From Dactylosporangium vinaceum (GTDB lineage Bacteria > Actinomycetota > Actinomycetes > Mycobacteriales > Micromonosporaceae), in contig NZ_CP061913.1 of NCBI RefSeq assembly GCF_019904175.1, forward strand, positions 1,674,001 to 1,738,000: 64,000 bases of DNA, given 5' to 3'. Shown in pieces: positions 1-64,000 of this stretch (its first letter is position 1; each line of letters opens with the position of its first letter). The translations under genes and the position numbers were made by a program. A model generated the notes under the pieces. It did not search any database and had not been told where the DNA came from. It saw only the letters and a program-made list of their open reading frames with translations.

Positions 1-1482
<1,482 letters not shown>

Positions 1483-1511
1483 CGTTCGTCGGTCTTTGGT
1501 CGGTTGCTTGG

Positions 1512-1550
1512 AAGGGCGCGCCGCTCACGGGTGGTGCGCCCTTTCTTTTC
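1512..1550 (+). terminator. Rho-independent terminator-like hairpin between atpD and atpC
   Basis: AAGGGCGC at 1512-1519 pairs exactly with GCGCCCTT at 1536-1543, inner GCC/GG pairs can extend the stem, and a T-rich tail (TTTCTTTT) follows. This would end or attenuate the atp operon transcript before atpC. Confidence 0.75.
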
Positions 1551-1594
1551 GTTACGGGAATCTGAAATTTTCGGCAAAGACACTGCGCGGGGCG

Positions 1595-1608
1595 GTGACG
1601 TGGGTCAC
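1595..1608. promoter_or_regulatory. CRP/FNR-family site candidate upstream of atpC
   Basis: GTGA-N6-TCAC (GTGACGTGGGTCAC) is a perfect half-site pair of the CRP-type consensus TGTGA-N6-TCACA. It lies about 150 bases upstream of atpC and downstream of the hairpin, so it may control a separate atpC promoter. Chance occurrence cannot be excluded. Confidence 0.4.
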
Positions 1609-1755
1609 GCTCTGAAGTGTTCGGACCGAGGTGGCGCGTGCGGCGCGATCGGCCTGTTCACCAGGTGTGCCAACGTGGTGAGGCCCACTGCTCCCCGCGC
1701 CCGATGATTGACTAGACTCGTCCAAACCGGATCGCGCACACGAGGAGTAACTAGC

Positions 1756-2040
1756 GTGGCGAGGCAGCTGAACGTCGAGCTCGTAGCCGTCGAGGAGAAA
1801 GTGTGGTCCGGCGACGCGGACATGGTGGTGGCGCGCACCACCGAGGGTGAGCTCGGTGTGCTCTACGGCCACGAGCAGCTGCTCGGCCAGCTCGCCGAAG
1901 AGGGCCAGGTGCGCATCAAGCAGGGTGGCCGGGAGATCGCCTACGACGTGTTCGGCGGGTTCATTTCCGTCACCGGCACCGGCGTGACGATCCTCGCCGA
2001 GAGCTGCACCCCCGCCACCGCCTCCTCCGCAGCCCACTAA
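1756..2040 (+). CDS. atpC: F1 ATP synthase subunit epsilon (short form)
   Basis: Epsilon subunit of the F1 central stalk. The beta-sandwich domain is recognisable: LNVELVAVEEKVWSGDADMV near the start, then GELGVLYGHEQLL and a GGFISV strand. The GTG at 1756 is chosen because GAGGAG at 1742-1747 is correctly spaced; the frame stays open upstream but gives non-homologous sequence. At 94 residues it ends soon after the beta-sandwich and lacks the C-terminal helical hairpin that regulates ATP hydrolysis in the roughly 120-140-residue subunits of many bacteria. A 273-bp gap with a hairpin separates it from atpD. Confidence 0.9.
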   Translation: MARQLNVELVAVEEKVWSGDADMVVARTTEGELGVLYGHEQLLGQLAEEGQVRIKQGGREIAYDVFGGFISVTGTGVTILAESCTPATASSAAH

Positions 2041-2058
2041 AGCGACCGGGCGGCGCAG

Positions 2059-2514
2059 GTGAGGATCGTCGAGGGCATCGGCATCGCGGTCCTGGTCCTG
2101 CTCGCCGCCCTGGCGGTGCTGTTTCTGCGCCGTCTCGTGATCGCCCGGCAGGGCGGCACCATCGAGCTCGGCGTCCGCCTGAGCACCATGGTCCCCGGCC
2201 GCGGCTGGTCCGCCGGCCTGGCCCGGTTCGCCGGCGACGAGCTGCGGTGGTATCGCATCTTCAGCTTCTGGCCGGGCCCGCGCCGGGTCCTGACGCGGCG
2301 CGGGCTCGCCGTCGAGCGCCGCCGCATCCCCGACGCGGCCGAGCTGCTCGTGCTCCCGCCCGACTGGGTGATCGTCCGCTGCATCAACCGCCAGGCCCCG
2401 GTGGAGATTGCCATGGCCGAGCGTGCGCTCACCGGCTTTCTGTCCTGGGTCGAGGCCGCGCCTCCAGGAGAGTCCACCCCGGAGACGCGGCCCTATCGCT
2501 ACAAGACGGGCTGA
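2059..2514 (+). CDS. DUF2550 family membrane-anchored protein
   Basis: A 151-residue protein of unknown function. One hydrophobic helix (about residues 5-25, IGIAVLVLLAALAVLFL) is followed by RRL and a soluble domain with the GWSAGLARFAGDELRWYRIFS-type core of DUF2550 proteins, which usually sit directly after atpC in actinobacteria. It starts with GTG 19 bases after atpC, so it is probably co-transcribed. Its 3' end overlaps the convergent adenosyltransferase gene by 16 bases. Confidence 0.8.
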   Translation: MRIVEGIGIAVLVLLAALAVLFLRRLVIARQGGTIELGVRLSTMVPGRGWSAGLARFAGDELRWYRIFSFWPGPRRVLTRRGLAVERRRIPDAAELLVLPPDWVIVRCINRQAPVEIAMAERALTGFLSWVEAAPPGESTPETRPYRYKTG

Positions 2515-3077
2515 CCGCCCGGCACCCACTTGACGTCGCCCCCTGGGTTTGCGGACCGGCACAGAATGAAGAGCAGGTCCGAAAGCCGGTTGAGGTACTC
2601 CAGCGCGACGACGTTCGTCCGGTCCGCGTCGACCTCCCACAGGGCCCAACCGCTGCGCTCCGCGCGCCGGGACACCGTGCGGGCCACGTGCAGCAGCGCG
2701 GCGCCTGGGGTGCCGCCGGGCAGGATGAAGGAGTCCAGCTTGGGCAGCTCCGCGTTGAACTCGTCACACCACTGCTCCAGCCGGGTCACCTGCTCCGGCG
2801 TGACCCGCAGCGGCGGGTGCGGCGGGTCGGCGGACACGGGGTTGCACAGGTCCGCGCCGACGTCGAAGAGGTCGTTCTGGACGGCGCGGAGCACCGCCGC
2901 GATCCGCTCGTCGAGCGCACCCAGCGCCAGCGCGGCGCCGATCGCCGCGTTGGCCTCGTCGACATCGGCGTACGCGACCAGGCGCGGGTCCGTCTTGGAC
3001 ACGCGCGAGAAGTCGCCAAGTCCAGTGGTACCGGTGTCGCCGGTCTTCGTGTAGATCCGCGTGAGGTGAATGGCCAT
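2499..3077 (-). CDS. PduO-type cob(I)alamin adenosyltransferase
   Basis: Transfers the adenosyl group of ATP to cob(I)alamin, making coenzyme B12. The 192-residue protein has the N-terminal ATP-binding motif [14 protein letters not shown], the [10 protein letters not shown] segment, the LILPGG-like region ([19 protein letters not shown]) and the C-terminal [11 protein letters not shown] signature. The start is the ATG reading [14 protein letters not shown]. It is divergent from murA with a 28-base gap. It could supply cofactor to the B12 mutase encoded at 5806-7779 (inference). Confidence 0.92.
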
Positions 3078-3079
3078 GG

Positions 3080-3107
3080 TTTTCACGGTACGGAATCCCC
3101 CTACGAT
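3080..3107 (+). promoter_or_regulatory. Candidate murA promoter
   Basis: TTTTCA (3080-3085), a 16-base spacer and TACGAT (3102-3107) resemble a primary sigma factor promoter. The -10 hexamer lies 7 bases before an in-frame GTG at 3115, which suggests a leaderless murA mRNA starting there rather than at the ATG at 3106. Confidence 0.4.
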
Positions 3108-4389
3108 GACGGACGTGGACGTGATCCGTGTGATGGGCGGGACCCGGCTGGCCGGGGACGTATCCGTGGTCGGGGCGAAGAACTCGGCCCTCAAGCTGAT
3201 GGCGGCGGCCCTGCTGGCCACCGGCCGCAGCGTGCTGACGAACGTGCCGCGCATCACCGACATCGCCATCATGGCCGAGGTGCTGCGCCGCCTCGGCTGT
3301 GACGTCGAGCAGGACGAGGACCGCGTCGTCATCGACGTGCCCGACGAGCTGGGCACCGAGGCCGACTACGACCTGGTCCGCCGCCTGCGCGCCTCGATCT
3401 GCGTCCTCGGCCCGCTCGTCGCCCGCCGCGGCCACGTCCGCGTGGCGCACCCCGGCGGCGACGCCATCGGCTCCCGCGGCCTGGACATGCACGTCGAGGG
3501 CCTGCGCCGGATGGGCGCCGACGTCTCCGGCGAGCACGGCTTCGTCATCGCCACCGCCCCCAAGCTCCACGGCGCCACCATCTGGCTGGACTTCCCGAGC
3601 GTCGGCGCGACGGAGAACCTGCTGATGGCCGCCGTCCTCGCCAACGGCCGCACCGAGATCGACAACGCGGCCCGCGAGCCGGAGATCGTCGACATCTGCC
3701 GCATGCTCACCGACATGGGCGCCGACATCGAGGGAGCCGGCTCCTCGCGGCTGGTCATCCAGGGCGTCCCGGAACTCCGCCCGGTCGAGCACCGCACCAT
3801 CGGCGACCGCATCGTGGCCGGCACCTGGGCCTTCGGCGCCGCCATGACCCGCGGTGACGTGACGGTGCACGGGATCGACCCGGCGTTCCTGGAGATCGCC
3901 CTGGACAAGGTCGTGACCGCCGGCGGTGAGGTCACCACCAACCCGGACTCGTTCCGGGTGGTCATGCCCTCCCGCCCGAAGGCCGTGGACATCGTGACCC
4001 TCCCGTTCCCCGGGTTCGCCACCGACCTGCTCCCGATGGCGGTGGGCCTGGCCGCGGTGAGCGAGGGCTCTTCCCTGGTGACCGAGAACATCTTCGACGG
4101 CCGCTTCATGTTCATCAACGAAATGTCCCGCCTGGGCGCCGACATCCGCACCGACGGCCACCACGCGGTCGTCCGCGGCAAGGACCGCCTGTCGGGCGCC
4201 CCGGTGACCGCCACCGACATCCGAGCCGGCGCGGGCCTGGCGATCGCCGGCCTGTGCGCCGACGGGATCACCGAGGTCCGCCACGTCCACCACATCGACC
4301 GCGGCTACCCGAGCTTCGAGTCCGATCTGCGGGGCCTCGGCGTCCAGGTGGAGCGGGCCGTAGCGCCACCGGACCAGTTCGACTTCTGA
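3106..4389 (+). CDS. murA: UDP-N-acetylglucosamine 1-carboxyvinyltransferase
   Basis: Catalyses the first committed step of peptidoglycan synthesis, transfer of enolpyruvate from PEP to UDP-GlcNAc in the cytoplasm. The 427-residue protein shows the N-terminal [15 protein letters not shown] motif, [11 protein letters not shown] and the C-terminal [14 protein letters not shown]. The catalytic loop reads [13 protein letters not shown]: the cysteine that fosfomycin alkylates in most MurA enzymes is an aspartate here (codon 3460-3462). The same replacement occurs naturally in mycobacterial MurA and predicts intrinsic fosfomycin insensitivity. The start may instead be the GTG at 3115, which fits homologue N-termini and a leaderless promoter. 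Confidence 0.95.
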
Positions 4390-4401
4390 CCCCGGGCCCG
4401 G

Positions 4402-4441
4402 CCCACCCGGGCGCCGAACGCGAGAGCGCGGCCCGGGTGGG
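4402..4441. terminator. Strong inverted repeat between convergent murA and DUF4126 genes
   Basis: CCCACCCGGGC at 4402-4412 pairs perfectly with GCCCGGGTGGG at 4431-4441 (11 bp, 18-base loop). It lacks a long T tract but sits exactly between two convergent genes, as a bidirectional terminator would. Confidence 0.6.
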
Positions 4442-4468
4442 TGGGGGTGACGGTCTGCCCCGTCGGGG

Positions 4469-5101
4469 TCAGGGGGCCGGGCGGTAGCCCTGGGCGGCGG
4501 CCCACTTCGCGGCGGCCTTCTCCTCCTTGCGGCGCTTGCGGCGGCGCATGAGCCAGCCGAACGACACGAAGATCAGCAGGACGAAGAGCAGGACGATCAA
4601 CGGGAAGACGATGGCCAGCACCGACAGGGCCACGCTGAAGAAGTCCTCGATGGTGCTCACGATCGGGGCGCCGACCCCGACTGTCGTCGCGTTGATGACC
4701 GGGCGGGCCGCGGCCTTCATGCCGTGGACGCCGAGCGATATGGCGCCGCCCACCACTATGGGTACCCATTGATGGCTCGTGAAAAATGATCCCGGGTCCG
4801 TCACCGTGACCGTCTCCGAGCTCGACGCGGCGCCGAAGGCCAGACCGCCCGCCGTGGGGCGGATGAAGGTCTGGATGACGTCGTTCACGTGGTCGAGCAT
4901 CGGTATCTTGTCCGCGACGAACTCGATCGCGAGCAGGACCGCGACGATCGTCAGGGTCCAGCCGTTCTCCATCCACGCCCAGTTGGACGGCAGCGTGATC
5001 AGGTCCGAGTAACGCGCGAGCAGGCCGATGGCCATGAGCGGGATGTACGCGTTGAGCCCGGCCGATGTGGCGAGGCCGAGACCCGTCAATGACTCCAACA
5101 C
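4469..5101 (-). CDS. DUF4126 family membrane protein
   Basis: A roughly 210-residue integral membrane protein of unknown function. The N-terminus GLGLATSAGLNAYIPLMAIG is the DUF4126 hallmark. Several hydrophobic segments follow, the last being FPLIVLLFVLLIFVSFGWL, and then a basic, lysine- and alanine-rich cytoplasmic tail (RRRKRRKEEKAAAKWAAAQG). The GTG at 5101 is used as start; AGGAG overlaps it, so a TTG three bases downstream is also possible. Upstream in-frame codons lack membrane-protein character. It is divergent from nucS. Confidence 0.75.
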   Translation of the reverse strand: MLESLTGLGLATSAGLNAYIPLMAIGLLARYSDLITLPSNWAWMENGWTLTIVAVLLAIEFVADKIPMLDHVNDVIQTFIRPTAGGLAFGAASSSETVTVTDPGSFFTSHQWVPIVVGGAISLGVHGMKAAARPVINATTVGVGAPIVSTIEDFFSVALSVLAIVFPLIVLLFVLLIFVSFGWLMRRRKRRKEEKAAAKWAAAQGYRPAP

Positions 5102-5146
5102 TCCTAAAGCATGACATCGGGGTGCCAGTCCCACAGCCTGGGCGGT

Positions 5147-5152
5147 TAGGCT
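5147..5152 (+). promoter_or_regulatory. -10 element for leaderless nucS
   Basis: TAGGCT (TANNNT class) ends 7 bases before the GTG start of nucS and no Shine-Dalgarno sequence is present, so transcription probably starts at or next to the start codon. Confidence 0.5.
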
Positions 5153-5159
5153 GTCCGCC

Positions 5160-5819
5160 GTGCGTCTCGTCATCGCCAAGTGCTCGGTCGACTACATCGG
5201 CCGGCTCACGGCCCACCTCGCGCCCGCGACCCGCCTGCTGCTCATCAAGGCGGACGGGTCGATCTCGATCCACGCCGACGACCGGGCGTACAAGCCGCTG
5301 AACTGGATGTCCCCGCCCTGCCGGCTGGAGGAGACCGAGGGGCTGTGGCGGGTCGTCAACAAGGGCGGCGAGGAGCTGCGGATCACGATCGAGGAGATCC
5401 TGCACGACAGCTCGCACGAGCTGGGCATCGACCCGGGCCTGGTCAAGGACGGTGTCGAGGCGCACCTGCAGGAGCTGCTGGCGGCCGCGCCGGAGACGCT
5501 GGGCAGCGGGTTCACGCTTGTCCGGCGCGAGTACATGACCGCGATCGGGCCCGTCGACCTGCTCTGCCGCAACGGCGAGGGCGCGACCGTGGCTGTGGAG
5601 ATCAAGCGCCGGGGTGAGATCGACGGCGTGGAGCAGCTGACCCGATACCTCGAGCTGCTCGGCCGCGACCCCCTGCTCGCCCCGGTGTCGGGAATCTTCG
5701 CGGCGCAGGAGATCAAGCCGCAGGCCCGCGTGCTCGCCGAGGACCGGGGCATCCGCTGCGTCGTGCTCGACTACAACGCCCTGCGCGGGGCGAAGAAGGA
5801 CGAGCTCACGCTGTTCTAG
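5160..5819 (+). CDS. nucS: Mismatch-specific endonuclease NucS
   Basis: NucS/EndoMS makes double-strand cuts at mismatches and is the MutS/MutL-independent mismatch-repair nuclease of many actinobacteria. The 219-residue protein has the N-terminal [20 protein letters not shown] domain, a C-terminal RecB-like nuclease core ([30 protein letters not shown]) and the terminal KDELTLF, which resembles a sliding-clamp-binding peptide. The GTG start follows a -10 element without a ribosome-binding site. The last 14 bases overlap the convergent mutase gene. Confidence 0.95.
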
Positions 5820-7779
5820 CCGCGCAGATCACGCTCACCAGCTCATCGATCACGTCCGTGATCGCGAAGTCCTTGGGCGTGAACACCCGGGCCACCCCGG
5901 CGGCCAGCAGCGTCTGCGCGTCGGCGGGCGGGATGATGCCGCCCACCACCACGGGCAGGTCGGCGAGCCCGGCCGCGCGCAGACCCGACAGCACGGACTC
6001 CACCACGGCCAGGTGCGATCCCGACAAGACCGACAAACCTACTAGATTGACGTCCTCCTCCACGGCCGCGGCCACGATCTGGGCCGGCGTCAGGCGGATG
6101 CCCTGGTACACCACCTCGAACCCGGCGTCGCGGGCCCGCATGGCGATCTGCTCGGCCCCGTTCGAATGCCCGTCGAGCCCCGGCTTCCCGATGAGCAGGC
6201 GCAGCCGGCCGGTTCCGAGCTCCGCGGCGGCCCGGCGGACCCGCTCCCGCACGGCGGTCAGGTCGCCGGCGGGGACGGATGACGTGTTCCCCAGCCCGGT
6301 CGGCGCTCGGTACTCCCCGAAGACCTCCCGCAGCACCCCCGCCCATTCGCCGGTCGTCACACCTGCGGCAACGCAGTCGAGCGTCGCCGCCATCAGGTTC
6401 GCGTCGCCGGCCGCGGCCGCCCGCAGGGCCGCGAGCGCCGCCGTCACGTCGCCGCGCGCCGCCCGCCAGGCGACGACCGAGTCGACAGCCGCCCGTTCGA
6501 CACCGGGGTCGATCAGCTCGATGCCGGCCGCGGTCAGCGGCGACGGCTCCGTCTCGGTGAAGCGGTTCACCCCGACCATGACGTCCTCGCCGCTCTCCAG
6601 CCGGGCCCGCCGCGCGGCCAGCGACGCCACTAGCGAGCGCTTGAGATACCCGGACTCGACGGCGGCCACCACCCCGCCCATCGACAGCACCCGGTCCAGC
6701 TCCTGCGAGGCCTCGGCCACGACCCCGTCCACCAGCGCGGTCATCACGTGCGAGCCCTCGAACAGGTCTGGGTACTCCAGCAGATCCGACTCGAAGGCCA
6801 GCACCTGCTGCATGCGCAGCGACCACTGCTGGTCCCACGGCCGCGGCAGTCCAAGTGCTTCGTTCCAGGCCGGCAGCTGTACCGCCCGAGCCCGCGCCGA
6901 CCGCGACAGTGTCACGCCGAGCATCTCCAGGACGATCCGCTGGACGTTGTTCTCCGGCTGGGCCTCGGTCAGGCCGAGCGAGTTGACCTGCACCCCGTAG
7001 CGGAACCGGCGCGCGGCCGCGTCCCGCACCCCGTAGCGCTCGAGCGTGATCCGGTCCCAGAGCACGGTGAACGCCCGCATCTTCGCCGTCTCCTCGACGA
7101 AGCGCACGGACGCGTTGACGAAGAACGACATCCGGGCCACGACCGACGCGAAGCCGGAGTCCGGCACCTGGCCCGACGAGCGCACCGCGTCCAGCACGGC
7201 GATCGCCGTGGCCAGGGCGAACGCGACCTCCTGCACGGGCGTCGCCCCGGCCTCCTGCAGGTGGTACGAGCAGATGTTCACCGGGTTCCAGCGCGGGCAG
7301 TTCGCGACCGTCCAGGCGATGGTGTCGGTGGTGAGGCGCAGCGACGGGCCGGGCGGGAAGATGTGCGTGCCCCGGGACAGGTACTCCTTCACGATGTCGT
7401 TCTGCGTGGTGCCGGCCAGGGACGCGAGGTCGACGCCCTGCTCGCGGGCGCACGTGACGTACAACGCCAGCAGCCACATCGCCGTCGCGTTGATGGTCAT
7501 CGAGGTGTTCGCCCGCCCGAGGTCGATGCCGTCGAACAGGGCGCGCACGTCGCCGAGGTGCGCGACAGGCACGCCGACCCGCCCGACCTCGCCGCGGGCC
7601 GCTTCGGCGTCGGGGTCGTAGCCGGTCTGGGTCGGCAGGTCGAACGCCACCGAGAGGCCGGTCTGCCCCTTGGCCAGGTTGCGGCGGAAGAGGGCGTTGG
7701 AGGCGGCCGCCGAGGAGTGGCCGGCATAGGTGCGCATGACCCACGGGCGGTCGCGTTCGGGGAGCCTCTCGGTCACCAT
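5806..7779 (-). CDS. meaA: MeaA-type coenzyme B12-dependent mutase (probable ethylmalonyl-CoA mutase)
   Basis: A single 657-residue chain fuses the acyl-CoA mutase barrel to a C-terminal B12-binding domain, the layout of MeaA/ethylmalonyl-CoA mutase. The barrel shows [37 protein letters not shown] and [17 protein letters not shown]. The B12 domain has DGHSNG (lower-ligand His), [11 protein letters not shown] and VVVGGIIPP. The substrate cannot be proved from sequence, but ccr, epimerase, thiolase and meaB at 58-62 kb favour ethylmalonyl-CoA over methylmalonyl-CoA. The ATG at 7779 lies exactly at the predicted start of a leaderless transcript. Confidence 0.88.
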
Positions 7780-7785
7780 GCGAGT

Positions 7786-7804
7786 ACCCTACTGAACGGT
7801 AACT
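7786..7804 (-). promoter_or_regulatory. meaA promoter -10 with overlapping operator-like dyad
   Basis: On the minus strand TAGGGT (7791-7786) ends 6 bases before the meaA ATG, giving a leaderless start. A dyad of the form TACnGnnCnGTA (CTACTGAACGGTAA, 7789-7802) overlaps it. The ccr promoter carries the same dyad with the same 3-base offset from its -10 element. Confidence 0.55.
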
Positions 7805-7834
7805 AGGGGAACCCGGTGAAAGTTGTCACCGCTC

Positions 7835-7840
7835 TATAGT
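7835..7840 (+). promoter_or_regulatory. -10 element for ABC transporter operon
   Basis: TATAGT matches the -10 consensus at 5 of 6 positions and ends 7 bases before the GTG at 7848. There is no Shine-Dalgarno sequence, so the mRNA is probably leaderless. The element shares a 70-base divergent promoter region with meaA. Confidence 0.5.
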
Positions 7841-7847
7841 GAACGCC

Positions 7848-8705
7848 GTGGCGGATGCGATCACGGTGCGCGGCCTGCGCAAGGCGTACGGGAAGGCCTT
7901 CGCCGTCGATGGCGTCGACCTCGACGTCCGGGTCGGCGAGGTCTTCGCGCTCCTCGGGCCGAACGGGGCCGGCAAGACCACGACGGTGGAGATCCTCGAG
8001 GGCTTCCGCCGCCGCACGTCGGGCGAGGTGGCGGTGCTGGGCCTCGATCCCCAGCGCGCGGACAAGGCGTGGCGGGCCCGGGTCGGAGTGGTGCTGCAGA
8101 GCACCGGCGAGTTCGACGACCTGACCGCCCGCGAGGTGGTCCACCACTTCGCGAACTACTACCCGGGCGCGGCCGACCCCGACGAGATCATCACGCGGGT
8201 CGGGCTGGCCGAGAAGCAGCACGACCGCACCCGCACCCTCTCCGGCGGCCAGAAGCGCCGCCTCGACGTGGCGCTCGGCATCGTCGGCCGCCCCGAGCTG
8301 CTGTTCCTGGACGAGCCCACGACCGGCTTCGACCCCGAGGCGCGGCGCGAGTTCTGGGCCGTCATCCGCGACCTGCGCGGCGCGGGCACGACGATCCTGC
8401 TCACCACCCACTACCTGGACGAGGCCGAGGCGCTGGCCGACCGGGTCGGCGTGCTCGCCGGCGGCCGGCTCATCGCCGTCGACACGCCCGCACAGCTCGG
8501 CGGGCGCGGTGAGGGCGGCGCCACCGTCGCCTGGACGAGCGAGGACGGCCCGAAGAGCGAGCGCACCGACGCCCCGACCGCGCTCGTCGCCCAGCTGTCC
8601 GAGCGGTTCGGCGGCGAGGTGCCGGGCCTGACCGTGACGCGACCGAGCCTCGAGGACGTATACCTGCGGATGATCGGCAGCCCCGAAGAAGTGACAGCGG
8701 CATGA
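7848..8705 (+). CDS. ABC transporter ATP-binding protein (DrrA-like)
   Basis: ATPase subunit of an ABC-2-type exporter. Walker A GPNGAGKTTT, the Q-loop region VGVVLQSTGEFDDLT, signature LSGGQKRRLDVALG, Walker B LLFLDEPTTGFDPE and the switch histidine in TTHYLDEAEALADR are all present. A roughly 60-residue C-terminal extension is typical of drug and polyketide exporters. A GTG at 7839 is also in frame; 7848 is preferred because of the -10 spacing. The stop overlaps the permease ATG by 4 bases. The substrate cannot be inferred. Confidence 0.92.
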   Translation: MADAITVRGLRKAYGKAFAVDGVDLDVRVGEVFALLGPNGAGKTTTVEILEGFRRRTSGEVAVLGLDPQRADKAWRARVGVVLQSTGEFDDLTAREVVHHFANYYPGAADPDEIITRVGLAEKQHDRTRTLSGGQKRRLDVALGIVGRPELLFLDEPTTGFDPEARREFWAVIRDLRGAGTTILLTTHYLDEAEALADRVGVLAGGRLIAVDTPAQLGGRGEGGATVAWTSEDGPKSERTDAPTALVAQLSERFGGEVPGLTVTRPSLEDVYLRMIGSPEEVTAA

Positions 8706-9487
8706 ACACCCTGCGGCTCGGCCTCCTGCGCGGCGGCCTCGAGATCAAGCAGTTCCTGCGCAGCCGCGAGTCGGTGGTCTTCACCCTCGCGTTCCCGCTG
8801 ATCCTGCTGTGCGTGTTCGGCGCGGTGTTCGGCGGCGAGATCGCGCCAGGTGTGACCTTCACGCAGTACTTCGCGGCCGGCATGATCGCCGCGGGCCTGC
8901 TCTCGACGGGCTTCCAGAGCCTGGCCATCCAGATCCCGATGGAGCGCGAGAAGGGCATCCTCAAGCGCCTGCGCGGCACGCCGATGCCGCGGGCCGCCTA
9001 CTTCATCGGCAAGGTCGTCATGGTCCTGGTCATCGGCCTGGTCGAGACCGTCCTGCTGGTCACGGTGGCCGCGCTGTTCTTCGGCGTGAAGCTCCCGGCC
9101 ACCGGCGAGAAGTGGCTGACGTTCGTCTGGGTGTCGCTGCTGGGGATCACCGCCTGCACGCTGTGCGGGATCGCGTTCTCCTCGCTGGCCAAGACCGGCC
9201 GCAGCGGCCCGGCCGTGGTGACCCCGGTCGCGATCGTGCTGCAGTTCATCTCGGGCGTCTTTTTCCAGTACTCCCAGCTGCCCGACTGGATGCGCGGCGT
9301 CGCCTCGGTCTTCCCGCTCAAGTGGATGACCCAGGGCATGCGCTCGGTCTTCCTGCCCGACTCCTTCGCGATCCGGGAGACCTCCGGCGCGTGGCAGCAC
9401 GGCACCATCGCGCTCGTCCTGGGCGGCTGGATCGTGCTGGCCCTCGCCCTGTGCCTGTTGACGTTCCGGTGGACCGAGCGCGACTAG
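8702..9487 (+). CDS. ABC-2 type transporter permease
   Basis: Membrane partner of the upstream ATPase, 261 residues. Six hydrophobic segments are visible, including VVFTLAFPLILLCVFGAVF, AAGMIAAGLL, VVMVLVIGLVETVLLVTVAALFF and the C-terminal TIALVLGGWIVLALALCLL. Between them lies the charged loop IPMEREKGILKRLRGTPMPR, characteristic of ABC-2 permeases. The ATG overlaps the upstream stop, so the genes are translationally coupled. Confidence 0.9.
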   Translation: MNTLRLGLLRGGLEIKQFLRSRESVVFTLAFPLILLCVFGAVFGGEIAPGVTFTQYFAAGMIAAGLLSTGFQSLAIQIPMEREKGILKRLRGTPMPRAAYFIGKVVMVLVIGLVETVLLVTVAALFFGVKLPATGEKWLTFVWVSLLGITACTLCGIAFSSLAKTGRSGPAVVTPVAIVLQFISGVFFQYSQLPDWMRGVASVFPLKWMTQGMRSVFLPDSFAIRETSGAWQHGTIALVLGGWIVLALALCLLTFRWTERD

Positions 9488-9511
9488 GAGTACGACCGAA
9501 GGGGCTCCTAG
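9484..9511. terminator. Inverted repeat between convergent genes
   Basis: CTAGGAG (9484-9490) pairs with CTCCTAG (9505-9511) and includes the stop codons of both convergent genes. There is no T tract, so it is only a candidate bidirectional terminator. Confidence 0.35.
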
Positions 9512-9834
9512 GAATTGATCAACCGCCGGGCCCGGTCCAGCTCGTCGGCGAAGACCAGGATGCGCACCATGCCGTCCGGCCCGGTGGCCAGCGTCGCGCG
9601 GACGCCGTTGGAGCGCAGCCGGTCCCGCACCTCGCGGGCGAACGCCAGGTCGCCCACCATCGACACCGAGCGCAGCAGCCCGTAGTCGGGCGTGCCGGGC
9701 GGCGCCGGGGGCAGTGCGGTGCCGTACTTCAGCAGACGGATGATGAGCAGCAGCGCGGCCAGCACACCGGCCGAGGCGGCCCATCCGGCAAGGTACATGA
9801 GGGGCACGTTGACAGTCTGCCACCAGTTGATCAC
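9508..9834 (-). CDS. Small membrane protein with DUF2007-like C-terminus
   Basis: A 108-residue protein with one N-terminal membrane helix (VPLMYLAGWAASAGVLAALLLIIRLL), a short proline-rich linker and a soluble tail (LLRSVSMVGDLAFAREVRDRLRSNG, RILVFADELDRARRLI). The tail resembles the small ferredoxin-like DUF2007 'putative signal transducing' domain; this is a pattern-level assignment only. It starts with GTG 13 bases after the histidine kinase stop, so the two are probably co-transcribed. Confidence 0.6.
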   Translation of the reverse strand: MINWWQTVNVPLMYLAGWAASAGVLAALLLIIRLLKYGTALPPAPPGTPDYGLLRSVSMVGDLAFAREVRDRLRSNGVRATLATGPDGMVRILVFADELDRARRLINS

Positions 9835-9847
9835 GCGGTGGCGGCTT

Positions 9848-11956
9848 CTACACGTACTCGTGGGCGTCCACGGCCGCCGGCACCACCGGGACCGCGGCCG
9901 GGATCGTGAAGCTGAACCGGCTGCCCCCGCCGGGGTTGTCGGTCACCGCGATCGTCCCGCCGTGCCGGTCCACGATCCGACGGCAGATGGCCAGGCCGAG
10001 GCCGGTGCCACCGTAGGACTGGCCGGCGTGCGCGCGGTGGAACGACTCGAACACGTGGGCCTTGTCGGCGTCCGGAATGCCGATCCCGCGGTCGGCGACC
10101 TCGACGCGGACCCAGCCCGGTCCGGCCGTGTGCGCGCTGATGTCGATCTTCGGGACGCGCCCCGGCCGCACGTACTTGAGCGCATTGCCGACCAGGTTGT
10201 CCAGCACGTGGCGCAGCATCGCCGGGTCGGCCTCGACGTGCGGAAGCGCACCGATGTACACGTCCGGCTGCACCCGCAGGTGCCCGACCCGCTCGGCGAC
10301 GACGTCGGCCACGAGCCCGGCCAGGTCGACCTCGCCGGGCTTCAGGGCGGCGTCGCGCGCGGTCACGTAGGCCAGCAGGTCGTCGATCAGCCGCCGCATC
10401 CGCACCACGCCCGACCCGACCCGCTCCAGGCTCTCCAGGGCCTGCTCGGGCTCGTCCGGCAGCGCGTCGCGGGCCATCTCCGTGTGGGCGCCGATGACGG
10501 TCAGCGGGTTCTTCAGGTCGTGGGCGACGATCCCGGCGAACGCCGCCAGGTCGGCCTCGCGCTCCCGCGCCTCGGTGATGTCGTGGAACACCACGATCGC
10601 CCCGCGCTGCCCGTCGTGGTCGAGCGGCCGCCCGCTCACCGACAGCAGGACGCCGTTGATGACCATCTCGACCCGGTCGGTCGACTGCCCGGCCAGGGCC
10701 CGCACCATCGGCTGCTCGTGGTTGGGGAACGGCGTGACGCCGTCGGGCAGGTAGACCTCCTCGGCGCCGAGCATCGCCTGGGCGGCCGGGTTGTGCACCA
10801 GGAAGTGTCCCTCGCCGTCGACCACGCCGACGCCGTCGCTGATGCGCTCCAGGATGCCGTTGAGCAGCGCGACCTGGTGGTCGGCAATGCGCCTGGCGGC
10901 CCGCAGCCCCGCGGTCGCGGTGACCACCTTCGCCTCCGCGCGCCCGCGCGCCCCGGCCAGCGCCCACAGCATCGCGCACACGAGCAGCGTCAGCAGCGTG
11001 CCGCCGAGCCCGACCACGAGCGGCAGGGCGGGCGTCGACCCGCCGAGCCGAGCCGCGTCGGCCGACACGACGAGCCGCCACTCCCGGTTGGCGATCGCCA
11101 CGTGCAGGTCCCGGTGCAGATCCGGATGCGTCCCGGCCTGATGCAGCCGGGCCACCCGCGCCTCCACCCCGCCGCCGTTCTGCGCCCACAGCTCGGCGTC
11201 GGCCTGGCCCTGGGTCGCGCGCGTGAGCACACCGCCGAGGAAGTCCTGCCCCCGCAGCCCGAGCACCACCCAGCCCTTGAAGTCCCGCCGCCCGTCCGGC
11301 GTCGGATCGCCGTAGGAGGGTGCGGCCAGCACGAACGACAGCTGCTGCTGCCCGGCCGGCAGCTTCCGGTCGCGCAGCAGCACGTAGGTGTCGGAGGCCG
11401 CCGCCTCCCCGGAGCGCCGCGCCTCCCACAGCGCCGCGGTCGGCTCGGCCGCCTGCGACAGGTCGGTCCCGGCGGGCAGGACCGCGGTGTCGTCGAGGGG
11501 CCGCGTGAAGATCGTGAAGAGGTGCTCGCGCCCGGTGCCCATCGGCTTGAGCTCCAGGCCGGCGACGCCCTGCCCGCGCCAATATTCCTGTGTGGCCGCC
11601 ACCTGCGAGTCGTCGGCCGCCACCAGGAACACCAACGACGTCGCCCCGACCAGCCCGGCCTCCCGCAGCGGCGCGGTGGTCGACGCGAAGTCCTCGGCGG
11701 TCAGATCGCTCTGCGCACCGACCGCCGCCGCCACCGTGCGCAGCGTGTCGAGGTACCGGTGGATCTCCGAACGCACCGACGCGTCGGACAGCCCGGCCGC
11801 CCGGTCGAGCACGGCCTGCGCCCGATCCTGCTGCCCCTGCCGGATGGCGTGCGCGGCCTGCCAGGACGCCCCGAGCCCGACCGCCAGCACGACCGCGATG
11901 GCCAGCGCACCGGCCCAGCCGACCTGGCGGACCGCACTGCCGAGCCGACCCGTCAC
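9848..11956 (-). CDS. CHASE-PAS sensor histidine kinase
   Basis: A 702-residue membrane sensor kinase. Transmembrane helix 1 (about 15-35) and helix 2 (about 310-335) flank an extracellular CHASE-like domain (about 70-240). A PAS domain (about 365-465) precedes the dimerisation/phosphoacceptor site HDLKNPLT with His at about 479. The ATPase domain has NLVGNALKY (N box), DRGIGIP (G1) and YGGTGLGLAICRRIV (G2). It starts with GTG. No response regulator is adjacent, so it is an orphan kinase. The 1-kb upstream region is filled with repeats. Confidence 0.88.
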   Translation of the reverse strand: MTGRLGSAVRQVGWAGALAIAVVLAVGLGASWQAAHAIRQGQQDRAQAVLDRAAGLSDASVRSEIHRYLDTLRTVAAAVGAQSDLTAEDFASTTAPLREAGLVGATSLVFLVAADDSQVAATQEYWRGQGVAGLELKPMGTGREHLFTIFTRPLDDTAVLPAGTDLSQAAEPTAALWEARRSGEAAASDTYVLLRDRKLPAGQQQLSFVLAAPSYGDPTPDGRRDFKGWVVLGLRGQDFLGGVLTRATQGQADAELWAQNGGGVEARVARLHQAGTHPDLHRDLHVAIANREWRLVVSADAARLGGSTPALPLVVGLGGTLLTLLVCAMLWALAGARGRAEAKVVTATAGLRAARRIADHQVALLNGILERISDGVGVVDGEGHFLVHNPAAQAMLGAEEVYLPDGVTPFPNHEQPMVRALAGQSTDRVEMVINGVLLSVSGRPLDHDGQRGAIVVFHDITEAREREADLAAFAGIVAHDLKNPLTVIGAHTEMARDALPDEPEQALESLERVGSGVVRMRRLIDDLLAYVTARDAALKPGEVDLAGLVADVVAERVGHLRVQPDVYIGALPHVEADPAMLRHVLDNLVGNALKYVRPGRVPKIDISAHTAGPGWVRVEVADRGIGIPDADKAHVFESFHRAHAGQSYGGTGLGLAICRRIVDRHGGTIAVTDNPGGGSRFSFTIPAAVPVVPAAVDAHEYV

Positions 11957-12119
11957 CCAACGCTGATCGGCAGGAGAGATTCGAGATTAAGGACAAAGGC
12001 CGTGACTCGGGTCCGCGCTGCTTGCGGTCCGCTCCTCCCGCGAGGCACCGGTCGGCGCCTGGGGCGCCTCCCTTCGGCGTCCGCGTCGTGCAGCGCCCTG
12101 TCGTGCCTGGACGGATTGC

Positions 12120-12450
12120 GCGCGGATGTGTCGTGCCCCGGACGGGTCGCTCGGATGCGTCGCGCTCGGACGCGTGGCGCGGATGCGTGGTGCTCGGATG
12201 CGTCGCGCTTGGACGCGTGGCGGTGGATACATGGTGCTCGGATGCGTCGCGCTCGGACGCGTCGCGCTCGGATGCGACACGCTTGAATGCATCGCGCGGA
12301 TCTGTGACGGTCAGACGCCTCTCAGATCGCTCGGGCGGGTCGCGCTTAGATGAGGTCGCGCTCGGACGCGTCGTGCTCGGACGCGACGCGCGGACGCGTT
12401 GCGCTCGGACGTGTTGCGCTCGGACGCGTGCGGGATGGTCCGCCGGGCAT
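12120..12450. repeat. Degenerate 15-bp tandem repeat array
   Basis: Consecutive units resembling CTCGGATGCGTCGCG and CTCGGACGCGTCGCG recur with a 15-base period upstream of the histidine kinase. Because 15 is divisible by three, all frames stay open and give five-residue periodic peptides on both strands. No start, ribosome-binding site or recognisable domain supports a gene, so the tract is treated as non-coding. Confidence 0.7.
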
Positions 12451-12499
12451 CGGGCGCTGGCGGGCATTGCGTTCCGTCCGCGGGGCCATGAGCGTGCGC

Positions 12500-12860
12500 G
12501 CCGGGCGTTCAGTCACATCGCCGGCCCGCGCGCGCCCGGACGCGTCTCAGGCTGGCCGCTCGGTCGCGCACCGATTGCCTTGCACGCGCGGACGCGAATT
12601 GGGCCGGCCGCTCGGTCACGCATCGCCCCCTCACGCGCGCGGACGCGTATCGGGGTGCGGCTCGGCCGCGCGTCGCTGGTCCTGCGCGCGGACGCGTGGC
12701 TGCCGGCTTCGGCCGTAGTCCTGCGCGCGGACGCCTGCCGTCGTCCCACTCGCGGACGCGTGCCGGCCGTCGTCCCACTCGCGGACGCGTGCCGGCCGTC
12801 GTCCCACGCGCGGACGCGTGCCTGCCGTCGTCCTACGCGCGGACGCGTGCGTCCGGCGGG
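12500..12860. repeat. CGCGGACGCG-core repeat tract with 29-bp tandem units
   Basis: The core CGCGGACGCG recurs about eight times. At 12751, 12780, 12809 and 12838 it starts near-identical 29-base units, the spacing being exactly 29 each time. The units are contiguous, without unique spacers, so this is not a CRISPR array. The tract lies between the histidine kinase and aldehyde dehydrogenase genes. Confidence 0.75.
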
Positions 12861-12939
12861 CGGGCGCGGACGCGGCTGTGGCGCGCGCGGCGTGTGCGTG
12901 AGCGGGGTTGCGGTGACCTGATGACGCTGGCGGTAGTGG

Positions 12940-14445
12940 CTACTTGGAGCGGCCGTGGACCAGGCGGACCACGCGCAGCATCTGGGAGATGGTCTTCTCG
13001 GTTCGGTCGAACGTCGTGGCGGCCAGCAGAGACGGAGCGCGGCGCTTCACGATGGACTTCGGGCGGGTGAACTCGCGCAGGCCGTCGTCGCCGTGAATGC
13101 GGCCGAAGCCGGAGTTGCCGACGCCGCCGAAGGGGAGTGCGGGCATGCCGGCGAAGGTCAGGGCCGAGTTGACCGATGTCATGCCCGAGCGGACCTGGCG
13201 GGCCAGACTGAGGCCCTGAGACTTCGAGAAGATGGCGCCGCCCAGGCCGTAGCCCGTGCTGTTCGCCAGCCGTACGCCCTCGGCCGCGTCGCGGACCCGG
13301 CTGACGGTCAAGGTCGGGCCGAAGGTCTCCTCCTGGACGGCGGCGGCGTCCTCCGGCACGTCGACCAGGATCGTGGGGTTCACGAACGGTGGCTGGACCG
13401 CCTCCGCGCCGCCCAGCACGGCGCGGCCGCCGCGGGTGAGGGCGTCTTCGATGTGGCGGCGGATGATCTCGATCTGGGACGGCATGGTGATCGGGCCGAT
13501 GTCCGAGGAGGGCTCGGCGCCCACGGTGAGCTTGGCGGCGCGGGCCACGACGCGGTTGAGGAAGTCGTCGAAGATCGGCTCGGCGACGTACACCCGCTCA
13601 ATGCCGACGCAGGTCTGGCCGGCGTTGGTCAGGCCGCCCCAGACACAGGCGCTCGCGGCCTCGTCCAGGTCGGCGTCGGCCGCCACGACCATCGCGTCCT
13701 TGCCGCCGCACTCCAGCAGCACGGGCGTGAGGGACTCGGCCGCCACGGCCATGACCTTCTTGCCGGTGGCCGTCGAGCCGGTGAAGGCGATCTTGTCGAC
13801 CCCGCTGCGGCAGAGGGCCGCGCCGACGTCGCCGAGGCCGTGGACGATCTGCAGGACCGGGTGCTCGGGGACGACCTCGTTGAAGCGGTCGACAAACCAT
13901 TGACCCACTGCCGGTGTGTACTCGCTGGGCTTGAACACCACCGCATTGCCCGCGGCAAGCGCGTAGGCGATCGACCCCATCGGCGTGAGAATCGGGTAGT
14001 TCCAGGGCCCGATCACCCCGACCACGCCCAGCGGCAGATATTCGAGGAACGCCGCGTGCTCCTTCAGCAGCAGCGAGCTCCCGACCCGCCGGCGCCCGAG
14101 CACCTTGCGGGCCCGCTGCGCCGCCCACGCGATGTGGTCGACCGCCGCGATCGCCTCGACCAACGCGTCCGCGCGCGGCTTGCCGCCCTCGCGGTTCATG
14201 AGCGCGGCCAGCTCCTCGAGGCGGTTGGTGAGCACGCTGCGGAACGCCAGCAGGCGCTGCTTCCGCCCGGAGAATCCGAGTCCGGCCCACCATGCGGCCG
14301 CGTCACGCGCCCGGGCGACGGCGGCGGTGAGAGAATCGGTGGAGGCGACCGGGAAGCGGCCGACCTCCTCGCCCGTCGCGGGGTTGGTCGAGATCAGCGA
14401 GCCCTCGTCGATGGCGGGGACGCCGGGCGTTCGCGTGGCGGTCAT
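12940..14445 (-). CDS. NAD(P)-dependent aldehyde dehydrogenase
   Basis: Oxidises an aldehyde to a carboxylate; the substrate is unknown. The 501-residue protein has the cofactor-binding IGPWNYPILTPMGSIAYALAAG and KIAFTGSTATGKKVM segments, the catalytic Glu in LLECGGKDAMV and the catalytic Cys in NAGQTCVGIERVYV, followed by EETFGPTLTVSRV and PFGGVGNSGFGRIHG. The ATG at 14445 is chosen because a TACACT -10 element lies exactly 6 bases upstream; an extension to 14541 would be non-homologous. An operator-like dyad sits in the promoter. Confidence 0.93.
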   Translation of the reverse strand: MTATRTPGVPAIDEGSLISTNPATGEEVGRFPVASTDSLTAAVARARDAAAWWAGLGFSGRKQRLLAFRSVLTNRLEELAALMNREGGKPRADALVEAIAAVDHIAWAAQRARKVLGRRRVGSSLLLKEHAAFLEYLPLGVVGVIGPWNYPILTPMGSIAYALAAGNAVVFKPSEYTPAVGQWFVDRFNEVVPEHPVLQIVHGLGDVGAALCRSGVDKIAFTGSTATGKKVMAVAAESLTPVLLECGGKDAMVVAADADLDEAASACVWGGLTNAGQTCVGIERVYVAEPIFDDFLNRVVARAAKLTVGAEPSSDIGPITMPSQIEIIRRHIEDALTRGGRAVLGGAEAVQPPFVNPTILVDVPEDAAAVQEETFGPTLTVSRVRDAAEGVRLANSTGYGLGGAIFSKSQGLSLARQVRSGMTSVNSALTFAGMPALPFGGVGNSGFGRIHGDDGLREFTRPKSIVKRRAPSLLAATTFDRTEKTISQMLRVVRLVHGRSK

Positions 14446-14451
14446 GGCGCG

Positions 14452-14481
14452 AGTGTAAACCCGGAAATTACTCACGAGTAA
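14452..14481 (-). promoter_or_regulatory. Aldehyde dehydrogenase promoter and dyad
   Basis: TACACT on the minus strand (14457-14452) precedes the ATG by 6 bases. TTACTC-AC-GAGTAA at 14468-14481 is an inverted repeat with 6-base arms in the -35 region, of a size typical for TetR-family operators. It partly resembles the meaA and ccr dyads (shared TACT...GTA frame). Confidence 0.45.
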
Positions 14482-14558
14482 GCCCCGAGCGGCCCCGCGA
14501 TGTCGAAAACCCGGTGCGCACTCCGACCAGTGGGTGGACACAGGCCCAGGAGGAACGG

Positions 14559-15377
14559 ATGAAGATCGAACAGCTCAAGGTGCCCGGCGCGACGTTGCAC
14601 TACGAGGTCCGCGGCAGCGGGCCGGTCCTGCTGCTGATCTGCGGCGGGATCTACGACGCCGAGGGGTTCGAGGCCCTGGCCGATGAGCTCGCCGGTGAGC
14701 GCACCGTGGTCACCTACGACCGGCGCGGCAACTCCCGCAGCCCCCTGGACGGCCCGCCGTCCGAGATCATCCTGGAGGAGCAGGCCGACGACGCGTACCG
14801 GCTGCTCGGCGCCGTAGGCGTCACCGAGGACGAGCCGGCCGACGTGTTCGGCAACAGCTCGGGGGCGGTGATCGCGCTGGAACTCGCCGCGCGGTACCCG
14901 GGCATGGTCCGCACCGTCGTCGCGCACGAGCCGCCGCTGTTCGAGCTGCTACCCGACTTCGACCGCTTCCGCGCGGTGTTCACAGAGGTGGCCGCGGCGT
15001 ACCGCGAGCACGGCACAGAGGCCGCCATGGGAGTCTTCGGCGCGGCAATGGCCATGCACGGTGACGACGACACCCCGAGCGCACCGCCGACGGCCGAGTC
15101 CGGGGCGCGGATGCAGCGCAACATGGAGTACTTCATCGCGTACGAGGTGCCGCCCATCGCCGCGGTCGTTCCCGATCTCGAGGGCCTGCGCTCAGGGACA
15201 GTGCGAATCGTGCCGGCCGTCGGCGCGACGAGCGCGGGAGAGCCGCCGAACCGCGCCGGCCGCGAGCTGGGAGCGCGGCTGGACGCGGAGGTCGTCGAAT
15301 TCCCACATGGGCACGGCGGGTTCGGAGACGCCGGCCCCTTCGCGGCGAAGCTGCGCCAGGTGCTGGCCGCACCGTAA
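14559..15377 (+). CDS. Alpha/beta hydrolase
   Basis: A 272-residue alpha/beta-hydrolase-fold enzyme of unknown substrate. It has YDRRGNSRSPLDG after strand 4, the nucleophile elbow GNSSG in place of the commoner GHSxG, and a C-terminal histidine segment HGHGGFGDAGPFAAKL. The ATG at 14559 has an AGGAGG ribosome-binding site 6 bases upstream; the frame stays open to 14514 without support. It is divergent from the aldehyde dehydrogenase, and its 3' side runs into a repeat tract. Confidence 0.85.
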   Translation: MKIEQLKVPGATLHYEVRGSGPVLLLICGGIYDAEGFEALADELAGERTVVTYDRRGNSRSPLDGPPSEIILEEQADDAYRLLGAVGVTEDEPADVFGNSSGAVIALELAARYPGMVRTVVAHEPPLFELLPDFDRFRAVFTEVAAAYREHGTEAAMGVFGAAMAMHGDDDTPSAPPTAESGARMQRNMEYFIAYEVPPIAAVVPDLEGLRSGTVRIVPAVGATSAGEPPNRAGRELGARLDAEVVEFPHGHGGFGDAGPFAAKLRQVLAAP

Positions 15378-15409
15378 AGCACACGCAGACCAACCGAGCC
15401 GCAAGCCCA

Positions 15410-15945
15410 ACACCCACACGCGCGGACGCGTGCCCGCGCCCGCGCGAGGCCGTGCCCGCGCGAGGCCTGGCCCGCGCCCGCGTCCGCGCGAGACGCGGCA
15501 CACGCGCGGACGCGGGCGGCTGGCATGCGCGGACGCGGGCTGGCCCATGTGCCCCCGCTGACGTGGACACGCGGGCGAGGCGCGGCACACGCGCGGACCC
15601 GCGAAGCGCGGCACACGCGCGGACGCGGGCGGCTGGCATGCGCGGACGCGGGCTGGCCCATGTGCACACGCTGACGCGGACACGCGGGCGAGGCGCGGCA
15701 CACGCGGGCGCGGACCCTGCACATGGCCGGATGCAAGCGGGCGTACGTGCTGGCGCGGCTCCACACACGCGCGGACCAGCCCACACACGCGCGGACGCGA
15801 GCGCGGCGCACGCGGGCTTAGCTCACGCACACGCGCGGACGCGCCCACGCACACGCACACGCACGGACGCGAGCGCGACGCATGCGGGCTCAGCCCAGGT
15901 ACACGCGCGGACGCGAGCGCTGGCAGGCGCGACCGCTCCCTGCCC
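15410..15945. repeat. GCGCGGACGCG repeat tract with 113-bp duplication
   Basis: At least seven copies of GCGCGGACGCG lie between the hydrolase and the convergent SDR gene. A 113-base block is tandemly duplicated (15495-15607 and 15608-15720); landmarks such as GCGGCACACGCG and GCTGACGYGGACACGCGGGC recur at exactly 113 bases. Reading frames through it are open on both strands but show only low-complexity Arg/Ala/His sequence. Confidence 0.75.
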
Positions 15946-15982
15946 GGGGCGGAAGCGAAGTGGCCAGGAACCCGGAAGCTCG

Positions 15983-16684
15983 TTAAGAGGCGTGTTCCTT
16001 GAGGATGCGCTCGGCGACCGCGAGAGGATCGGCGAGGCGCCCTTCGGCGTGGGCGTCGACCCACCGTTGCCGGCCCGGGAAGTAGGCGCCGGACGTGGCG
16101 GCGCGGCGGATGTTCTCCTGCATGCCGGTGTCCATCTGGCCGGGGTCGACGTTGGTGATCGAGATTCGTTCGTCCTCGCGGACCTGGGAGGAGAGGACGT
16201 CGAAGAACGTCTCGCCGGCGGCCTTCGTCGTGCAGTACAGCGCCCAGCCGTCGATGACCCGGTGGGCGGCGCCGGAGGAGATGAACAGGATGCGCATCCG
16301 CGCGTCGGGCGGGGCGGCGCGCAGGAATGTGTTGGTGAGGACCACCGGGGCCGTGAGGTTGACCGCGATCGAGTTGGTGATCGCCTGGGTGGTGAGGCGG
16401 CCGATCTCGCCGATCGGCTCGACGACTGCCGCGTTGTGGATCAGTACCACGTCGTCGGCGTCGCGCAGGAACGCGCGCAGCGTGTCGTGGTCGGGGAGCC
16501 AGTGGGCGTCCGCGAGGTCGGTGGAGAAGAGCGTCACGTCGCCCGGGTGTTCGTCGCGGAGCTGCTGTTGTTCGGGGCTGAAGTGCCGGCCGACCGCCAG
16601 GATCCGATCGCCGCGTGTGGTGGACACGTCGAAGAGGGCGGCGCCCAGGCCGCGGGAGACTCCGGTGATCACGACGGCACGCAT
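15983..16684 (-). CDS. Short-chain dehydrogenase/reductase
   Basis: A 233-residue NAD(P)-dependent SDR. The nucleotide-binding motif TGVSRGLG is at residues 7-14, followed by LIHNAAVVEP, a serine in FISSGAA and the catalytic YCTTK (YxxxK). The overall pattern resembles the YueD/benzil-reductase-like subgroup, but the substrate is not predictable. The ATG at 16684 lies exactly 6 bases after a TAGAGT -10 element, so the mRNA is probably leaderless. Confidence 0.88.
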   Translation of the reverse strand: MRAVVITGVSRGLGAALFDVSTTRGDRILAVGRHFSPEQQQLRDEHPGDVTLFSTDLADAHWLPDHDTLRAFLRDADDVVLIHNAAVVEPIGEIGRLTTQAITNSIAVNLTAPVVLTNTFLRAAPPDARMRILFISSGAAHRVIDGWALYCTTKAAGETFFDVLSSQVREDERISITNVDPGQMDTGMQENIRRAATSGAYFPGRQRWVDAHAEGRLADPLAVAERILKEHAS

Positions 16685-16690
16685 GGGGTC

Positions 16691-16696
16691 ACTCTA
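16691..16696 (-). promoter_or_regulatory. -10 element for leaderless SDR gene
   Basis: On the minus strand TAGAGT is followed by GACCCC and then the ATG. The predicted transcription start coincides with the A of the start codon. Confidence 0.5.
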
Positions 16697-16714
16697 TTCC
16701 TGTGCCGGGATCAT

Positions 16715-17218
16715 TTATATGGCCCGTGTGCCGCCCGCGGGTGGTCCCTTCGGCGCACCCGGGCACGAGTCGCCGAGCTTCCCCGCGACGGCCTCGAGCG
16801 CGTCGGCGAGGGCGGCCGTCTGCGCCTCGTCGAGGTGGTCGAAGATCAGCCGGCGGACGTCGGCCACGTGCTCGGGCGCGACGCGCTCGGCGAACGCGCG
16901 GCCGGCGTCGGTGATCCGGGCGATGCTGACCCGGCCGTCGCCGGAGTCGGGGGCGACGTCGACGTACCCGAGCTCGACGAGCTTGCGCATGCGGTGACTC
17001 AGCCGGCTCGGCGACATGTTCATCTGCCCGGCCAGGTCGGACAGCCGTAGCCCGTCGCCGGCCTCGCTGAGGGCGGCCAGCAGCCCGTATTCGACGTGGA
17101 CCAGGCCGTGCGGGCGGAACGTGCGCTCCAGCTCGGGAAACCCGACGAGCACGACGGCCAGCAGCGACAGCCAAGCCCGGCGCTCGGTGTCGTCCAGCCA
17201 TCGCGGCTCGTCCGTCAT
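16715..17218 (-). CDS. MarR family transcriptional regulator
   Basis: A 167-residue winged-helix repressor-type protein. The HTH region reads LRLSDLAGQMNMSPSRLSHRMRKLVELGYV and the wing reads DSGDGRVSIARITDAGRAF. It is the second gene of a doxX-marR operon (16-base gap), and a perfect 16-bp palindrome lies just upstream of doxX, so autoregulation of the operon is likely (inference). The ATG at 17218 is used; a GTG 9 bases upstream is also possible. Confidence 0.9.
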   Translation of the reverse strand: MTDEPRWLDDTERRAWLSLLAVVLVGFPELERTFRPHGLVHVEYGLLAALSEAGDGLRLSDLAGQMNMSPSRLSHRMRKLVELGYVDVAPDSGDGRVSIARITDAGRAFAERVAPEHVADVRRLIFDHLDEAQTAALADALEAVAGKLGDSCPGAPKGPPAGGTRAI

Positions 17219-17234
17219 GCCCACCACAGTAAGT

Positions 17235-17591
17235 TCAGAATCGGCCGATCGCGATGATCACCGCGAGGGCGCCGAGGACGAGGTTGACGACGATCATCGG
17301 GTACTCCTTCGCCCGCGCGTGATCGACGATCGCCAGCAGCATGATGATCGCCAGGCCGACAGCGGCGAGCGGGGTCAGGATCGGTGCGATCCCGGTCGCC
17401 CACGGCAGGATCAGCCCGAGGCCACCCAGGATCTCGACGATGCCGATGAACCGGACAGTGCCCTTGCTGTACCGCGGCACCCAGGTCATCTTCTCGGCCA
17501 GCTTCTCCACCGGCTGGGTCGCCTTGGTGACGCCGGCGCCCACGAATGCCACGCCCAGCAGGCACTGCAGTACCCACAGAAAAATATTCAT
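17235..17591 (-). CDS. DoxX family membrane protein
   Basis: A 118-residue protein with four predicted membrane helices: FLWVLQCLLGVAFVGAGVTK, VRFIGIVEILGGLGLILPWA, ILTPLAAVGLAIIMLLAIV and YPMIVVNLVLGALAVIIAIG. DoxX-like proteins are linked to thiol and quinone redox homeostasis, but the role here is unknown. The ATG at 17591 is the natural start. A TACAGT -10 element (17605-17600) and the palindromic operator lie directly upstream. It is the first gene of the operon with marR. Confidence 0.85.
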   Translation of the reverse strand: MNIFLWVLQCLLGVAFVGAGVTKATQPVEKLAEKMTWVPRYSKGTVRFIGIVEILGGLGLILPWATGIAPILTPLAAVGLAIIMLLAIVDHARAKEYPMIVVNLVLGALAVIIAIGRF

Positions 17592-17604
17592 GGCCCGAGA
17601 CTGT

Positions 17605-17620
17605 ACTTGAAGCTTCAAGT
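17605..17620. promoter_or_regulatory. Perfect 16-bp palindrome, probable MarR operator
   Basis: ACTTGAAGCTTCAAGT is a perfect 8+8 palindrome without spacer, 13 bases upstream of the doxX start and abutting its candidate -10 element. TTGAA/TTCAA half-sites are common in MarR-family operators. The site also lies about 63 bases from the divergent gene at 17683. Confidence 0.7.
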
Positions 17621-17682
17621 TTCTAGAAGGCACCCGGCGCGGGCGAGGGCCGATCATTCGCCGGGCGTCGATCGTGCAGGGT

Positions 17683-18060
17683 ATGGAGACCTTCCGGCGC
17701 CCGTTCGGGGCCAGCCTGATGATCGTCATCGGCATCTTCCAGGTGGTCGTCGGGCTCACGGCGATCTTCCAGCGGGCCTTCTACATCCTGGCCGGGAGCT
17801 ACCTCTTCGGCTTCTCCGTCGTCGGCTGGGGCTGGACCCATCTCGCGCTCGGCGTGCTGCTGCTGCTAGCCGGCGGGGCCGTGCTCGCCGGGCAGCTGTG
17901 GGGCCGGGTCGTCGGGATCGTGCTGGCTTCCCTGAGCGCGGTCGCCAACTTTGTGTTCCTGCCGTACTACCCGCTGTGGTCGATGCTGATCATCGCCGCT
18001 GACGTCGCGGTGATCTGGTCGCTGACGAGGTATGGCCGGGAGGAGGCCGTGCTGCGCTGA
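17683..18060 (+). CDS. DUF7144-like four-helix membrane protein
   Basis: A 125-residue integral membrane protein of unknown function with four hydrophobic segments: FGASLMIVIGIFQVVVGLTAI, FSVVGWGWTHLALGVLLLLAGG, VVGIVLASLSAVANFVFLP and LWSMLIIAADVAVIWSL. The Trp-Thr-His (WTH) motif in the second helix is typical of the DUF7144 group of actinobacterial membrane proteins. The ATG at 17683 is preferred over a GTG at 17674. It is divergent from doxX and may share the MarR operator. Confidence 0.75.
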   Translation: METFRRPFGASLMIVIGIFQVVVGLTAIFQRAFYILAGSYLFGFSVVGWGWTHLALGVLLLLAGGAVLAGQLWGRVVGIVLASLSAVANFVFLPYYPLWSMLIIAADVAVIWSLTRYGREEAVLR

Positions 18061-18115
18061 AGGTGTGTGGGCCGCCCACATGTGACAGGCCCACAGGCGG
18101 TGCGACCATGCGGTG

Positions 18116-19102
18116 ATGCACGTCACGACCCAGGGGCCGGACAGCGGCCCGACAGTACTGCTCATTCACGGCAACGTGTCCGACTCGACATATTGGGAAC
18201 CGCTCGTCCGGCACCTGCCGCCGCATTGGCGCGTGGTCCGGCCCGACCTGCGCGGATTCGGCAAGAGTGAGGCGCTCGGCATCGACGCCACCCGCGGGCT
18301 GCGCGACTTCGCCGACGACCTCGAGCCCCTGCTCGGTCCGGACCCGATCACGGTGGTGGGCCACTCGATGGGCGGCGGCGTGGCCATGCAGCTGCTGCTG
18401 GACCACCCCGAGCGCATCGGCGCCTTAGTGCTGGAGGCGCCCGTCTCGCCGTACGGCTTCGGCGGCACCCGCGACCTCGACGGCACGCCGACCACCGCCG
18501 ACCACGCGGGCTCGGGCGGCGCGTCGGCGAACCCCGACTTCGTCCGGCTCCTGCAGGCCCAGGATCGCGGGACCGCAGAGCAGGCCAGCCCCCGCAACGT
18601 GCTGCGCGCCTTCTACGCCGCCCCGGGCTTCGACTTCGGTGCGGACGAGGACCTGCTCGTCGACAGCATGCTGTCCACGTCGATCGGCGAAGATCAATAC
18701 CCCGGCGATGGTACGTCCAGCCAGCAGTGGCCGGGCCTGGGCCCCGGCACCAAGGGCGTCCTCAACACCATGTCGCCGCGCTGGCTGGACCTGTCCGGGA
18801 TCGCCGACGTGCCGGTGAAGCCGCCGATCACCTGGGTTCGCGGCGACCAGGACGTGATCGTGTCGGACGCGTCGCTGTTCGACCTGGCCCAGCTGGGCAA
18901 GCTCGGGCTCGTGCCCGGCTGGCCCGGCGAGGAGGCGTGCCCGCCGCAGCCGATGATCGGACAGACAAGGGCGGTCCTTTCACGGTACGCCGACCGCGGT
19001 GGCTCCTACCGCGAGGTCGTCTGGACCGGCGTCGGGCACAGCCCGCACGTGGAGCGCCCGCTCGACTTCGCCGCCGTCCTGCGCGAGGTCGTCGGCGCGT
19101 GA
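18116..19102 (+). CDS. Alpha/beta hydrolase
   Basis: A roughly 328-residue alpha/beta-hydrolase. It has the oxyanion motif LIHGNVSDSTYW, the DLRGFGKSE loop, the nucleophile elbow GHSMGG, an acid residue in RGDQDVIVSDAS and a catalytic His in GVGHSPHVERP. Its length and insertion resemble haloalkane-dehalogenase and epoxide-hydrolase-like members, but no substrate can be assigned. The ATG at 18116 follows a GTG at 18113; either could be used. Confidence 0.85.
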   Translation: MHVTTQGPDSGPTVLLIHGNVSDSTYWEPLVRHLPPHWRVVRPDLRGFGKSEALGIDATRGLRDFADDLEPLLGPDPITVVGHSMGGGVAMQLLLDHPERIGALVLEAPVSPYGFGGTRDLDGTPTTADHAGSGGASANPDFVRLLQAQDRGTAEQASPRNVLRAFYAAPGFDFGADEDLLVDSMLSTSIGEDQYPGDGTSSQQWPGLGPGTKGVLNTMSPRWLDLSGIADVPVKPPITWVRGDQDVIVSDASLFDLAQLGKLGLVPGWPGEEACPPQPMIGQTRAVLSRYADRGGSYREVVWTGVGHSPHVERPLDFAAVLREVVGA

Positions 19103-19175
19103 TCGGTCCGTCCGGAGCGCCGCGAACGGGCGTGGGCGGATGCGCCGGGCCGCCGCGTGCTGCACAGTGTTGCGT

Positions 19176-19676
19176 GTGAATGTGACCGACAGCGGCGGCC
19201 TGGTCTCCATCATCGCGCCGATCTGCGTCGTCGTGGGCATCATCGGGGTGCTGGTCCCGATGATCCCCGGCCTCCTGCTGTGCTGGGCCGGCGTCGCCGC
19301 GTGGGCGGTCTTCGGCGGCCACGGCGCGACCGGCTGGGCGGTCGGGATAGCGGCGACGGTGGTGCTGGCGCTGGGCTTCGTCGCGAAGTACCTGGTGCCG
19401 GGGCGCAACCTGAAGCGGGCCGGCGTATCGAACCTGACGCTGTTCCTGGGCGGGGTCGGCGGCATCATCGGCTTCTTCGTGATCCCGGTCGTCGGCCTGA
19501 TCGCCGGGTTCATCCTCGGCATCTACCTGGTGGAGCTGGCCCGGCAGTCGAACGCCGCGAGCGCCTGGCAGTCCACGAAGCACGCGCTGAAGGCGGCGGG
19601 CCTGTCGATGCTCATCGAGCTGGCCACGGCGTTCATCATCGCCGGGATCTGGATTGCCGGAGTTTGGCTCGGTTAG
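19176..19676 (+). CDS. DUF456 family membrane protein
   Basis: A 166-residue multi-helix membrane protein of unknown function. The repeated glycine-rich helices (ICVVVGIIGVLVPMIPGLLL, FLGGVGGIIGFFVIPVVGLI and FILGIYLVELARQ) are the DUF456 pattern. GTG codons at 19167, 19176 and 19182 are all possible starts; the middle one is listed. It lies 73 bases downstream of the hydrolase. Confidence 0.75.
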   Translation: MNVTDSGGLVSIIAPICVVVGIIGVLVPMIPGLLLCWAGVAAWAVFGGHGATGWAVGIAATVVLALGFVAKYLVPGRNLKRAGVSNLTLFLGGVGGIIGFFVIPVVGLIAGFILGIYLVELARQSNAASAWQSTKHALKAAGLSMLIELATAFIIAGIWIAGVWLG

Positions 19677-19747
19677 CCCCCTCGTCGCCCTCCTCGTCCG
19701 TCCGGTAGCCGTCTTTTTTTGTCGTACCCCTGTGGCACTGTGTCGGC

Positions 19748-20518
19748 ATGGAGATCGGTCGGCATGTTGACGCATTGGAGCGCGCCGGACTGGATCTCGT
19801 CGATGCCGCGGAGAAGGCCGGCTTCGACGCCCCGGTTCCGACCTGCCCGGAGTGGACCGTCCGCGAGCTGGTGCAGCATGTCGGCTACGTCCATCGATGG
19901 GCCGCCGCCTACGTCCGCACCGGCCGCTCGGCGATCCTGACCGACGACGAGGAGGCCGACGCGGTCGGGCCGTTCCCCGAGGACCCCGCGCTGCTCGACT
20001 GGTTCCAGGCCGGCCACACCGCGCTCGTCGACGTGCTGCGGGCGGCCCCGGCCGACACCGCCTGCTGGCACTTCCTGCCGGCCGAGTCCCCGCTCGCGTT
20101 CTGGGCCCGCCGCCAGGCCCACGAGACCACGATCCATCGGGCCGACCTGCAGGGCGCGGTCGGCTCCATCGCCGGTGTGGAGGCCGATCTGGGGCTCGAC
20201 GGGATCGACGAGCTGCTGATGGGCTTCTACGGCGCCCGCGGCCGCCGGCTGCGCAGCGAGGTCGACTGCACGCTGTCGGTCCACGCGACCGACGGCGCGT
20301 CCGCCGACGGGCCGCACGCGTGGACGGTGACCATGACCCCGGTCGGCGCCACCATCGTCCGCGGCCTCTCCGACGACGCCGACTGCACCCTGCGCGGCCC
20401 GTCGAGCGCGCTGTACCTGGCGCTGTGGAACCGGCGCACCACCGAGGATCTCGACGTGCAGGGCAGCGCGGCGGTGCTGGAGGTGTGGCGGGACCGGGCG
20501 ACGATCCGCTGGACGTAG
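19748..20518 (+). CDS. Maleylpyruvate isomerase family mycothiol-dependent enzyme
   Basis: A 256-residue DinB-fold protein. The N-terminal domain contains the PTCPEWTVRELVQHVGYVHRW motif with the first metal-ligand His, and HETTIHRADLQ supplies the Glu and His ligands. A C-terminal SCP2-like part follows (DCTLRGPSSALYLALWNRR). The family uses mycothiol in isomerase or S-transfer reactions; the substrate here is unknown. The start is ATG. A G-rich repeat tract begins at its stop codon. Confidence 0.85.
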   Translation: MEIGRHVDALERAGLDLVDAAEKAGFDAPVPTCPEWTVRELVQHVGYVHRWAAAYVRTGRSAILTDDEEADAVGPFPEDPALLDWFQAGHTALVDVLRAAPADTACWHFLPAESPLAFWARRQAHETTIHRADLQGAVGSIAGVEADLGLDGIDELLMGFYGARGRRLRSEVDCTLSVHATDGASADGPHAWTVTMTPVGATIVRGLSDDADCTLRGPSSALYLALWNRRTTEDLDVQGSAAVLEVWRDRATIRWT

Positions 20519-20520
20519 GT

Positions 20521-21060
20521 AGCCGCCACGATCGCCGGCGCGGCGCGGCGCGGCGCGGCGCTGCGGGGCAGGGCGCGGCGGGCAGGGCGCTGCGGTGCGG
20601 GGCGCTGCAGGCAGGGCGGTGCAGTGCGGTGCGCTGCAGGCAGGGCGGTGCAGTGCGGTGCGCGGCGGGGCAAGGCGGTGCGCGGCGGGCAGTGCGGTGT
20701 GCGGCGGTGCAGTGCGGTGCGCGGCGGGGCAAGGCGCGGCAGGAGAGATGCTCGGCGCGGCAGGGCGGCAGGGCGGCGGGGCAAGGCGCGGCAAGGCGGT
20801 GCGCGGCGGGGCAGTGCGGTGTGCGGCGGTGCAGTGCGGTGCGCGGCGGGGCAAGGCGCGCCAGGAGAGATGCTCGGCGCGGCAGGGCGGCGGGGCAAGG
20901 CGCGGCAAAGCGGTGCGCGGCGGGGCGGTGCAGTGCGGTGCGGTGCGCGGCAAAGCGGGCGCGGCGGTGCGGGGCAGGGCCGGGTATGGCAAAGCAGTGC
21001 GGAGTGGTGCTGGGTGGCGGGGCGGGGTCGAAGGGGCGTGGCGGAGCGTAGGAGCCGGGG
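20521..21060. repeat. G-rich GCGGTGC/GGCGGGGC repeat tract with 122-bp units
   Basis: The plus strand is built from short words such as GCGGTGCGCGGCGGGGCAAG. The landmark AGGAGAGATGCTCGGCGCGG recurs at 20741 and 20863, exactly 122 bases apart, with partial copies on both sides. C runs are nearly absent from the plus strand, giving very strong GC skew. Open frames in all phases are low-complexity and are not annotated as genes. Confidence 0.75.
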
Positions 21061-21165
21061 CCGGTACACCATGGGCACAGGGGCATTTGCCACAGGGCGG
21101 GGATCGATGGGGGTCGGCGTGGCAGACTCGCCCTTGGCCTGAATGAGCGTTTAGGAGGGGTGGCG

Positions 21166-22941
21166 ATGGGGCGCGAGTTTGCATCCGTGGGCGTGGTGGG
21201 GCTCGGGACCATGGGCGCCGGCATCGTCGAGGTGTTCGCCCGCAACGGGATCGCCGTCCTGGCTGTCGAGATCAACGAGGCGGCGCTGCAGCGGGGCCGG
21301 GACAACCTGCGAGGGAGCGTCGACCGGGCGGTGCGCAAGGGGAAGCTGTCCGAGGCGGACCGTGACGCACTGCTGGAGCGGGTCACGTTCGCGGTCGGGC
21401 TGCCGTCACTGCACGCCGTCGACCTGGTGATCGAGGCGGTGCCCGAGCAGCTCGAGCTCAAGCAGCGGCTCTTCGCCGACCTCGACGGCGTGTGCAAGGC
21501 CGACGCCATCCTGGCCACCAACACCTCGAGCCTGTCCGTCACCGAGATCTCGGTCGCCACGGGCCGGCCCGACCGGGTCATCGGCATGCACTTCTTCAAC
21601 CCGGCCCCGGTCATGAAGCTCGTCGAGGTCGTCCGGACCGTCGTCACGGCCGATGACGTCGTCACCGACATCGAGGGCCTGTGCGCGCGGCTCGGCAAGG
21701 TCGACGTCACCATCGGCGACCGGGCCGGGTTCATCGCGAACGCGCTCCTGTTCGGGTACCTCAACCAGGCAGTCTCGCTGCTGGAGGCCAGATACGCCTC
21801 GCGCGAGGACATCGACGCGGCCATGAAGCTGGGCTGCGGGCTGCCCATGGGCCCGCTCGCGCTGCTGGACCTGATCGGGCTCGACACCGCCTACGAGATC
21901 CTCGACACCATGTACCGCCGCGGCGGTAGGGACCGTCGCCACGCCCCAGTGCCGCTCATCAAGCAGATGGTCACCGCCGGGCTGCTGGGGCGGAAGTCGG
22001 GCCGGGGCTTCTACGCGTACGAGAAGCCCGGCTCACCGGTCGTCGTGGACGGCGTGGCCGCGACCGCGACGGAGTCCGAGGCGCGGACGATCGCGAAGGT
22101 CGGCGTGGTCGGCTCGGGCACCATGGCGACGGGCATCATCGAGGTGTTCGCCCGGGCCGGGCTCGAGGTCGTCTCCGTCACCCGGGGCGCCGAGCAGTCG
22201 GGCCGCACCGGGGAGGCGCTGAAGACGTCGCTCGACGAGGCGGTCGTGCGCGGCACGCTCGACGAGGCCGCCCGGGACGCGGCGCTCGGCCGGGTCACCT
22301 GGTCGGCCACCATCGAGCACCTCGCCGACGTCGACCTGGTCGTCGAGGCCGTGGTCGAGGACCTCTCGGTCAAGAAGGCGCTGTTCGCCGCGCTCGACGA
22401 GACCTGCAAGCCCGGCGTCGTGCTCGCCACCACCACGTCGAGCCTGCCGGTCATCGAGCTCGCGGTCGCCACCCGGCGCCCGGCCGACGTGGTGGGGCTC
22501 CACTTCTTCAACCCGGCCCCGGCGGTGGGGCTGGTCGAGGTGGTCCGCACGATCCGTACCTCCGACGCGACGATCGCCACGGCCACCGCCGCCGCCCGCG
22601 CCGTGGCGAAGCACCCGGTCGTCTGCGCGGACCGGTCGGGCTTCGTGGTGAATGCGCTGCTGTTCCCGTACCTCAACGACGCCGTCAAGATGGTCGAGGC
22701 CTCATACTCGACGGCCGACGACATCGACGCCGCGATGAAGCTGGGCTGCGGTTACCCGATGGGCCCGTTCGAGCTGCTCGACGTCGTCGGCCTGGACGTG
22801 GCGCTGGCCATGCAGCGGAAGCTGTACCTGGAGCTGCGCGAGCCCGGCTTCGCCCCGGCCCCGCTCCTGGAGCAGCTGGTCACCGCCGGCTACCTGGGCC
22901 GCAAGGTGGGGCGCGGCTTCCGTGACCACTCGGAGCGCTGA
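21166..22941 (+). CDS. Tandem-duplicated 3-hydroxyacyl-CoA (3-hydroxybutyryl-CoA) dehydrogenase
   Basis: A 591-residue protein made of two complete 3-hydroxyacyl-CoA dehydrogenase units of about 290 residues each. Unit 1 has VGVVGLGTMGAGIVEVFARN, ATNTSSLSVTEI and GMHFFNPAPVMKLVEVV. Unit 2 has VGVVGSGTMATGIIEVFARA, ATTTSSLPVIEL and GLHFFNPAPAVGLVEVV. Both keep the C-terminal KLGCG-PMGP helical domain, so both active sites appear intact. It would interconvert acetoacetyl-CoA and 3-hydroxybutyryl-CoA, linking to the thiolase and Ccr at 58-61 kb. The ATG at 21166 has AGGAGG 7 bases upstream. Confidence 0.92.
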   Translation: MGREFASVGVVGLGTMGAGIVEVFARNGIAVLAVEINEAALQRGRDNLRGSVDRAVRKGKLSEADRDALLERVTFAVGLPSLHAVDLVIEAVPEQLELKQRLFADLDGVCKADAILATNTSSLSVTEISVATGRPDRVIGMHFFNPAPVMKLVEVVRTVVTADDVVTDIEGLCARLGKVDVTIGDRAGFIANALLFGYLNQAVSLLEARYASREDIDAAMKLGCGLPMGPLALLDLIGLDTAYEILDTMYRRGGRDRRHAPVPLIKQMVTAGLLGRKSGRGFYAYEKPGSPVVVDGVAATATESEARTIAKVGVVGSGTMATGIIEVFARAGLEVVSVTRGAEQSGRTGEALKTSLDEAVVRGTLDEAARDAALGRVTWSATIEHLADVDLVVEAVVEDLSVKKALFAALDETCKPGVVLATTTSSLPVIELAVATRRPADVVGLHFFNPAPAVGLVEVVRTIRTSDATIATATAAARAVAKHPVVCADRSGFVVNALLFPYLNDAVKMVEASYSTADDIDAAMKLGCGYPMGPFELLDVVGLDVALAMQRKLYLELREPGFAPAPLLEQLVTAGYLGRKVGRGFRDHSER

Positions 22942-23155
22942 CCTCGTGAGCGTTGCGGCGCGCCCGCTGCTGGGGCGCCTGGTCACCGTCGGCCGCGGGG
23001 GCCGCAAGGTGGGGCGCGGCTTCCGTGACCACTCGGAGCGCTGACCTCGTGAGCGTTGTGGCGTGCTCGCTGCTGGGGCGCCTGGTCACCGCCGGCCGCC
23101 TGGGCCGCAGGGTGGGGCGCGGCTTCCGCGGCTACTCGAAGTGCCTGCCACGTTA
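22876..23155 (+). repeat. 103-bp tandem duplication of the dehydrogenase 3' end
   Basis: The segment encoding the last residues of the dehydrogenase and its downstream flank recurs three times with a 103-base period. CTGGTCACC starts at 22876, 22979 and 23082, each followed by a GGCCGC-AAGGTGGGGCGCGGCTTCCG-like stretch. Copy 1 is the true gene end; copies 2 and 3 lie after the stop codon (22941). The period is not a multiple of three, so the copies fall in different frames. Confidence 0.85.
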
Positions 23156-23159
23156 GTCT
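23154..23159 (+). promoter_or_regulatory. -10 element for leaderless small zinc-ribbon gene
   Basis: TAGTCT ends 6 bases before the GTG at 23166, so the predicted transcription start is the first base of the start codon. The element lies at the end of the third 103-bp copy. Confidence 0.45.
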
Positions 23160-23165
23160 TGGAGC

Positions 23166-23495
23166 GTGTCCCCCCGGCGCAACCACCCCAAACGCGACGA
23201 AGACCCGCCGCCGCTCGATCTGGACCGGATCAAGCGCGGCGTCGGCAGCGTGCAGCAGTGGAGCGACGGCGAGTGGCAGGTCCGCAACATCCCCGCCGGG
23301 GCCGCGACGAAGGCGTACCGATGCCCGGGCTGTGACCAGGAGATCGCCCCAGGCGTGCCGCACGTGGTCGCCTGGCCCGCCGACGAACGCGGCGACCTCA
23401 CCGACCGCCGCCATTGGCACACAGGCTGCTGGCGCGCCCGCGATCGCCGCGGTCCCAACACCCAGCGCAGCCGAAGCGCTCCTCGCTACGGCTGA
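23166..23495 (+). CDS. Small conserved actinobacterial zinc-ribbon-like protein
   Basis: A 109-residue basic protein. The conserved block reads YRCPGCDQEIAPGVPHVVAW and, further on, RRHWHTGCW. The CPGC pair plus the HxHxGC residues could bind zinc. Homologous small proteins in actinomycetes are often labelled ATP/GTP-binding, without experimental support known to me. The N- and C-terminal tails are Arg/Pro-rich and probably disordered. GTG start; possibly leaderless. Confidence 0.7.
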   Translation: MSPRRNHPKRDEDPPPLDLDRIKRGVGSVQQWSDGEWQVRNIPAGAATKAYRCPGCDQEIAPGVPHVVAWPADERGDLTDRRHWHTGCWRARDRRGPNTQRSRSAPRYG

Positions 23496-23758
23496 CCTCG
23501 CTCCGCCCAGCCACCGCCGCGGCCCATCCCGCTGCCCCTCCGCGGCGTCGCAACCCACACCCACCGCCGCGGCGCCGCCCGCAAGCTGATCCGCCGACCG
23601 GCCCATCGAATCGTGGTGCCCGTCCGCCGGCAGCGAAGCCGCGCCGGCACCTTCCCCAACAGTGCATTCCCGCGCCGTCACACCGCCGCGCCCCTCACAC
23701 CCCGCGCTGCGTTGACCTGGCCGATGCTGTTGCGGGCAGTGGGTGGTCGGTGGCGGCG

Positions 23759-24832
23759 CTATGGCTGGGAGAGGTCGCGGTGGAGTGCGGGGGTGCGGCT
23801 CTTCTGGGGCGGGACGAAGGGCATCGGTTCGGTGGTGTCCAGCCAGGACTCGCGGCGGCGCCAGATGGAGAGCCAGGGCTCGCCAGTGGCCGAGCGGAGC
23901 CAGGCGGCGGCGGTCAGGATCAGCCCGGCGGCCCGCTCGCGGGACGGGGTGAAGTGGCGGTGGGCGTAGGCCATCCGCTCCGTCAGCAGCGCCGTCGTCA
24001 CCAGGCGGGCCGGCGGGCGGGGGAGCTCCGGTGCGGCATGGCGGCCGGTCGGGCGCTCCGGTGGGATGGCGGCCATCTGCGCGTCCGGGACAAGTGTCGG
24101 GCGGGCTCCCAGGGCCTTTGCGCGCACCGACAGGTCGGCCGTTGGCAGGCGCTCGTCGAAGCCGCCCAGGCGGTCCCACAACGCGCGCTCGATCAGCAGC
24201 ATGCGGGGAGTCAGGGCCGGTACGGCGCCGCCGATTGCGCGGTCCAGCCGGGGGAGGCGCTCCGGGTCGAAGGGGAGGCCCGCGGCCAGGCAGACGGTGC
24301 CCAGCAGGGTCGGCGGGGACTCGATCGTGCGGCCGTCGTCCACTCGGCCCGTCGCCGGGCGGCGGCCGGTGGGGATGAGGCGGTCGCGGACGGTGCGGAT
24401 GACGCGGCGTGCCCGGCGGCCCGTATGGGGCCAGTAGTACGGCCGCGGAGCCAGGCGGTCGCGCAGCGTACGGCCGGTGCAGAGGCGGTCGGACGGGTGG
24501 GAGCCGGCGTGCTCGACAAGGGTGCGGATCGTGTCGCCCAGCGGCTCGAGGCCGGGGTCCAGGAACAGCAGCCACGGCGCCTTCGCGGCCGCGGCGCCCA
24601 GATTGAGGGCGGCGGGAGCGGGCAGCGGCTCGTCGCGGCGGATCACGTTCACCGCGCGGAAGGCGTGGCGGACCGCGGCGGCGGTGTTGTCGGTGGAGGC
24701 GTTGTCCACGACGATCATCTCGGTCGGCACCTCGGTGCTGCGCTGCACCGCGGCCAGGCCCTTGAGCAGGCCCTCGCGCGAGTTGTGGGCGACGGTGACG
24801 ATGCTGACGACCGGTCCTGTGCTGTGGCTCAC
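23759..24832 (-). CDS. Family 2 glycosyltransferase
   Basis: A 357-residue GT-A fold glycosyltransferase. The N-terminus has the GT2 signature VSIVTVAHNSREGLLKGLAA and VVDNASTDNTAAAV. A DxD-like acidic site is suggested by LFLDPGLEPLG. The C-terminal half is Arg/Pro-rich and without membrane helices. The start is GTG with GGGAG upstream. It marks the left edge of the polysaccharide locus and is divergent from the sugar transferase, 815 bases away. Confidence 0.82.
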   Translation of the reverse strand: MSHSTGPVVSIVTVAHNSREGLLKGLAAVQRSTEVPTEMIVVDNASTDNTAAAVRHAFRAVNVIRRDEPLPAPAALNLGAAAAKAPWLLFLDPGLEPLGDTIRTLVEHAGSHPSDRLCTGRTLRDRLAPRPYYWPHTGRRARRVIRTVRDRLIPTGRRPATGRVDDGRTIESPPTLLGTVCLAAGLPFDPERLPRLDRAIGGAVPALTPRMLLIERALWDRLGGFDERLPTADLSVRAKALGARPTLVPDAQMAAIPPERPTGRHAAPELPRPPARLVTTALLTERMAYAHRHFTPSRERAAGLILTAAAWLRSATGEPWLSIWRRRESWLDTTEPMPFVPPQKSRTPALHRDLSQP

Positions 24833-25647
24833 GAGGGGCTCCCACGGCTGCTCGTGCCTGCTCCGGCTCCAGCGGCGGGGCTGAAGCTTCCCGGATAGTA
24901 CCGGCGGTCGGGGTGAATGGACCGAAAGTACCGGGTGAAGTCCGCCGAGAGGCCACCGCAGAACCCGACCAACGGGGCCTGCGAGCTGCGAAAACGATCA
25001 TTCCGGACATGAACTGACCTCGGATCCGCCTGCCGCCAGGTGGCCCTGCGCTGCTATCCTCTCGTCGGCGGAGCAGGAAAGCCCGGACAGTTATTTGCGC
25101 ACATGCATTGAAATGTTCCTCGCACCATTGCCGAGTGGCCCCGAAATCGGGCAGTGCTCGGATAGCGGGGACGACGCAATGGGCGGAAGTGGCCGGGGGC
25201 GGCGGCTTGATGGTGACGCTCGGTTTTTGCTCCTGCGGTGAGTGACGAAGATCGAACGGACGGTGATCATGCCGGTGTCCTCGGCGATCAAGCGTTCGAC
25301 CTGGCTGGACCGGTCGGGCCCGATTGACTCCTGTCACTCCATCAACTTTTAAGTCCGGCATAGAACTTCATTAAGGCGACGCAGCGTGATATTCGACAAG
25401 GATTTTCGAACGCCGCGCCGTCTTGTCCTTTTTTCCCTTATTCGACGACGCTTTGCGCAAAGGTGCAGCACCGTGGGTGTCAATAGCACCTTCAGCCACG
25501 TCGGAAATGCGGCACGACGCTACCGGCCAAACTTCGCACCCGGTACCTTACCGCCGGGGTTCGACTGTGCACGGGCAGTCGCGGCCCCGCACAACACCAC
25601 ATTTCACCTTCGATAAGTGGATCTGAGCAGCACGTAAGGGGGTTGGG
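24833..25647. other. Long intergenic region upstream of the polysaccharide locus
   Basis: This 815-base gap is less GC-rich than its surroundings, especially at 25080-25640, and contains no convincing gene. A weak promoter-like TTGACT (25324-25329) with TTTTAA 17 bases downstream is the best candidate for the sugar transferase. That would imply a 5' leader of about 290 bases, long enough for RNA-based control, but no known riboswitch was recognised. Confidence 0.4.
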
Positions 25648-27137
25648 ATGGTTCTGGCGGATTCGGCCACGGTCGAGACCGCGGTGATGGCGGCGTTCCC
25701 AGGGGTCCAACGACGCCGCCTCAGGTCGACCGGGCGCAATCTGTCGGTCGCCTTTCTCGGTGACGTCCTCGCCGTGACGATCGCCATCATGACTGTCGTC
25801 CTGTTCATGGCCGGCGATCTGATGGGCGGTGCCTTCGTGGCGCCCGGCGAGGGCGTGCGGCCCGCCTTCTCCGTCATCACGTTCGGCCTGTTCTGGCTGC
25901 TGCTGCTGGCCGGCAGCCGGATGTACGACCGCTGGTTCCTGGAGAACCGCACCGGCATGATCTACCGGAGCCTGCGCGCCGCGGTCGTCGCGGTCGCGAT
26001 CCTGGCGCCGATCTGCGTGCTCTTCGACATGCTGTACCTGCTCAAGCCGATCATCGTCGCGGTGCCCGTCGCCGCCGCACTCACCATCGCGGGCCGCTAC
26101 ACCACCCTGGCCGTGCTGCGGACCGTGCAGCGCGAGTACGTCCGCCAACGCGCCCTGGTCATCGGCCCCGCCGACTCGGTCGTCACGCTGCTCACCGCGC
26201 TGCAGCGGGACCGCTCCTACGGCCTGCGCGTCGCCGGCGCCTGCATCACCGACCTCGACCAGGCCCGCAAAATCACCGCACAGAACATTCCGGTGTACGG
26301 CGATCTCAAGGACGTCGCCGGGACCGCACTCGGCGCCGGCTGCACCGCGGTGCTCGTCGCGCTGCCGCTGGAAATGGACCCGTACAAGATGCGCCGGCTG
26401 GCCTGGGAGCTGTCGGACAACGACATCGAGCTCCTGGTCGCGCCGGCGCTGCCCGAGGTCGCGCCCGAGCGGGTCGCGGTGCTGCCGAGCGGCGGCGGCC
26501 CGCTGCTGCACGTGCGCGCCCCCGTGCTCACCGGCCCGCAGCGGGCGGTCAAGAACGTGCTCGACCGGCTGCTGGCCACGATCCTGCTGATCCTGGCCGG
26601 CCCGTTCATGATCTTCACTGCGATCATGATCCGGGTCACGACCCCGGGGCCGGCCCTGTTCCGCCAGCCGCGCGCCGGGATCAACGGCAAGGAGTTCACT
26701 GCTACAAGTTCCGCACCATGGTCAAGGATGCGGACAAGAAGCGGCAGGAGATCGAGCACCTCAACCAGAACGCCGACGGCCTGCTGTTCAAGATGAAGCG
26801 GGACCCGCGGGTGACGAAGGTCGGCTCGATCCTGCGCCGCACCTCGCTCGACGAACTTCCGCAGCTGCTCAACGTCATCAACGGCACGATGTCGATGGTG
26901 GGCCCCCGCCCGCCGCTGATGTCCGAGGTCGCCGGATACGACGACGACGTGCGCCGCCGTCTGCTGGTCAAGCCGGGCATGACCGGCCTGTGGCAGGTCA
27001 GCGGCCGCTCCGACCTGTCGTGGCAGGAGTCGGTGCGCCTCGACCTCAACTACGTCGACAACTGGTCGCCGCTGCTCGACCTGCGCATCCTGGCCCGCAC
27101 CGCCAACGCCGTCATCCGCGGCACCGGCGCCTACTAG
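25648..27137 (+). pseudogene. Polyprenyl glycosylphosphotransferase (initiating sugar transferase), frameshifted
   Basis: This is the enzyme class that moves a sugar-1-phosphate from a nucleotide sugar to undecaprenyl phosphate to start repeat-unit synthesis. The first frame (25648 to about 26700) gives about 351 residues: several membrane helices, a CoA-binding-like domain (RALVIGPADSVVTLLTAL) and the start of the catalytic domain up to PGPALFRQPRAGINGKEFT. The conserved YKFRTMVKDADKKRQ, RRTSLDELPQLLNV, MVGPRPPL and KPGMTGLWQVSGRS follow in the -1 frame to 27137. One base seems missing near 26700, where homologues read FTCYKFRTM. It is either a real lesion or a sequencing error. Confidence 0.85.
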
Positions 27138-27139
27138 CA

Positions 27140-27260
27140 GCACACCCCGACAACGGACATCCCCCGCAACGAACAACGCCCCGCACGGACAGCGCCCGCA
27201 ACACGGACAACGCCCCCGCAACGACAGCGCCCCGAAACGGACAACGCCCCGCAACGACAG
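27140..27260. repeat. Short ACGGACAACGCCCCGCAA repeats
   Basis: Imperfect copies of ACGGACAACGCCCC and GCAACGACAGCGCCCC alternate about every 15-17 bases between the sugar transferase stop and its terminator. They appear non-coding. Confidence 0.55.
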
Positions 27261-27295
27261 CGCCCCGGTGAGGTTTTCACCGGGGCGTTCTTATT
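27261..27295. terminator. Bidirectional terminator
   Basis: CGCCCCGGTGA (27261-27271) pairs perfectly with TCACCGGGGCG (27277-27287) across a 5-base loop and is followed by TTCTTATT. It separates the convergent sugar transferase and LLM oxidoreductase genes. Confidence 0.85.
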
Positions 27296-27307
27296 GCGCG
27301 AAAACGG

Positions 27308-28246
27308 TCACAGCAATTTGTTCACGATGGGCGCGACCGCGAGCGGGTTGCCGCCCAGGTGGATTTCGGAAATGCCGGTTTCGTCGCGCAGCTCCAGCAG
27401 GACGTCGGCGCAGCGGGTGACGTCGCCGTCCAGGGCCAGCGGGGACCTGTCGTAGACGCCCTCGGGCAGCCAGCTCAGCAGGCCCGAGGACCAGTGGTGC
27501 TCGGCGATCCGGACGTCGAGCATGCTGACCTGCAGCCGCAGCTCGTCGGGGTCGCGGCCGGCGGCTGCGGCGGCCGTGCGGACCAGCTCGACCTTCTCGC
27601 GCAGGCCCTCGCTGCTGAGCTCGTGCTCGATCCGCTCGATGGACAGGTCCTTGCTGAGCCGCGGGTTGATGTTCACGACGTCGGCCTCGCGGGCAGCCAG
27701 CTCCAGCATCCGCCGGCCGCCGCCGCCGATCATGATCGGCGGGTGCGGGCCCTGGACCGGCCGGGGTGCCCCGGTCAGGCCGCTGATGCGGAAGTGCTCG
27801 CCGGCGAAGTCGAACCGCTCGCCCGCGAAGAGGCCCTTGAGCACCGCGATGGACTCGGCCAGCCGGGCGATGCGCACCGGGGCGGGGTCGAACGGGACGC
27901 CGGAGACCTGGTAGTCGGTGAGCCGGTAGCCGGCCCCCAGCCCCAGCGTCACCCGGCCTCCGGAGAGCACGTCGAGGTTGCTTATCGAACGGTGCAGGTG
28001 GACCGGGTGGTAGAAGTCGTTGCACAGCACGCCGGTGCCGACCCGCAGGGTGGTCGTGGCCTCCGCGGCGCTCGCCATCGTCAGGAGCGGGTCCATCGAC
28101 CAGCCGTCGCCCAGGTGGTCGGAGACGGCGACGGCGTGAAAGCCGAGGTCCTCGATCTGCCGGAGCCGGTCCCTCCAGCCGGCCAGTGGTGGCCGCAGCA
28201 CGGGCATCCCGGTAATGAAATGAAACGGGCGTGTTTGCGCGGTCAC
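27308..28246 (-). CDS. LLM-class F420-dependent oxidoreductase
   Basis: A 312-residue luciferase-like monooxygenase-fold protein. It has FHAVAVSDHLGDGWSMDPLL, RVGTGVLCNDFYHPVHLHRS, the LSGGRVTLGLGAGYRLTDY segment and PIMIGGGGRRMLELAAREAD, features of the F420-dependent subgroup (TIGR03621-like). The substrate is unknown. The GTG at 28246 is preferred as start; the frame opens four codons earlier with TTG. It shows no obvious link to polysaccharide synthesis. Confidence 0.82.
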   Translation of the reverse strand: MTAQTRPFHFITGMPVLRPPLAGWRDRLRQIEDLGFHAVAVSDHLGDGWSMDPLLTMASAAEATTTLRVGTGVLCNDFYHPVHLHRSISNLDVLSGGRVTLGLGAGYRLTDYQVSGVPFDPAPVRIARLAESIAVLKGLFAGERFDFAGEHFRISGLTGAPRPVQGPHPPIMIGGGGRRMLELAAREADVVNINPRLSKDLSIERIEHELSSEGLREKVELVRTAAAAAGRDPDELRLQVSMLDVRIAEHHWSSGLLSWLPEGVYDRSPLALDGDVTRCADVLLELRDETGISEIHLGGNPLAVAPIVNKLL

Positions 28247-28258
28247 ATGACCCCCCAA

Positions 28259-28696
28259 AAATGGTCGTGGCCGTCGGACGTCCGGTGCCGAACTTAACTG
28301 ATACCCTCGGACCCGAAAAGAGGCGTCATAAATCTGTCATATTCCTCGGCGGCGCTCTATGGTTGCGTAGAGTACGCGCGTCCGGGGAGTCGGATAAGAG
28401 GCGGAGTGTGCAATGGCGGGCATGGGCGGCGGATCGGCAAGAGCGGCAACGATGCCGTTCGGGCGGCGCTGAAATGCCGGATTCCGCATTGTCCGTCAGT
28501 TTTGGTGGCACGGGCTTGCGGCAAACGACCGCAACTGTTCACCGCGAGGTGAGCGAGTGGTCGCGGGCCGTGGTCCCAGGGCGGGGTGACATGGCCGGGA
28601 AGCGGCCGTGAGCAGGGCGATCGCGAAAGTTACAAGGTCTGTTCAGTAGGGGTAGTGCCGCGGCGCGCCGCGAGCAGCTGACGGAGGCAGTCTGAC
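28259..28696. other. Intergenic region between LLM oxidoreductase and Cys-rich duplicated protein
   Basis: About 440 bases between divergent genes. It is somewhat AT-richer around 28300-28380 (GTCATAAATCTGTCATATTCC contains a direct repeat of GTCAT) and probably holds promoters. No gene or RNA was recognised. Confidence 0.35.
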
Positions 28697-29812
28697 GTGC
28701 AAACGCAATCCACCAAACAGGGCGAATTGCTTGACCTGAAGACCGGCGACCTGGTTGAAGTGCGCAGCGAGGAGGAGATTCTCGCCACACTCGACGAGCA
28801 GGGTGAATTGGATGCGCTGCCATTCATGCCGGAAATGCTGCAGTACTGCGGCAAACGTTTCCGAGTGTACAAATCGGCACACAAGACGTGTGACACCATG
28901 CAGCGCTCGGGCATGCGGAAAATGGAGCACGCGGTCCATCTCGTGGGCCTGCGCTGCGACGGTGGCGGCCACGGCGGATGCCAGGCCGGCTGCCTGCTGT
29001 TCTGGAAGACGGCCTGGCTGAGCAAGGTCGACCCGGCCGACGCGGGGCAGGCGACACAGGCCACGACGGGAACGATGCAGTCGGCCCGCGGCGGCTCCGC
29101 TGATGATCCCGCCCCGGTCGTCGCCGCCCCGGCCGCGTCCCGGCTGCTGCCGCTGGTCGTGCGCAACGCCCAGGGCCCGGCCTTCGAGGACGGCACCGAG
29201 CGGTTCCGCTGCCAGGCCACCGAGCTGCTGCGCGCGGCGCCCGAGGTGCTGCCGCTGCTGGAGTTCGGTCAGTTCAGCAAGGACGTGCGGACCGGCAACT
29301 TCGGCGTCGGCTGGACCGCGCGGGCGATCGGCGTGGGCGTGTACAACCGCATCCAGCGCGCCTCCAACAAGACCCTGCCCCGCTGGGCCCGCATCCGGGG
29401 CGGCAAGGACTGGGGCTACCTGCGCGGCCGGGCCCAGGGCAAGACGCCGACCGGCCGCACCGGCATCGAGGTCGGCGACCTGGTGCGGGTCAAGTCCCGT
29501 AAGGAGATCGAGCCGACGCTGAACGAGAACCTGCTCAACCGGGGCATGGGCTTCGACGCGGAGATGGCCCGGTTCTGCGGCAAGACGGCCCGGGTGCTGC
29601 GCAAGGTCGACCAGATCATCGACGAGTACACCGGCAAGATGATCTACATGAAGAGCCCGTGCCTGGTGCTCGAGAACGTGGTCTGCGAGGGCGCGTTCAA
29701 CGCGAACTGCCCGCGGGCGATCACGCCGTACTGGCGCGAGATCTGGCTGGAGAAGCTCGAGGACGGCGCCGAGGGCCGGCCCCAGACCCCGGCCCAGAGC
29801 GCGGCGAACTGA
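28697..29812 (+). CDS. Unknown protein with two copies of a Cys-containing domain
   Basis: A 371-residue soluble protein of unknown function. A domain starting GDLVEVRSEEEI is at about residues 17-108 and recurs as GDLVRVKSRKEI at about 260-353. Each copy contains a (Y/F)CGK motif (C51, C294), a later Cys cluster (C65, C87, C95, C99; C322, C330, C338) and a WK/WR-x-WL ending. The 150-residue middle part has LLPLVVRNAQGPAFEDGTERF and ends in a basic segment. It lies alone between a promoter region and a strong terminator inside the polysaccharide locus. Metal or redox binding by the Cys residues is possible but unproven. Confidence 0.7.
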   Translation: MQTQSTKQGELLDLKTGDLVEVRSEEEILATLDEQGELDALPFMPEMLQYCGKRFRVYKSAHKTCDTMQRSGMRKMEHAVHLVGLRCDGGGHGGCQAGCLLFWKTAWLSKVDPADAGQATQATTGTMQSARGGSADDPAPVVAAPAASRLLPLVVRNAQGPAFEDGTERFRCQATELLRAAPEVLPLLEFGQFSKDVRTGNFGVGWTARAIGVGVYNRIQRASNKTLPRWARIRGGKDWGYLRGRAQGKTPTGRTGIEVGDLVRVKSRKEIEPTLNENLLNRGMGFDAEMARFCGKTARVLRKVDQIIDEYTGKMIYMKSPCLVLENVVCEGAFNANCPRAITPYWREIWLEKLEDGAEGRPQTPAQSAAN

Positions 29813-29830
29813 CCTTACGCAGCGTGACGA

Positions 29831-29864
29831 AAAAGGCCGCCGCACCTGGGTGCGGCGGCCTTTT
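29831..29864 (+). terminator. Strong intrinsic terminator
   Basis: AAAAGGCCGCCGCACC (29831-29846) pairs perfectly with GGTGCGGCGGCCTTTT (29849-29864), a near-complete 16-bp hairpin with A and T flanks, directly after the preceding gene. It can work on both strands and may also end the minus-strand flippase transcript. Confidence 0.9.
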
Positions 29865-29949
29865 CAACGCGCGAATTCATCTGGTCGTCATATGCGGCCC
29901 GGCCCGCACAACGCTTTGATGACAAGGGCTCTATCCGGTGGGTACCGCC

Positions 29950-31596
29950 TCAGGACCGCCCGAACCGCCCGGCCAGGCTGTTACCCATAGACAGCAGCTC
30001 CCGCAGCTGGGTGCGGTGGGCCACGCGCAGCACGGCGAGGGCGGCGGCCACGGCGGCGATGAGGCCGGCGATCAGCACGATCAGGTCGTGCCCGTCGATC
30101 GCCACCGCGATCGCGAGGTAGACGACGACCATCCAGAAGCCCACGTGCAGCCCGGGCCCGAGGGTCGCGATCTGGCTGCGGACCGTCATCCCCACCAGCC
30201 GGCGGCGGACCACCCACTCGACCGGGACCAGCGCGACGGTGGCGATCGTGTAGCCGATGGCCACGCCGATCGCGCCGAACGGCAGGCCGGCCACGATGCC
30301 GACCGTCGACACGATCGTCGTGAGCCAGGCCAGCTTGAGGTTGAGCCCCGCCTCGCCGAGACCCAGGACCAGCGGCGCGTGCGACGGCGTGTAGATCGCC
30401 TGGAACGCCCCGGCCGTCGCCAGGACCTGCACGATGGGCACCGCCGGCAGCCAGTCGTGCCCGAACAGCAGCAGGACGATCTGGGGTGCGGCCGCGGCGA
30501 CCAGGGCCATCGCCGGAAGTACCAGTGCCGCCAATGCCCGTGTTGCTTTTGCCGTTTCCGACGCGAGCGCCGTCAGGTTGCCGGCCAGGCGGGAGAACGC
30601 CGGGAAGAGCACGGTGCCGATCATCGTGCTGGCCAGCTGGACCGGCAGGAGCAGCAGGCGGTAGGCCAGCCCGTAGAACGCGAGTTGCTCGGGGCCCTGG
30701 AACCGGCCGACGAGCACGTTGTCGATGTTGCGCGACACCGAGTTGATGAGCAGGCCCGCGGCGAACGCCCGCCACGAGAAGCCGGCGATCTCCTTGAGCC
30801 GGTGCATCCGCAGGTTTGGCCAGCGGCCCGCGCCGGCCAGCAGCATCACGACGGCCAGCACGATGTCGGTGGAGAGGATCTGCGCGACGAGGGCCCAGTA
30901 GCCGCCTCCGAGCGCCGCGTAGGTGACGCCGACCGCGCCGCCGAGGGCCGCGCTGGTGATGTCGGCGATGCCGATCTTGCGGAACTCCATGCCGCGCAGG
31001 AGCATCGCGCGCGGGGTGATGGCCAGGGAGCGGATGAACAGCGTCGGAGCCAGCGCCATGAGCACGCCGGTCAGCGCCGGGGTCTCCATGAACAGGGCCC
31101 ACGCGGGGGCGATCGCGACGGTGATGACCGCCAGCAGCGCGCCGATGCCGAGGTTGACGGTGACGACCGCGCCCGGCATGTCCTTCTCGACGATCGGGCG
31201 CTGGATCAGGGCGCTGGAGAAGCCCTGGTCGAGCAGGAGGCCGACGACGCCGATGTACACGGTCGCCTGGGCCACGATGCCGAACGAGTCGGGCCCGACG
31301 ATGCGGGCCAGGACGATCGTGAACAGCACCGTGAAGACCTGGCGGCCGGCCATCGAGATGCCGCTCCAGCGCATCCCGGAGGAGAGGCCGCCGCCCTGGG
31401 GGGCGCTGCCGGTGACCGTCGCGGGGTCGATCTCGACGGTGGGCGAGTCGTCGGCCGGTCGGCGCTGCTCGACCGTCGGCGAACCGTCGACGTCCGCGCC
31501 GCCGATGACCGAGGACTCCGCGCCGGTCTGATACCGCCGGTGCTCCACGGTCGGGGAATCCTCGATTGACACTGGTCTCCCTGCCGCTGGCGCCAT
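29950..31596 (-). CDS. Wzx-type polysaccharide flippase (MOP superfamily)
   Basis: A roughly 548-residue membrane protein of the lipopolysaccharide/O-unit exporter family that moves lipid-linked repeat units across the membrane. Twelve or more helices follow the family signature GLSSGMRWSGISMAGRQVFT and VLARIVGPDSFGIVAQATV. The cytoplasmic N-terminal tail (about 70 residues) is unusual: it carries the motif SPTVE three times (about residues 14-18, 39-43 and 51-55). The ATG at 31596 is used; a GTG at 31572 would keep all repeats. It is divergent from the glycosyltransferase at 31828. Confidence 0.88.
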   Translation of the reverse strand: MAPAAGRPVSIEDSPTVEHRRYQTGAESSVIGGADVDGSPTVEQRRPADDSPTVEIDPATVTGSAPQGGGLSSGMRWSGISMAGRQVFTVLFTIVLARIVGPDSFGIVAQATVYIGVVGLLLDQGFSSALIQRPIVEKDMPGAVVTVNLGIGALLAVITVAIAPAWALFMETPALTGVLMALAPTLFIRSLAITPRAMLLRGMEFRKIGIADITSAALGGAVGVTYAALGGGYWALVAQILSTDIVLAVVMLLAGAGRWPNLRMHRLKEIAGFSWRAFAAGLLINSVSRNIDNVLVGRFQGPEQLAFYGLAYRLLLLPVQLASTMIGTVLFPAFSRLAGNLTALASETAKATRALAALVLPAMALVAAAAPQIVLLLFGHDWLPAVPIVQVLATAGAFQAIYTPSHAPLVLGLGEAGLNLKLAWLTTIVSTVGIVAGLPFGAIGVAIGYTIATVALVPVEWVVRRRLVGMTVRSQIATLGPGLHVGFWMVVVYLAIAVAIDGHDLIVLIAGLIAAVAAALAVLRVAHRTQLRELLSMGNSLAGRFGRS

Positions 31597-31827
31597 CGGG
31601 TATACCGAATATTCGGACGAATGAGTCCGGCGGCGGCTCGCGCGCGCGTTACGGAAATGATCACCGAAGGCCGACGCGCAGGCAGAGTAACAAACGCGCC
31701 AACGCTGTGTACAGGTCACTCCAGGAAGTCGGACAGTGACGGTTCTTCCACGTATTTCGGCGGGTTCGAACAATGATCCGCTGTGGTAGCGTGCAGCCCG
31801 TCCGCGGGGCCGAGGCAGGAGAGACCG

Positions 31828-32982
31828 TTGACCCACAAGGCTGATGTCGTCTTCACATTTTCGTACGAAATGTTCGAGGACTCCGTCGCGCGTGAATTCT
31901 GTACGCCGGCCGACCAGACGCTGCTCGCCCTCGCCGCCGACGACCGCATCGGCAATCTGGTGGTTTCCGACCCCTTCCGCTCGTATGTCCTGTCCGCCGC
32001 CCGTGGCCGCACGACGAGCCTCATCGAGCCGTTCGAGGTCGGCGGCCGCACCGCGATGCGCGCCCGTCCGCATCGCCTGCGCCGCCACGATGCGACAGAC
32101 GTGGCGACGGTGGAGAAGGCGTACCAGAAGTTCGGCGAGATCCTCGGCGACGCGCTCGCCCAGACCCGCGGCGAGCCCTCGCCCCGCCCGGACTCGGCGA
32201 CCCTTGTGACGTACCACCCCTTCGCCGCCGCCTGGTGCGACGCCCCGTGGATCAGCAAGATCGTGTACTTCGGCCAGGACGACTGGGCCACCGGCGAGGG
32301 CGTGCGCCGCTGGTGGGACGTGTACAAGGCGGCGTACCAGCGGATGGAGGAGCGCAAGGTCGAGATCTTCGCGGTCTCCCAGGAGCTGTGCAACCGCATC
32401 TCCCCGCGCGCCCAGGTCGTGCCCAACGGCGTCATCGCCGACAAGTGGCGCCCGCTGCGCCCGGCGCCGGCGCGGATCGCGGAGCTCCCCGGCCCGCGCG
32501 TGATCTACACCGGCTCGATCGGCCCGCGCCTCGACAAGGACCTCGTCGAGCTCACCGCGAAGATGGCCGGATCGCTGATCTTCATGGGCCACTTCGGCGA
32601 CGCCGGTGTCATCTCCTGGCTGCGCACCCTGCCGAACGTCCACGTCTTCGACCGGGTCGGCCAGGAGGAGCTGGCGGCGACGACCCAGGCGTGCGACGTG
32701 GGCGTGATCCCGCACCGCGACCAGGCGGGCATTGCGGCCATGTCACCGCTGAAGCTGTACGAGTACCTCAGCGCGGGGCTGCCGGCGGTGGTCATCGACC
32801 TCCCGCCGATGCACGGTGTGGACGACGAGCGCGTGCAGATCTGCTCGCGCGACAAATGGGCGGAGGGCCTGCAGCGGGCGCTCGCAATGGGCCGGGCCGA
32901 CGAGCAGCGCCGCCAGCGCTTCATCGACGAGGTGTCGTGGCAGACCCGCATGGCGCCGGTGGTCGAGGCCTCCGTCAGCTGA
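31828..32982 (+). CDS. Family 4-like glycosyltransferase
   Basis: A 384-residue GT-B fold glycosyltransferase. The C-terminal half has RVIYTGSIGPRLDKDLVELT, IFMGHFGDAG, VFDRVGQEELAATTQACDVGVIP and SPLKLYEYLSAGLPAVVIDLP, the nucleotide-sugar-binding pattern of GT4 enzymes. The TTG at 31828 is chosen because AGGAGAG lies about 6 bases upstream; a GTG at 31783 is also in frame. Acceptor and donor are unknown. Confidence 0.82.
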   Translation: MTHKADVVFTFSYEMFEDSVAREFCTPADQTLLALAADDRIGNLVVSDPFRSYVLSAARGRTTSLIEPFEVGGRTAMRARPHRLRRHDATDVATVEKAYQKFGEILGDALAQTRGEPSPRPDSATLVTYHPFAAAWCDAPWISKIVYFGQDDWATGEGVRRWWDVYKAAYQRMEERKVEIFAVSQELCNRISPRAQVVPNGVIADKWRPLRPAPARIAELPGPRVIYTGSIGPRLDKDLVELTAKMAGSLIFMGHFGDAGVISWLRTLPNVHVFDRVGQEELAATTQACDVGVIPHRDQAGIAAMSPLKLYEYLSAGLPAVVIDLPPMHGVDDERVQICSRDKWAEGLQRALAMGRADEQRRQRFIDEVSWQTRMAPVVEASVS

Positions 32983-33039
32983 GGCGGCCGCACACACTTC
33001 GGCCGGTTGGCCCGGGATCAGCACCGGCCGCGGCCCCCT

Positions 33040-34422
33040 CTACAGGAACCAGCGCGTCGTCGACGTGCGGATGGTGCGGGCCGGGTGGGTCAGGCGCCAG
33101 ACGGTGCCGCACAGGCCGCACATCAGGGCCAGGGTCATGACGTACGTGCCGTAGCTCAGGCTCATCGAGTCGAACGTCGCCGAGACGGCCAGGGCGATCA
33201 GCTGCGTCGAGATCAGCGCGGCGCACAGGTGGCGATCGGCGCGCTCCGTCGAGCGGCGCAAGGCCAGGGCGGCCAGCCAGATCCCCGTGATGTGCAGGAG
33301 CGAGATGGTCGCCGCGCCCACGTAACCCGTGCTGAGCAGGGTGATGAGCCACTGGTTGTCCATGACCTGGTACTGCGGGGGAATCCAGGTGCCGGTGCCG
33401 CGGCCGAACCAGGGGCGCTGGGAGATGTAGTGGAAGGCCATCGGGTAGCGCTCGGTGCGGGCGTTGATCGACGAGTTCTGGTCGGCGTTGTCGAACAGGC
33501 CGAAGATGGTGCGCACCAGGCCGGAGCTCACCGCGCCCAGGCCGGCGATCAGGCCGATCGCCATGACGCCGATGTTGAAGCGGGTGCGCCACTTCCAGAC
33601 CGGGAACAGCGAGACGAAGACGATGCCGACGGCGATGATGCCGGTGCGGGAGAGGGTCACCATGACGCCGGCGGCGATGATGACCGAGAAGACGGCCGAG
33701 GTGCGGCGGCGCTGGGGGGTGCCGGCGAACATCGCGAAGTGGATCGCGAAGGGCAGGACCATGGCCAGGAACGCGGCCAGCTCGATGTAGTGGGTGGTCG
33801 TGCTGGCGACGCGGATGCCGCTGCCGCGGACCTCGAAGCCGACCTCGGGGTTCTTCACCTGCAGGCCGGGGATGTTGAGGTACAGCGTGTAGTCGACCTT
33901 CGTGACGTACTGCAGCAGGCCGATGAGCGCGACGACCGCGGCGCACGCCACGAGGACCTTCAGGACGCCGCGCATGCGAATCCAGTTCGGCACGCCGTCG
34001 GCCGCGGTCAGCAGGACGCCGGAGAAGGCGGCCAGATACAGCATCATGCGGTCGGCACCGTTGGACTCGATTGTCGTCAGCCCGCGCATGAAGCCGATGG
34101 CGTAGGAGATGAGCGCCGAGACCAGGAAGATCATCAGAGCCCAGCGCATCGGCTGGGGGCCGGTCATCGACAGGCTCGGGGTGAAGCGGGCCAGCACCCA
34201 CCACAGGAACAGTCCCAGGGCCAGCACCAGCCCGGGCCGGCCGACGTCGGTCATGCCGGGCACGATCAGGCGGGCCGGGATCACGGTGATGAGGAAGATG
34301 GTGATGCTGAGCATCACCGCCGCGTCGATACGGGTGACGCGGCGGCGCGTGACGTAGGTCTTACCCGAGACGTACGACGGTTCCAGGTCCGCGGAGATGT
34401 ACTCCTCGGTCGCGATCGTCAC
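33040..34422 (-). CDS. O-antigen ligase/polymerase (Wzy-like) membrane protein
   Basis: A 460-residue protein with about 11-12 hydrophobic segments. A large periplasmic loop carries the family motif RTERYPMAFHYISQRPWFGRG followed by TWIPPQYQVMDNQWL, which matches the O-antigen ligase/Wzy family (arginine-rich loop, then PWFGxG). It probably polymerises repeat units outside the membrane. It starts with GTG 15 bases after the Wzz-like gene, so the two form an operon. Confidence 0.85.
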   Translation of the reverse strand: MTIATEEYISADLEPSYVSGKTYVTRRRVTRIDAAVMLSITIFLITVIPARLIVPGMTDVGRPGLVLALGLFLWWVLARFTPSLSMTGPQPMRWALMIFLVSALISYAIGFMRGLTTIESNGADRMMLYLAAFSGVLLTAADGVPNWIRMRGVLKVLVACAAVVALIGLLQYVTKVDYTLYLNIPGLQVKNPEVGFEVRGSGIRVASTTTHYIELAAFLAMVLPFAIHFAMFAGTPQRRRTSAVFSVIIAAGVMVTLSRTGIIAVGIVFVSLFPVWKWRTRFNIGVMAIGLIAGLGAVSSGLVRTIFGLFDNADQNSSINARTERYPMAFHYISQRPWFGRGTGTWIPPQYQVMDNQWLITLLSTGYVGAATISLLHITGIWLAALALRRSTERADRHLCAALISTQLIALAVSATFDSMSLSYGTYVMTLALMCGLCGTVWRLTHPARTIRTSTTRWFL

Positions 34423-34437
34423 CGAGCTGCTCCAGCG

Positions 34438-35406
34438 CTAATGGTTCTTGCCGCGCTTGGCGGAGGCCGGCCGGGGCGGCATCGCGGCAAGCGGGATGAC
34501 CACCGTCGACTCCGCGTCCGGCATGATGATCGCGGTCTCGTCGCCGGAGGGCTTGCGTTCGCCGGGCTTGGTGTCCTTGCCGCCGGCCGTGGCGCCGGTC
34601 GCCGGTCGCTGGTACTCCACCGTCAGCCCGTGTGAGTCGGCCCCCGTCACCACCGGCACCGAGCGGTGGATGGTGCCCGCGTTGACGGCCCCGGCGGCGG
34701 TGCCCGGGCGGCGGTCCATGCCGCGCTGCGCGGTAAGCGGCGCGGTGGCCGCGGTGTCGTCGGCGGCGTCGTCGAGCAGCGGCTCGCCCGGCTTGCGGCG
34801 GCGGCGCAGCCAGGCGTCGACGCCGATCGTCGTGCCGGCGGTCAGCAGCAGCCCGGCCGCGGCGACCGCGACGAGCGCGCGCTTGACCTTCGAGCTCGAC
34901 TTCTTGACGTTGCCACCGGCGTCGAGGCGGGTGCCGGTGATCATGATTGCCTTGTTGCTGACGCCGTTGTCCTTCTGGAGCTTCTCGACGCTGTCGGTGA
35001 ACTTGGTGACGAGCGCGTCGGTCGTCTCCTTGGCCTGGGCCTTGGAGGAGCCGGTGACCTCGAACGTCACGAGCGGCGTGCTCTCGCCCATGGTCACCGT
35101 GTAGGTCTCGGCGTAGCCGTTCTTCTTGAACTCGTCGGCGACTGTCTGGTCCATCACCTGGACGATCGCGGCGTTGCCGAGCGTCTGCAGGCCCAGGCCG
35201 ATCCACTGGTTCTGCTGGTCGGGCGTGATCGCGCCGGGCTCACGGTTGCCCGCGTTGGGCGACACCAGCTGGACGTACGCCGTCGCGACGTAGTCCGGCT
35301 TCACCTGGCTCATGGTGACGGCCGTGATGATGACCGACAGCAACAGCATCGGGAGCGCGATCTGCCACCGCCGGACGAGCAGCTTCGTGATGTCCCAGAA
35401 GTCCAA
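34438..35406 (-). CDS. Wzz-type chain-length determinant/polysaccharide co-polymerase
   Basis: A roughly 322-residue protein with two membrane helices: QIALPMLLLSVIITAVTMSQV near the N-terminus and VKRALVAVAAAGLLLTAGTTIGVDAW near residue 180. They enclose an extracytoplasmic domain, and a long disordered Pro/Gly/Thr-rich cytoplasmic tail follows. No Walker motifs are present, so it is not a fused tyrosine kinase. The TTG at 35406 is selected because GAGAGG lies 6 bases upstream and the family N-terminus LDFWDITKLLVRRW begins there. It is the first gene of the operon with the Wzy-like protein. Confidence 0.78.
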   Translation of the reverse strand: MDFWDITKLLVRRWQIALPMLLLSVIITAVTMSQVKPDYVATAYVQLVSPNAGNREPGAITPDQQNQWIGLGLQTLGNAAIVQVMDQTVADEFKKNGYAETYTVTMGESTPLVTFEVTGSSKAQAKETTDALVTKFTDSVEKLQKDNGVSNKAIMITGTRLDAGGNVKKSSSKVKRALVAVAAAGLLLTAGTTIGVDAWLRRRRKPGEPLLDDAADDTAATAPLTAQRGMDRRPGTAAGAVNAGTIHRSVPVVTGADSHGLTVEYQRPATGATAGGKDTKPGERKPSGDETAIIMPDAESTVVIPLAAMPPRPASAKRGKNH

Positions 35407-35631
35407 CGTCGTCCTCTCGATGACCGCTTGGCCGGCGCCGCCACTGTACTGTCTCGAAGCTTCGCAGCCTATCGGCCGCAGCGCCTGCAGCGAACTCCAG
35501 AAGAGCTGAAGAAAACCTGAAAAAAGTACGCTTGTCCGGTAGTAGACAATACCTCTGCCCATTCAACCGATGACCTCGGCCGTGGTGGCCATAAAAGATC
35601 CCAGGCGTCAACAACGGGAGGACAGGCCGGC

Positions 35632-36315
35632 ATGCCGACCTCGGTCGTCAACATCAACGTGCACGGAATCGGATCGGCCGCTGCGTGCCCACGCCCGCTC
35701 GATCCGGGCGAAGAGCACATCTGGGTCAGCGTCGAGCAGTTCGAACAGGTGCTTGATGCCGCAATGGGCCGTGACGACGTCCGGATCACGTTCGACGACG
35801 GCAACACCTCGGACGTCGAGATCGGGCTGCCGCGGCTGCTCGAGCGCGGCCTGAAGGCGCACTTCTTCATCCTGGCCGGTGAGCTCGGCGCACCCGGCCG
35901 GCTCGACCGCGACGACGTGCGCGAGCTGCTCGGGGCCGGGATGGCTGTCGGCTCGCACGGCTGGGCCCACCGTGACTGGCGGCGCCTCACCGACGCCGAG
36001 GCCGAGCAGGAGATGGTCGACGCGCCGCGGGTCATCGGCGCGCTGACCGGCGAGCCGGTCACGACCGTCGCGATCCCGTTCGGTTCCTACGACCGGATCG
36101 TGCTCAATCGTTTGCGAAAAGCCGGAATGCGCCTGGTGTACTCCAGTGACGGCGGCCAGGCCCATACGGGCCAATGGCTCCAGGCCCGCAACAGCGTCAA
36201 CAAAGACACCGACGCCGAGTGGATTCGCAATACCCTCGCCGGCCGGGCAACGCCGGCTGTCCAGGCCCGCCGTATGGTCGCCCGCCGCGTCAAAAAACTT
36301 CGTGGAGCGCCGTGA
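35632..36315 (+). CDS. Polysaccharide deacetylase (NodB domain, CE4)
   Basis: A 227-residue metal-dependent deacetylase. Motif 1 is ITFDDGNTSD (catalytic Asp-Asp), motif 2 is SHGWAHRDW (HxxxH metal ligands) and motif 3 is IPFGSYDR. No signal peptide is present, so it may act on cytoplasmic or lipid-linked intermediates. The ATG at 35632 follows an AGGACAGG region. Its stop overlaps the next gene's GTG (GTGA), making it the first gene of a four-gene cluster to 39631. Confidence 0.88.
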   Translation: MPTSVVNINVHGIGSAAACPRPLDPGEEHIWVSVEQFEQVLDAAMGRDDVRITFDDGNTSDVEIGLPRLLERGLKAHFFILAGELGAPGRLDRDDVRELLGAGMAVGSHGWAHRDWRRLTDAEAEQEMVDAPRVIGALTGEPVTTVAIPFGSYDRIVLNRLRKAGMRLVYSSDGGQAHTGQWLQARNSVNKDTDAEWIRNTLAGRATPAVQARRMVARRVKKLRGAP

Positions 36316-37226
36316 ACCAGCCTCGCATCGCAGTCGTCATCGTCACCTACAACAGCGCGGATGTGATCGGCGGAGCCCTGCGCTCCCTGGTGCCGTCCGA
36401 AGGGGTCGAGATCTCGGCAGTTGTGGTGGTGGACAACAACTCCAGGGACGACAGTGTCGCCCTGACCAAGGCCACGGCCGACGTGCTGCCGGTGCAGTCG
36501 GTGCAGACCGGCCGCAACGCGGGCTACGCGGCCGCGATCAACGCGGGGCTGGTCGCCCTGCGCGAAGTACCCTATGACGCCCTTTGGGTCATGAATCCGG
36601 ACGTGCGGATGCGCCCGGACACGCTCGCGGTCCTGTACAAGGAGCTGCAGGCGCCGGGGCGCGGCATGACGGTGCCGAAGATGCTGAACCCCGACGGATC
36701 GCTGCAGCCGTCCCTGCGCCGGATGCCGACCGTCGGGCGGGCCATCGCCGAGGCCGTCATCGGGGGCCGGCGGGCCGGCCGCATCGGGAGCCTGGGCGAG
36801 CTCATCACGGACCCGGCCGACTACGAGCAGGCCGGCGAGTGGGCGTGGGCCACCGGCGCCGCGCTGCTCATCGCGGCGGACGTGGTCCGCGCGCTCGGCG
36901 ACTGGGACGAGTCGTTCGTGCTCTACTCCGAGGAGACCGAGTACATCCTGCGCGCCCGCGACCACGGCTGGCGGCTCTGGTACACGCCGGATGCCGTGGT
37001 CGAGCACATCGGCGGCGAGTCGGGCTTCAACCCCACGCTCGCCGCGCTCGTCACCCTCAACAAGGTGAAGCTCTTCCGGCGCCGCCGCGGTGCGGTCGCC
37101 GGCGCCGCCTACTACGGCGCGGTGCTGCTCGGCGAGTCGGTGCGCGCCGTGGGGGGCAAGCAGATCGCGAAGGCGTCGTTGGCGGCGCTCATGCACCCGT
37201 CGAAGCCGCCGCGGCTGGGCGACTGA
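36312..37226 (+). CDS. Family 2 glycosyltransferase (rhamnosyltransferase-like)
   Basis: A 304-residue GT2 enzyme. Signature segments are RIAVVIVTYNSADVIGGALR, VVVDNNSRDDSV, GRNAGYAAAINAGL, the LWVMNPDVRMRPD region with a DxD-equivalent NPD, and WATGAALLIAADVVRALG with DESFVLYSEETEY. This resembles WbbL-type rhamnosyltransferases. The GTG at 36312 overlaps the deacetylase stop (GTGA), and its own stop overlaps the next ATG (TGATG), so translation is coupled along the cluster. Confidence 0.88.
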   Translation: MNQPRIAVVIVTYNSADVIGGALRSLVPSEGVEISAVVVVDNNSRDDSVALTKATADVLPVQSVQTGRNAGYAAAINAGLVALREVPYDALWVMNPDVRMRPDTLAVLYKELQAPGRGMTVPKMLNPDGSLQPSLRRMPTVGRAIAEAVIGGRRAGRIGSLGELITDPADYEQAGEWAWATGAALLIAADVVRALGDWDESFVLYSEETEYILRARDHGWRLWYTPDAVVEHIGGESGFNPTLAALVTLNKVKLFRRRRGAVAGAAYYGAVLLGESVRAVGGKQIAKASLAALMHPSKPPRLGD

Positions 37227-38269
37227 TGGAAGCCGTCCCGTTCGACAGGCTCGGCCCCGAGCACCTCGACGCCTGGCACGCCCTGCGCAACGCCAACCCA
37301 CTGCTCGACAGCCCCTACTTCCACCCCGGGTTCGCCGCGGCCGTCCACACCAGCGGAAGAGCTGTGCAGGTGTACTGCGAGCGCAGCGCGACAGGCGCGA
37401 TCGCCAGCCTGTTCCCGGTGGTGCGCGAGGGCTCCCTGCTGCGCCCGGTCGGCTGGCCCGGCGCCGACTTCCAGGGCCCGATCCTCGCCCCGGGCGCCGC
37501 CTACCCGGTCACGAAGCTGCTCACCGGCGGCGCGACCGCGCTCGAGTTCGACCACCTGCTGCCGCTGGCCGGCGAGTTCGAGGAGTGGACGGCCACGACC
37601 CGCGAGTCGCCGTTCGTGGACACGACGGGCGGGATGGACGGATACCTCGCCCGCGCCTCCAAGTCCGGCCGGGACAACATGGGCCAGGCCCGCCGCCGCA
37701 CCGCGAAGGCCGAGCGCGAGATCGGCCCGGTCAAGTTCGAGGCCGACGTTGTCGACGAGGCCGCGCTGGCCGAGGTGATCCGCCTCAAGCGGGCCCAGTA
37801 CGCGGCCACCGGGGCCAGGGACTACTTCGCCGAGCCCGACCGCGAGCGGCTGCTGCGGGCGCTGCTGCACACCCGCGGTACCGACTTCGCGGGGATCCTG
37901 TCCACTGTGTACGCCGGTGACCGATTGCTCGCGGCGCACTTCGGCATCCGCTCCGGCCCGGTGCTGCACTGGTGGTTTCCGGTGTACGATCCGGCCCACT
38001 CGGCGCTCGCCCCGGGCTGGATCCTGCTGCGGGAGCTGGTCATGGCGGCGCCGCAGCTCGGGTTCACCCGGATCGACCTGGGCCGGGGTGACGACGAGTA
38101 CAAGCGGCGGGCGAAGACCGGGGAGACGTTCGTCGGTCAGGGCCTGGTCACCCGCAGCAACACCCGGCTCGCGGTCCGGCGGGCCCGCGAGCAGCTCGTG
38201 GCCGCGGCGAAGGCGTCGCCGCTCGGCCCGCACCTGCGCAAGGTCGTTCGCCGCTTGCGTTCGAGATAG
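37226..38269 (+). CDS. GNAT-fold protein, CelD/BcsL-like (FemAB superfamily)
   Basis: A 347-residue acyltransferase-type protein. The C-terminal GNAT half shows LHTRGTDFAGILSTVYAGDR, AHFGIRSGPVLHWWFPVYDP and the acceptor-like LGRGDDEYKRRAKTGETFVG segment typical of proteins once annotated as cellulose-biosynthesis CelD. Such proteins occur in many exopolysaccharide loci and may acylate a sugar or a lipid-linked precursor; the donor is unknown. It is coupled to the upstream glycosyltransferase by TGATG. Confidence 0.78.
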   Translation: MEAVPFDRLGPEHLDAWHALRNANPLLDSPYFHPGFAAAVHTSGRAVQVYCERSATGAIASLFPVVREGSLLRPVGWPGADFQGPILAPGAAYPVTKLLTGGATALEFDHLLPLAGEFEEWTATTRESPFVDTTGGMDGYLARASKSGRDNMGQARRRTAKAEREIGPVKFEADVVDEAALAEVIRLKRAQYAATGARDYFAEPDRERLLRALLHTRGTDFAGILSTVYAGDRLLAAHFGIRSGPVLHWWFPVYDPAHSALAPGWILLRELVMAAPQLGFTRIDLGRGDDEYKRRAKTGETFVGQGLVTRSNTRLAVRRAREQLVAAAKASPLGPHLRKVVRRLRSR

Positions 38270-38284
38270 AAGGAGGCGTCAGGA

Positions 38285-39631
38285 ATGGCCGGCAGAAGTG
38301 CACTCATTCTGGTCGAGAATCTCTCAGTCCCGTTCGACCGGCGGGTGTGGCAGGAGAGCCTGGCGTTGCGGGACGCGGGCTGGGACGTGAGCGTGATCTG
38401 CCCGCAGGGGACCAAGCGGGACACCGAGTCCTACGCGGAGATCGACGGCATCAAAATCCACAGGTACCCGCTGGAGGCGGCGACCGGCGGCCCGCTCGGC
38501 TACGCGAAGGAGTACTCGTCGGCGCTGCGGCACACGCTGCGGCTGGCCAAGCAGGTCGGCCCGGTCGACATCGTGCACGCCTGCAACCCGCCGGACATCC
38601 TCTACGTGGTGGCCAAGCGCCTGCGCAAGCACGGGACCCGGTTCATCTTCGACCAGCACGACCTGGTGCCGGAGCTGTACCTCTCCCGCTTCAACCGCGG
38701 CAAGGACCTGCTCTACCGCGGGGTGGTGCGGGCCGAGAAGGCGACCTACGACGCGGCCGACGTGGTCATCGCCACCAACGAGAGCTACCGGCAGGCGGCG
38801 CTGACCCGCGGCGGCAAGCGGCCCGAGGACGTGTTCGTGGTCCGCAGCGCGCCGGTCGTCGAGCGGTTCCACCACGTGCCGCCGGACGAGTCCATCAAGC
38901 GGGGCAAGCCGTATCTGCTGTGCTACCTCGGCGTCATGGGCCCGCAGGACGGCGTGGACTACGCCCTGCGCGCGCTGGCGAAGCTGCGCGACGAGGTCGG
39001 CCGCACGGACTGGCACGCGGCCTTCGTCGGCGCCGGCGACACCTTCGAGCAGATGCAGCAGCTGGCCGTGGAGCTCGGGCTGGGCGACTCGGTCACGTTC
39101 ACCGGGCGCATCCCGGACGAGGACCTGCTGCGGTACCTCTCCACCGCCGACGTCTGCCTCTCGCCCGACCCGCTCAACCCGCTCAACGACGTCTCCACGA
39201 TGAACAAGATCATGGAGTACATGGCCATGTCGAAGCCGATCGTCTCCTTCGAGCTGCGCGAGGCCCGGGTGTCCGCGGGGGAGGCGGCCGTCTACGCGCC
39301 GGCCAACGACGAGTCGGCGTTCGCGAAGCTGGTGTCGGCCCTGCTCGACGACCCGGACGAGCGCCGGCGCATGGGCGAGCTCGGGCAGGCCCGGGTCAGC
39401 GGCCCGCTGTCGTGGGAAAACTCGAAGATCAACCTGATAGCGGCCTACGAGCGGGCCTACGCCAAGAAGCTCGGGACCTCAATCCCCGCTCAGCGCACCG
39501 GTGGCGCGGGAGCTGGCGTCACTGCCCCAGGCGTTGTCATCCCGCCGCAGCCGGCTCGCGGCGCGGTCGATGACCAGGACACCGAGGAACGCGGTGGCGT
39601 CAACGGGGCTCACGGACCGGCTGCGCACTAG
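38285..39631 (+). CDS. Family 4 glycosyltransferase (WbuB-like)
   Basis: A 448-residue GT-B enzyme. It has ILVENLSVPFDRRVWQESLA at the N-terminus, IVHACNPPDILYVVAKRLR and FDQHDLVPELYLSRF. The donor-binding C-domain includes YLGVMGPQDGVDYALRAL, FTGRIPDEDLLRYLSTADVC and LNDVSTMNKIMEYMAMSKPI. AAGGAGG lies 10 bases before the ATG. The last roughly 50 residues are low-complexity and are antisense to the 3' end of the next, convergent gene (153-base overlap), so the natural C-terminus may be near residue 400 and the tail a stop-loss extension. Confidence 0.85.
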   Translation: MAGRSALILVENLSVPFDRRVWQESLALRDAGWDVSVICPQGTKRDTESYAEIDGIKIHRYPLEAATGGPLGYAKEYSSALRHTLRLAKQVGPVDIVHACNPPDILYVVAKRLRKHGTRFIFDQHDLVPELYLSRFNRGKDLLYRGVVRAEKATYDAADVVIATNESYRQAALTRGGKRPEDVFVVRSAPVVERFHHVPPDESIKRGKPYLLCYLGVMGPQDGVDYALRALAKLRDEVGRTDWHAAFVGAGDTFEQMQQLAVELGLGDSVTFTGRIPDEDLLRYLSTADVCLSPDPLNPLNDVSTMNKIMEYMAMSKPIVSFELREARVSAGEAAVYAPANDESAFAKLVSALLDDPDERRRMGELGQARVSGPLSWENSKINLIAAYERAYAKKLGTSIPAQRTGGAGAGVTAPGVVIPPQPARGAVDDQDTEERGGVNGAHGPAAH

Positions 39632-40336
39632 CCGCACGAGCGCGCCGAGGCCCAGCGGGGCCTCGGCCGCACTGCCCTGCATCGCGGCCAGCTGCCGGTT
39701 GCCCCGGCGCACCCGGACCCGGCGGTTGAGATGGGCCTTCAGCGTGCGGGCCGGGCGCACCAGCGAGCGCGCGCCGGCCACCGCGACGCGCTCGTGCGGC
39801 CCGAAGCTGGCGTGCACGTAGCCGTCGTCGGAGAGCACGTCGGGCATCGGGAAGACCCGCGCGTGCCCGGCCTCCGTGAGCATGTAGACCCCGGCCCCGG
39901 CCAGGACCCGGCTGGGCGCCATGAGCCGGTCGTGGACGCGGTGGACCCGGCGGACGATCCGGCCCACCTTCGCCATGTCCAGCTCGGGCACCGGCGAGCA
40001 GGCCAGCACGCCGGGCTGCGCGCACGCCGCGACGAGCGCGCGCACCGAGTCGGCGGTGAGCTCGACGTCGGCGTCGAGATACATCCGGGGAAACGTCGTG
40101 CAGTGCTCGTCGCCCAGCCGCATCGCGGGGACCTTGCCCGCCACCGCGGACTCGACGACGCGCACACCCGGCACGGCCGCCGCGACCGCGGCGGTGTCGT
40201 CATTGCAGGCGTTCGGCACGACGATGACCTCGAACTCGCCCGGTGCGGTGCCGGCCAGCAGCTTTCGCAGGTTGTGCCCGATGACCGCGGCCTCGTTGTG
40301 GGCCGGGACGACAATGCTCACGATCGGGATCCGCAC
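39479..40336 (-). CDS. Family 2 glycosyltransferase
   Basis: A 285-residue GT2 enzyme: VSIVVPAHNEAAVIGHNLRK, VIVVPNACNDDTAAVAAAVP, the DxD motif in PRMYLDADVELTADS and a later VLSDDGYVHASFGP acceptor loop. It starts with GTG, and a TATCGT -10 element lies exactly 6 bases upstream, so the mRNA is probably leaderless. Its 3' end overlaps the convergent GT4 gene by 153 bases. It is divergent from the asparagine-synthase-like gene. Confidence 0.85.
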   Translation of the reverse strand: MRIPIVSIVVPAHNEAAVIGHNLRKLLAGTAPGEFEVIVVPNACNDDTAAVAAAVPGVRVVESAVAGKVPAMRLGDEHCTTFPRMYLDADVELTADSVRALVAACAQPGVLACSPVPELDMAKVGRIVRRVHRVHDRLMAPSRVLAGAGVYMLTEAGHARVFPMPDVLSDDGYVHASFGPHERVAVAGARSLVRPARTLKAHLNRRVRVRRGNRQLAAMQGSAAEAPLGLGALVRLVRSRSVSPVDATAFLGVLVIDRAASRLRRDDNAWGSDASSRATGALSGD

Positions 40337-40342
40337 GGCGCC

Positions 40343-40348
40343 ACGATA
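40343..40348 (-). promoter_or_regulatory. -10 element for leaderless glycosyltransferase gene
   Basis: TATCGT on the minus strand is followed by 6 bases and then the GTG start at 40336; the predicted transcription start is the G of GTG. Confidence 0.45.
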
Positions 40349-40432
40349 GCGTGAAGAGACGCGAAAACGGTTGACGGATAACCGATCGACCTATTGGTAC
40401 CGCGATTGTGGGCCCGATAGGTTCGGGCTCCT

Positions 40433-42178
40433 ATGAGCGCCTTTCTCGCGGTCTCGATCGCACCAAACGCAGCCGAGCGTCTGCGCCACCCGGTCGAGGC
40501 GGCGATCGCGTGCCTCGCCGACGGCGGCTCCGTCGAGCACCGCGACGTCGCCGCGGACGGCTGGATCGCCTCCACCGAGCCGGTCGGCCCGGGCGCCTTC
40601 ACCGTGTCGCTCAGCAGGCTGCTGCGCACCCGGGACACCGACCTCAACGCCGCCGACCTGGTGCCGCTGCTGGCCGGGTCGGGCTCGGGCCTGACCGACC
40701 TGCTGCCGCCCTTCGCCGCGGCCCACCGCGCGCACGCCGGCGGCCCGATCACCGTCGCCAACGACTGGCTCGGGTTCCGCCAGCTGTTCTGGTGGCGGGG
40801 TGACGGCGTGGCCGCCGTCTCGACGAGTGCCCGAGCGCTGGCCGTGCTCGCGGGGGCCGGACTGGACCTCGACGGGCTCGGCACCCAGGCCATGATGGGT
40901 TGGCAGATCGCCGACCAGACCATCTATCAGGGCGTCCGCGCCTGCCCGCCCGCCACGATCGCCACGCTGTCCGGAGGGTCGCTGGAGATCCGGCAGTATG
41001 CGGCGGACGTCAGCCAGGCCGGCCCCGCCCCGCGGCTGGAGGACGCGGTCGCCGAGATGGCCGACATCCTGGCCCGCTGGCAGACCGCCTACATCGAGGC
41101 GCACCCGGAGTCGGTGCTGCAGCTGACCGGGGGCCACGACTCGCGGATCCTGCTCGGCGCGACGCCGGAGAAGCTGCGCAACGGCCTGCGGGCGCTGACC
41201 CTCGGCTCCGACACCAGCCCCGACGTCGTCATCGCGGCCCGGCTGGCCAAGCGGTACGGCATCCGGCACGAGGTGTACCGCCTGGACGAGCACGCCCCGC
41301 CGTCCCCGGCCGCCGCGCACGCCCTCGCGCTCGAAGCGGCCAAGGCGCTGGAGACGCTCGGGAGCCCGATGGCCCTCGCGCCGCTGCTGAGCGTCGAGGC
41401 GCAGCTCGACCAGGGCCACCGGCTCTCCGGGCTCGGCGGCGAGGTGGCCCGCGGCTTCTACTACGCCGGGCAGCCCGTCGGCGCGCAGACCACGCCCGCG
41501 CTCGTCGACCGGCTGGCCCGCTGGCGGCTGTTCAGCAACGAGTCGGTCGACGCGGCGGCCCTGGACAAGGACTTCCACGCCGCGGCGTCCGCGCACACGC
41601 ACGCGACGCTCAAGACGCTGTTCCCGGCGGGCGACTGGCTCCGCGCGACCGACCACTTCTACCTGTACCACCGGATGCACCGCTGGTCCGGCGCGCACGG
41701 GACGGCCGCCGCGGTGCGCCGCCACTTCGTCAACCCGATGTTCGACAGGCGCTTCATCGAGCTGTCGCTGGGCGTGGCCCCGGCCGACAAGCGCGACTCG
41801 CTGCTGCTGGGCCGGATCATGAGCCGCCTCGACGCCGAGCTGGCCCGCATCCCGCTCGACACCGGCCTGGTGCCGGCCCGCCTCGGCACCCGCAGCGTCG
41901 CGACGCGCGTCACGGTGGCCACGGCGACGGCCCGCAAGGTGGCCGGGAAGGTGCGCCAGCGGCTCACCAACGCCCGCCGCCCGCAGCTGGGCGCGGCCGA
42001 GTTCAGCGACCTGGTGGTCGAGCACTGGCGCAGCGACGCGTCGGTCTGCGCGCCGCTCTACGACATGCCGGTCGTCGACCGGCAGTGGCTCGACGGGCTG
42101 CTCAGCGGCGCTCACGGGGCCCCGGCCACGACCGTCACGTTCCTGGTGAACCTGCTGGTCGTGGCCGAGCGCCGCTAG
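40433..42178 (+). CDS. Asparagine-synthase-like protein without an N-terminal Cys
   Basis: A 581-residue protein with the AsnB overall layout. The synthetase half carries the pyrophosphate loop LTGGHDSRILLG (about 231-242; usually SGGxDS). The N-terminal half matches the glutaminase fold only weakly, and residue 2 is Ser, not the catalytic Cys, so glutamine-derived ammonia is unlikely. Proteins of this type recur in actinobacterial capsule loci, where they may form an amide or other acyl linkage through an adenylate; the real reaction is unknown. The ATG is preceded by a short leader. Confidence 0.75.
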   Translation: MSAFLAVSIAPNAAERLRHPVEAAIACLADGGSVEHRDVAADGWIASTEPVGPGAFTVSLSRLLRTRDTDLNAADLVPLLAGSGSGLTDLLPPFAAAHRAHAGGPITVANDWLGFRQLFWWRGDGVAAVSTSARALAVLAGAGLDLDGLGTQAMMGWQIADQTIYQGVRACPPATIATLSGGSLEIRQYAADVSQAGPAPRLEDAVAEMADILARWQTAYIEAHPESVLQLTGGHDSRILLGATPEKLRNGLRALTLGSDTSPDVVIAARLAKRYGIRHEVYRLDEHAPPSPAAAHALALEAAKALETLGSPMALAPLLSVEAQLDQGHRLSGLGGEVARGFYYAGQPVGAQTTPALVDRLARWRLFSNESVDAAALDKDFHAAASAHTHATLKTLFPAGDWLRATDHFYLYHRMHRWSGAHGTAAAVRRHFVNPMFDRRFIELSLGVAPADKRDSLLLGRIMSRLDAELARIPLDTGLVPARLGTRSVATRVTVATATARKVAGKVRQRLTNARRPQLGAAEFSDLVVEHWRSDASVCAPLYDMPVVDRQWLDGLLSGAHGAPATTVTFLVNLLVVAERR

Positions 42179-42274
42179 GCGCGCACCCGCCGCCGGCCGC
42201 GGCCGGCGGCCACCGACCGGGCCTGTGTCGCCCGGCAGAACAACGCCCAGCAGTTGTAGACCCAGCCGGGCTGC

Positions 42275-43180
42275 CTAGCCGGGCTGCTCCGCCGTGTTGC
42301 GGCCGCCCAGGCCCACCACCTGGGCCAGGCGGCGGCCGCGGCGGCTGAGCACGATCTGCTGCCGGTCGAGGTACCACTTGCGCACCGCGGCGCGGGCCTG
42401 CCGCCGCTGCTCGGGTGTGAGGTCGGCGCCCTCGTTGACCCAGCGGAGCATCTCCCGCCCCTGCAGGGTGTTGGCCGCGCGCGCCGTCCAGACCGGCACG
42501 CCGAGGCGCCGGGCCAGCTGCGGGCGGCGCTCGTCGCGCTGGAATCCGCGGCGGTACAGCACCTCGTTCACGTGGCCCCACGGGCCGGCCAGGGCCAGCT
42601 TGGACGAGTACACCTGGTCCTCGCGGAGCATGTTCTTGCGCGGGATGCCCACGATCGCCTCACGGCGGATGACGCCGTAGAGCGGGTCGAGGAGCAGGTA
42701 GCTGTCGTTGAGCAGGCGCAGCATCTCGGTGAGCCGGACGATGGGATCGTCGGAGAGCAGTTCCTCGCGGTGGTACTCCGACGTCCGCACGACGCCGTCG
42801 TCGCCGTGGAACTCGCACGCCGCGGTCACCATGATGAGCCGGGGATCCTCGGCGAACCGGTCCAGGCTCCGGGAGATGCAGTTCGGCTGCATCGCGTCGT
42901 CGTCGCCGATCCACCGCATGTAGGTGCCGGTGGCCCGGTGCATCGCGGAGACGAAGTTGTTGAGCAGGCCCACGTTCTCCGGCTGCCGGTAGTACTTGAC
43001 GCGCGGGTCCTCGGCGGCCAGGGCGCGGGCCACCTCCTGCGTCTCGTCGGTCGAGGCGTTGTCGGAGATGACGAGCTCGAGGTCGGTGTGGTCCTGGGCC
43101 AGCACGGAGCGGGCCACCGCCGGAATCCGCTTGGCGCCGTTGCGCACCGGGAGACAGACGGAGACGAGGACGTCCTGCAT
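42275..43180 (-). CDS. Family 2 glycosyltransferase
   Basis: A 301-residue GT2 enzyme with LVSVCLPVRNGAKRIPAVAR, LVISDNASTDETQEVARAL, ENVGLLNNFVSAMHRATG and the metal-binding MRWIGDDDAMQPNCISRSLD (DDD). The C-terminal 80 residues are basic (RRPQLARRLGVPV, RKWYLDRQQIVLSRRGRR) and may associate with the membrane. It starts 16 bases after the beta-helix protein gene, with GGAG upstream, so the two are likely co-transcribed. Confidence 0.88.
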   Translation of the reverse strand: MQDVLVSVCLPVRNGAKRIPAVARSVLAQDHTDLELVISDNASTDETQEVARALAAEDPRVKYYRQPENVGLLNNFVSAMHRATGTYMRWIGDDDAMQPNCISRSLDRFAEDPRLIMVTAACEFHGDDGVVRTSEYHREELLSDDPIVRLTEMLRLLNDSYLLLDPLYGVIRREAIVGIPRKNMLREDQVYSSKLALAGPWGHVNEVLYRRGFQRDERRPQLARRLGVPVWTARAANTLQGREMLRWVNEGADLTPEQRRQARAAVRKWYLDRQQIVLSRRGRRLAQVVGLGGRNTAEQPG

Positions 43181-43196
43181 CGATGAACTCCAGATT

Positions 43197-44612
43197 TCAG
43201 TTCTCCGGATTGACCGGAGTGCCGTCTTCCCAGGTGTTGTTGTGCCAGACGTTGCCGGAGCCGTTCACGTTGAACCCCGCGACCGCACCGTACGCCGCGC
43301 ACTTCTTGTTGGTGCCGAGCGCGAACACGTTGTTGATGATCTGCACCTTGTTGGCGTTCGGATACGGCTTGCTCTTCGTGTCGCCACCGTAGAGGCAGTA
43401 CGACGAACCCGTGTTGGCGCCCAGGAAGTTGCTGTCGACGACGACGTCGGAGATGACCGCGAAGTCGCCGAACAGGTTCAGGTCGCCGGTGCAGCCCTCG
43501 CCGGCCGAGTTGACCGGGGCGTCGCAGACGATCGTGTTGTGCTTCACCCGGATGTTGTGGCCGCCGTTGGACAGCAGGCCGCCCAGGTGCCAGTTCGCGT
43601 TGTCCGGGATTCGCTGGCCGTGCAGCCACGAGTCCTGGATGGTGCAGTACGAGCCGCTCTCGCCGCACTGCACGCTTGTCTGGCCGCCGTGGATGTTGCT
43701 GCGGATGATCGTCATGTTGCCGTAGCTGACGGCGGCGTTCTGCCGGGTTCCCGCGTCGACCTCGGAGTCGGACAGGGTGTAGGACCAGCTTCCGGAGCCG
43801 GACTGGTCGGTGTCCAGGACCACCGCGCCATTGATCTTGCTCTTCTGGATCTTGACGTTCTTGGCCTTGATGCCCAGATCGCAGTTGACGGTCTTCGAGT
43901 CGATGACCGTGTTGTCCTTGTCGATCGTGCAGGGGCCGCTGTACGCCGTGAGCGTCGTCCCGCCCGGCACGCCCGTGCTGCCGGGGCCGGGGAACCCGCC
44001 GGGGACGCGCCCGGGGATGTTCGCGGTGCTCTTGGCCGCCGCCGAGGGGTTCTTCGAGGCCGATGCGGAGCCGGAGGGGCCGGCGCCCAGCCCGGCGTTC
44101 GGGTCGACCTCACCCATGCCGCCGCCGTTTTCGCCCGCCTCCGGGGCCGTGCTGGTGGACGCCTCGTTGCCGGCCGCCTGCGGGCTTCCGGCGCGCACCC
44201 AGCCGATCACGAAGACCGCCCCGACGAGCAGCACGATGACGGCGGCGCCGACCAGCCAGACCCACGGCCGTCGCCCGGCGCCGCGCGGCGGCGGCACCGG
44301 CGACAGGGCCGGCGCCGGTGGCCGGGCCGGGCGCTGGAACTGGCCCGTGTCGCGGATCTCGCCGGTGTTGCGGATCGCGCCCGTGTTGCGGATCTCGCCC
44401 GTGTTGCGGATCTCGCCAGTGTGGCGCTCGGGCGCCCGGAACTCGCCGGTGCGCCGTTCGGCGCGCTCGGCCCGGGACAGGTCGCCGGTGGAGTCCTCGG
44501 GCCACACCGGCGGGCGGAACTCGCCGGTGGGGGGACCCTGGCGGGGGTTGCGCGGCGGAGGGGTGGGTTCTCCCTCGGACCTCGGCCGGTCCGGCGGGCG
44601 AATCGCGGGCAT
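43197..44612 (-). CDS. Membrane-anchored parallel beta-helix protein with N-terminal TGEIR repeats
   Basis: A 471-residue protein. The cytoplasmic N-terminus is Pro/Arg-rich and contains a 6-residue repeat, TGEIRN/TGAIRN/TGEIRD (about 65-91), preceded by isolated TGEF and TGDL motifs (about 29, 42 and 55). One membrane helix (about 117-138) leads to a Ser/Ala/Gly linker. The extracellular part (about 225-471) has repeated short strands ending in Asn/Asp/Gly (DNTVIDSKTVNCDLGIKAK, NVWHNNTWEDG), a right-handed beta-helix pattern typical of carbohydrate lyases and binding proteins. It may modify or bind the secreted polysaccharide. GGAAGGAG precedes the ATG. Confidence 0.75.
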   Translation of the reverse strand: MPAIRPPDRPRSEGEPTPPPRNPRQGPPTGEFRPPVWPEDSTGDLSRAERAERRTGEFRAPERHTGEIRNTGEIRNTGAIRNTGEIRDTGQFQRPARPPAPALSPVPPPRGAGRRPWVWLVGAAVIVLLVGAVFVIGWVRAGSPQAAGNEASTSTAPEAGENGGGMGEVDPNAGLGAGPSGSASASKNPSAAAKSTANIPGRVPGGFPGPGSTGVPGGTTLTAYSGPCTIDKDNTVIDSKTVNCDLGIKAKNVKIQKSKINGAVVLDTDQSGSGSWSYTLSDSEVDAGTRQNAAVSYGNMTIIRSNIHGGQTSVQCGESGSYCTIQDSWLHGQRIPDNANWHLGGLLSNGGHNIRVKHNTIVCDAPVNSAGEGCTGDLNLFGDFAVISDVVVDSNFLGANTGSSYCLYGGDTKSKPYPNANKVQIINNVFALGTNKKCAAYGAVAGFNVNGSGNVWHNNTWEDGTPVNPEN

Positions 44613-44738
44613 CTTGCTCCTTCCTCCGTGAAGCTCCGAAGTCCCGATACGACCCCGAACACCTCCTGAAAGTCAGCGCGCTTCACGGACGTTACCGAAG
44701 TCGCGGTGACGGCGGCAACCGACGTCCGGACTACGACA

Positions 44739-44771
44739 AAACGCCGCCCGGGTTGATCCCGGGCGGCGTTT
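44739..44771 (-). terminator. Intrinsic terminator after the sorbosone-dehydrogenase-like gene
   Basis: AAACGCCGCCCGGG (44739-44752) pairs perfectly with CCCGGGCGGCGTTT (44758-44771) across a 5-base loop. On the minus strand it lies about 45 bases after the stop of the large secreted-protein gene. Confidence 0.85.
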
Positions 44772-44816
44772 GTGCCGTTTTCAGTGGACGATTCCGGTCA
44801 AAGCTCGGGCCTTTAC

Positions 44817-47800
44817 TCAGGCCGGTGGATGGAAAAGCACCCCGGTGCCATTTCTGATCACCGGCTGATTCAGTGAGTATTGCAACGCCACCGTGCCGGT
44901 GGCGTTCTCGATACCGATTGTCGCCGACGAGCCCTGCTCGAAGGTCGTGCCGTCGACGTCGGCCCAGGCGACAGCGATGTCGCCGTTCTCGGAGAACACC
45001 ACCTCGAACGACGCGCGGGCGGTCGTGTCCTCGAAGAACTGGGCGTTGCGCCACTCGATGACGAACTGCCGGTTCGGCGCGCTGCCCGTGACCGCGGTGC
45101 GCACGCTTGCCGACGCGTCGATGTTCAGGTCCTCCCAGAACGGGTAGATCGCCGCGTTCGCCTTGTTGGAGGCGGCCGCCGACGGGATCGCCGAGTGGTT
45201 CCAGGCCGAGCCGGTCGGCTGCACGAACGTCACCACGCCGTTGGTGTCCACCCACGCGGTCGTGTAGGTGGTGCCGTAGAACTTCACCGGGAACGGCAGC
45301 GTGACCTGCTGGTAGTAGTCGTCGCCGGTGAGGCTCAGCACTGTCTGGTCGGCCCGGATGAAGCCGCGGGCGCCCGGGGTGGCCGTGTAGCCGAAGGAGT
45401 CCTGCAGCGGGACCCCCAGGTTGAGCGTGGCCCCGCCCGAGCCGGTGAGCACCGCGTTGCCGGTGGCCACCTGGCCGCCGGGCGCGGTCGCGGTGACCGC
45501 GTAGGTGCCGGCGGCCAGGCCGTCGATGCGGTAGGTGCCGTCGGCGCCGGTGACCGCGGTGGCGGTGCCCGGCGACAGGGCGATCCGGGTCCCCGGCAGC
45601 GCCGCGCCCGAGCCGGACGCGCTCACCTTGCCGGTGAGCGTCCCGCCGGTGGGCGGGGGCGGGCCGGACGGCGGGTGGAACAGCACACCGTTGCCGCTGC
45701 GCAGGGTGGGCTGGTTGAGCGAGTACTGCAGCGCGATCGTCCCGGCCGCGTTCTCGATACCGACCGTCGACGCGGAGCCCTGCTCGGTGGCCAGTGTGTC
45801 GATGTCCTTCCAGGCCACCGCCACGTCACCGTTCTCGCTCAGGACCGTCTCGAACGACACCCGCGCGTTCGCGTTGTCCCAGAACCGCACGTTGCGCCAC
45901 TCGACGACGAACTGCCTGTCGGGTGCCGACCCGCTCAGCTGCGTGCGCACGCTCGCCGAGGCGTCCACGTCCAGGTCGGACCAGAACGGGTACACCGAGG
46001 CGTTGGGTTTGTTCGCCGCCGGGGCCGAGGGGATCGCCCCGTGGTTCCACGACGAGCCGTTGGGCGCGGTGAAGCTGAGCACGCCGTTGGTGTCGATCCA
46101 GGCGCTGCTGTACGTCTGCCCGTAGAACGCCATCGGGAACGGCAGTGCCACCTGCTGGAAGGCGTCGTCGCCCTTGAGCGTCAGCACCGTCTGGTCGGCC
46201 GGGACGAACGTCCGGGGCCCGGCGCTGCAGGTGTACCCGTACGCGTCCCCGCACGCCGGTGCGCTGCCCGTGTACGTGGCCGTGTACGTCGTGGCCGTCG
46301 CGGGCGCGGTGATGACGTGGGTCTGGGCGCCGGCGTCGGACCAGGACGTGAAGGAGTACGACGTCGAGCCCTGGGATTGTGGCGTGGGCGCACTGACGGA
46401 GTTCGTCGAGCCCTGGATCACGGTGAGGCTGAACGGCGTGGTCTTCGTCGCCGAGCCGACCGTCAACTGCAGCCCGGCCGGGCTGGAGGTGAACGCCAGG
46501 TTCACGGTCTTGGGCTGCACCGAGATGCTCGACGTGCTCGTGAGGCCGCCGGAGTCCGTGGCCGTGAGCTTGAACTCCACATAGGACGGATACTCGTGGT
46601 CGGGCGCGGTGATGGAGCCGCCGGCCACGCCCGTGAAGGTGTTCATCGGGTGCTCGTGGCAGTTGTCCGGCGTGATGCAGTGGTGCAGGATCACCTGCCA
46701 GCTCAGCGCCGAGGCCGGCAGCGCACCCTGCTGCGGGTCGGTCGCGTGGCCGGAGAACGCGATGGTGTCGCCGGCCGCCCACGTGGCCGTGGCCGCCGGG
46801 GTGTCGATGAACGCCGTCGGGGCGTCGTTGCCGGCCGTGATGGTGACCGTCTTGCTGTTCGTCGCCCCGGCGGTGTCGGTCACGGTGAGCTTGGCCGTGT
46901 AGGTGCCGGCCGTCGCGTACGTGAAGTTCGCCGTCACGGCGGTCGAGTCGGTCGTGCCGTCGTTGGTGAAGTCCCAGGCGTACTTCAGCAGGCCCGCGTC
47001 GGCCGGGTCGGCGTCGGAGGACGTGCCGGCGTTGAAGCTCACGGCCAGCGGGGAGCTGCCCGACGTCGGCGTCGCGGTGAACGCGGCGACCGGCGGCTGA
47101 TTGTTCGGGTAGTAGCGGATGCGGCGGATCTGGTTGCTGCCCAGGCTCACGTAGTACAGCTCCCCGCCCGGGCCCATCTGCAGGTCGGCCGGGCCGCTGG
47201 CGCCGCCGTCGAACGTGATGATGTTCGCCGGGTCCGGCAGGCCGCCGGCGCCGGGCATCATGGCCCAGATGCAGTTGCGGCTGTAGTCGGAGAAGAACAG
47301 CGCCCCCGCGTAGCCGGCCGGGTAGGAGCCGCCGGTCGTCGGCGCGAAGGCCAGGCCGGAGATCGACGAGCCGCCGGACGGGCAGCTCTCGCCGGCCACG
47401 ACCTTGGCGCCGTGGTTGTACGTGTAGTACGGGGCGCTCTGCCCGGCCCCCGCGTACAGGTTCTCGCACAGCGGCCGGTCGGCGCTGTCGTACCCGCTCT
47501 GGCGCGCGTTGCCCTCGTAGCACGGCCAGCCGAAGTTGGTCGGCCCGGTCGTCGGGGTGACGACCCGGTCGATCTCCTCCCAGGTGTTCCAGCCGACGTC
47601 GCCGGCCCAGATCTCGTTCGTGCCCGGGCGGACCGTCATGCGGAACGGGTTGCGCAGGCCGTGGGCGACGATCCGGCGCGCGTTCGCGTCGGGCGAGGCG
47701 GCGAGCGGGTTCGTCGGCAGGGCCGCGCCGGTGTTCGGGTCCAGCCGCAGGATCGAGCCGTTGAGCCCGGTCGGGTCGGCGGTGGTGAGCACGTCCTGGG

Positions 47801-48479
47801 AGCGCAGCGCGCCGCCCTCGTTCGCCGGGTCGCCGCAGGGGTTGGCCGGCGAGCCGAGCTGGCCGTAGTCGACGACGTTGAAGCTCGCGCCGTCGCCGCC
47901 GGAGACGTAGAGCGCGCCGTCGGCCCCGAACTTCAGGTCGCCGATGGAGTGGCTGGGGTACTGCTGGCACCAGTCGGAGATCAGCGGCTGCTCGGTGCCG
48001 GTCATCTGGTTGCCGGCCGCCGTGAGCTTGGAGAGCCGGGCCGAGACCACGCACGCCCCGCCGTTCGCGTCCGCGCACACGTCGTTGTAGACCGGGGCGG
48101 TCTGGCCGAGCTTGGCGTCGTACGTGTACAGCACGTAGACCGACGGATCGGTCGGGAAGTTGGGGGCCAGCGCGAGCCCGAGCAGGCCGCGGTCCCACTG
48201 GTTGTGCACGGCCACGGACAGGTCGGCGAACACGTCAGGGGTCGGGTCGGCGAGGTTGTCGAAGACCTTGATCTTGCCGCCCTTCTCGGCGACGAAGATG
48301 CGGCCGTCGGGGGCGAACTCGATGTTCGTCGGCTGGCTGAGCCCGCTGAAGACGACCTGCTCCTGGAATCCGGTCGGCAGGGCCGCGGTGGCGGCCTCGC
48401 TGCCGGCGATCGGCGTGATGACCGCGGCGATGAGGCTCGCGACCAGGGCCGACCGCAGTGCGCTTTTGGAGCGCGACAT
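44817..48479 (-). CDS. Secreted multidomain sorbosone/glucose-dehydrogenase-like protein
   Basis: A 1220-residue exported protein. A signal peptide (ALVASLIAAVITPIAGSEA, roughly residues 10-30) is followed by a beta-propeller of the PQQ-type glucose/sorbosone dehydrogenase family (GFQEQVVFSGLSQPTNIEFA, GRIFVAEKGGKIKVFD, RGLLGLALAPNF, AHGLRNPFRMTVRP, AGDVGWNTWEEIDRV). Next come a PKD domain (PPVAAFTATPTSGSSPLAVS), Ig-like parts, and two copies of a roughly 170-residue module (PADQTVLTLKGDDAFQQVAL and RADQTVLSLTGDDYYQQVTL). Between these copies is a carboxypeptidase-regulatory-like domain (GTYRIDGLAAGTYAVTATAP). It may oxidise or bind extracellular sugar. The ATG at 48479 is chosen because the signal peptide begins there. 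Confidence 0.85.
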   Translation of the reverse strand: MSRSKSALRSALVASLIAAVITPIAGSEAATAALPTGFQEQVVFSGLSQPTNIEFAPDGRIFVAEKGGKIKVFDNLADPTPDVFADLSVAVHNQWDRGLLGLALAPNFPTDPSVYVLYTYDAKLGQTAPVYNDVCADANGGACVVSARLSKLTAAGNQMTGTEQPLISDWCQQYPSHSIGDLKFGADGALYVSGGDGASFNVVDYGQLGSPANPCGDPANEGGALRSQDVLTTADPTGLNGSILRLDPNTGAALPTNPLAASPDANARRIVAHGLRNPFRMTVRPGTNEIWAGDVGWNTWEEIDRVVTPTTGPTNFGWPCYEGNARQSGYDSADRPLCENLYAGAGQSAPYYTYNHGAKVVAGESCPSGGSSISGLAFAPTTGGSYPAGYAGALFFSDYSRNCIWAMMPGAGGLPDPANIITFDGGASGPADLQMGPGGELYYVSLGSNQIRRIRYYPNNQPPVAAFTATPTSGSSPLAVSFNAGTSSDADPADAGLLKYAWDFTNDGTTDSTAVTANFTYATAGTYTAKLTVTDTAGATNSKTVTITAGNDAPTAFIDTPAATATWAAGDTIAFSGHATDPQQGALPASALSWQVILHHCITPDNCHEHPMNTFTGVAGGSITAPDHEYPSYVEFKLTATDSGGLTSTSSISVQPKTVNLAFTSSPAGLQLTVGSATKTTPFSLTVIQGSTNSVSAPTPQSQGSTSYSFTSWSDAGAQTHVITAPATATTYTATYTGSAPACGDAYGYTCSAGPRTFVPADQTVLTLKGDDAFQQVALPFPMAFYGQTYSSAWIDTNGVLSFTAPNGSSWNHGAIPSAPAANKPNASVYPFWSDLDVDASASVRTQLSGSAPDRQFVVEWRNVRFWDNANARVSFETVLSENGDVAVAWKDIDTLATEQGSASTVGIENAAGTIALQYSLNQPTLRSGNGVLFHPPSGPPPPTGGTLTGKVSASGSGAALPGTRIALSPGTATAVTGADGTYRIDGLAAGTYAVTATAPGGQVATGNAVLTGSGGATLNLGVPLQDSFGYTATPGARGFIRADQTVLSLTGDDYYQQVTLPFPVKFYGTTYTTAWVDTNGVVTFVQPTGSAWNHSAIPSAAASNKANAAIYPFWEDLNIDASASVRTAVTGSAPNRQFVIEWRNAQFFEDTTARASFEVVFSENGDIAVAWADVDGTTFEQGSSATIGIENATGTVALQYSLNQPVIRNGTGVLFHPPA

Positions 48480-48593
48480 ACGGCCTCCAATGTGGGAATT
48501 TTGGCGGCGGGGAAGCGTCTGGGTGGTGGCGTCAGAGTAGCCAGTGACAATGCATTTGGATCTGTCGCGTTCCTGACGGCTTCCCGGCATACG

Positions 48594-48629
48594 AAAAACC
48601 CCGGCATCCATACGGATACCGGGGTTTTT
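48594..48629 (-). terminator. Intrinsic terminator after the methyltransferase gene
   Basis: AAAAACCCCGG (48594-48604) pairs with CCGGGGTTTTT (48619-48629), and the stem continues with ATCC/GGAT after one mismatch. On the minus strand it follows the methyltransferase stop at 48638 and ends in a T run. Confidence 0.85.
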
Positions 48630-48637
48630 GCGGTTTT

Positions 48638-49831
48638 TCAGGCGACGAGGATTTCCGCCGTCACGCCCAGATCGGCGAGCGATTTCCCGATTTCTTCCCG
48701 GTACGCCGGGTTCGTGATGATCACGGCCTTCGGCTGCAGTGTGGTGAGCGTCGACGGCGGCTCCACCCGGTGCCCGGTGACCGGCAGGAATCGGCCCCAC
48801 TTGCGCGGGTTGAGGTCCACGACCCCGGCCAGCGCCAGCTCCCGGTCGGCGAGGGTGAGGAACTGCACGCCGCGCGACCCGGCGCCCCACAGCACCGGCT
48901 TGGCGCCCTCCGCGTCGAGGCGGGCGATGGTGTCCCGCCACCGCTGCCGCTCGGCGTGGTGGCGTTCGGCGAAGCCGGCGATGGCGGCCAGCTGCTTGTC
49001 CCGCGCCCGCAGTGAGGGAAGCTCGCCGGTGTACGCCGCGTGCCCCTGCGAGCGCGGGCGGTTCGCCGACACCTCGATGTAGCGGAACATGCCGGAGAAC
49101 AGCGTGCCTGTCGACTCCACTGTCCAGCCGGCCCGGCTGAAGATCATCGCGAGGCTGTACGCGTCGAAGTACGACACGTGCGGGTAGATGACCTCCCAGC
49201 CGGCGGTGGCCAGGTCGTACACCGCGTCGGGCACCTCGACGTAGCCGAACACCTCGCGCCCGTTCGCCTGCTCCCGCAGGTCGACCAGGAACTCGTAAGG
49301 GTCGTCGATGTGCTCGAACCAGTGCCGGGAGGTGAAGAAGTCGTACGCCGGCAGGCCCGACCCGCGCGGCGCGAACTCGGCGTGGAACGTCGCGCCGTCC
49401 TGCTCACCCTCGACACCCGCGTACATGGCGTCGTAGCCCACCCCGCGCCCGCCGCTGACGTGGACGAGCTCGCGCAGGAACTCGCCCTGCCCGCAGCCGA
49501 TGTCCAGGACCAGCTTGCCGGCCAGGTCGTACCGGTCGTTGAGGCTCTCGACCAGCTCGGCCGAGAACTTCTGGAACGCGGGGGAGAAGTGCAGGTTGGT
49601 GTCCATCGTCGTGTCGTAGACGAGCTTCTCCGGCTCGAACGCGACGTTGCGCACGTAGGCGCAGCGCGGGCACGCGGCCAGCTCCATCCGCCCGACCGGC
49701 GAGGCGACCGCGTCGCCGTGGGCTTCCCAGTGCACGCCGCACAGCACCGGGATCTCGCCGAGGTCAGCGAACGGGACGAGCCGGTCCTCGCCGCAGGCGT
49801 CGCAGAGCCGGTGGTCCTGCTGGGCGTTCAC
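48638..49831 (-). CDS. SAM-dependent C-methyltransferase-type protein (Methyltransf_13/14-like)
   Basis: A 397-residue protein. The N-terminal zinc site uses LCDACGED and CPRCAYVRN. The SAM domain has LVLDIGCGQGEFLRELV and FFTSRHWFEHIDDPYEFL. The C-terminal Rossmann-like domain has PVLWGAGSRGVQFLTLAD and VDLNPRKWGRFLPVTG. This three-part layout is shared with nucleotide-sugar C-methyltransferases (NovU/TylC3/TcaB9 type). The GTG at 49831 overlaps the epimerase stop (GTGA), so the two genes are coupled. Confidence 0.82.
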   Translation of the reverse strand: MNAQQDHRLCDACGEDRLVPFADLGEIPVLCGVHWEAHGDAVASPVGRMELAACPRCAYVRNVAFEPEKLVYDTTMDTNLHFSPAFQKFSAELVESLNDRYDLAGKLVLDIGCGQGEFLRELVHVSGGRGVGYDAMYAGVEGEQDGATFHAEFAPRGSGLPAYDFFTSRHWFEHIDDPYEFLVDLREQANGREVFGYVEVPDAVYDLATAGWEVIYPHVSYFDAYSLAMIFSRAGWTVESTGTLFSGMFRYIEVSANRPRSQGHAAYTGELPSLRARDKQLAAIAGFAERHHAERQRWRDTIARLDAEGAKPVLWGAGSRGVQFLTLADRELALAGVVDLNPRKWGRFLPVTGHRVEPPSTLTTLQPKAVIITNPAYREEIGKSLADLGVTAEILVA

Positions 49832-50859
49832 GCGTTGGTCCAGCGCAGCTTGTCGTCCAGCTTGCCCGCGTCCATCAGCGCCTGGATCCGCTTGATGCGC
49901 TGGTGGGTCTGGCTCTTGAACTGCTCGATCGTCAGCCCGTAGCGCTGGTAGTTCTCGACCAGCTGCTCCACGCCGAGCTTCACGTTCCACTTCGGCTGAA
50001 ACTCGGGGATCTCGCGCTCGATCAGGTCGCACGTGACCCGGTAGTTGCGCAGGTCGGCCCCGGCGCCCTCGGCGAACGTCGGCACGCTGCCCGGCACCGC
50101 CTCGGCGACCAGGCTCGCGACGTCGCGGATGAGGTAGTTCTCACTGGTGCGGCCGATGTTGTAGGCCTTGGCGTGCATGCGCTCGCGGTCGACCTCCAGG
50201 AACGCCAGGAACGCGGCCGAGATGTCCTCGATGTGGATCAGCGGGCGCCAGGCCATGCCGTCGGAGAGCAGCACCACCTGGCCGGTCAGCAGCGCGTGCG
50301 CGGCGAAGTCGTTGACGGCCAGGTCACCGCGCAGCCGCGGGGAGAAGCCGTAGGCCGTGGAGTTGCGCAGGAACACCGGCGAGAAGTCGTCGTCGGCCAG
50401 CTCCAGCAGGCCCTGCTCGGAGAGGATCTTGGACTCGCCGTAGGGCGTCACCGGGTTGAAGCCGGCCGTCTCGTCGAGCGGGGTGTCGTCCTCGCCCTTG
50501 CCGTACAGCGAGCAGGACGACGAGAACAGGAACCGTTCGACACCGGCGGCCTTCGCGGCGCGGGCCAGCCGCAGCGTCGAGCGGTGGTTGATGTCGTAGG
50601 TCAGGTCGGGGTCGAGGTTGCCGAGCGGGTCGTTCGACAGCGCGGCGAGGTGGATCACCGCGTCGAAGCCCGTCACGTGCTCGGGCTCGACGTCGCGCAG
50701 GTCGACGCGGAGGGTCTTCACCTCCTCCGGCGCCGGACCGAGGATGCAGTCCGCGAACAGCCCGGTGTCGAGGCCGACGACCTCGTGCCCGGCTTCGCGG
50801 AGTATCGGCACCAGCACGCTGCCGATGTATCCGTCGTGGCCAGTGACGAGTACGCGCAT
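49828..50859 (-). CDS. NAD-dependent nucleotide-sugar epimerase/dehydratase
   Basis: A 343-residue extended SDR. It has the N-terminal MRVLVTGHDGYIGSVLVPIL Rossmann motif, VIHLAALSNDPLGNLDP, FSSSCSLYGKGEDD, the catalytic YGESK (YxxxK) and the substrate-loop AWRPLIHIEDISAAFL. It probably acts on the sugar of the cassette at 48-54 kb. GGGAG precedes the ATG. It is divergent from the C-methyltransferase at 51092 across a 232-base, relatively AT-rich promoter region. Confidence 0.88.
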   Translation of the reverse strand: MRVLVTGHDGYIGSVLVPILREAGHEVVGLDTGLFADCILGPAPEEVKTLRVDLRDVEPEHVTGFDAVIHLAALSNDPLGNLDPDLTYDINHRSTLRLARAAKAAGVERFLFSSSCSLYGKGEDDTPLDETAGFNPVTPYGESKILSEQGLLELADDDFSPVFLRNSTAYGFSPRLRGDLAVNDFAAHALLTGQVVLLSDGMAWRPLIHIEDISAAFLAFLEVDRERMHAKAYNIGRTSENYLIRDVASLVAEAVPGSVPTFAEGAGADLRNYRVTCDLIEREIPEFQPKWNVKLGVEQLVENYQRYGLTIEQFKSQTHQRIKRIQALMDAGKLDDKLRWTNA

Positions 50860-51091
50860 GAGCTAGCTCCCGGACGTTCGGCGGGTGGAAGACGAGTCTA
50901 GAAGCCGCGAATTTCGGCCCTGGAGTCGTCTGTCGGACTTTTTACTTTGTCGTTTACCGTCGGGCGCGACGAGCCGCTAGTTTCTTTCGCGTCGCAGCTA
51001 AGCTTGCGCGTCGCACGGGGTCGTTTGTCACGGCGCTTGGGTTGTGCTGTCCGGCGTGCAGCCTAGCGCGACCGACTTTGAGGGGGAACGC

Positions 51092-52324
51092 ATGTCCGCT
51101 GTCTCGTGCCGCCTGTGTGGGGCGGAACTCACCGAGACCTTCGTCGACCTGGGGATGTCTCCCCTCTGCGAAAGCTACGTACCGGCGGACAAGGTGGACG
51201 CGGCGGAGACGTTCTACCCGCTGCACGTGCGCATCTGCACGGAGTGCCTGCTGGTCCAGCTGCCGGCGTACGTCGCCGGGGAAGCGATCTTCTCCGACTA
51301 CCTGTACTTCTCGTCGTACTCGACCTCGTGGGTCGAGCACGCCCGCCGCTACGCCGTCGCGATGACCGAGAAGCTCGGCCTAACGGCCGACAGCCTGGTC
51401 GCCGAAGTGGCCAGTAATGATGGGTACCTTCTGCAGCATTTTGTGGCCGCCGGTATTCCGGTGATCGGCGTTGAGCCCGCCGGAAATGTCGCAGCGGTCG
51501 CCCGCGAAAAGGGCGTTCGGACGGAAGTGTGTTTCCTCGGGCCGGACACCGGGGCGGCCGTCGCCGACCAATACGGACGGGCGGATCTGGTCGCCGCCAA
51601 CAACGTCTACGCGCATATTCCGGACATCATCGGGTTTTCCCAGGGCCTGGCCAACCTGGTCAAGCCGGACGGTCTGGTCACGCTGGAGTTCCCCCACCTC
51701 CTGCGGCTCATCGAGCGGCGGCAGTTCGACACGATCTACCACGAGCACTACCAGTACCTCTCGCTGCTGACCGCCTCGCGGGCGCTGGCGAAGGGCGGGC
51801 TCACCGTTGTGGACGTCGAGGAACTGGCGACGCACGGGGGCTCACTGCGGGTACACGCGAAACACACCGAACAGGCCGGGGAGCCGTCGCTGGCCGTCAA
51901 GGCGCTCCTGGAGGCCGAGGCCGCGGCCGGTCTGCACACGTTCGAGGGCCACAAGGGCTTCGCCGACGAGGTCTTCACGATCAAGAAGGACCTGCTGACC
52001 TTCCTCATGCAGGCCCGCGCCGAGGGCAAGCGGGTCGTCGGCTACGGCGCCCCGGGCAAGGGCAACACGCTGCTCAACCACTGCGGCATCCGCGAGGACC
52101 TGGTCGAGTACACAGTCGACCGCTCGCCGCACAAGCAGGGCATGTTCCTGCCGGGCACGCACATCCCGATCCACGCGCCGGAGCGCATCGAAGCCGACCG
52201 GCCCGACTACGTCCTGGTCCTGCCCTGGAACCTGCGCACCGAGATCAGCGCGCAGCTGTCCTACGTGAAGGACTGGGGCGGCAAGCTCGTGTACCCGATC
52301 CCCGCACTCGAGGTAGAGGGGTAA
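51092..52324 (+). CDS. Nucleotide-sugar C-methyltransferase (NovU/TylC3-like)
   Basis: A 410-residue protein with all three modules of the sugar C-methyltransferase family. The zinc-binding N-terminus has CRLCGAELTETFVDLGMSPL and RICTECLLVQLPAYV. The SAM domain has VAEVASNDGYLLQHFVAAG and FDTIYHEHYQYLSL. The C-terminal domain has VVGYGAPGKGNTLLNHCGI and the PPHKQG-like SPHKQGMFLPGTHIPI. It probably adds a methyl branch to a keto-sugar. The ATG at 51092 has AGGGGGA upstream. It is the first gene of a three-gene operon. Confidence 0.9.
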   Translation: MSAVSCRLCGAELTETFVDLGMSPLCESYVPADKVDAAETFYPLHVRICTECLLVQLPAYVAGEAIFSDYLYFSSYSTSWVEHARRYAVAMTEKLGLTADSLVAEVASNDGYLLQHFVAAGIPVIGVEPAGNVAAVAREKGVRTEVCFLGPDTGAAVADQYGRADLVAANNVYAHIPDIIGFSQGLANLVKPDGLVTLEFPHLLRLIERRQFDTIYHEHYQYLSLLTASRALAKGGLTVVDVEELATHGGSLRVHAKHTEQAGEPSLAVKALLEAEAAAGLHTFEGHKGFADEVFTIKKDLLTFLMQARAEGKRVVGYGAPGKGNTLLNHCGIREDLVEYTVDRSPHKQGMFLPGTHIPIHAPERIEADRPDYVLVLPWNLRTEISAQLSYVKDWGGKLVYPIPALEVEG

Positions 52325-52332
52325 ACCCGGCC

Positions 52333-53127
52333 ATGAAGGTCGTTCTGTTCTGCGGTGGCCTCGGCATGCGCATGCGCGAGGGCGGCAGCAACGTCCCGAA
52401 GCCCATGGCACTCATCGGCGACCGGCCGCTGCTGTGGCACGTCATGCGGTACTACGCGCACTTCGGACACACCGACTTCATCCTGGCCCTCGGCTACGGC
52501 GCCGCGGTCGTCAAGGACTACTTCCTGCACTACGACGAGACGCTCTCCAACGACTTCACCCTCAACGGCAGCGACCGCGACGTCCAGCTGTTCTCCACGG
52601 ACATCACCGGCTGGAACATCACGTTCATCGACACCGGCCTGAAGGCGTCGATCGGGGAGCGCCTCATGCGCGTGCGCAAGTACGTCGAGGACGAGCCGAT
52701 GTTCATGGCCAACTACGCCGACACCCTCACCGACGCGCCGCTGCCCGAGATGGTCGAGCGCTTCCGTGCGTCCGACGCGACGGCGAGCATGCTGGCCGTG
52801 CCCACCGTCTCGACGCACCACGTCGTGGAGATGGACCCGGACGGCGCGGTCACCCAGGTCCGCGACTTCAAGGAGCTGCTGACCTTCGAGAACGGCGGCT
52901 ACTTCATCATGCGCCCGGGCATCTTCGACGTCCTGCGCGAGGGCGAGGACATGGTCCCCATGGCCTTCGACCGCCTCATCCCGGAGCGCAAGCTGCTGGC
53001 CCAGCAGTACGACGGCTTCTGGCGCGCGGTCGACACCTTCAAGGACCGCGCGGAGATGGAAGAGGCGTACAACAGCGGCGACTGCCCGTGGATGCTGTGG
53101 GACACCATGCGGGGCCCGGCGTCGTGA
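52333..53127 (+). CDS. Glucose-1-phosphate cytidylyltransferase-like nucleotidyltransferase
   Basis: A 264-residue sugar-1-phosphate nucleotidyltransferase. The signature FCGGLGMRMREGG, then NVPKPMALIGDRPLLWHVMR, ILALGYGAAVVKDYF and GWNITFIDTG, matches the RfbF-type (CDP-glucose-forming) group better than RmlA. FENGGYFIMRPGIFDVL and WRAVDTFKDRAEMEE complete the pattern. The true nucleotide preference is not certain. The ATG is 8 bases after the methyltransferase stop, and its stop overlaps the following GTG. Confidence 0.85.
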   Translation: MKVVLFCGGLGMRMREGGSNVPKPMALIGDRPLLWHVMRYYAHFGHTDFILALGYGAAVVKDYFLHYDETLSNDFTLNGSDRDVQLFSTDITGWNITFIDTGLKASIGERLMRVRKYVEDEPMFMANYADTLTDAPLPEMVERFRASDATASMLAVPTVSTHHVVEMDPDGAVTQVRDFKELLTFENGGYFIMRPGIFDVLREGEDMVPMAFDRLIPERKLLAQQYDGFWRAVDTFKDRAEMEEAYNSGDCPWMLWDTMRGPAS

Positions 53128-53756
53128 TCGGCTTCAACCTGGCCGGCGTGCGGTCCGTCGTCGCCCTGGGCGCCCACCCGGACGACATCGAGATCGCCGC
53201 CGGCGGCCTCCTGCTCTCCCTCCCCGCCGGCGTCACCGTCGACTACGTCCTGGCCACCGGCGCCCCCACGCGCCAGGCCGAGGCCCGCGCGGCCGCGTCG
53301 GCCTTCCTCAGCCAGGCCGCGGCGCTGAACTTCCACCTGCACGCCCTGCCCGACGGCCGGCTCCCGGCCCACTGGAACGAGACCAAGGAGATCGTCGAGG
53401 CGGCGGCCTCCCTGGGCGTACCTGACCTGGTCCTCGCGCCCGCAACCGACGACGCGCACCAGGACCACCGGCTGCTGGCGACGCTGGCGTCGACGGCCTT
53501 CCGCAACTCGCTGGTCCTGCACTACGAGATCCCGAAGTGGGACGGCGACCTGGGCCGGCGCAACATCTACGTGCCGCTGACCCCGGACCAGGGCCGCCGC
53601 AAGGTCGCCCTGCTGCACGAGCACTTCCCGTCCCAGAAGGCCCGCGACTGGTGGGACGACGAGGTCTTCCTGGGGCTGGCCCGGATCCGCGGCATGGAGT
53701 GCCGGTCGCATTACGCGGAGGCGTACACGGTGACCAAGGCCGTACTCGCGTTCTAG
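53124..53756 (+). CDS. PIG-L family deacetylase
   Basis: A 210-residue zinc-dependent N-acetyl-sugar deacetylase-like protein. The metal motif GAHPDDIEIAAGG is at about residues 16-28 and HQDHR supplies the later His ligand. In this context it may deacetylate an amino-sugar intermediate of the cassette. The GTG overlaps the nucleotidyltransferase stop (GTGA). A hairpin follows at 53797. Confidence 0.88.
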   Translation: MIGFNLAGVRSVVALGAHPDDIEIAAGGLLLSLPAGVTVDYVLATGAPTRQAEARAAASAFLSQAAALNFHLHALPDGRLPAHWNETKEIVEAAASLGVPDLVLAPATDDAHQDHRLLATLASTAFRNSLVLHYEIPKWDGDLGRRNIYVPLTPDQGRRKVALLHEHFPSQKARDWWDDEVFLGLARIRGMECRSHYAEAYTVTKAVLAF

Positions 53757-53796
53757 CCGCTGCTTCGCTGTTTGTCCTTGTCCGGTCCTGCTGGTG

Positions 53797-53830
53797 GCCC
53801 GGCTCGTCTTTTCGGCGGCCGGGCTTCTTG
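53797..53830 (+). terminator. Candidate terminator after PIG-L gene
   Basis: GCCCGGC (53797-53803) pairs with GCCGGGC (53818-53824), followed by TTCTTG. The stem is short, so confidence is moderate. Confidence 0.5.
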
Positions 53831-53870
53831 CTGCTGTCGTTGGCCACTGTTGCCGGCTCGGTTGTGGGCT

Positions 53871-53909
53871 CCGAAAAATCATGACTCGTTCCTCACTACG
53901 ATTTTTCGG
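53871..53909. other. AT-rich inverted repeat
   Basis: CCGAAAAATC (53871-53880) pairs perfectly with GATTTTTCGG (53900-53909) across a 19-base loop, in one of the few AT-rich patches of the window. It could be a second terminator, an operator or a nucleoid-protein site. Confidence 0.5.
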
Positions 53910-54129
53910 ATTTATACCTTATTTCGGGTTTGCTGGATTGCGCGGCTATTGGCAGAGGGGCGTGATATCGCCGGTGCATGCGCATCGGACTGGTGCGTAA
54001 CAAGCCTGGGCCAACGCAGCGCGTGACGAGCCGGTGATGACGAGCGACGGCAGGCATCGATCCAGCGCCCCACCAACGCGACAGCCATCCCCATGCGGAC
54101 AACACGCACCCGCACACTTGCTGAACATC

Positions 54130-54600
54130 AACCGCGGGCGTGCGCGCGCCTGTGTGCTGCTTGGATGCCGCCGTGTGCCCTATGTCGTGGGCCGTGCGTC
54201 GTGTGCCGTGCGCTCTGGGCAGCGCGCCGTGGAGGCTGTGCGCTCTGGGCAGCGCGCCGTGGGGGCCGTGCGCCGTGGAGGCCGTGCGCTGCGGACCGTG
54301 CGCCTGCGCGCTGCCGGATGTCATCGCGGGCTGTGGGCCTTTGTGCTGGCGGATGTCGACGCAGGCCGCATGCGGATGCGGCTGGTGACGCGGGCGATTG
54401 CTGGAAGCTGCCTCGCGCGGACGCGGCTGGTGGTGCGGCGGTTGGTGGGCGCTGCCACGCGCGGGCGCGTGCGGCGGATCGAGCAGCGAGGTGGGTTAGG
54501 ACGAGGGAGCGCCGGTCTGCGATGGGTGGCCACGCGTGGGGCGGAACTCGGGATTGGAGCGCGGGGAGAGGCTGAGCCGGCGCCGGGCTGTGTTGTGGAC
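54130..54600. repeat. Low-complexity repeat tract with 30-bp tandem units
   Basis: GTGCGCTCTGGGCAGCGCGC recurs at 54208 and 54238 (30-base period), with partial GCCGTGGAGGCCGTGCGC units after it. One GCGCGGACGCGG core is near 54417. The tract fills the gap between the PIG-L operon and the convergent FilP-like gene; no gene is supported. Confidence 0.6.
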
Positions 54601-54709
54601 ACGCGCGGGGGCGGGGAGGTGTGTCTGTACGGCGACGGCCGCGGCGCGGGTGCGCGGCGGCCGTCGGGAGTCTTTGGCGGGCTTGTGTCCGGTGGGTGCC
54701 GGAGGTGGG

Positions 54710-56905
54710 TCAGCGGGTGCCGTTGGCGGTTGCTGTGGTGAGTTCCTCGCTGGCGGCGGGCGGCTCGGGGTCGGTGGCGTCCGGGGCCGTTGTGGTCGCT
54801 GCGGTGGCCTGCTTCGTGGGGGGCTGGGGCTTCGCTTTGGGCTTGCCGCCGTTCGCGGTGACCTTGGCCTCCACGTTCTCGACCTTCGCCCCGTCGACCT
54901 TCGCCCCATCGGCTTTCGCGCCGTCGACCTTCACGCCGTCCGTCTTCGCTCCATCGACCTTCGCGCCGTCGATCTTCGCTCCATCGACCTTCGCGCCGTC
55001 GATCTTCGCCCCGTCGACTTTCGCGCCGTCGATCTTCACCGCGTCGGTCTTCGGCTCGGCGGGCTTTGCGTCCGCGGGCTTGTTGGCCTCGGCGGCCTTC
55101 AGGGCTTCTGCGGCCTCGGTCTTGGCCAGTTCCAGGGCGGCCTGGGCGGCGCTCGACTCGGCTTCCAAGGTGGCGATCCTGGCCTTCAAGGTCTCCGCGT
55201 CGGCCTTGGTGGTCTCGGCGTCGGCGGCGCTCGACTTGGCCTCGGCCAGCTCGGCCTCCAGCGTGGCGACCTTGGCCTTCAAGGTTTCGGCCTCGGCGGC
55301 GGTCGCGCGCAGGGAGTCGGCCTCCGCGGCGGTGGCGCGCAGGGTCTCGGCGTCGGCCGCGGCGGCGCGCAGGGAGTCGGCCTCGGCCTCCAGGGCGGCG
55401 ATGCGGGCCTTGAAGGTCTCGGCCTCCTGGTCCGCGGCGGCGCGGATCTCGGCGGTCTCGGCCTCGGCGGCGGCCCTCGCGGCCTCGGCGGCGGCGCGGG
55501 CGGCGTCGTCCTTCGCCTTCGCCTCCGCGCGCAGGGTCTCCGCTTCGGTGGCAGCCTTGGTGCGCAGGTCGTCGGCGTGCGTGGCCGCCTCGGCGCGGAC
55601 GGACTCGGCGTGGGTGGCCGCCTCCGCGCGCAGGGAGTCGGCCTCGGTGACCGCTGACGTGCGCAAGGTCTCGGCCTCGGTGGCGGCGGTCGTGCGCAGG
55701 GTCTCGGCCTCGGCCGCGGCGGCGGCGCGGAGGGAGTCGGCCTCGGTCGCCGCGGCCGCGCGCTGCTCGGCCAGCTCGGCCTCGTGGGTGGCGCGGAGCT
55801 CGGCGAGCTGCTGCTGGAGTGTCTCGCGGTGGGCGGCCACCTCGGTGTCGGCGGCCTGCTTGGCGACGGTGGTGTCGGCCTCGAGCTGGAGGCGGGCCTG
55901 CTCGGCGGCCTCCGCGGCGGTCGCCTCGGCCTGGGCGATCAGGGCGGCGGCGGCCTCCTGGGCCTGCTTGGCGATGGTGGCGGCGTGCTCCTCGGCCCGC
56001 TTGGCGACCGCCTCGGCGGCCTCCTGAGCCTTGGCCGCGACCGCGGCGGCGGTCTGCTGGGACTGCGCGGCGAGCGTGTCGGCCTCGTGCTTGGCCTGGG
56101 CGGCGAGCGTGGCCGCCTGCTCCTGGGCCTGCGCGATCAGCGCGGCGGCGTGGGACTTGGCGCCGGCGGTCTCCTGCTCGGCGGCCGCGCGCACGGCGTG
56201 GGCGTGCTGGTCGGCCTCGGCCTTGACGGCGGCCGCGTGCTGCTCGGCGGAGGTGCGCACGCTGTGTGCGTGCCGCTCGGCGTCGGCCCGGGCCTGCTCG
56301 AGCTGGGCGTTGGTGGTCTGCGTGATGCGCTGGGCCTCGGCCTGGGCGGCGGCGATGAGGCGCTCGCCCTCGGCGCGGGCCTGGGCGGCGCGCTCCTCGA
56401 TGGCGCGGGCCTCGGCGTCAAGCGACTGGCGGCGGTGGGCGACCGAGCGCTCCTCCTCGGACCGCCGGGCGGCCAGGGCGAGCTCGAAGTCCTCGTTGGC
56501 CTTGGAGGCGCGGCTGCGGGCCTCGGCGAGCAGCCGCTCGGCCTCGGCGCGCAGGCCGGAGATCTCCTGGACGGCGTTGCCGCGGATGTCGGCGGCCTGG
56601 TCCTCGGCGAGGGCGAGGATCTGCTCGACGCGCGGGCCGAGGTGGCGGAACGAGAGGACCTCGCCGCGCCCGGGCGCGTGCCGGCGCAGCTCGGACAGCT
56701 CCATCTGGAGGTCCTGCACCTGGGAGGCGAGCGCCTGGACCTGACCCCAGACCTCCTCGTTCTCCACCTTCAGCGCGGCGATCTCGTTCTCGGACTGAGT
56801 CCAGTACTTATCGACCTGGTCGCGCCGGTAGCCCCGGATCGCCGTCTCGAAGTCGGGTTCCGAGGACACGCCCGTGCCCGAGTTGAAGAGGTCGCCGTCT
56901 GACAT
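54710..56905 (-). CDS. FilP/DivIVA-like long coiled-coil protein with KVDGA repeats
   Basis: A 731-residue filament-forming-type protein. The N-terminus MSDGDLFNSG and FETAIRGYRRDQVDKYW is the DivIVA/FilP-like RGYxxxQVD motif. About 550 residues of Ala/Glu-rich heptad coiled coil follow (AEAETLR, AEADSLR repeats). The tail contains ten KxDGA-type pentapeptides in a row (about residues 624-673, DNA 54887-55036), then a Pro/Thr-rich end. Position beside a second coiled-coil gene and mce-thiolase-meaB matches the Streptomyces filP-scy locus, which acts in polar growth. The ATG at 56905 is used; a GTG 7 codons earlier is less likely. Confidence 0.8.
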   Translation of the reverse strand: MSDGDLFNSGTGVSSEPDFETAIRGYRRDQVDKYWTQSENEIAALKVENEEVWGQVQALASQVQDLQMELSELRRHAPGRGEVLSFRHLGPRVEQILALAEDQAADIRGNAVQEISGLRAEAERLLAEARSRASKANEDFELALAARRSEEERSVAHRRQSLDAEARAIEERAAQARAEGERLIAAAQAEAQRITQTTNAQLEQARADAERHAHSVRTSAEQHAAAVKAEADQHAHAVRAAAEQETAGAKSHAAALIAQAQEQAATLAAQAKHEADTLAAQSQQTAAAVAAKAQEAAEAVAKRAEEHAATIAKQAQEAAAALIAQAEATAAEAAEQARLQLEADTTVAKQAADTEVAAHRETLQQQLAELRATHEAELAEQRAAAATEADSLRAAAAAEAETLRTTAATEAETLRTSAVTEADSLRAEAATHAESVRAEAATHADDLRTKAATEAETLRAEAKAKDDAARAAAEAARAAAEAETAEIRAAADQEAETFKARIAALEAEADSLRAAAADAETLRATAAEADSLRATAAEAETLKAKVATLEAELAEAKSSAADAETTKADAETLKARIATLEAESSAAQAALELAKTEAAEALKAAEANKPADAKPAEPKTDAVKIDGAKVDGAKIDGAKVDGAKIDGAKVDGAKTDGVKVDGAKADGAKVDGAKVENVEAKVTANGGKPKAKPQPPTKQATAATTTAPDATDPEPPAASEELTTATANGTR

Positions 56906-57022
56906 AACACCTATCCTCACACGCAACGTCCCGCCACGCGCAATTACACACTGCGCGTGACGGGACCTGCGATCGAACTCCCCGTGAACCAGCTATGAAT
57001 CCGCGCCGGACCTGAACGGTCG

Positions 57023-58264
57023 TTACGCCGTGACCTTCTCGCCGTCGCCGGACTTGCCCTTCTTGGCGTCGCCGCCGCCCTGGGCCTGCCCGACCGTCGG
57101 CATGATGCCGGCGAGGCCGGAGAGCATCTGCCCGAGCTGCGACGTGACCGCGTCCTTCTGGCGCGTGAGGTCCTCGACCTCGCGACGGGCCCGGTTCGTG
57201 GTGTCCTCGGCCTCGGCCCGGGCCTCGCTGAGCTGGCGGTGCGCCTCGGCGCGGGCCTCGTTGACGGTCTTGTCGGCGAGGTTCTTGGCCTTGTCGATGG
57301 TCTCGGCGGCGGCCCGCTCGCTCTCGACCCGGCGGGTCTCGGCGCGCTGCTCGATCTCCTTGGCCCGGTCCTCGGCCGCCCGGGCGCGCCCCTCGGCCTC
57401 GGTGACCAGCTTCTGGGTGGCGGCGACGGCGGAGGCGTGGCGAGCGGACTCCTCGCGCTCGGCCTTCTCCTGCCGCTCGGCGATCTCCAGCGCGAGGGAC
57501 TGCAGGTCCTTGTCGCGCTTGTCGCGGGCGTCGGTGAGCAGCTTCGTCGCCTCGGCGCGCTTCTCCTCGGCCTCGCGCGCGGCCTTGGCCCGCAGCTGGG
57601 TGATCTCCCGCTCGGCGGTGGCCCGCAGCGTCGCGACCTCGCGCTCGACTGTCGCCTTGAGCTCGGCGACCTCGTGCGCGGTGGCGGTGCGCAGCTGCTT
57701 GGTCTCGCGCTCGGCGTCGGCCCGCAGCGTGTCGGCCTCGCGCCGGGCCTGCACCCGGACCTCGGCGGCCTCCCGCTCGGCGGCGGTGCGCAGGTTGCCC
57801 GCCTCGCGCTCCGCGGTCGCCTTCATCGCGGCCGACTCGGCGCGGGCCTTGTCGGTGATCTCGCGGGCCTCCAGCCGGGCCGCGGAGATGATGCCCTCGG
57901 ACTCGCGCTTGGCCTCGCCCCGGTGGTCGTTCGCCTGCTCCTCGGCCAGGCGCAGGATCTGCTCGACCCGGGTGCCCAGGCCCGACAGCGTCGGCCGGTT
58001 GTTCTCTTCCAGCTGCTTGTTGGTGTCGCTGAGCTTCTGCTCCATCGAGCCGAGCCGCTGCTCGGCCTGACGGACCCGGCGCTGGGCCTCGGCGAGGCGG
58101 CCCTCGGCCTCTTCGCGGGCCTGACTGGCCTGCTGCAGCTGCGCGTTGAGGCGCTGCAGCTTGCTGTCGACCTGCTGACGGTCGTAACCGCGCAGGACGA
58201 CACTCAGCTCTTCGTGATCAGAGCCGTTCTGGAAGAAATCAACCGAGGACTGCTGCTGGGGCAT
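57023..58264 (-). CDS. Scy/DivIVA-like coiled-coil polarity protein
   Basis: A 413-residue protein. The N-terminal LSVVLRGYDRQQVDSKLQRL is the DivIVA-like membrane/polarity motif, followed by a continuous coiled coil (RVRQAEQRLGSMEQKL, LGTRVEQILRLAEEQANDH, AEREAGNLRTAAEREAAEV). The end is glycine-rich (QAQGGGDAKKGKSGDGEK). It lies where Streptomyces carries scy but is much shorter than Streptomyces Scy. It is upstream of the FilP-like gene (117-base gap) and possibly co-transcribed. The ATG at 58264 is preferred; seven extra upstream codons are unsupported. Confidence 0.78.
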   Translation of the reverse strand: MPQQQSSVDFFQNGSDHEELSVVLRGYDRQQVDSKLQRLNAQLQQASQAREEAEGRLAEAQRRVRQAEQRLGSMEQKLSDTNKQLEENNRPTLSGLGTRVEQILRLAEEQANDHRGEAKRESEGIISAARLEAREITDKARAESAAMKATAEREAGNLRTAAEREAAEVRVQARREADTLRADAERETKQLRTATAHEVAELKATVEREVATLRATAEREITQLRAKAAREAEEKRAEATKLLTDARDKRDKDLQSLALEIAERQEKAEREESARHASAVAATQKLVTEAEGRARAAEDRAKEIEQRAETRRVESERAAAETIDKAKNLADKTVNEARAEAHRQLSEARAEAEDTTNRARREVEDLTRQKDAVTSQLGQMLSGLAGIMPTVGQAQGGGDAKKGKSGDGEKVTA

Positions 58265-58413
58265 TGGCACATACTTGCAGACCACCCGGGGGAGTTCGCA
58301 AGGGTGGAACGGCTATCTTCCGTACGGCTCTCATGGTCAACTTTCCCTGGCCAGGACACGCCGCGTTTTTGTCACGCTTTATGGGCGTGTCGGTACACCC
58401 GGACGAACGGTCC

Positions 58414-59745
58414 CTAACGGTTTCGAAACCGGTTGATCGCGGCCTCGTGCCGGGCCCGCAGCTGTGGATCACGAACGCCGAGGCCCTCGGCCGGGGCCAG
58501 GCCCAGGACGCCGACCTTGCCCTGGTGCAGGTTCCTGTGCACGTCCGACGCGGCCTGGCCGGTCTGCTCGAGGCAGTACACCCGCGAAAGCGTCGGGTGG
58601 ACACGACCGCGCATGATCAGCCGATTGGCCTCCCAGGCTTCCCGGTAGTTCGCGAAGTGGCTGCCGATGATCCTTTTGAGGTGCATCCAGAGATACCGGT
58701 TGTCGTACTGGTGCAGGTACCCCGACGTCGAGGCGCAGGTCACGATCGTGCCGCCGCGCTTGGCGACGTACACGGACGCGCCGAACGTCTCCCGGCCCGG
58801 GTGCTCGAAGACGATGTCGGGGTCCTCGCCGCCGGTCAGTGCCCGGATCTCCGCGCCGAACCGTTTCCACTCCGACACGTCCTGGGTCTGCTCGTCGCGC
58901 CAGAAGCGGTACCCGGACCTGTCGATCACCAGCTCGGCGCCCATGGCCCGGCACAATTGCGCCTTCTGGGGGCTCGAAACCACACAAACGGGGGTCGCCC
59001 CACCGTTGAGTGCGAACTGCACCGCGTAGGAGCCGAGGCCCCCGGAGGCGCCCCAGATCAGCACGGTGTCGCCCTGCTTCATCCGGGCGCCGTGGCGGGA
59101 GACGAGCTGGCGATACGCGGTCGAGTTCACCAGCCCCGGGCACGCCGCCTCCTCCCACGACAGGTGGACCGGCTTGGGCATGAGCTGGTTGGCCTTGACC
59201 AGGGCGAGCTCGGCCAGGCCGCCGTAGTTGGTCTCGAAGCCCCAGATCCGCTGCTGCGGGTCGAGCATGGTGTCGTCGTGGCCGGCCGCGTCCTCCAGCT
59301 CGACGCTCAGGCAGTGCGCCACCACCTCGTCGCCGGGCCGCCATCTGGTGACACCGGGGCCCACTCGCAGTACCACTCCAGCTGCGTCTGAACCGACGAC
59401 GTGATAGGGGCGATCATGCCCCCGTCCGTAACGGCGCAGGAACGCGAAGGTCGGGACCGGCTCGAAGATCGACGTCCAGACGGTGTTGTAGTTGACGGCG
59501 GAGCCCATGACCGCGATCAGGGCCTCGCCGGGCCCGACCTCTGGTGTGGGGACCTCCTGCACATGCAGTGACTTGCGCGGGTCCTTCTCCCGGGTGTCGA
59601 GCCCGTCGAACATCGCCGCCTCGGCGGCCCGCACGACGACACCCCGATAACTCTCGGGCACCGGCAGCGCGGCCACCGCCCGGAGCTCGGCCGCCGGATC
59701 GGCCGCCCCCTCCGCCTGCATGATCGCATCGAGAATCTTCTGCAT
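58414..59745 (-). CDS. ccr: Crotonyl-CoA carboxylase/reductase
   Basis: Reductively carboxylates crotonyl-CoA to ethylmalonyl-CoA using NADPH and CO2, the key step of the ethylmalonyl-CoA pathway and a source of polyketide extender units. The 443-residue MDR protein has the long N-terminal region typical of Ccr (MQKILDAIMQAEGAADPAAE, GSAVNYNTVWTSIFEPVPTF), the NADPH-binding VLIWGASGGLGSYAVQFALN and FEHPGRETFGASVYVAKRGG. The ATG at 59745 lies 7 bases after a TAACCT -10 element. An operator-like dyad shared with meaA overlaps the promoter. It lies downstream of the epimerase gene. Confidence 0.95.
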   Translation of the reverse strand: MQKILDAIMQAEGAADPAAELRAVAALPVPESYRGVVVRAAEAAMFDGLDTREKDPRKSLHVQEVPTPEVGPGEALIAVMGSAVNYNTVWTSIFEPVPTFAFLRRYGRGHDRPYHVVGSDAAGVVLRVGPGVTRWRPGDEVVAHCLSVELEDAAGHDDTMLDPQQRIWGFETNYGGLAELALVKANQLMPKPVHLSWEEAACPGLVNSTAYRQLVSRHGARMKQGDTVLIWGASGGLGSYAVQFALNGGATPVCVVSSPQKAQLCRAMGAELVIDRSGYRFWRDEQTQDVSEWKRFGAEIRALTGGEDPDIVFEHPGRETFGASVYVAKRGGTIVTCASTSGYLHQYDNRYLWMHLKRIIGSHFANYREAWEANRLIMRGRVHPTLSRVYCLEQTGQAASDVHRNLHQGKVGVLGLAPAEGLGVRDPQLRARHEAAINRFRNR

Positions 59746-59752
59746 GGGCCGG

Positions 59753-59769
59753 AGGTTACTGACCGGTAG
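59753..59769 (-). promoter_or_regulatory. ccr promoter -10 with overlapping operator-like dyad
   Basis: On the minus strand TAACCT (59758-59753) ends 7 bases before the ccr ATG. TTACTGACCGGTAG (59756-59769) fits TACnGnnCnGTA and overlaps the -10 by 3 bases, exactly as in the meaA promoter. Confidence 0.6.
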
Positions 59770-59786
59770 CTTATCGGCGGAACGGC

Positions 59787-60254
59787 CTAGTGAGAAATTG
59801 CATCAGCGGGCTGGACCAGCTCGACAAGGACCCCTCCGGCATCCTTGGGATGCACGAAATTAATGCGACTTCCGGCTGTACCGCGACGAGGCGCGTCATA
59901 CAGCAGCCGCACCCCGCGTTCACGCAGTGCTGCGCACGTGGCATCGACATCGGTGACCGTATAGGCGAGCTGCTGCATCCCCGGCCCGCTGCGCTCGAGG
60001 AACTTGGCGATGGTCGAGCTCGGCGACAGCGGCGCCAGCAGCTGCAGGCAGCCGCCCTCCGTGGTCGGGCCGACGGAGAGCATGGCCTCGCGCACGCCCT
60101 GCTCCTCGTTCGTCTCCTCGTGCACGCAGCGCATCCCGAAGACGCGGGCGTAGAACTCGATGGCCTCGTCGAGGTCGGCCACGGCGATGCCGACGTGATC
60201 GATCCGCTGGATGCCGATGGGTGATATATCCAACTTCGGGGCGGCGGTGTCCAT
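59787..60254 (-). CDS. mce: Methylmalonyl-CoA/ethylmalonyl-CoA epimerase
   Basis: A 155-residue vicinal-oxygen-chelate metalloenzyme that epimerises the alpha carbon of methylmalonyl- or ethylmalonyl-CoA for B12 mutases. It has [20 protein letters not shown] with the first metal His, [37 protein letters not shown] with the second ligand region, and the C-terminal Glu in [10 protein letters not shown]. It is divergent from the thiolase and 41 bases upstream of ccr, consistent with shared function. Confidence 0.93.
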
Positions 60255-60330
60255 GGCGATATTCTGGGCTTATCCAACGTTCAGGTCGCGACGAGGCGGC
60301 TGTGAACCTTCTCTCGGAGGCCCTTTAGCG

Positions 60331-61518
60331 ATGATTCAGTCGGTGATTGTCAACGGCGCCCGCACGCCGATGGGTCGCCTGCTCGGTGCCCTGAAGGACT
60401 TTCCGGCCACGAAACTGGGTGAAGTCGCGATCCGGGCCGCGCTGGAGCGCTCCGGGGTCGCGCCGGAGCAGGTGCAGTACGTCATCATGGGCCAGGTCCT
60501 GCAGGCCGGCGCCGGGCAGATCCCCGCGCGCCAGGCCGCGATCGGGGCGGGCATCCCCATGAGCGTCCCCGCGCTCACGATCAACAAGGTATGCCTGTCG
60601 GGCCTCGACGCGATCGCCCTGGCCGACCAGCTCATCCGGGCCGGCGAGTTCGACATCGTGGTGGCCGGGGGCATGGAGTCGATGACAAACGCGCCGCACC
60701 TGCTCCTCGGGCAGCGGCAGGGGTACAAGTACGGCGACGTGGTCGTCAAGGACCACATGGCCCTGGACGGGCTGACCGACGCGTACGACCAGGTGTCCAT
60801 GGGTGAATCGACCGAGCGGCACGTCGCCCGGCTCGGCATCACCCGCGAGGCCCAGGACGCGTTCGGCGCGGCCAGCCACCAGAAGGCCGCGGCCGCGCAG
60901 AAGAACGGCCACTTCGCCGAGGAGATCACCCCCGTCGCCATCCCGCAGCGCAAGGGCGAGCCGTTGCTGGTGACCGAGGACGAGCAGATCCGCCCCGAGA
61001 CGACCGTCGAGACCCTGGCCAAGCTGCGCCCGGCGTTCACCGCGGACGGCACGATCACGGCCGCCACCTCCTCGCCCATCTCCGACGGCGCCTGCGCGGT
61101 CGTCGTGATGAGCCGGGCCAAGGCCGAGGAGCTGGGCCTGGAGTGGATCGCCGAGATCGGCGCCCACGGCAACGTCGCCGGCCCCGACAACTCGCTGACC
61201 AGCCAGCCCTCCAACGCCATCAAGCACGCCCTGACCAAGGCCGGCCTGGGCGTCGAGGACCTGGACCTGGTCGAGATCAACGAGGCGTTCGCGGCCGTCG
61301 GCGTGCAGTCCACGGCCGACCTCGGCATCGACCCGGCCATCGTCAACGTCAACGGCGGCGCGATAGCCCTCGGCCACCCGATCGGCATGAGCGGCGCCCG
61401 CCTGGCCCTCACCCTGATCCTGGAGCTGCGCCGGCGCGGTGGCGGCCTGGGCGCGGCGGCCCTCTGCGGCGGCGGTGGGCAGGGCGACGCCCTCCTGTTC
61501 CGCGTACCCAAGCGGTGA
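60331..61518 (+). CDS. Acetyl-CoA C-acetyltransferase (thiolase)
   Basis: Condenses two acetyl-CoA into acetoacetyl-CoA or performs the reverse. The 395-residue protein has the acyl-accepting Cys in [41 protein letters not shown], the His motif [19 protein letters not shown] and the second catalytic Cys in [12 protein letters not shown]. The ATG at 60331 has TCGGAGG upstream; the frame is open to 60211 but not supported. It feeds the 3-hydroxybutyryl-CoA dehydrogenase and Ccr route. Its stop overlaps the meaB GTG (GTGA). Confidence 0.95.
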
Positions 61519-62477
61519 CCCTCCGCCGCTCCCGCGACGTACCCACCCTGGTCGCCGCCGCCCGCGACGGCGACCCCAGGGCGGTGGCCCGGCTCATCAG
61601 CCTGGTCGAGGACGGCGACGAGGCCCTGCCCCGCATCGCCGCCGCCCTCGCCCCGCACACGGGAGCCGCCGCCGTTGTCGGCCTGACCGGCGCCCCCGGC
61701 GTGGGCAAGTCGACGACCACGAACGAGCTGGTCACCGCGTTCCGCAAGGCCGGCCGCCGGGTGGGCGTCCTCGCGGTGGACCCCTCGAGCCCCTTCACCG
61801 GCGGCGCCATCCTGGGCGACCGCGTCCGGATGCAGGACCACGCCACCGACCCGGGCGTGTACATCCGCTCCATGTCCAGCCGCGGCCACCTGGGCGGCCT
61901 CTCCGCCGCCACCCCCCAGGCGGCCCGCGTCCTCGCCGCCGCCGGCTGCGACCCGGTCGTCATCGAGACCGTCGGCGTCGGCCAGGCCGAGGTCGAGATC
62001 GCCGGCCTGGCCGACACCACGGTGGTCCTGCTGGCCCCGGGCATGGGCGACGCCATCCAGGCCGCGAAGGCCGGCGTCCTGGAGATCGCCGACATCTTCG
62101 TCGTCAACAAGGCCGACCGCGACGGCGCCGACGCCACGTACCGCGACATCCAGGGCATGATCGGCCTGGGCACCCGAGCCCCGGGCGACTGGCGCCCTCG
62201 CGTGGTCCGCTGCGTAGCCGCCCGCGGCGAAGGCATCGCGGACCTGGTCGCCGCCATCGACGAGCACCGCGCCCACCTCGCCGCTTCGGGCGCGCTGACT
62301 CTGCGCCGCATCCGCCGCGCGGAGGCGGAGATCGAGGCGATCGCGCTCGGCGTCTTGCGCGCGCGGATGCAGGACCTGCACAGCGGAGACTCACTGACAA
62401 CCCTGGCCCGCGAGGTGGCGGAGGGCCGGACTGATCCGTACGCGGCGGCCGACACCCTGCTGGCGCAGCTCAGCTGA
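61515..62477 (+). CDS. meaB: MeaB-type GTPase chaperone of B12-dependent mutases
   Basis: A G3E-family GTPase that protects and reloads the B12 cofactor of acyl-CoA mutases. The 320-residue protein has the P-loop [30 protein letters not shown], the switch segment [19 protein letters not shown] and the base-recognition NKAD in [15 protein letters not shown]. The C-terminal dimerisation arm is present. The GTG at 61515 overlaps the thiolase stop. Its probable client is the MeaA-type mutase encoded at 5.8-7.8 kb. Confidence 0.95.
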
Positions 62478-62479
62478 CT

Positions 62480-64000
<1,521 letters not shown>

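Follow-up and report, generated by a model that had tools for sequence, protein, structure and literature searches.

The ethylmalonyl-CoA pathway assimilates the acetyl-CoA that is made by beta-oxidation, and in Methylobacterium extorquens, the TetR-family protein CcrR activates ccr from a palindrome situated far upstream. Among actinobacteria, long-chain acyl-CoA is sensed in Mycobacterium tuberculosis by FasR, which, according to the sections available of two reports, recognizes three inverted repeats ahead of fas-acpS, from which long-chain acyl-CoA releases it (PMC7382501, PMC7652896); in mycobacteria, the protein is described there as an activator of fas-acpS (PMC7652896). FdmR, a TetR-family protein of Mycobacterium marinum, was presented, in the portion of the report at hand, as regulating fadE5 along with further genes of fatty acid catabolism (PMC9262360). 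A full-text literature search, which gave access to the papers in part, returned no paper tying the actinobacterial ethylmalonyl-CoA pathway to the site described below or to FasR, and an exact literature search for 14-16-base versions of the site gave no match.

Here, we analyzed a 64-kb window (i.e., the whole stretch of DNA under study; G000:C1:1674001-1738000) from a genome of the family Micromonosporaceae, in which imperfect copies of GTTACYGNNCRGTAAC are found upstream of both meaA, a name taken over from an earlier note on this DNA, and ccr (Table 1). The earlier note had claimed that matching dyads precede the two genes, and this was borne out: CTACTGAACGGTAA occupies 7789-7802 and TTACTGACCGGTAG occupies 59756-59769, where that note had placed them. 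On the gene strand, which is minus for both genes, they read GTTACCGTTCAGTAGGGTACTCGCATG (meaA) and GCTACCGGTCAGTAACCTCCGGCCCATG (ccr). In the 11.96-Mb, one-contig genome, the 12-mer TACTGAMCGGTA is found without a mismatch at two places, precisely at meaA and ccr, with 0.63 occurrences expected from base composition. In both promoters, a TANNNT hexamer (7791-7786 and 59758-59753) overlaps the right arm of the dyad, and because these hexamers end 6 or 7 bases before the ATG, the meaA and ccr transcripts look leaderless. In many genera, we also observed the stretch TTTTCAC(A or C), which lies about 15 nt ahead of the ccr dyad (e.g., L190-L213) and about 8 nt ahead of the meaA dyad (TTTCACC in the window); the dyad does not explain this stretch, which could be a second binding site.

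Table 1. Positions in the window of the dyads, the predicted -10 hexamers, and the genes behind them.
Feature	Position	Strand	Basis
Dyad, likely operator (predicted) of meaA, GTTACCGTTCAGTAGG on gene strand	7788..7803	-	20.8 bits, 40-site matrix
-10 hexamer TAGGGT of meaA, predicted	7786..7791	-	Sequence; TA in common with dyad; end 6 bases before ATG
meaA, acyl-CoA mutase (ethylmalonyl-CoA mutase type)	5806..7779	-	NCBIfam acid_CoA_mut_N and _C above cut-off
Dyad, likely operator (predicted) of ccr, GCTACCGGTCAGTAAC on gene strand	59755..59770	-	22.1 bits, 40-site matrix
-10 hexamer TAACCT of ccr, predicted	59753..59758	-	Sequence; TAAC in common with dyad; end 7 bases before ATG
ccr, crotonyl-CoA carboxylase/reductase	58414..59745	-	TIGR01751 604 bits, cut-off 379
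Third dyad copy, CTTACTCGTGAGTAAT on gene strand, upstream of aldehyde dehydrogenase	14467..14482	-	16.3 bits
-10 hexamer TACACT of aldehyde dehydrogenase gene, predicted	14452..14457	-	Sequence
Aldehyde dehydrogenase	12940..14445	-	Pfam Aldedh; NCBIfam: closest to succinic-semialdehyde dehydrogenases, below their cut-offs

The likeness of the two window sites might be a matter of chance, and loose versions of the pattern are indeed close to background. With up to three mismatches, the pattern of the earlier note has 4 matches in the window versus a shuffle mean of 3.0, which is background, and with up to two mismatches it has 413 matches in the genome versus 316 for the reversed pattern, only slightly above. 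Because the 12-mer pattern was written from these two sites, the real test lies with the orthologues. Among 61 Micromonosporaceae genomes, a site of at least 13 bits was found no more than 300 nt upstream of ccr orthologues (at least 76% identity) in 23 of 26 cases and, likewise at 13 bits or more, upstream of meaA orthologues in 20 of 24, family counts that are partly circular, the scoring matrix having been trained on 40 Micromonosporaceae sites. Outside the training of the matrix are 22 named ccr loci beyond the family and all fadE5 loci. Four more distant ccr homologues (L057-L060, 57-75% identical) were excluded from the 26, and no site was found within 200 nt of them; six other mutases (L085-L090) were excluded from the meaA set. 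Two genomes, G007 and G026, in which meaA lies directly downstream of a site-bearing ccr, were counted as meaA misses. The dyad is missing at both genes in G018 and G052, and at ccr in G046.

When the best 80 of 592 named ccr loci were considered, many of them near relatives within Micromonospora, the site was present in 48. Within this set of 80, every one of the 48 loci outside Streptomyces, Kribbella, and Frankia has a site of at least 14 bits, including the 22 outside the training family, and the dyad was found at ccr in 0 of 25 Streptomyces, 0 of 5 Kribbella (7.7 to 11.4 bits), and 0 of 2 Frankia loci. The Kribbella ccr loci (L215-L230) show, at a similar place, CATACTCAGCGGTAAG-like sequences with these scores, which may be weakened versions of the site. 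In other genomes, TACNGNNCNGTA, written from the two window sites alone, stands without a mismatch in only a few of the regions before ccr (7 of 29) and before meaA (5 of 23), because the inner G and C vary; allowing one mismatch raises these counts to 16 and 13, respectively (random windows: 0.96% and 4.6%). Throughout the 61 family genomes, GTTACYGNNCRGTAAC with at most one mismatch gave 293 matches versus 56 for the reversed pattern, and at 16 bits or more the matrix gave 46 real versus 1 reversed match in 740 kb of regions that had been chosen for holding ccr, meaA, or sites. The earlier note had named conservation upstream of meaA and ccr in relatives as a test, and such conservation was found; with sites at these orthologue promoters and at 22 of the 22 named ccr loci outside the training family, Streptomyces, Kribbella, and Frankia (within the best 80 of 592), the chance reading is refuted by conservation, and its probability is negligible.

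The same note had claimed that the dyad is placed identically on the -10 element at both genes. This holds for meaA and ccr of the window, but may be less strict in the family: in 13 of 20 family genomes, a TANNNT abuts the meaA dyad on its downstream side (GTAAC-TTAGACT), either instead of an overlapping one or besides it, and 9 of those 13 genomes, which also carry a TANNNT overlapping the dyad, have two candidate -10s. Overall, TANNNT overlaps the meaA dyad in 16 of 20 family sites. At ccr, the hexamer starts in the right arm of the dyad in 47 of 48 named sites (best 80 of 592 loci) and in 18 of 20 family sites, and in the window's own genome, the same overlap was seen at EtfD-like, PAQR, SDR, and acyl-CoA dehydrogenase genes. 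With the site on or against the predicted -10, repression, by steric hindrance, is the likely mode of action. Alternatively, the dyad might be an activator site or a promoter element, or might be bound by a protein outside the TetR family, for instance a response regulator of the OmpR type: GTTAC-N6-GTAAC may resemble the MtrA and GlnR boxes, CcrR is an activator of ccr, and several genome matches lie before secreted or membrane proteins. FasR itself is an activator in mycobacteria, as far as the available part of that report goes (PMC7652896). Against this alternative, a pyrimidine follows GTTAC in all 40 training sites, with a purine at the mirror position, and the pair that follows consists mostly of G and C, so that the middle of the dyad is symmetric too; moreover, the ccr dyad overlaps the -10, a rare position for an activator. 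We consider such an activator site, promoter element, or non-TetR protein quite improbable.

The element extends to genes beyond the ethylmalonyl-CoA pathway. The third copy in the window is matched by a site at the same place in five other fetched regions with orthologues of the aldehyde dehydrogenase, four with at least 14 bits and one with 9.2. In the window's own genome, two sites stand in tandem upstream of the fadE5-type acyl-CoA dehydrogenase gene, and further sites were found before an EtfD-like Fe-S oxidoreductase gene, a PAQR-family gene, a CitE/malyl-CoA-lyase-like gene with a divergent SDR, and a short acyl-CoA dehydrogenase gene. We take the names EtfD-like, fadE5-type, FAS-I, and acpS from resemblance to known proteins, together with size and context. 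A fadE5-type gene is present in 36 of 45 genomes of the class Actinomycetes, and all 34 fadE5-type loci examined class-wide have a site of at least 14 bits upstream, a count that includes neither G080 and G097 nor the second copies that G063 and G091 have; 24 of 30 loci carry a further site of 9 bits or more no farther than 250 nt away. That the sites might mark other acyl-CoA genes had been raised in the earlier note, and they do (fadE5-type, EtfD-like, and acyl-CoA dehydrogenase genes), although the regulon is then not specific to the ethylmalonyl-CoA pathway. Because the site also stands upstream of fadE5-type genes in all of these class-wide loci, it would mark an acyl-CoA catabolism regulon, into which several families appear to have brought the ethylmalonyl-CoA pathway. 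We regard as firm the existence of the element, its conservation, and its location at genes of acyl-CoA catabolism. As for other genes, a site of 15.4 bits stands at the methylmalonyl-CoA epimerase gene of G031 (L107:10916), and the window's own epimerase promoter (mce, 60254 and upstream) has a degenerate remnant only. Against the proposed regulon, many strong GTTACYGNNCRGTAAC matches were also seen before genes for secreted or membrane proteins with other functions (L142, L159, L160, and L161 in the window's own genome; L270, L271, L272, and L288), possibly reflecting a second, overlapping motif.

The earlier note had suggested one shared, perhaps TetR-type repressor. The shared promoter element stands and a TetR is the best candidate, but the regulator would be unlinked: a regular-expression scan of the 64-kb window for the TetR helix-turn-helix pattern gave none, next to ccr or elsewhere. 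In other genomes, such a neighbor exists, and an orthologue of the ccr-linked TetR of G007, G026, and Streptomyces might bind the dyad. This TetR is linked to ccr in 2 family genomes and is no farther than 10 kb from ccr in 24 of 25 loci of Streptomyces, and a perfect palindrome, GTTACTCACGAGTAAC, occurs at ccr in G007 and G026. The ccr-adjacent TetR of Streptomyces coelicolor is sco6474, as named in the part of a report available to us (PMC7324645). However, a match at 1e-25 was found in only 14 of 61 family genomes, and Streptomyces ccr, beside such a TetR, is without the dyad in 25 of 25 loci (within the best 80 of 592), which makes binding by this TetR very unlikely. Of these Streptomyces loci (L231-L268), 24 of 25 have the TetR gene 1 to 6 kb upstream of ccr and in the same orientation. 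The relative of the ccr-linked TetR in the window's own genome (8.716 Mb) was dropped, being 42% identical and located beside a permease gene. Several described regulators were also set aside on the published sites, insofar as the accessible text gives them: PccD, with sites unlike the dyad (PMC11596240, PMC10933834); AccR, with a half-site GTTAA that differs from ours, in which the fifth base is C in 92% and A in 7% of the half-sites of the 40 sites (PMC10933834); Rv0158, with a different motif (PMC10501769); and SCO3201, with the different site TGGCAGATTCTGCCA (PMC7324645).

The best-supported candidate, as judged from sequence, is the orthologue of Mycobacterium tuberculosis FasR, whose gene is unlinked. 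Informative here are two genomes of 1.3-1.4 Mb, each with three TetRs and a site 11 nt before fadE5; no other site within 20 kb reaches 13 bits. When these TetRs were compared with the 63 TetR loci found in six genomes, full-length orthologues (55-58% identical) in each of the four other genomes were obtained for the FasR-like one alone; the best matches of the other two were 31% and 30%. The FasR-like TetR is present in 59 of 61 family genomes and in 41 of 45 class genomes. The latter include all 36 that are fadE5-positive, and the four class genomes without it are also without fadE5 (one-sided p 8e-4; the assembly is incomplete for three of these four). Among the 63 TetR loci, 12 bits or more are reached by sites at three FasR-like orthologues and at one other locus, L363, a partial TetR gene of G083 with a site of 13.4 bits some 200 nt away. 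Of the 41 class-wide FasR-like matches, 30 loci were fetched and 29 scored, and 12 of the 29 carry a site of at least 9 bits in the gene's own promoter, often on a TANNNT; such a site was found in 0 of 28 family loci (scored out of 29 further ones), and none was found at the own locus or in either of the two tiny genomes, which speaks against this candidate.

The orthologue in the window's own genome (G000:C1:11140853-11141425) lies outside the window and aligns with M. tuberculosis FasR (6o6n) over residues 1-191 of 191 (E 8.5e-56); 6o6n is FasR according to the available part of its report (PMC7382501). The segment VSKPVLYQHF is invariant in six aligned orthologues and identical in M. tuberculosis FasR, but the protein scores under the curated NCBIfam FasR cut-off (NF053731, 263 versus 330 bits). 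In the mycobacterium-like genome G063, whose FasR matches that of M. tuberculosis at E 1e-121, three sites of at least 10 bits (10.1-12.1) fall in a 272-bp stretch that surrounds and precedes the start of a FAS-I-like gene, which is followed by an acpS-like gene, and 3 of the 4 sites of at least 8 bits in this 20-kb locus fall within those 272 bp. The DNA co-crystallized with M. tuberculosis FasR contains TAC-N6-GTA, yet scores 5.3 bits with the matrix, a weak match. The FAS-I domain PF18314 was not found in the window's own genome, a weak test given that the true match in G063 itself was below the cut-off.

Another acyl-CoA-responsive TetR, e.g., an orthologue of FdmR, might bind the dyad instead, with FasR merely having a similar recognition sequence. 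This is the main rival; fadE5, the most widespread bearer of the site, is credited to FdmR in the accessible part of the M. marinum report, a comparison made by description only (PMC9262360). The non-FasR TetRs of the two tiny genomes, however, have no full-length relative above 31% in four other genomes, which counts against it as an indirect test, and we regard control by such a TetR as unlikely. Our preferred reading, which we hold to be probable, is that the dyads, copies of a conserved 16-base promoter element, are operators of an unlinked FasR-type TetR repressor that leaves the DNA on binding long-chain acyl-CoA. A FasR-type dimer on the element would block RNA polymerase at the -10; during fatty acid degradation, long-chain acyl-CoA would release the repressor from the element, and the genes of beta-oxidation and the ethylmalonyl-CoA pathway would then be expressed together. 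For the broader proposal, that the FasR family is an ancestral, class-wide beta-oxidation repressor and that its operator was also placed over the ethylmalonyl-CoA pathway in Micromonosporaceae, Pseudonocardiaceae, and Geodermatophilaceae, we see about equal chances of being right or wrong.

Because the same site stands at two ethylmalonyl-CoA genes and at an actinobacterial fatty-acid-degradation gene, one fat-sensing TetR-family repressor likely switches fat burning and the ethylmalonyl-CoA route on together. One acyl-CoA-released repressor over both beta-oxidation and the ethylmalonyl-CoA pathway would be physiologically sensible. Both ccr and meaA occur in 24 family genomes, of which 19 are without a strong isocitrate lyase match and five have one (the window's own genome, G018, G036, G052, and G057); a strong match was found in 31 of the other 37 family genomes. 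G018 and G052, which belong to one genus, combine a strong isocitrate lyase match with the lack of the dyad at ccr and meaA, as if these genomes had abandoned control of the pathway. If the proposed control is true, production and assimilation of acetyl-CoA would be switched on by one signal, and the ethylmalonyl-CoA pathway would gain a regulator open to testing, long-chain acyl-CoA as its signal, and a list of targets. There would also be a reason why growth on fat would raise ethylmalonyl-CoA and methylmalonyl-CoA, which are precursors of many polyketides, and the mycobacterial FAS-I activator FasR would represent one branch of an older fat-degradation repressor.

Compared with known systems, the predicted control resembles that by CcrR in that a TetR would act at a palindrome for ccr, and differs from it in that CcrR is an activator with a distant site in another phylum. 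RamB of Paracoccus denitrificans likewise provides a transcriptional link to the ethylmalonyl-CoA pathway, but as described in the part of the report at hand, it is another regulator in another phylum (PMC10370305). AccR of Streptomyces avermitilis is, in the sections of text available, a TetR repressor of short-chain acyl-CoA genes at a 16-base palindrome, whereas its GTTAA-N6-TTAAC differs from the GTTAC half-site here and its targets are others (PMC10933834). FdmR shares TetR control of fadE5 and fatty acid catabolism with the present proposal, in which the site stands at fadE5-type genes in 34 of 34 loci; unlike here, an ethylmalonyl-CoA pathway target is not mentioned in the accessible portion of that report, from whose description alone the comparison is drawn (PMC9262360). 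A parallel in sequence is FasR (Rv3208), with full-length homology and an identical recognition segment; in a mycobacterium-like genome, fas has inverted repeats that look related, and long-chain acyl-CoA would fit as the ligand; FasR activates fatty acid synthesis there, whereas its orthologue is predicted here to repress acyl-CoA catabolism and the ethylmalonyl-CoA pathway.
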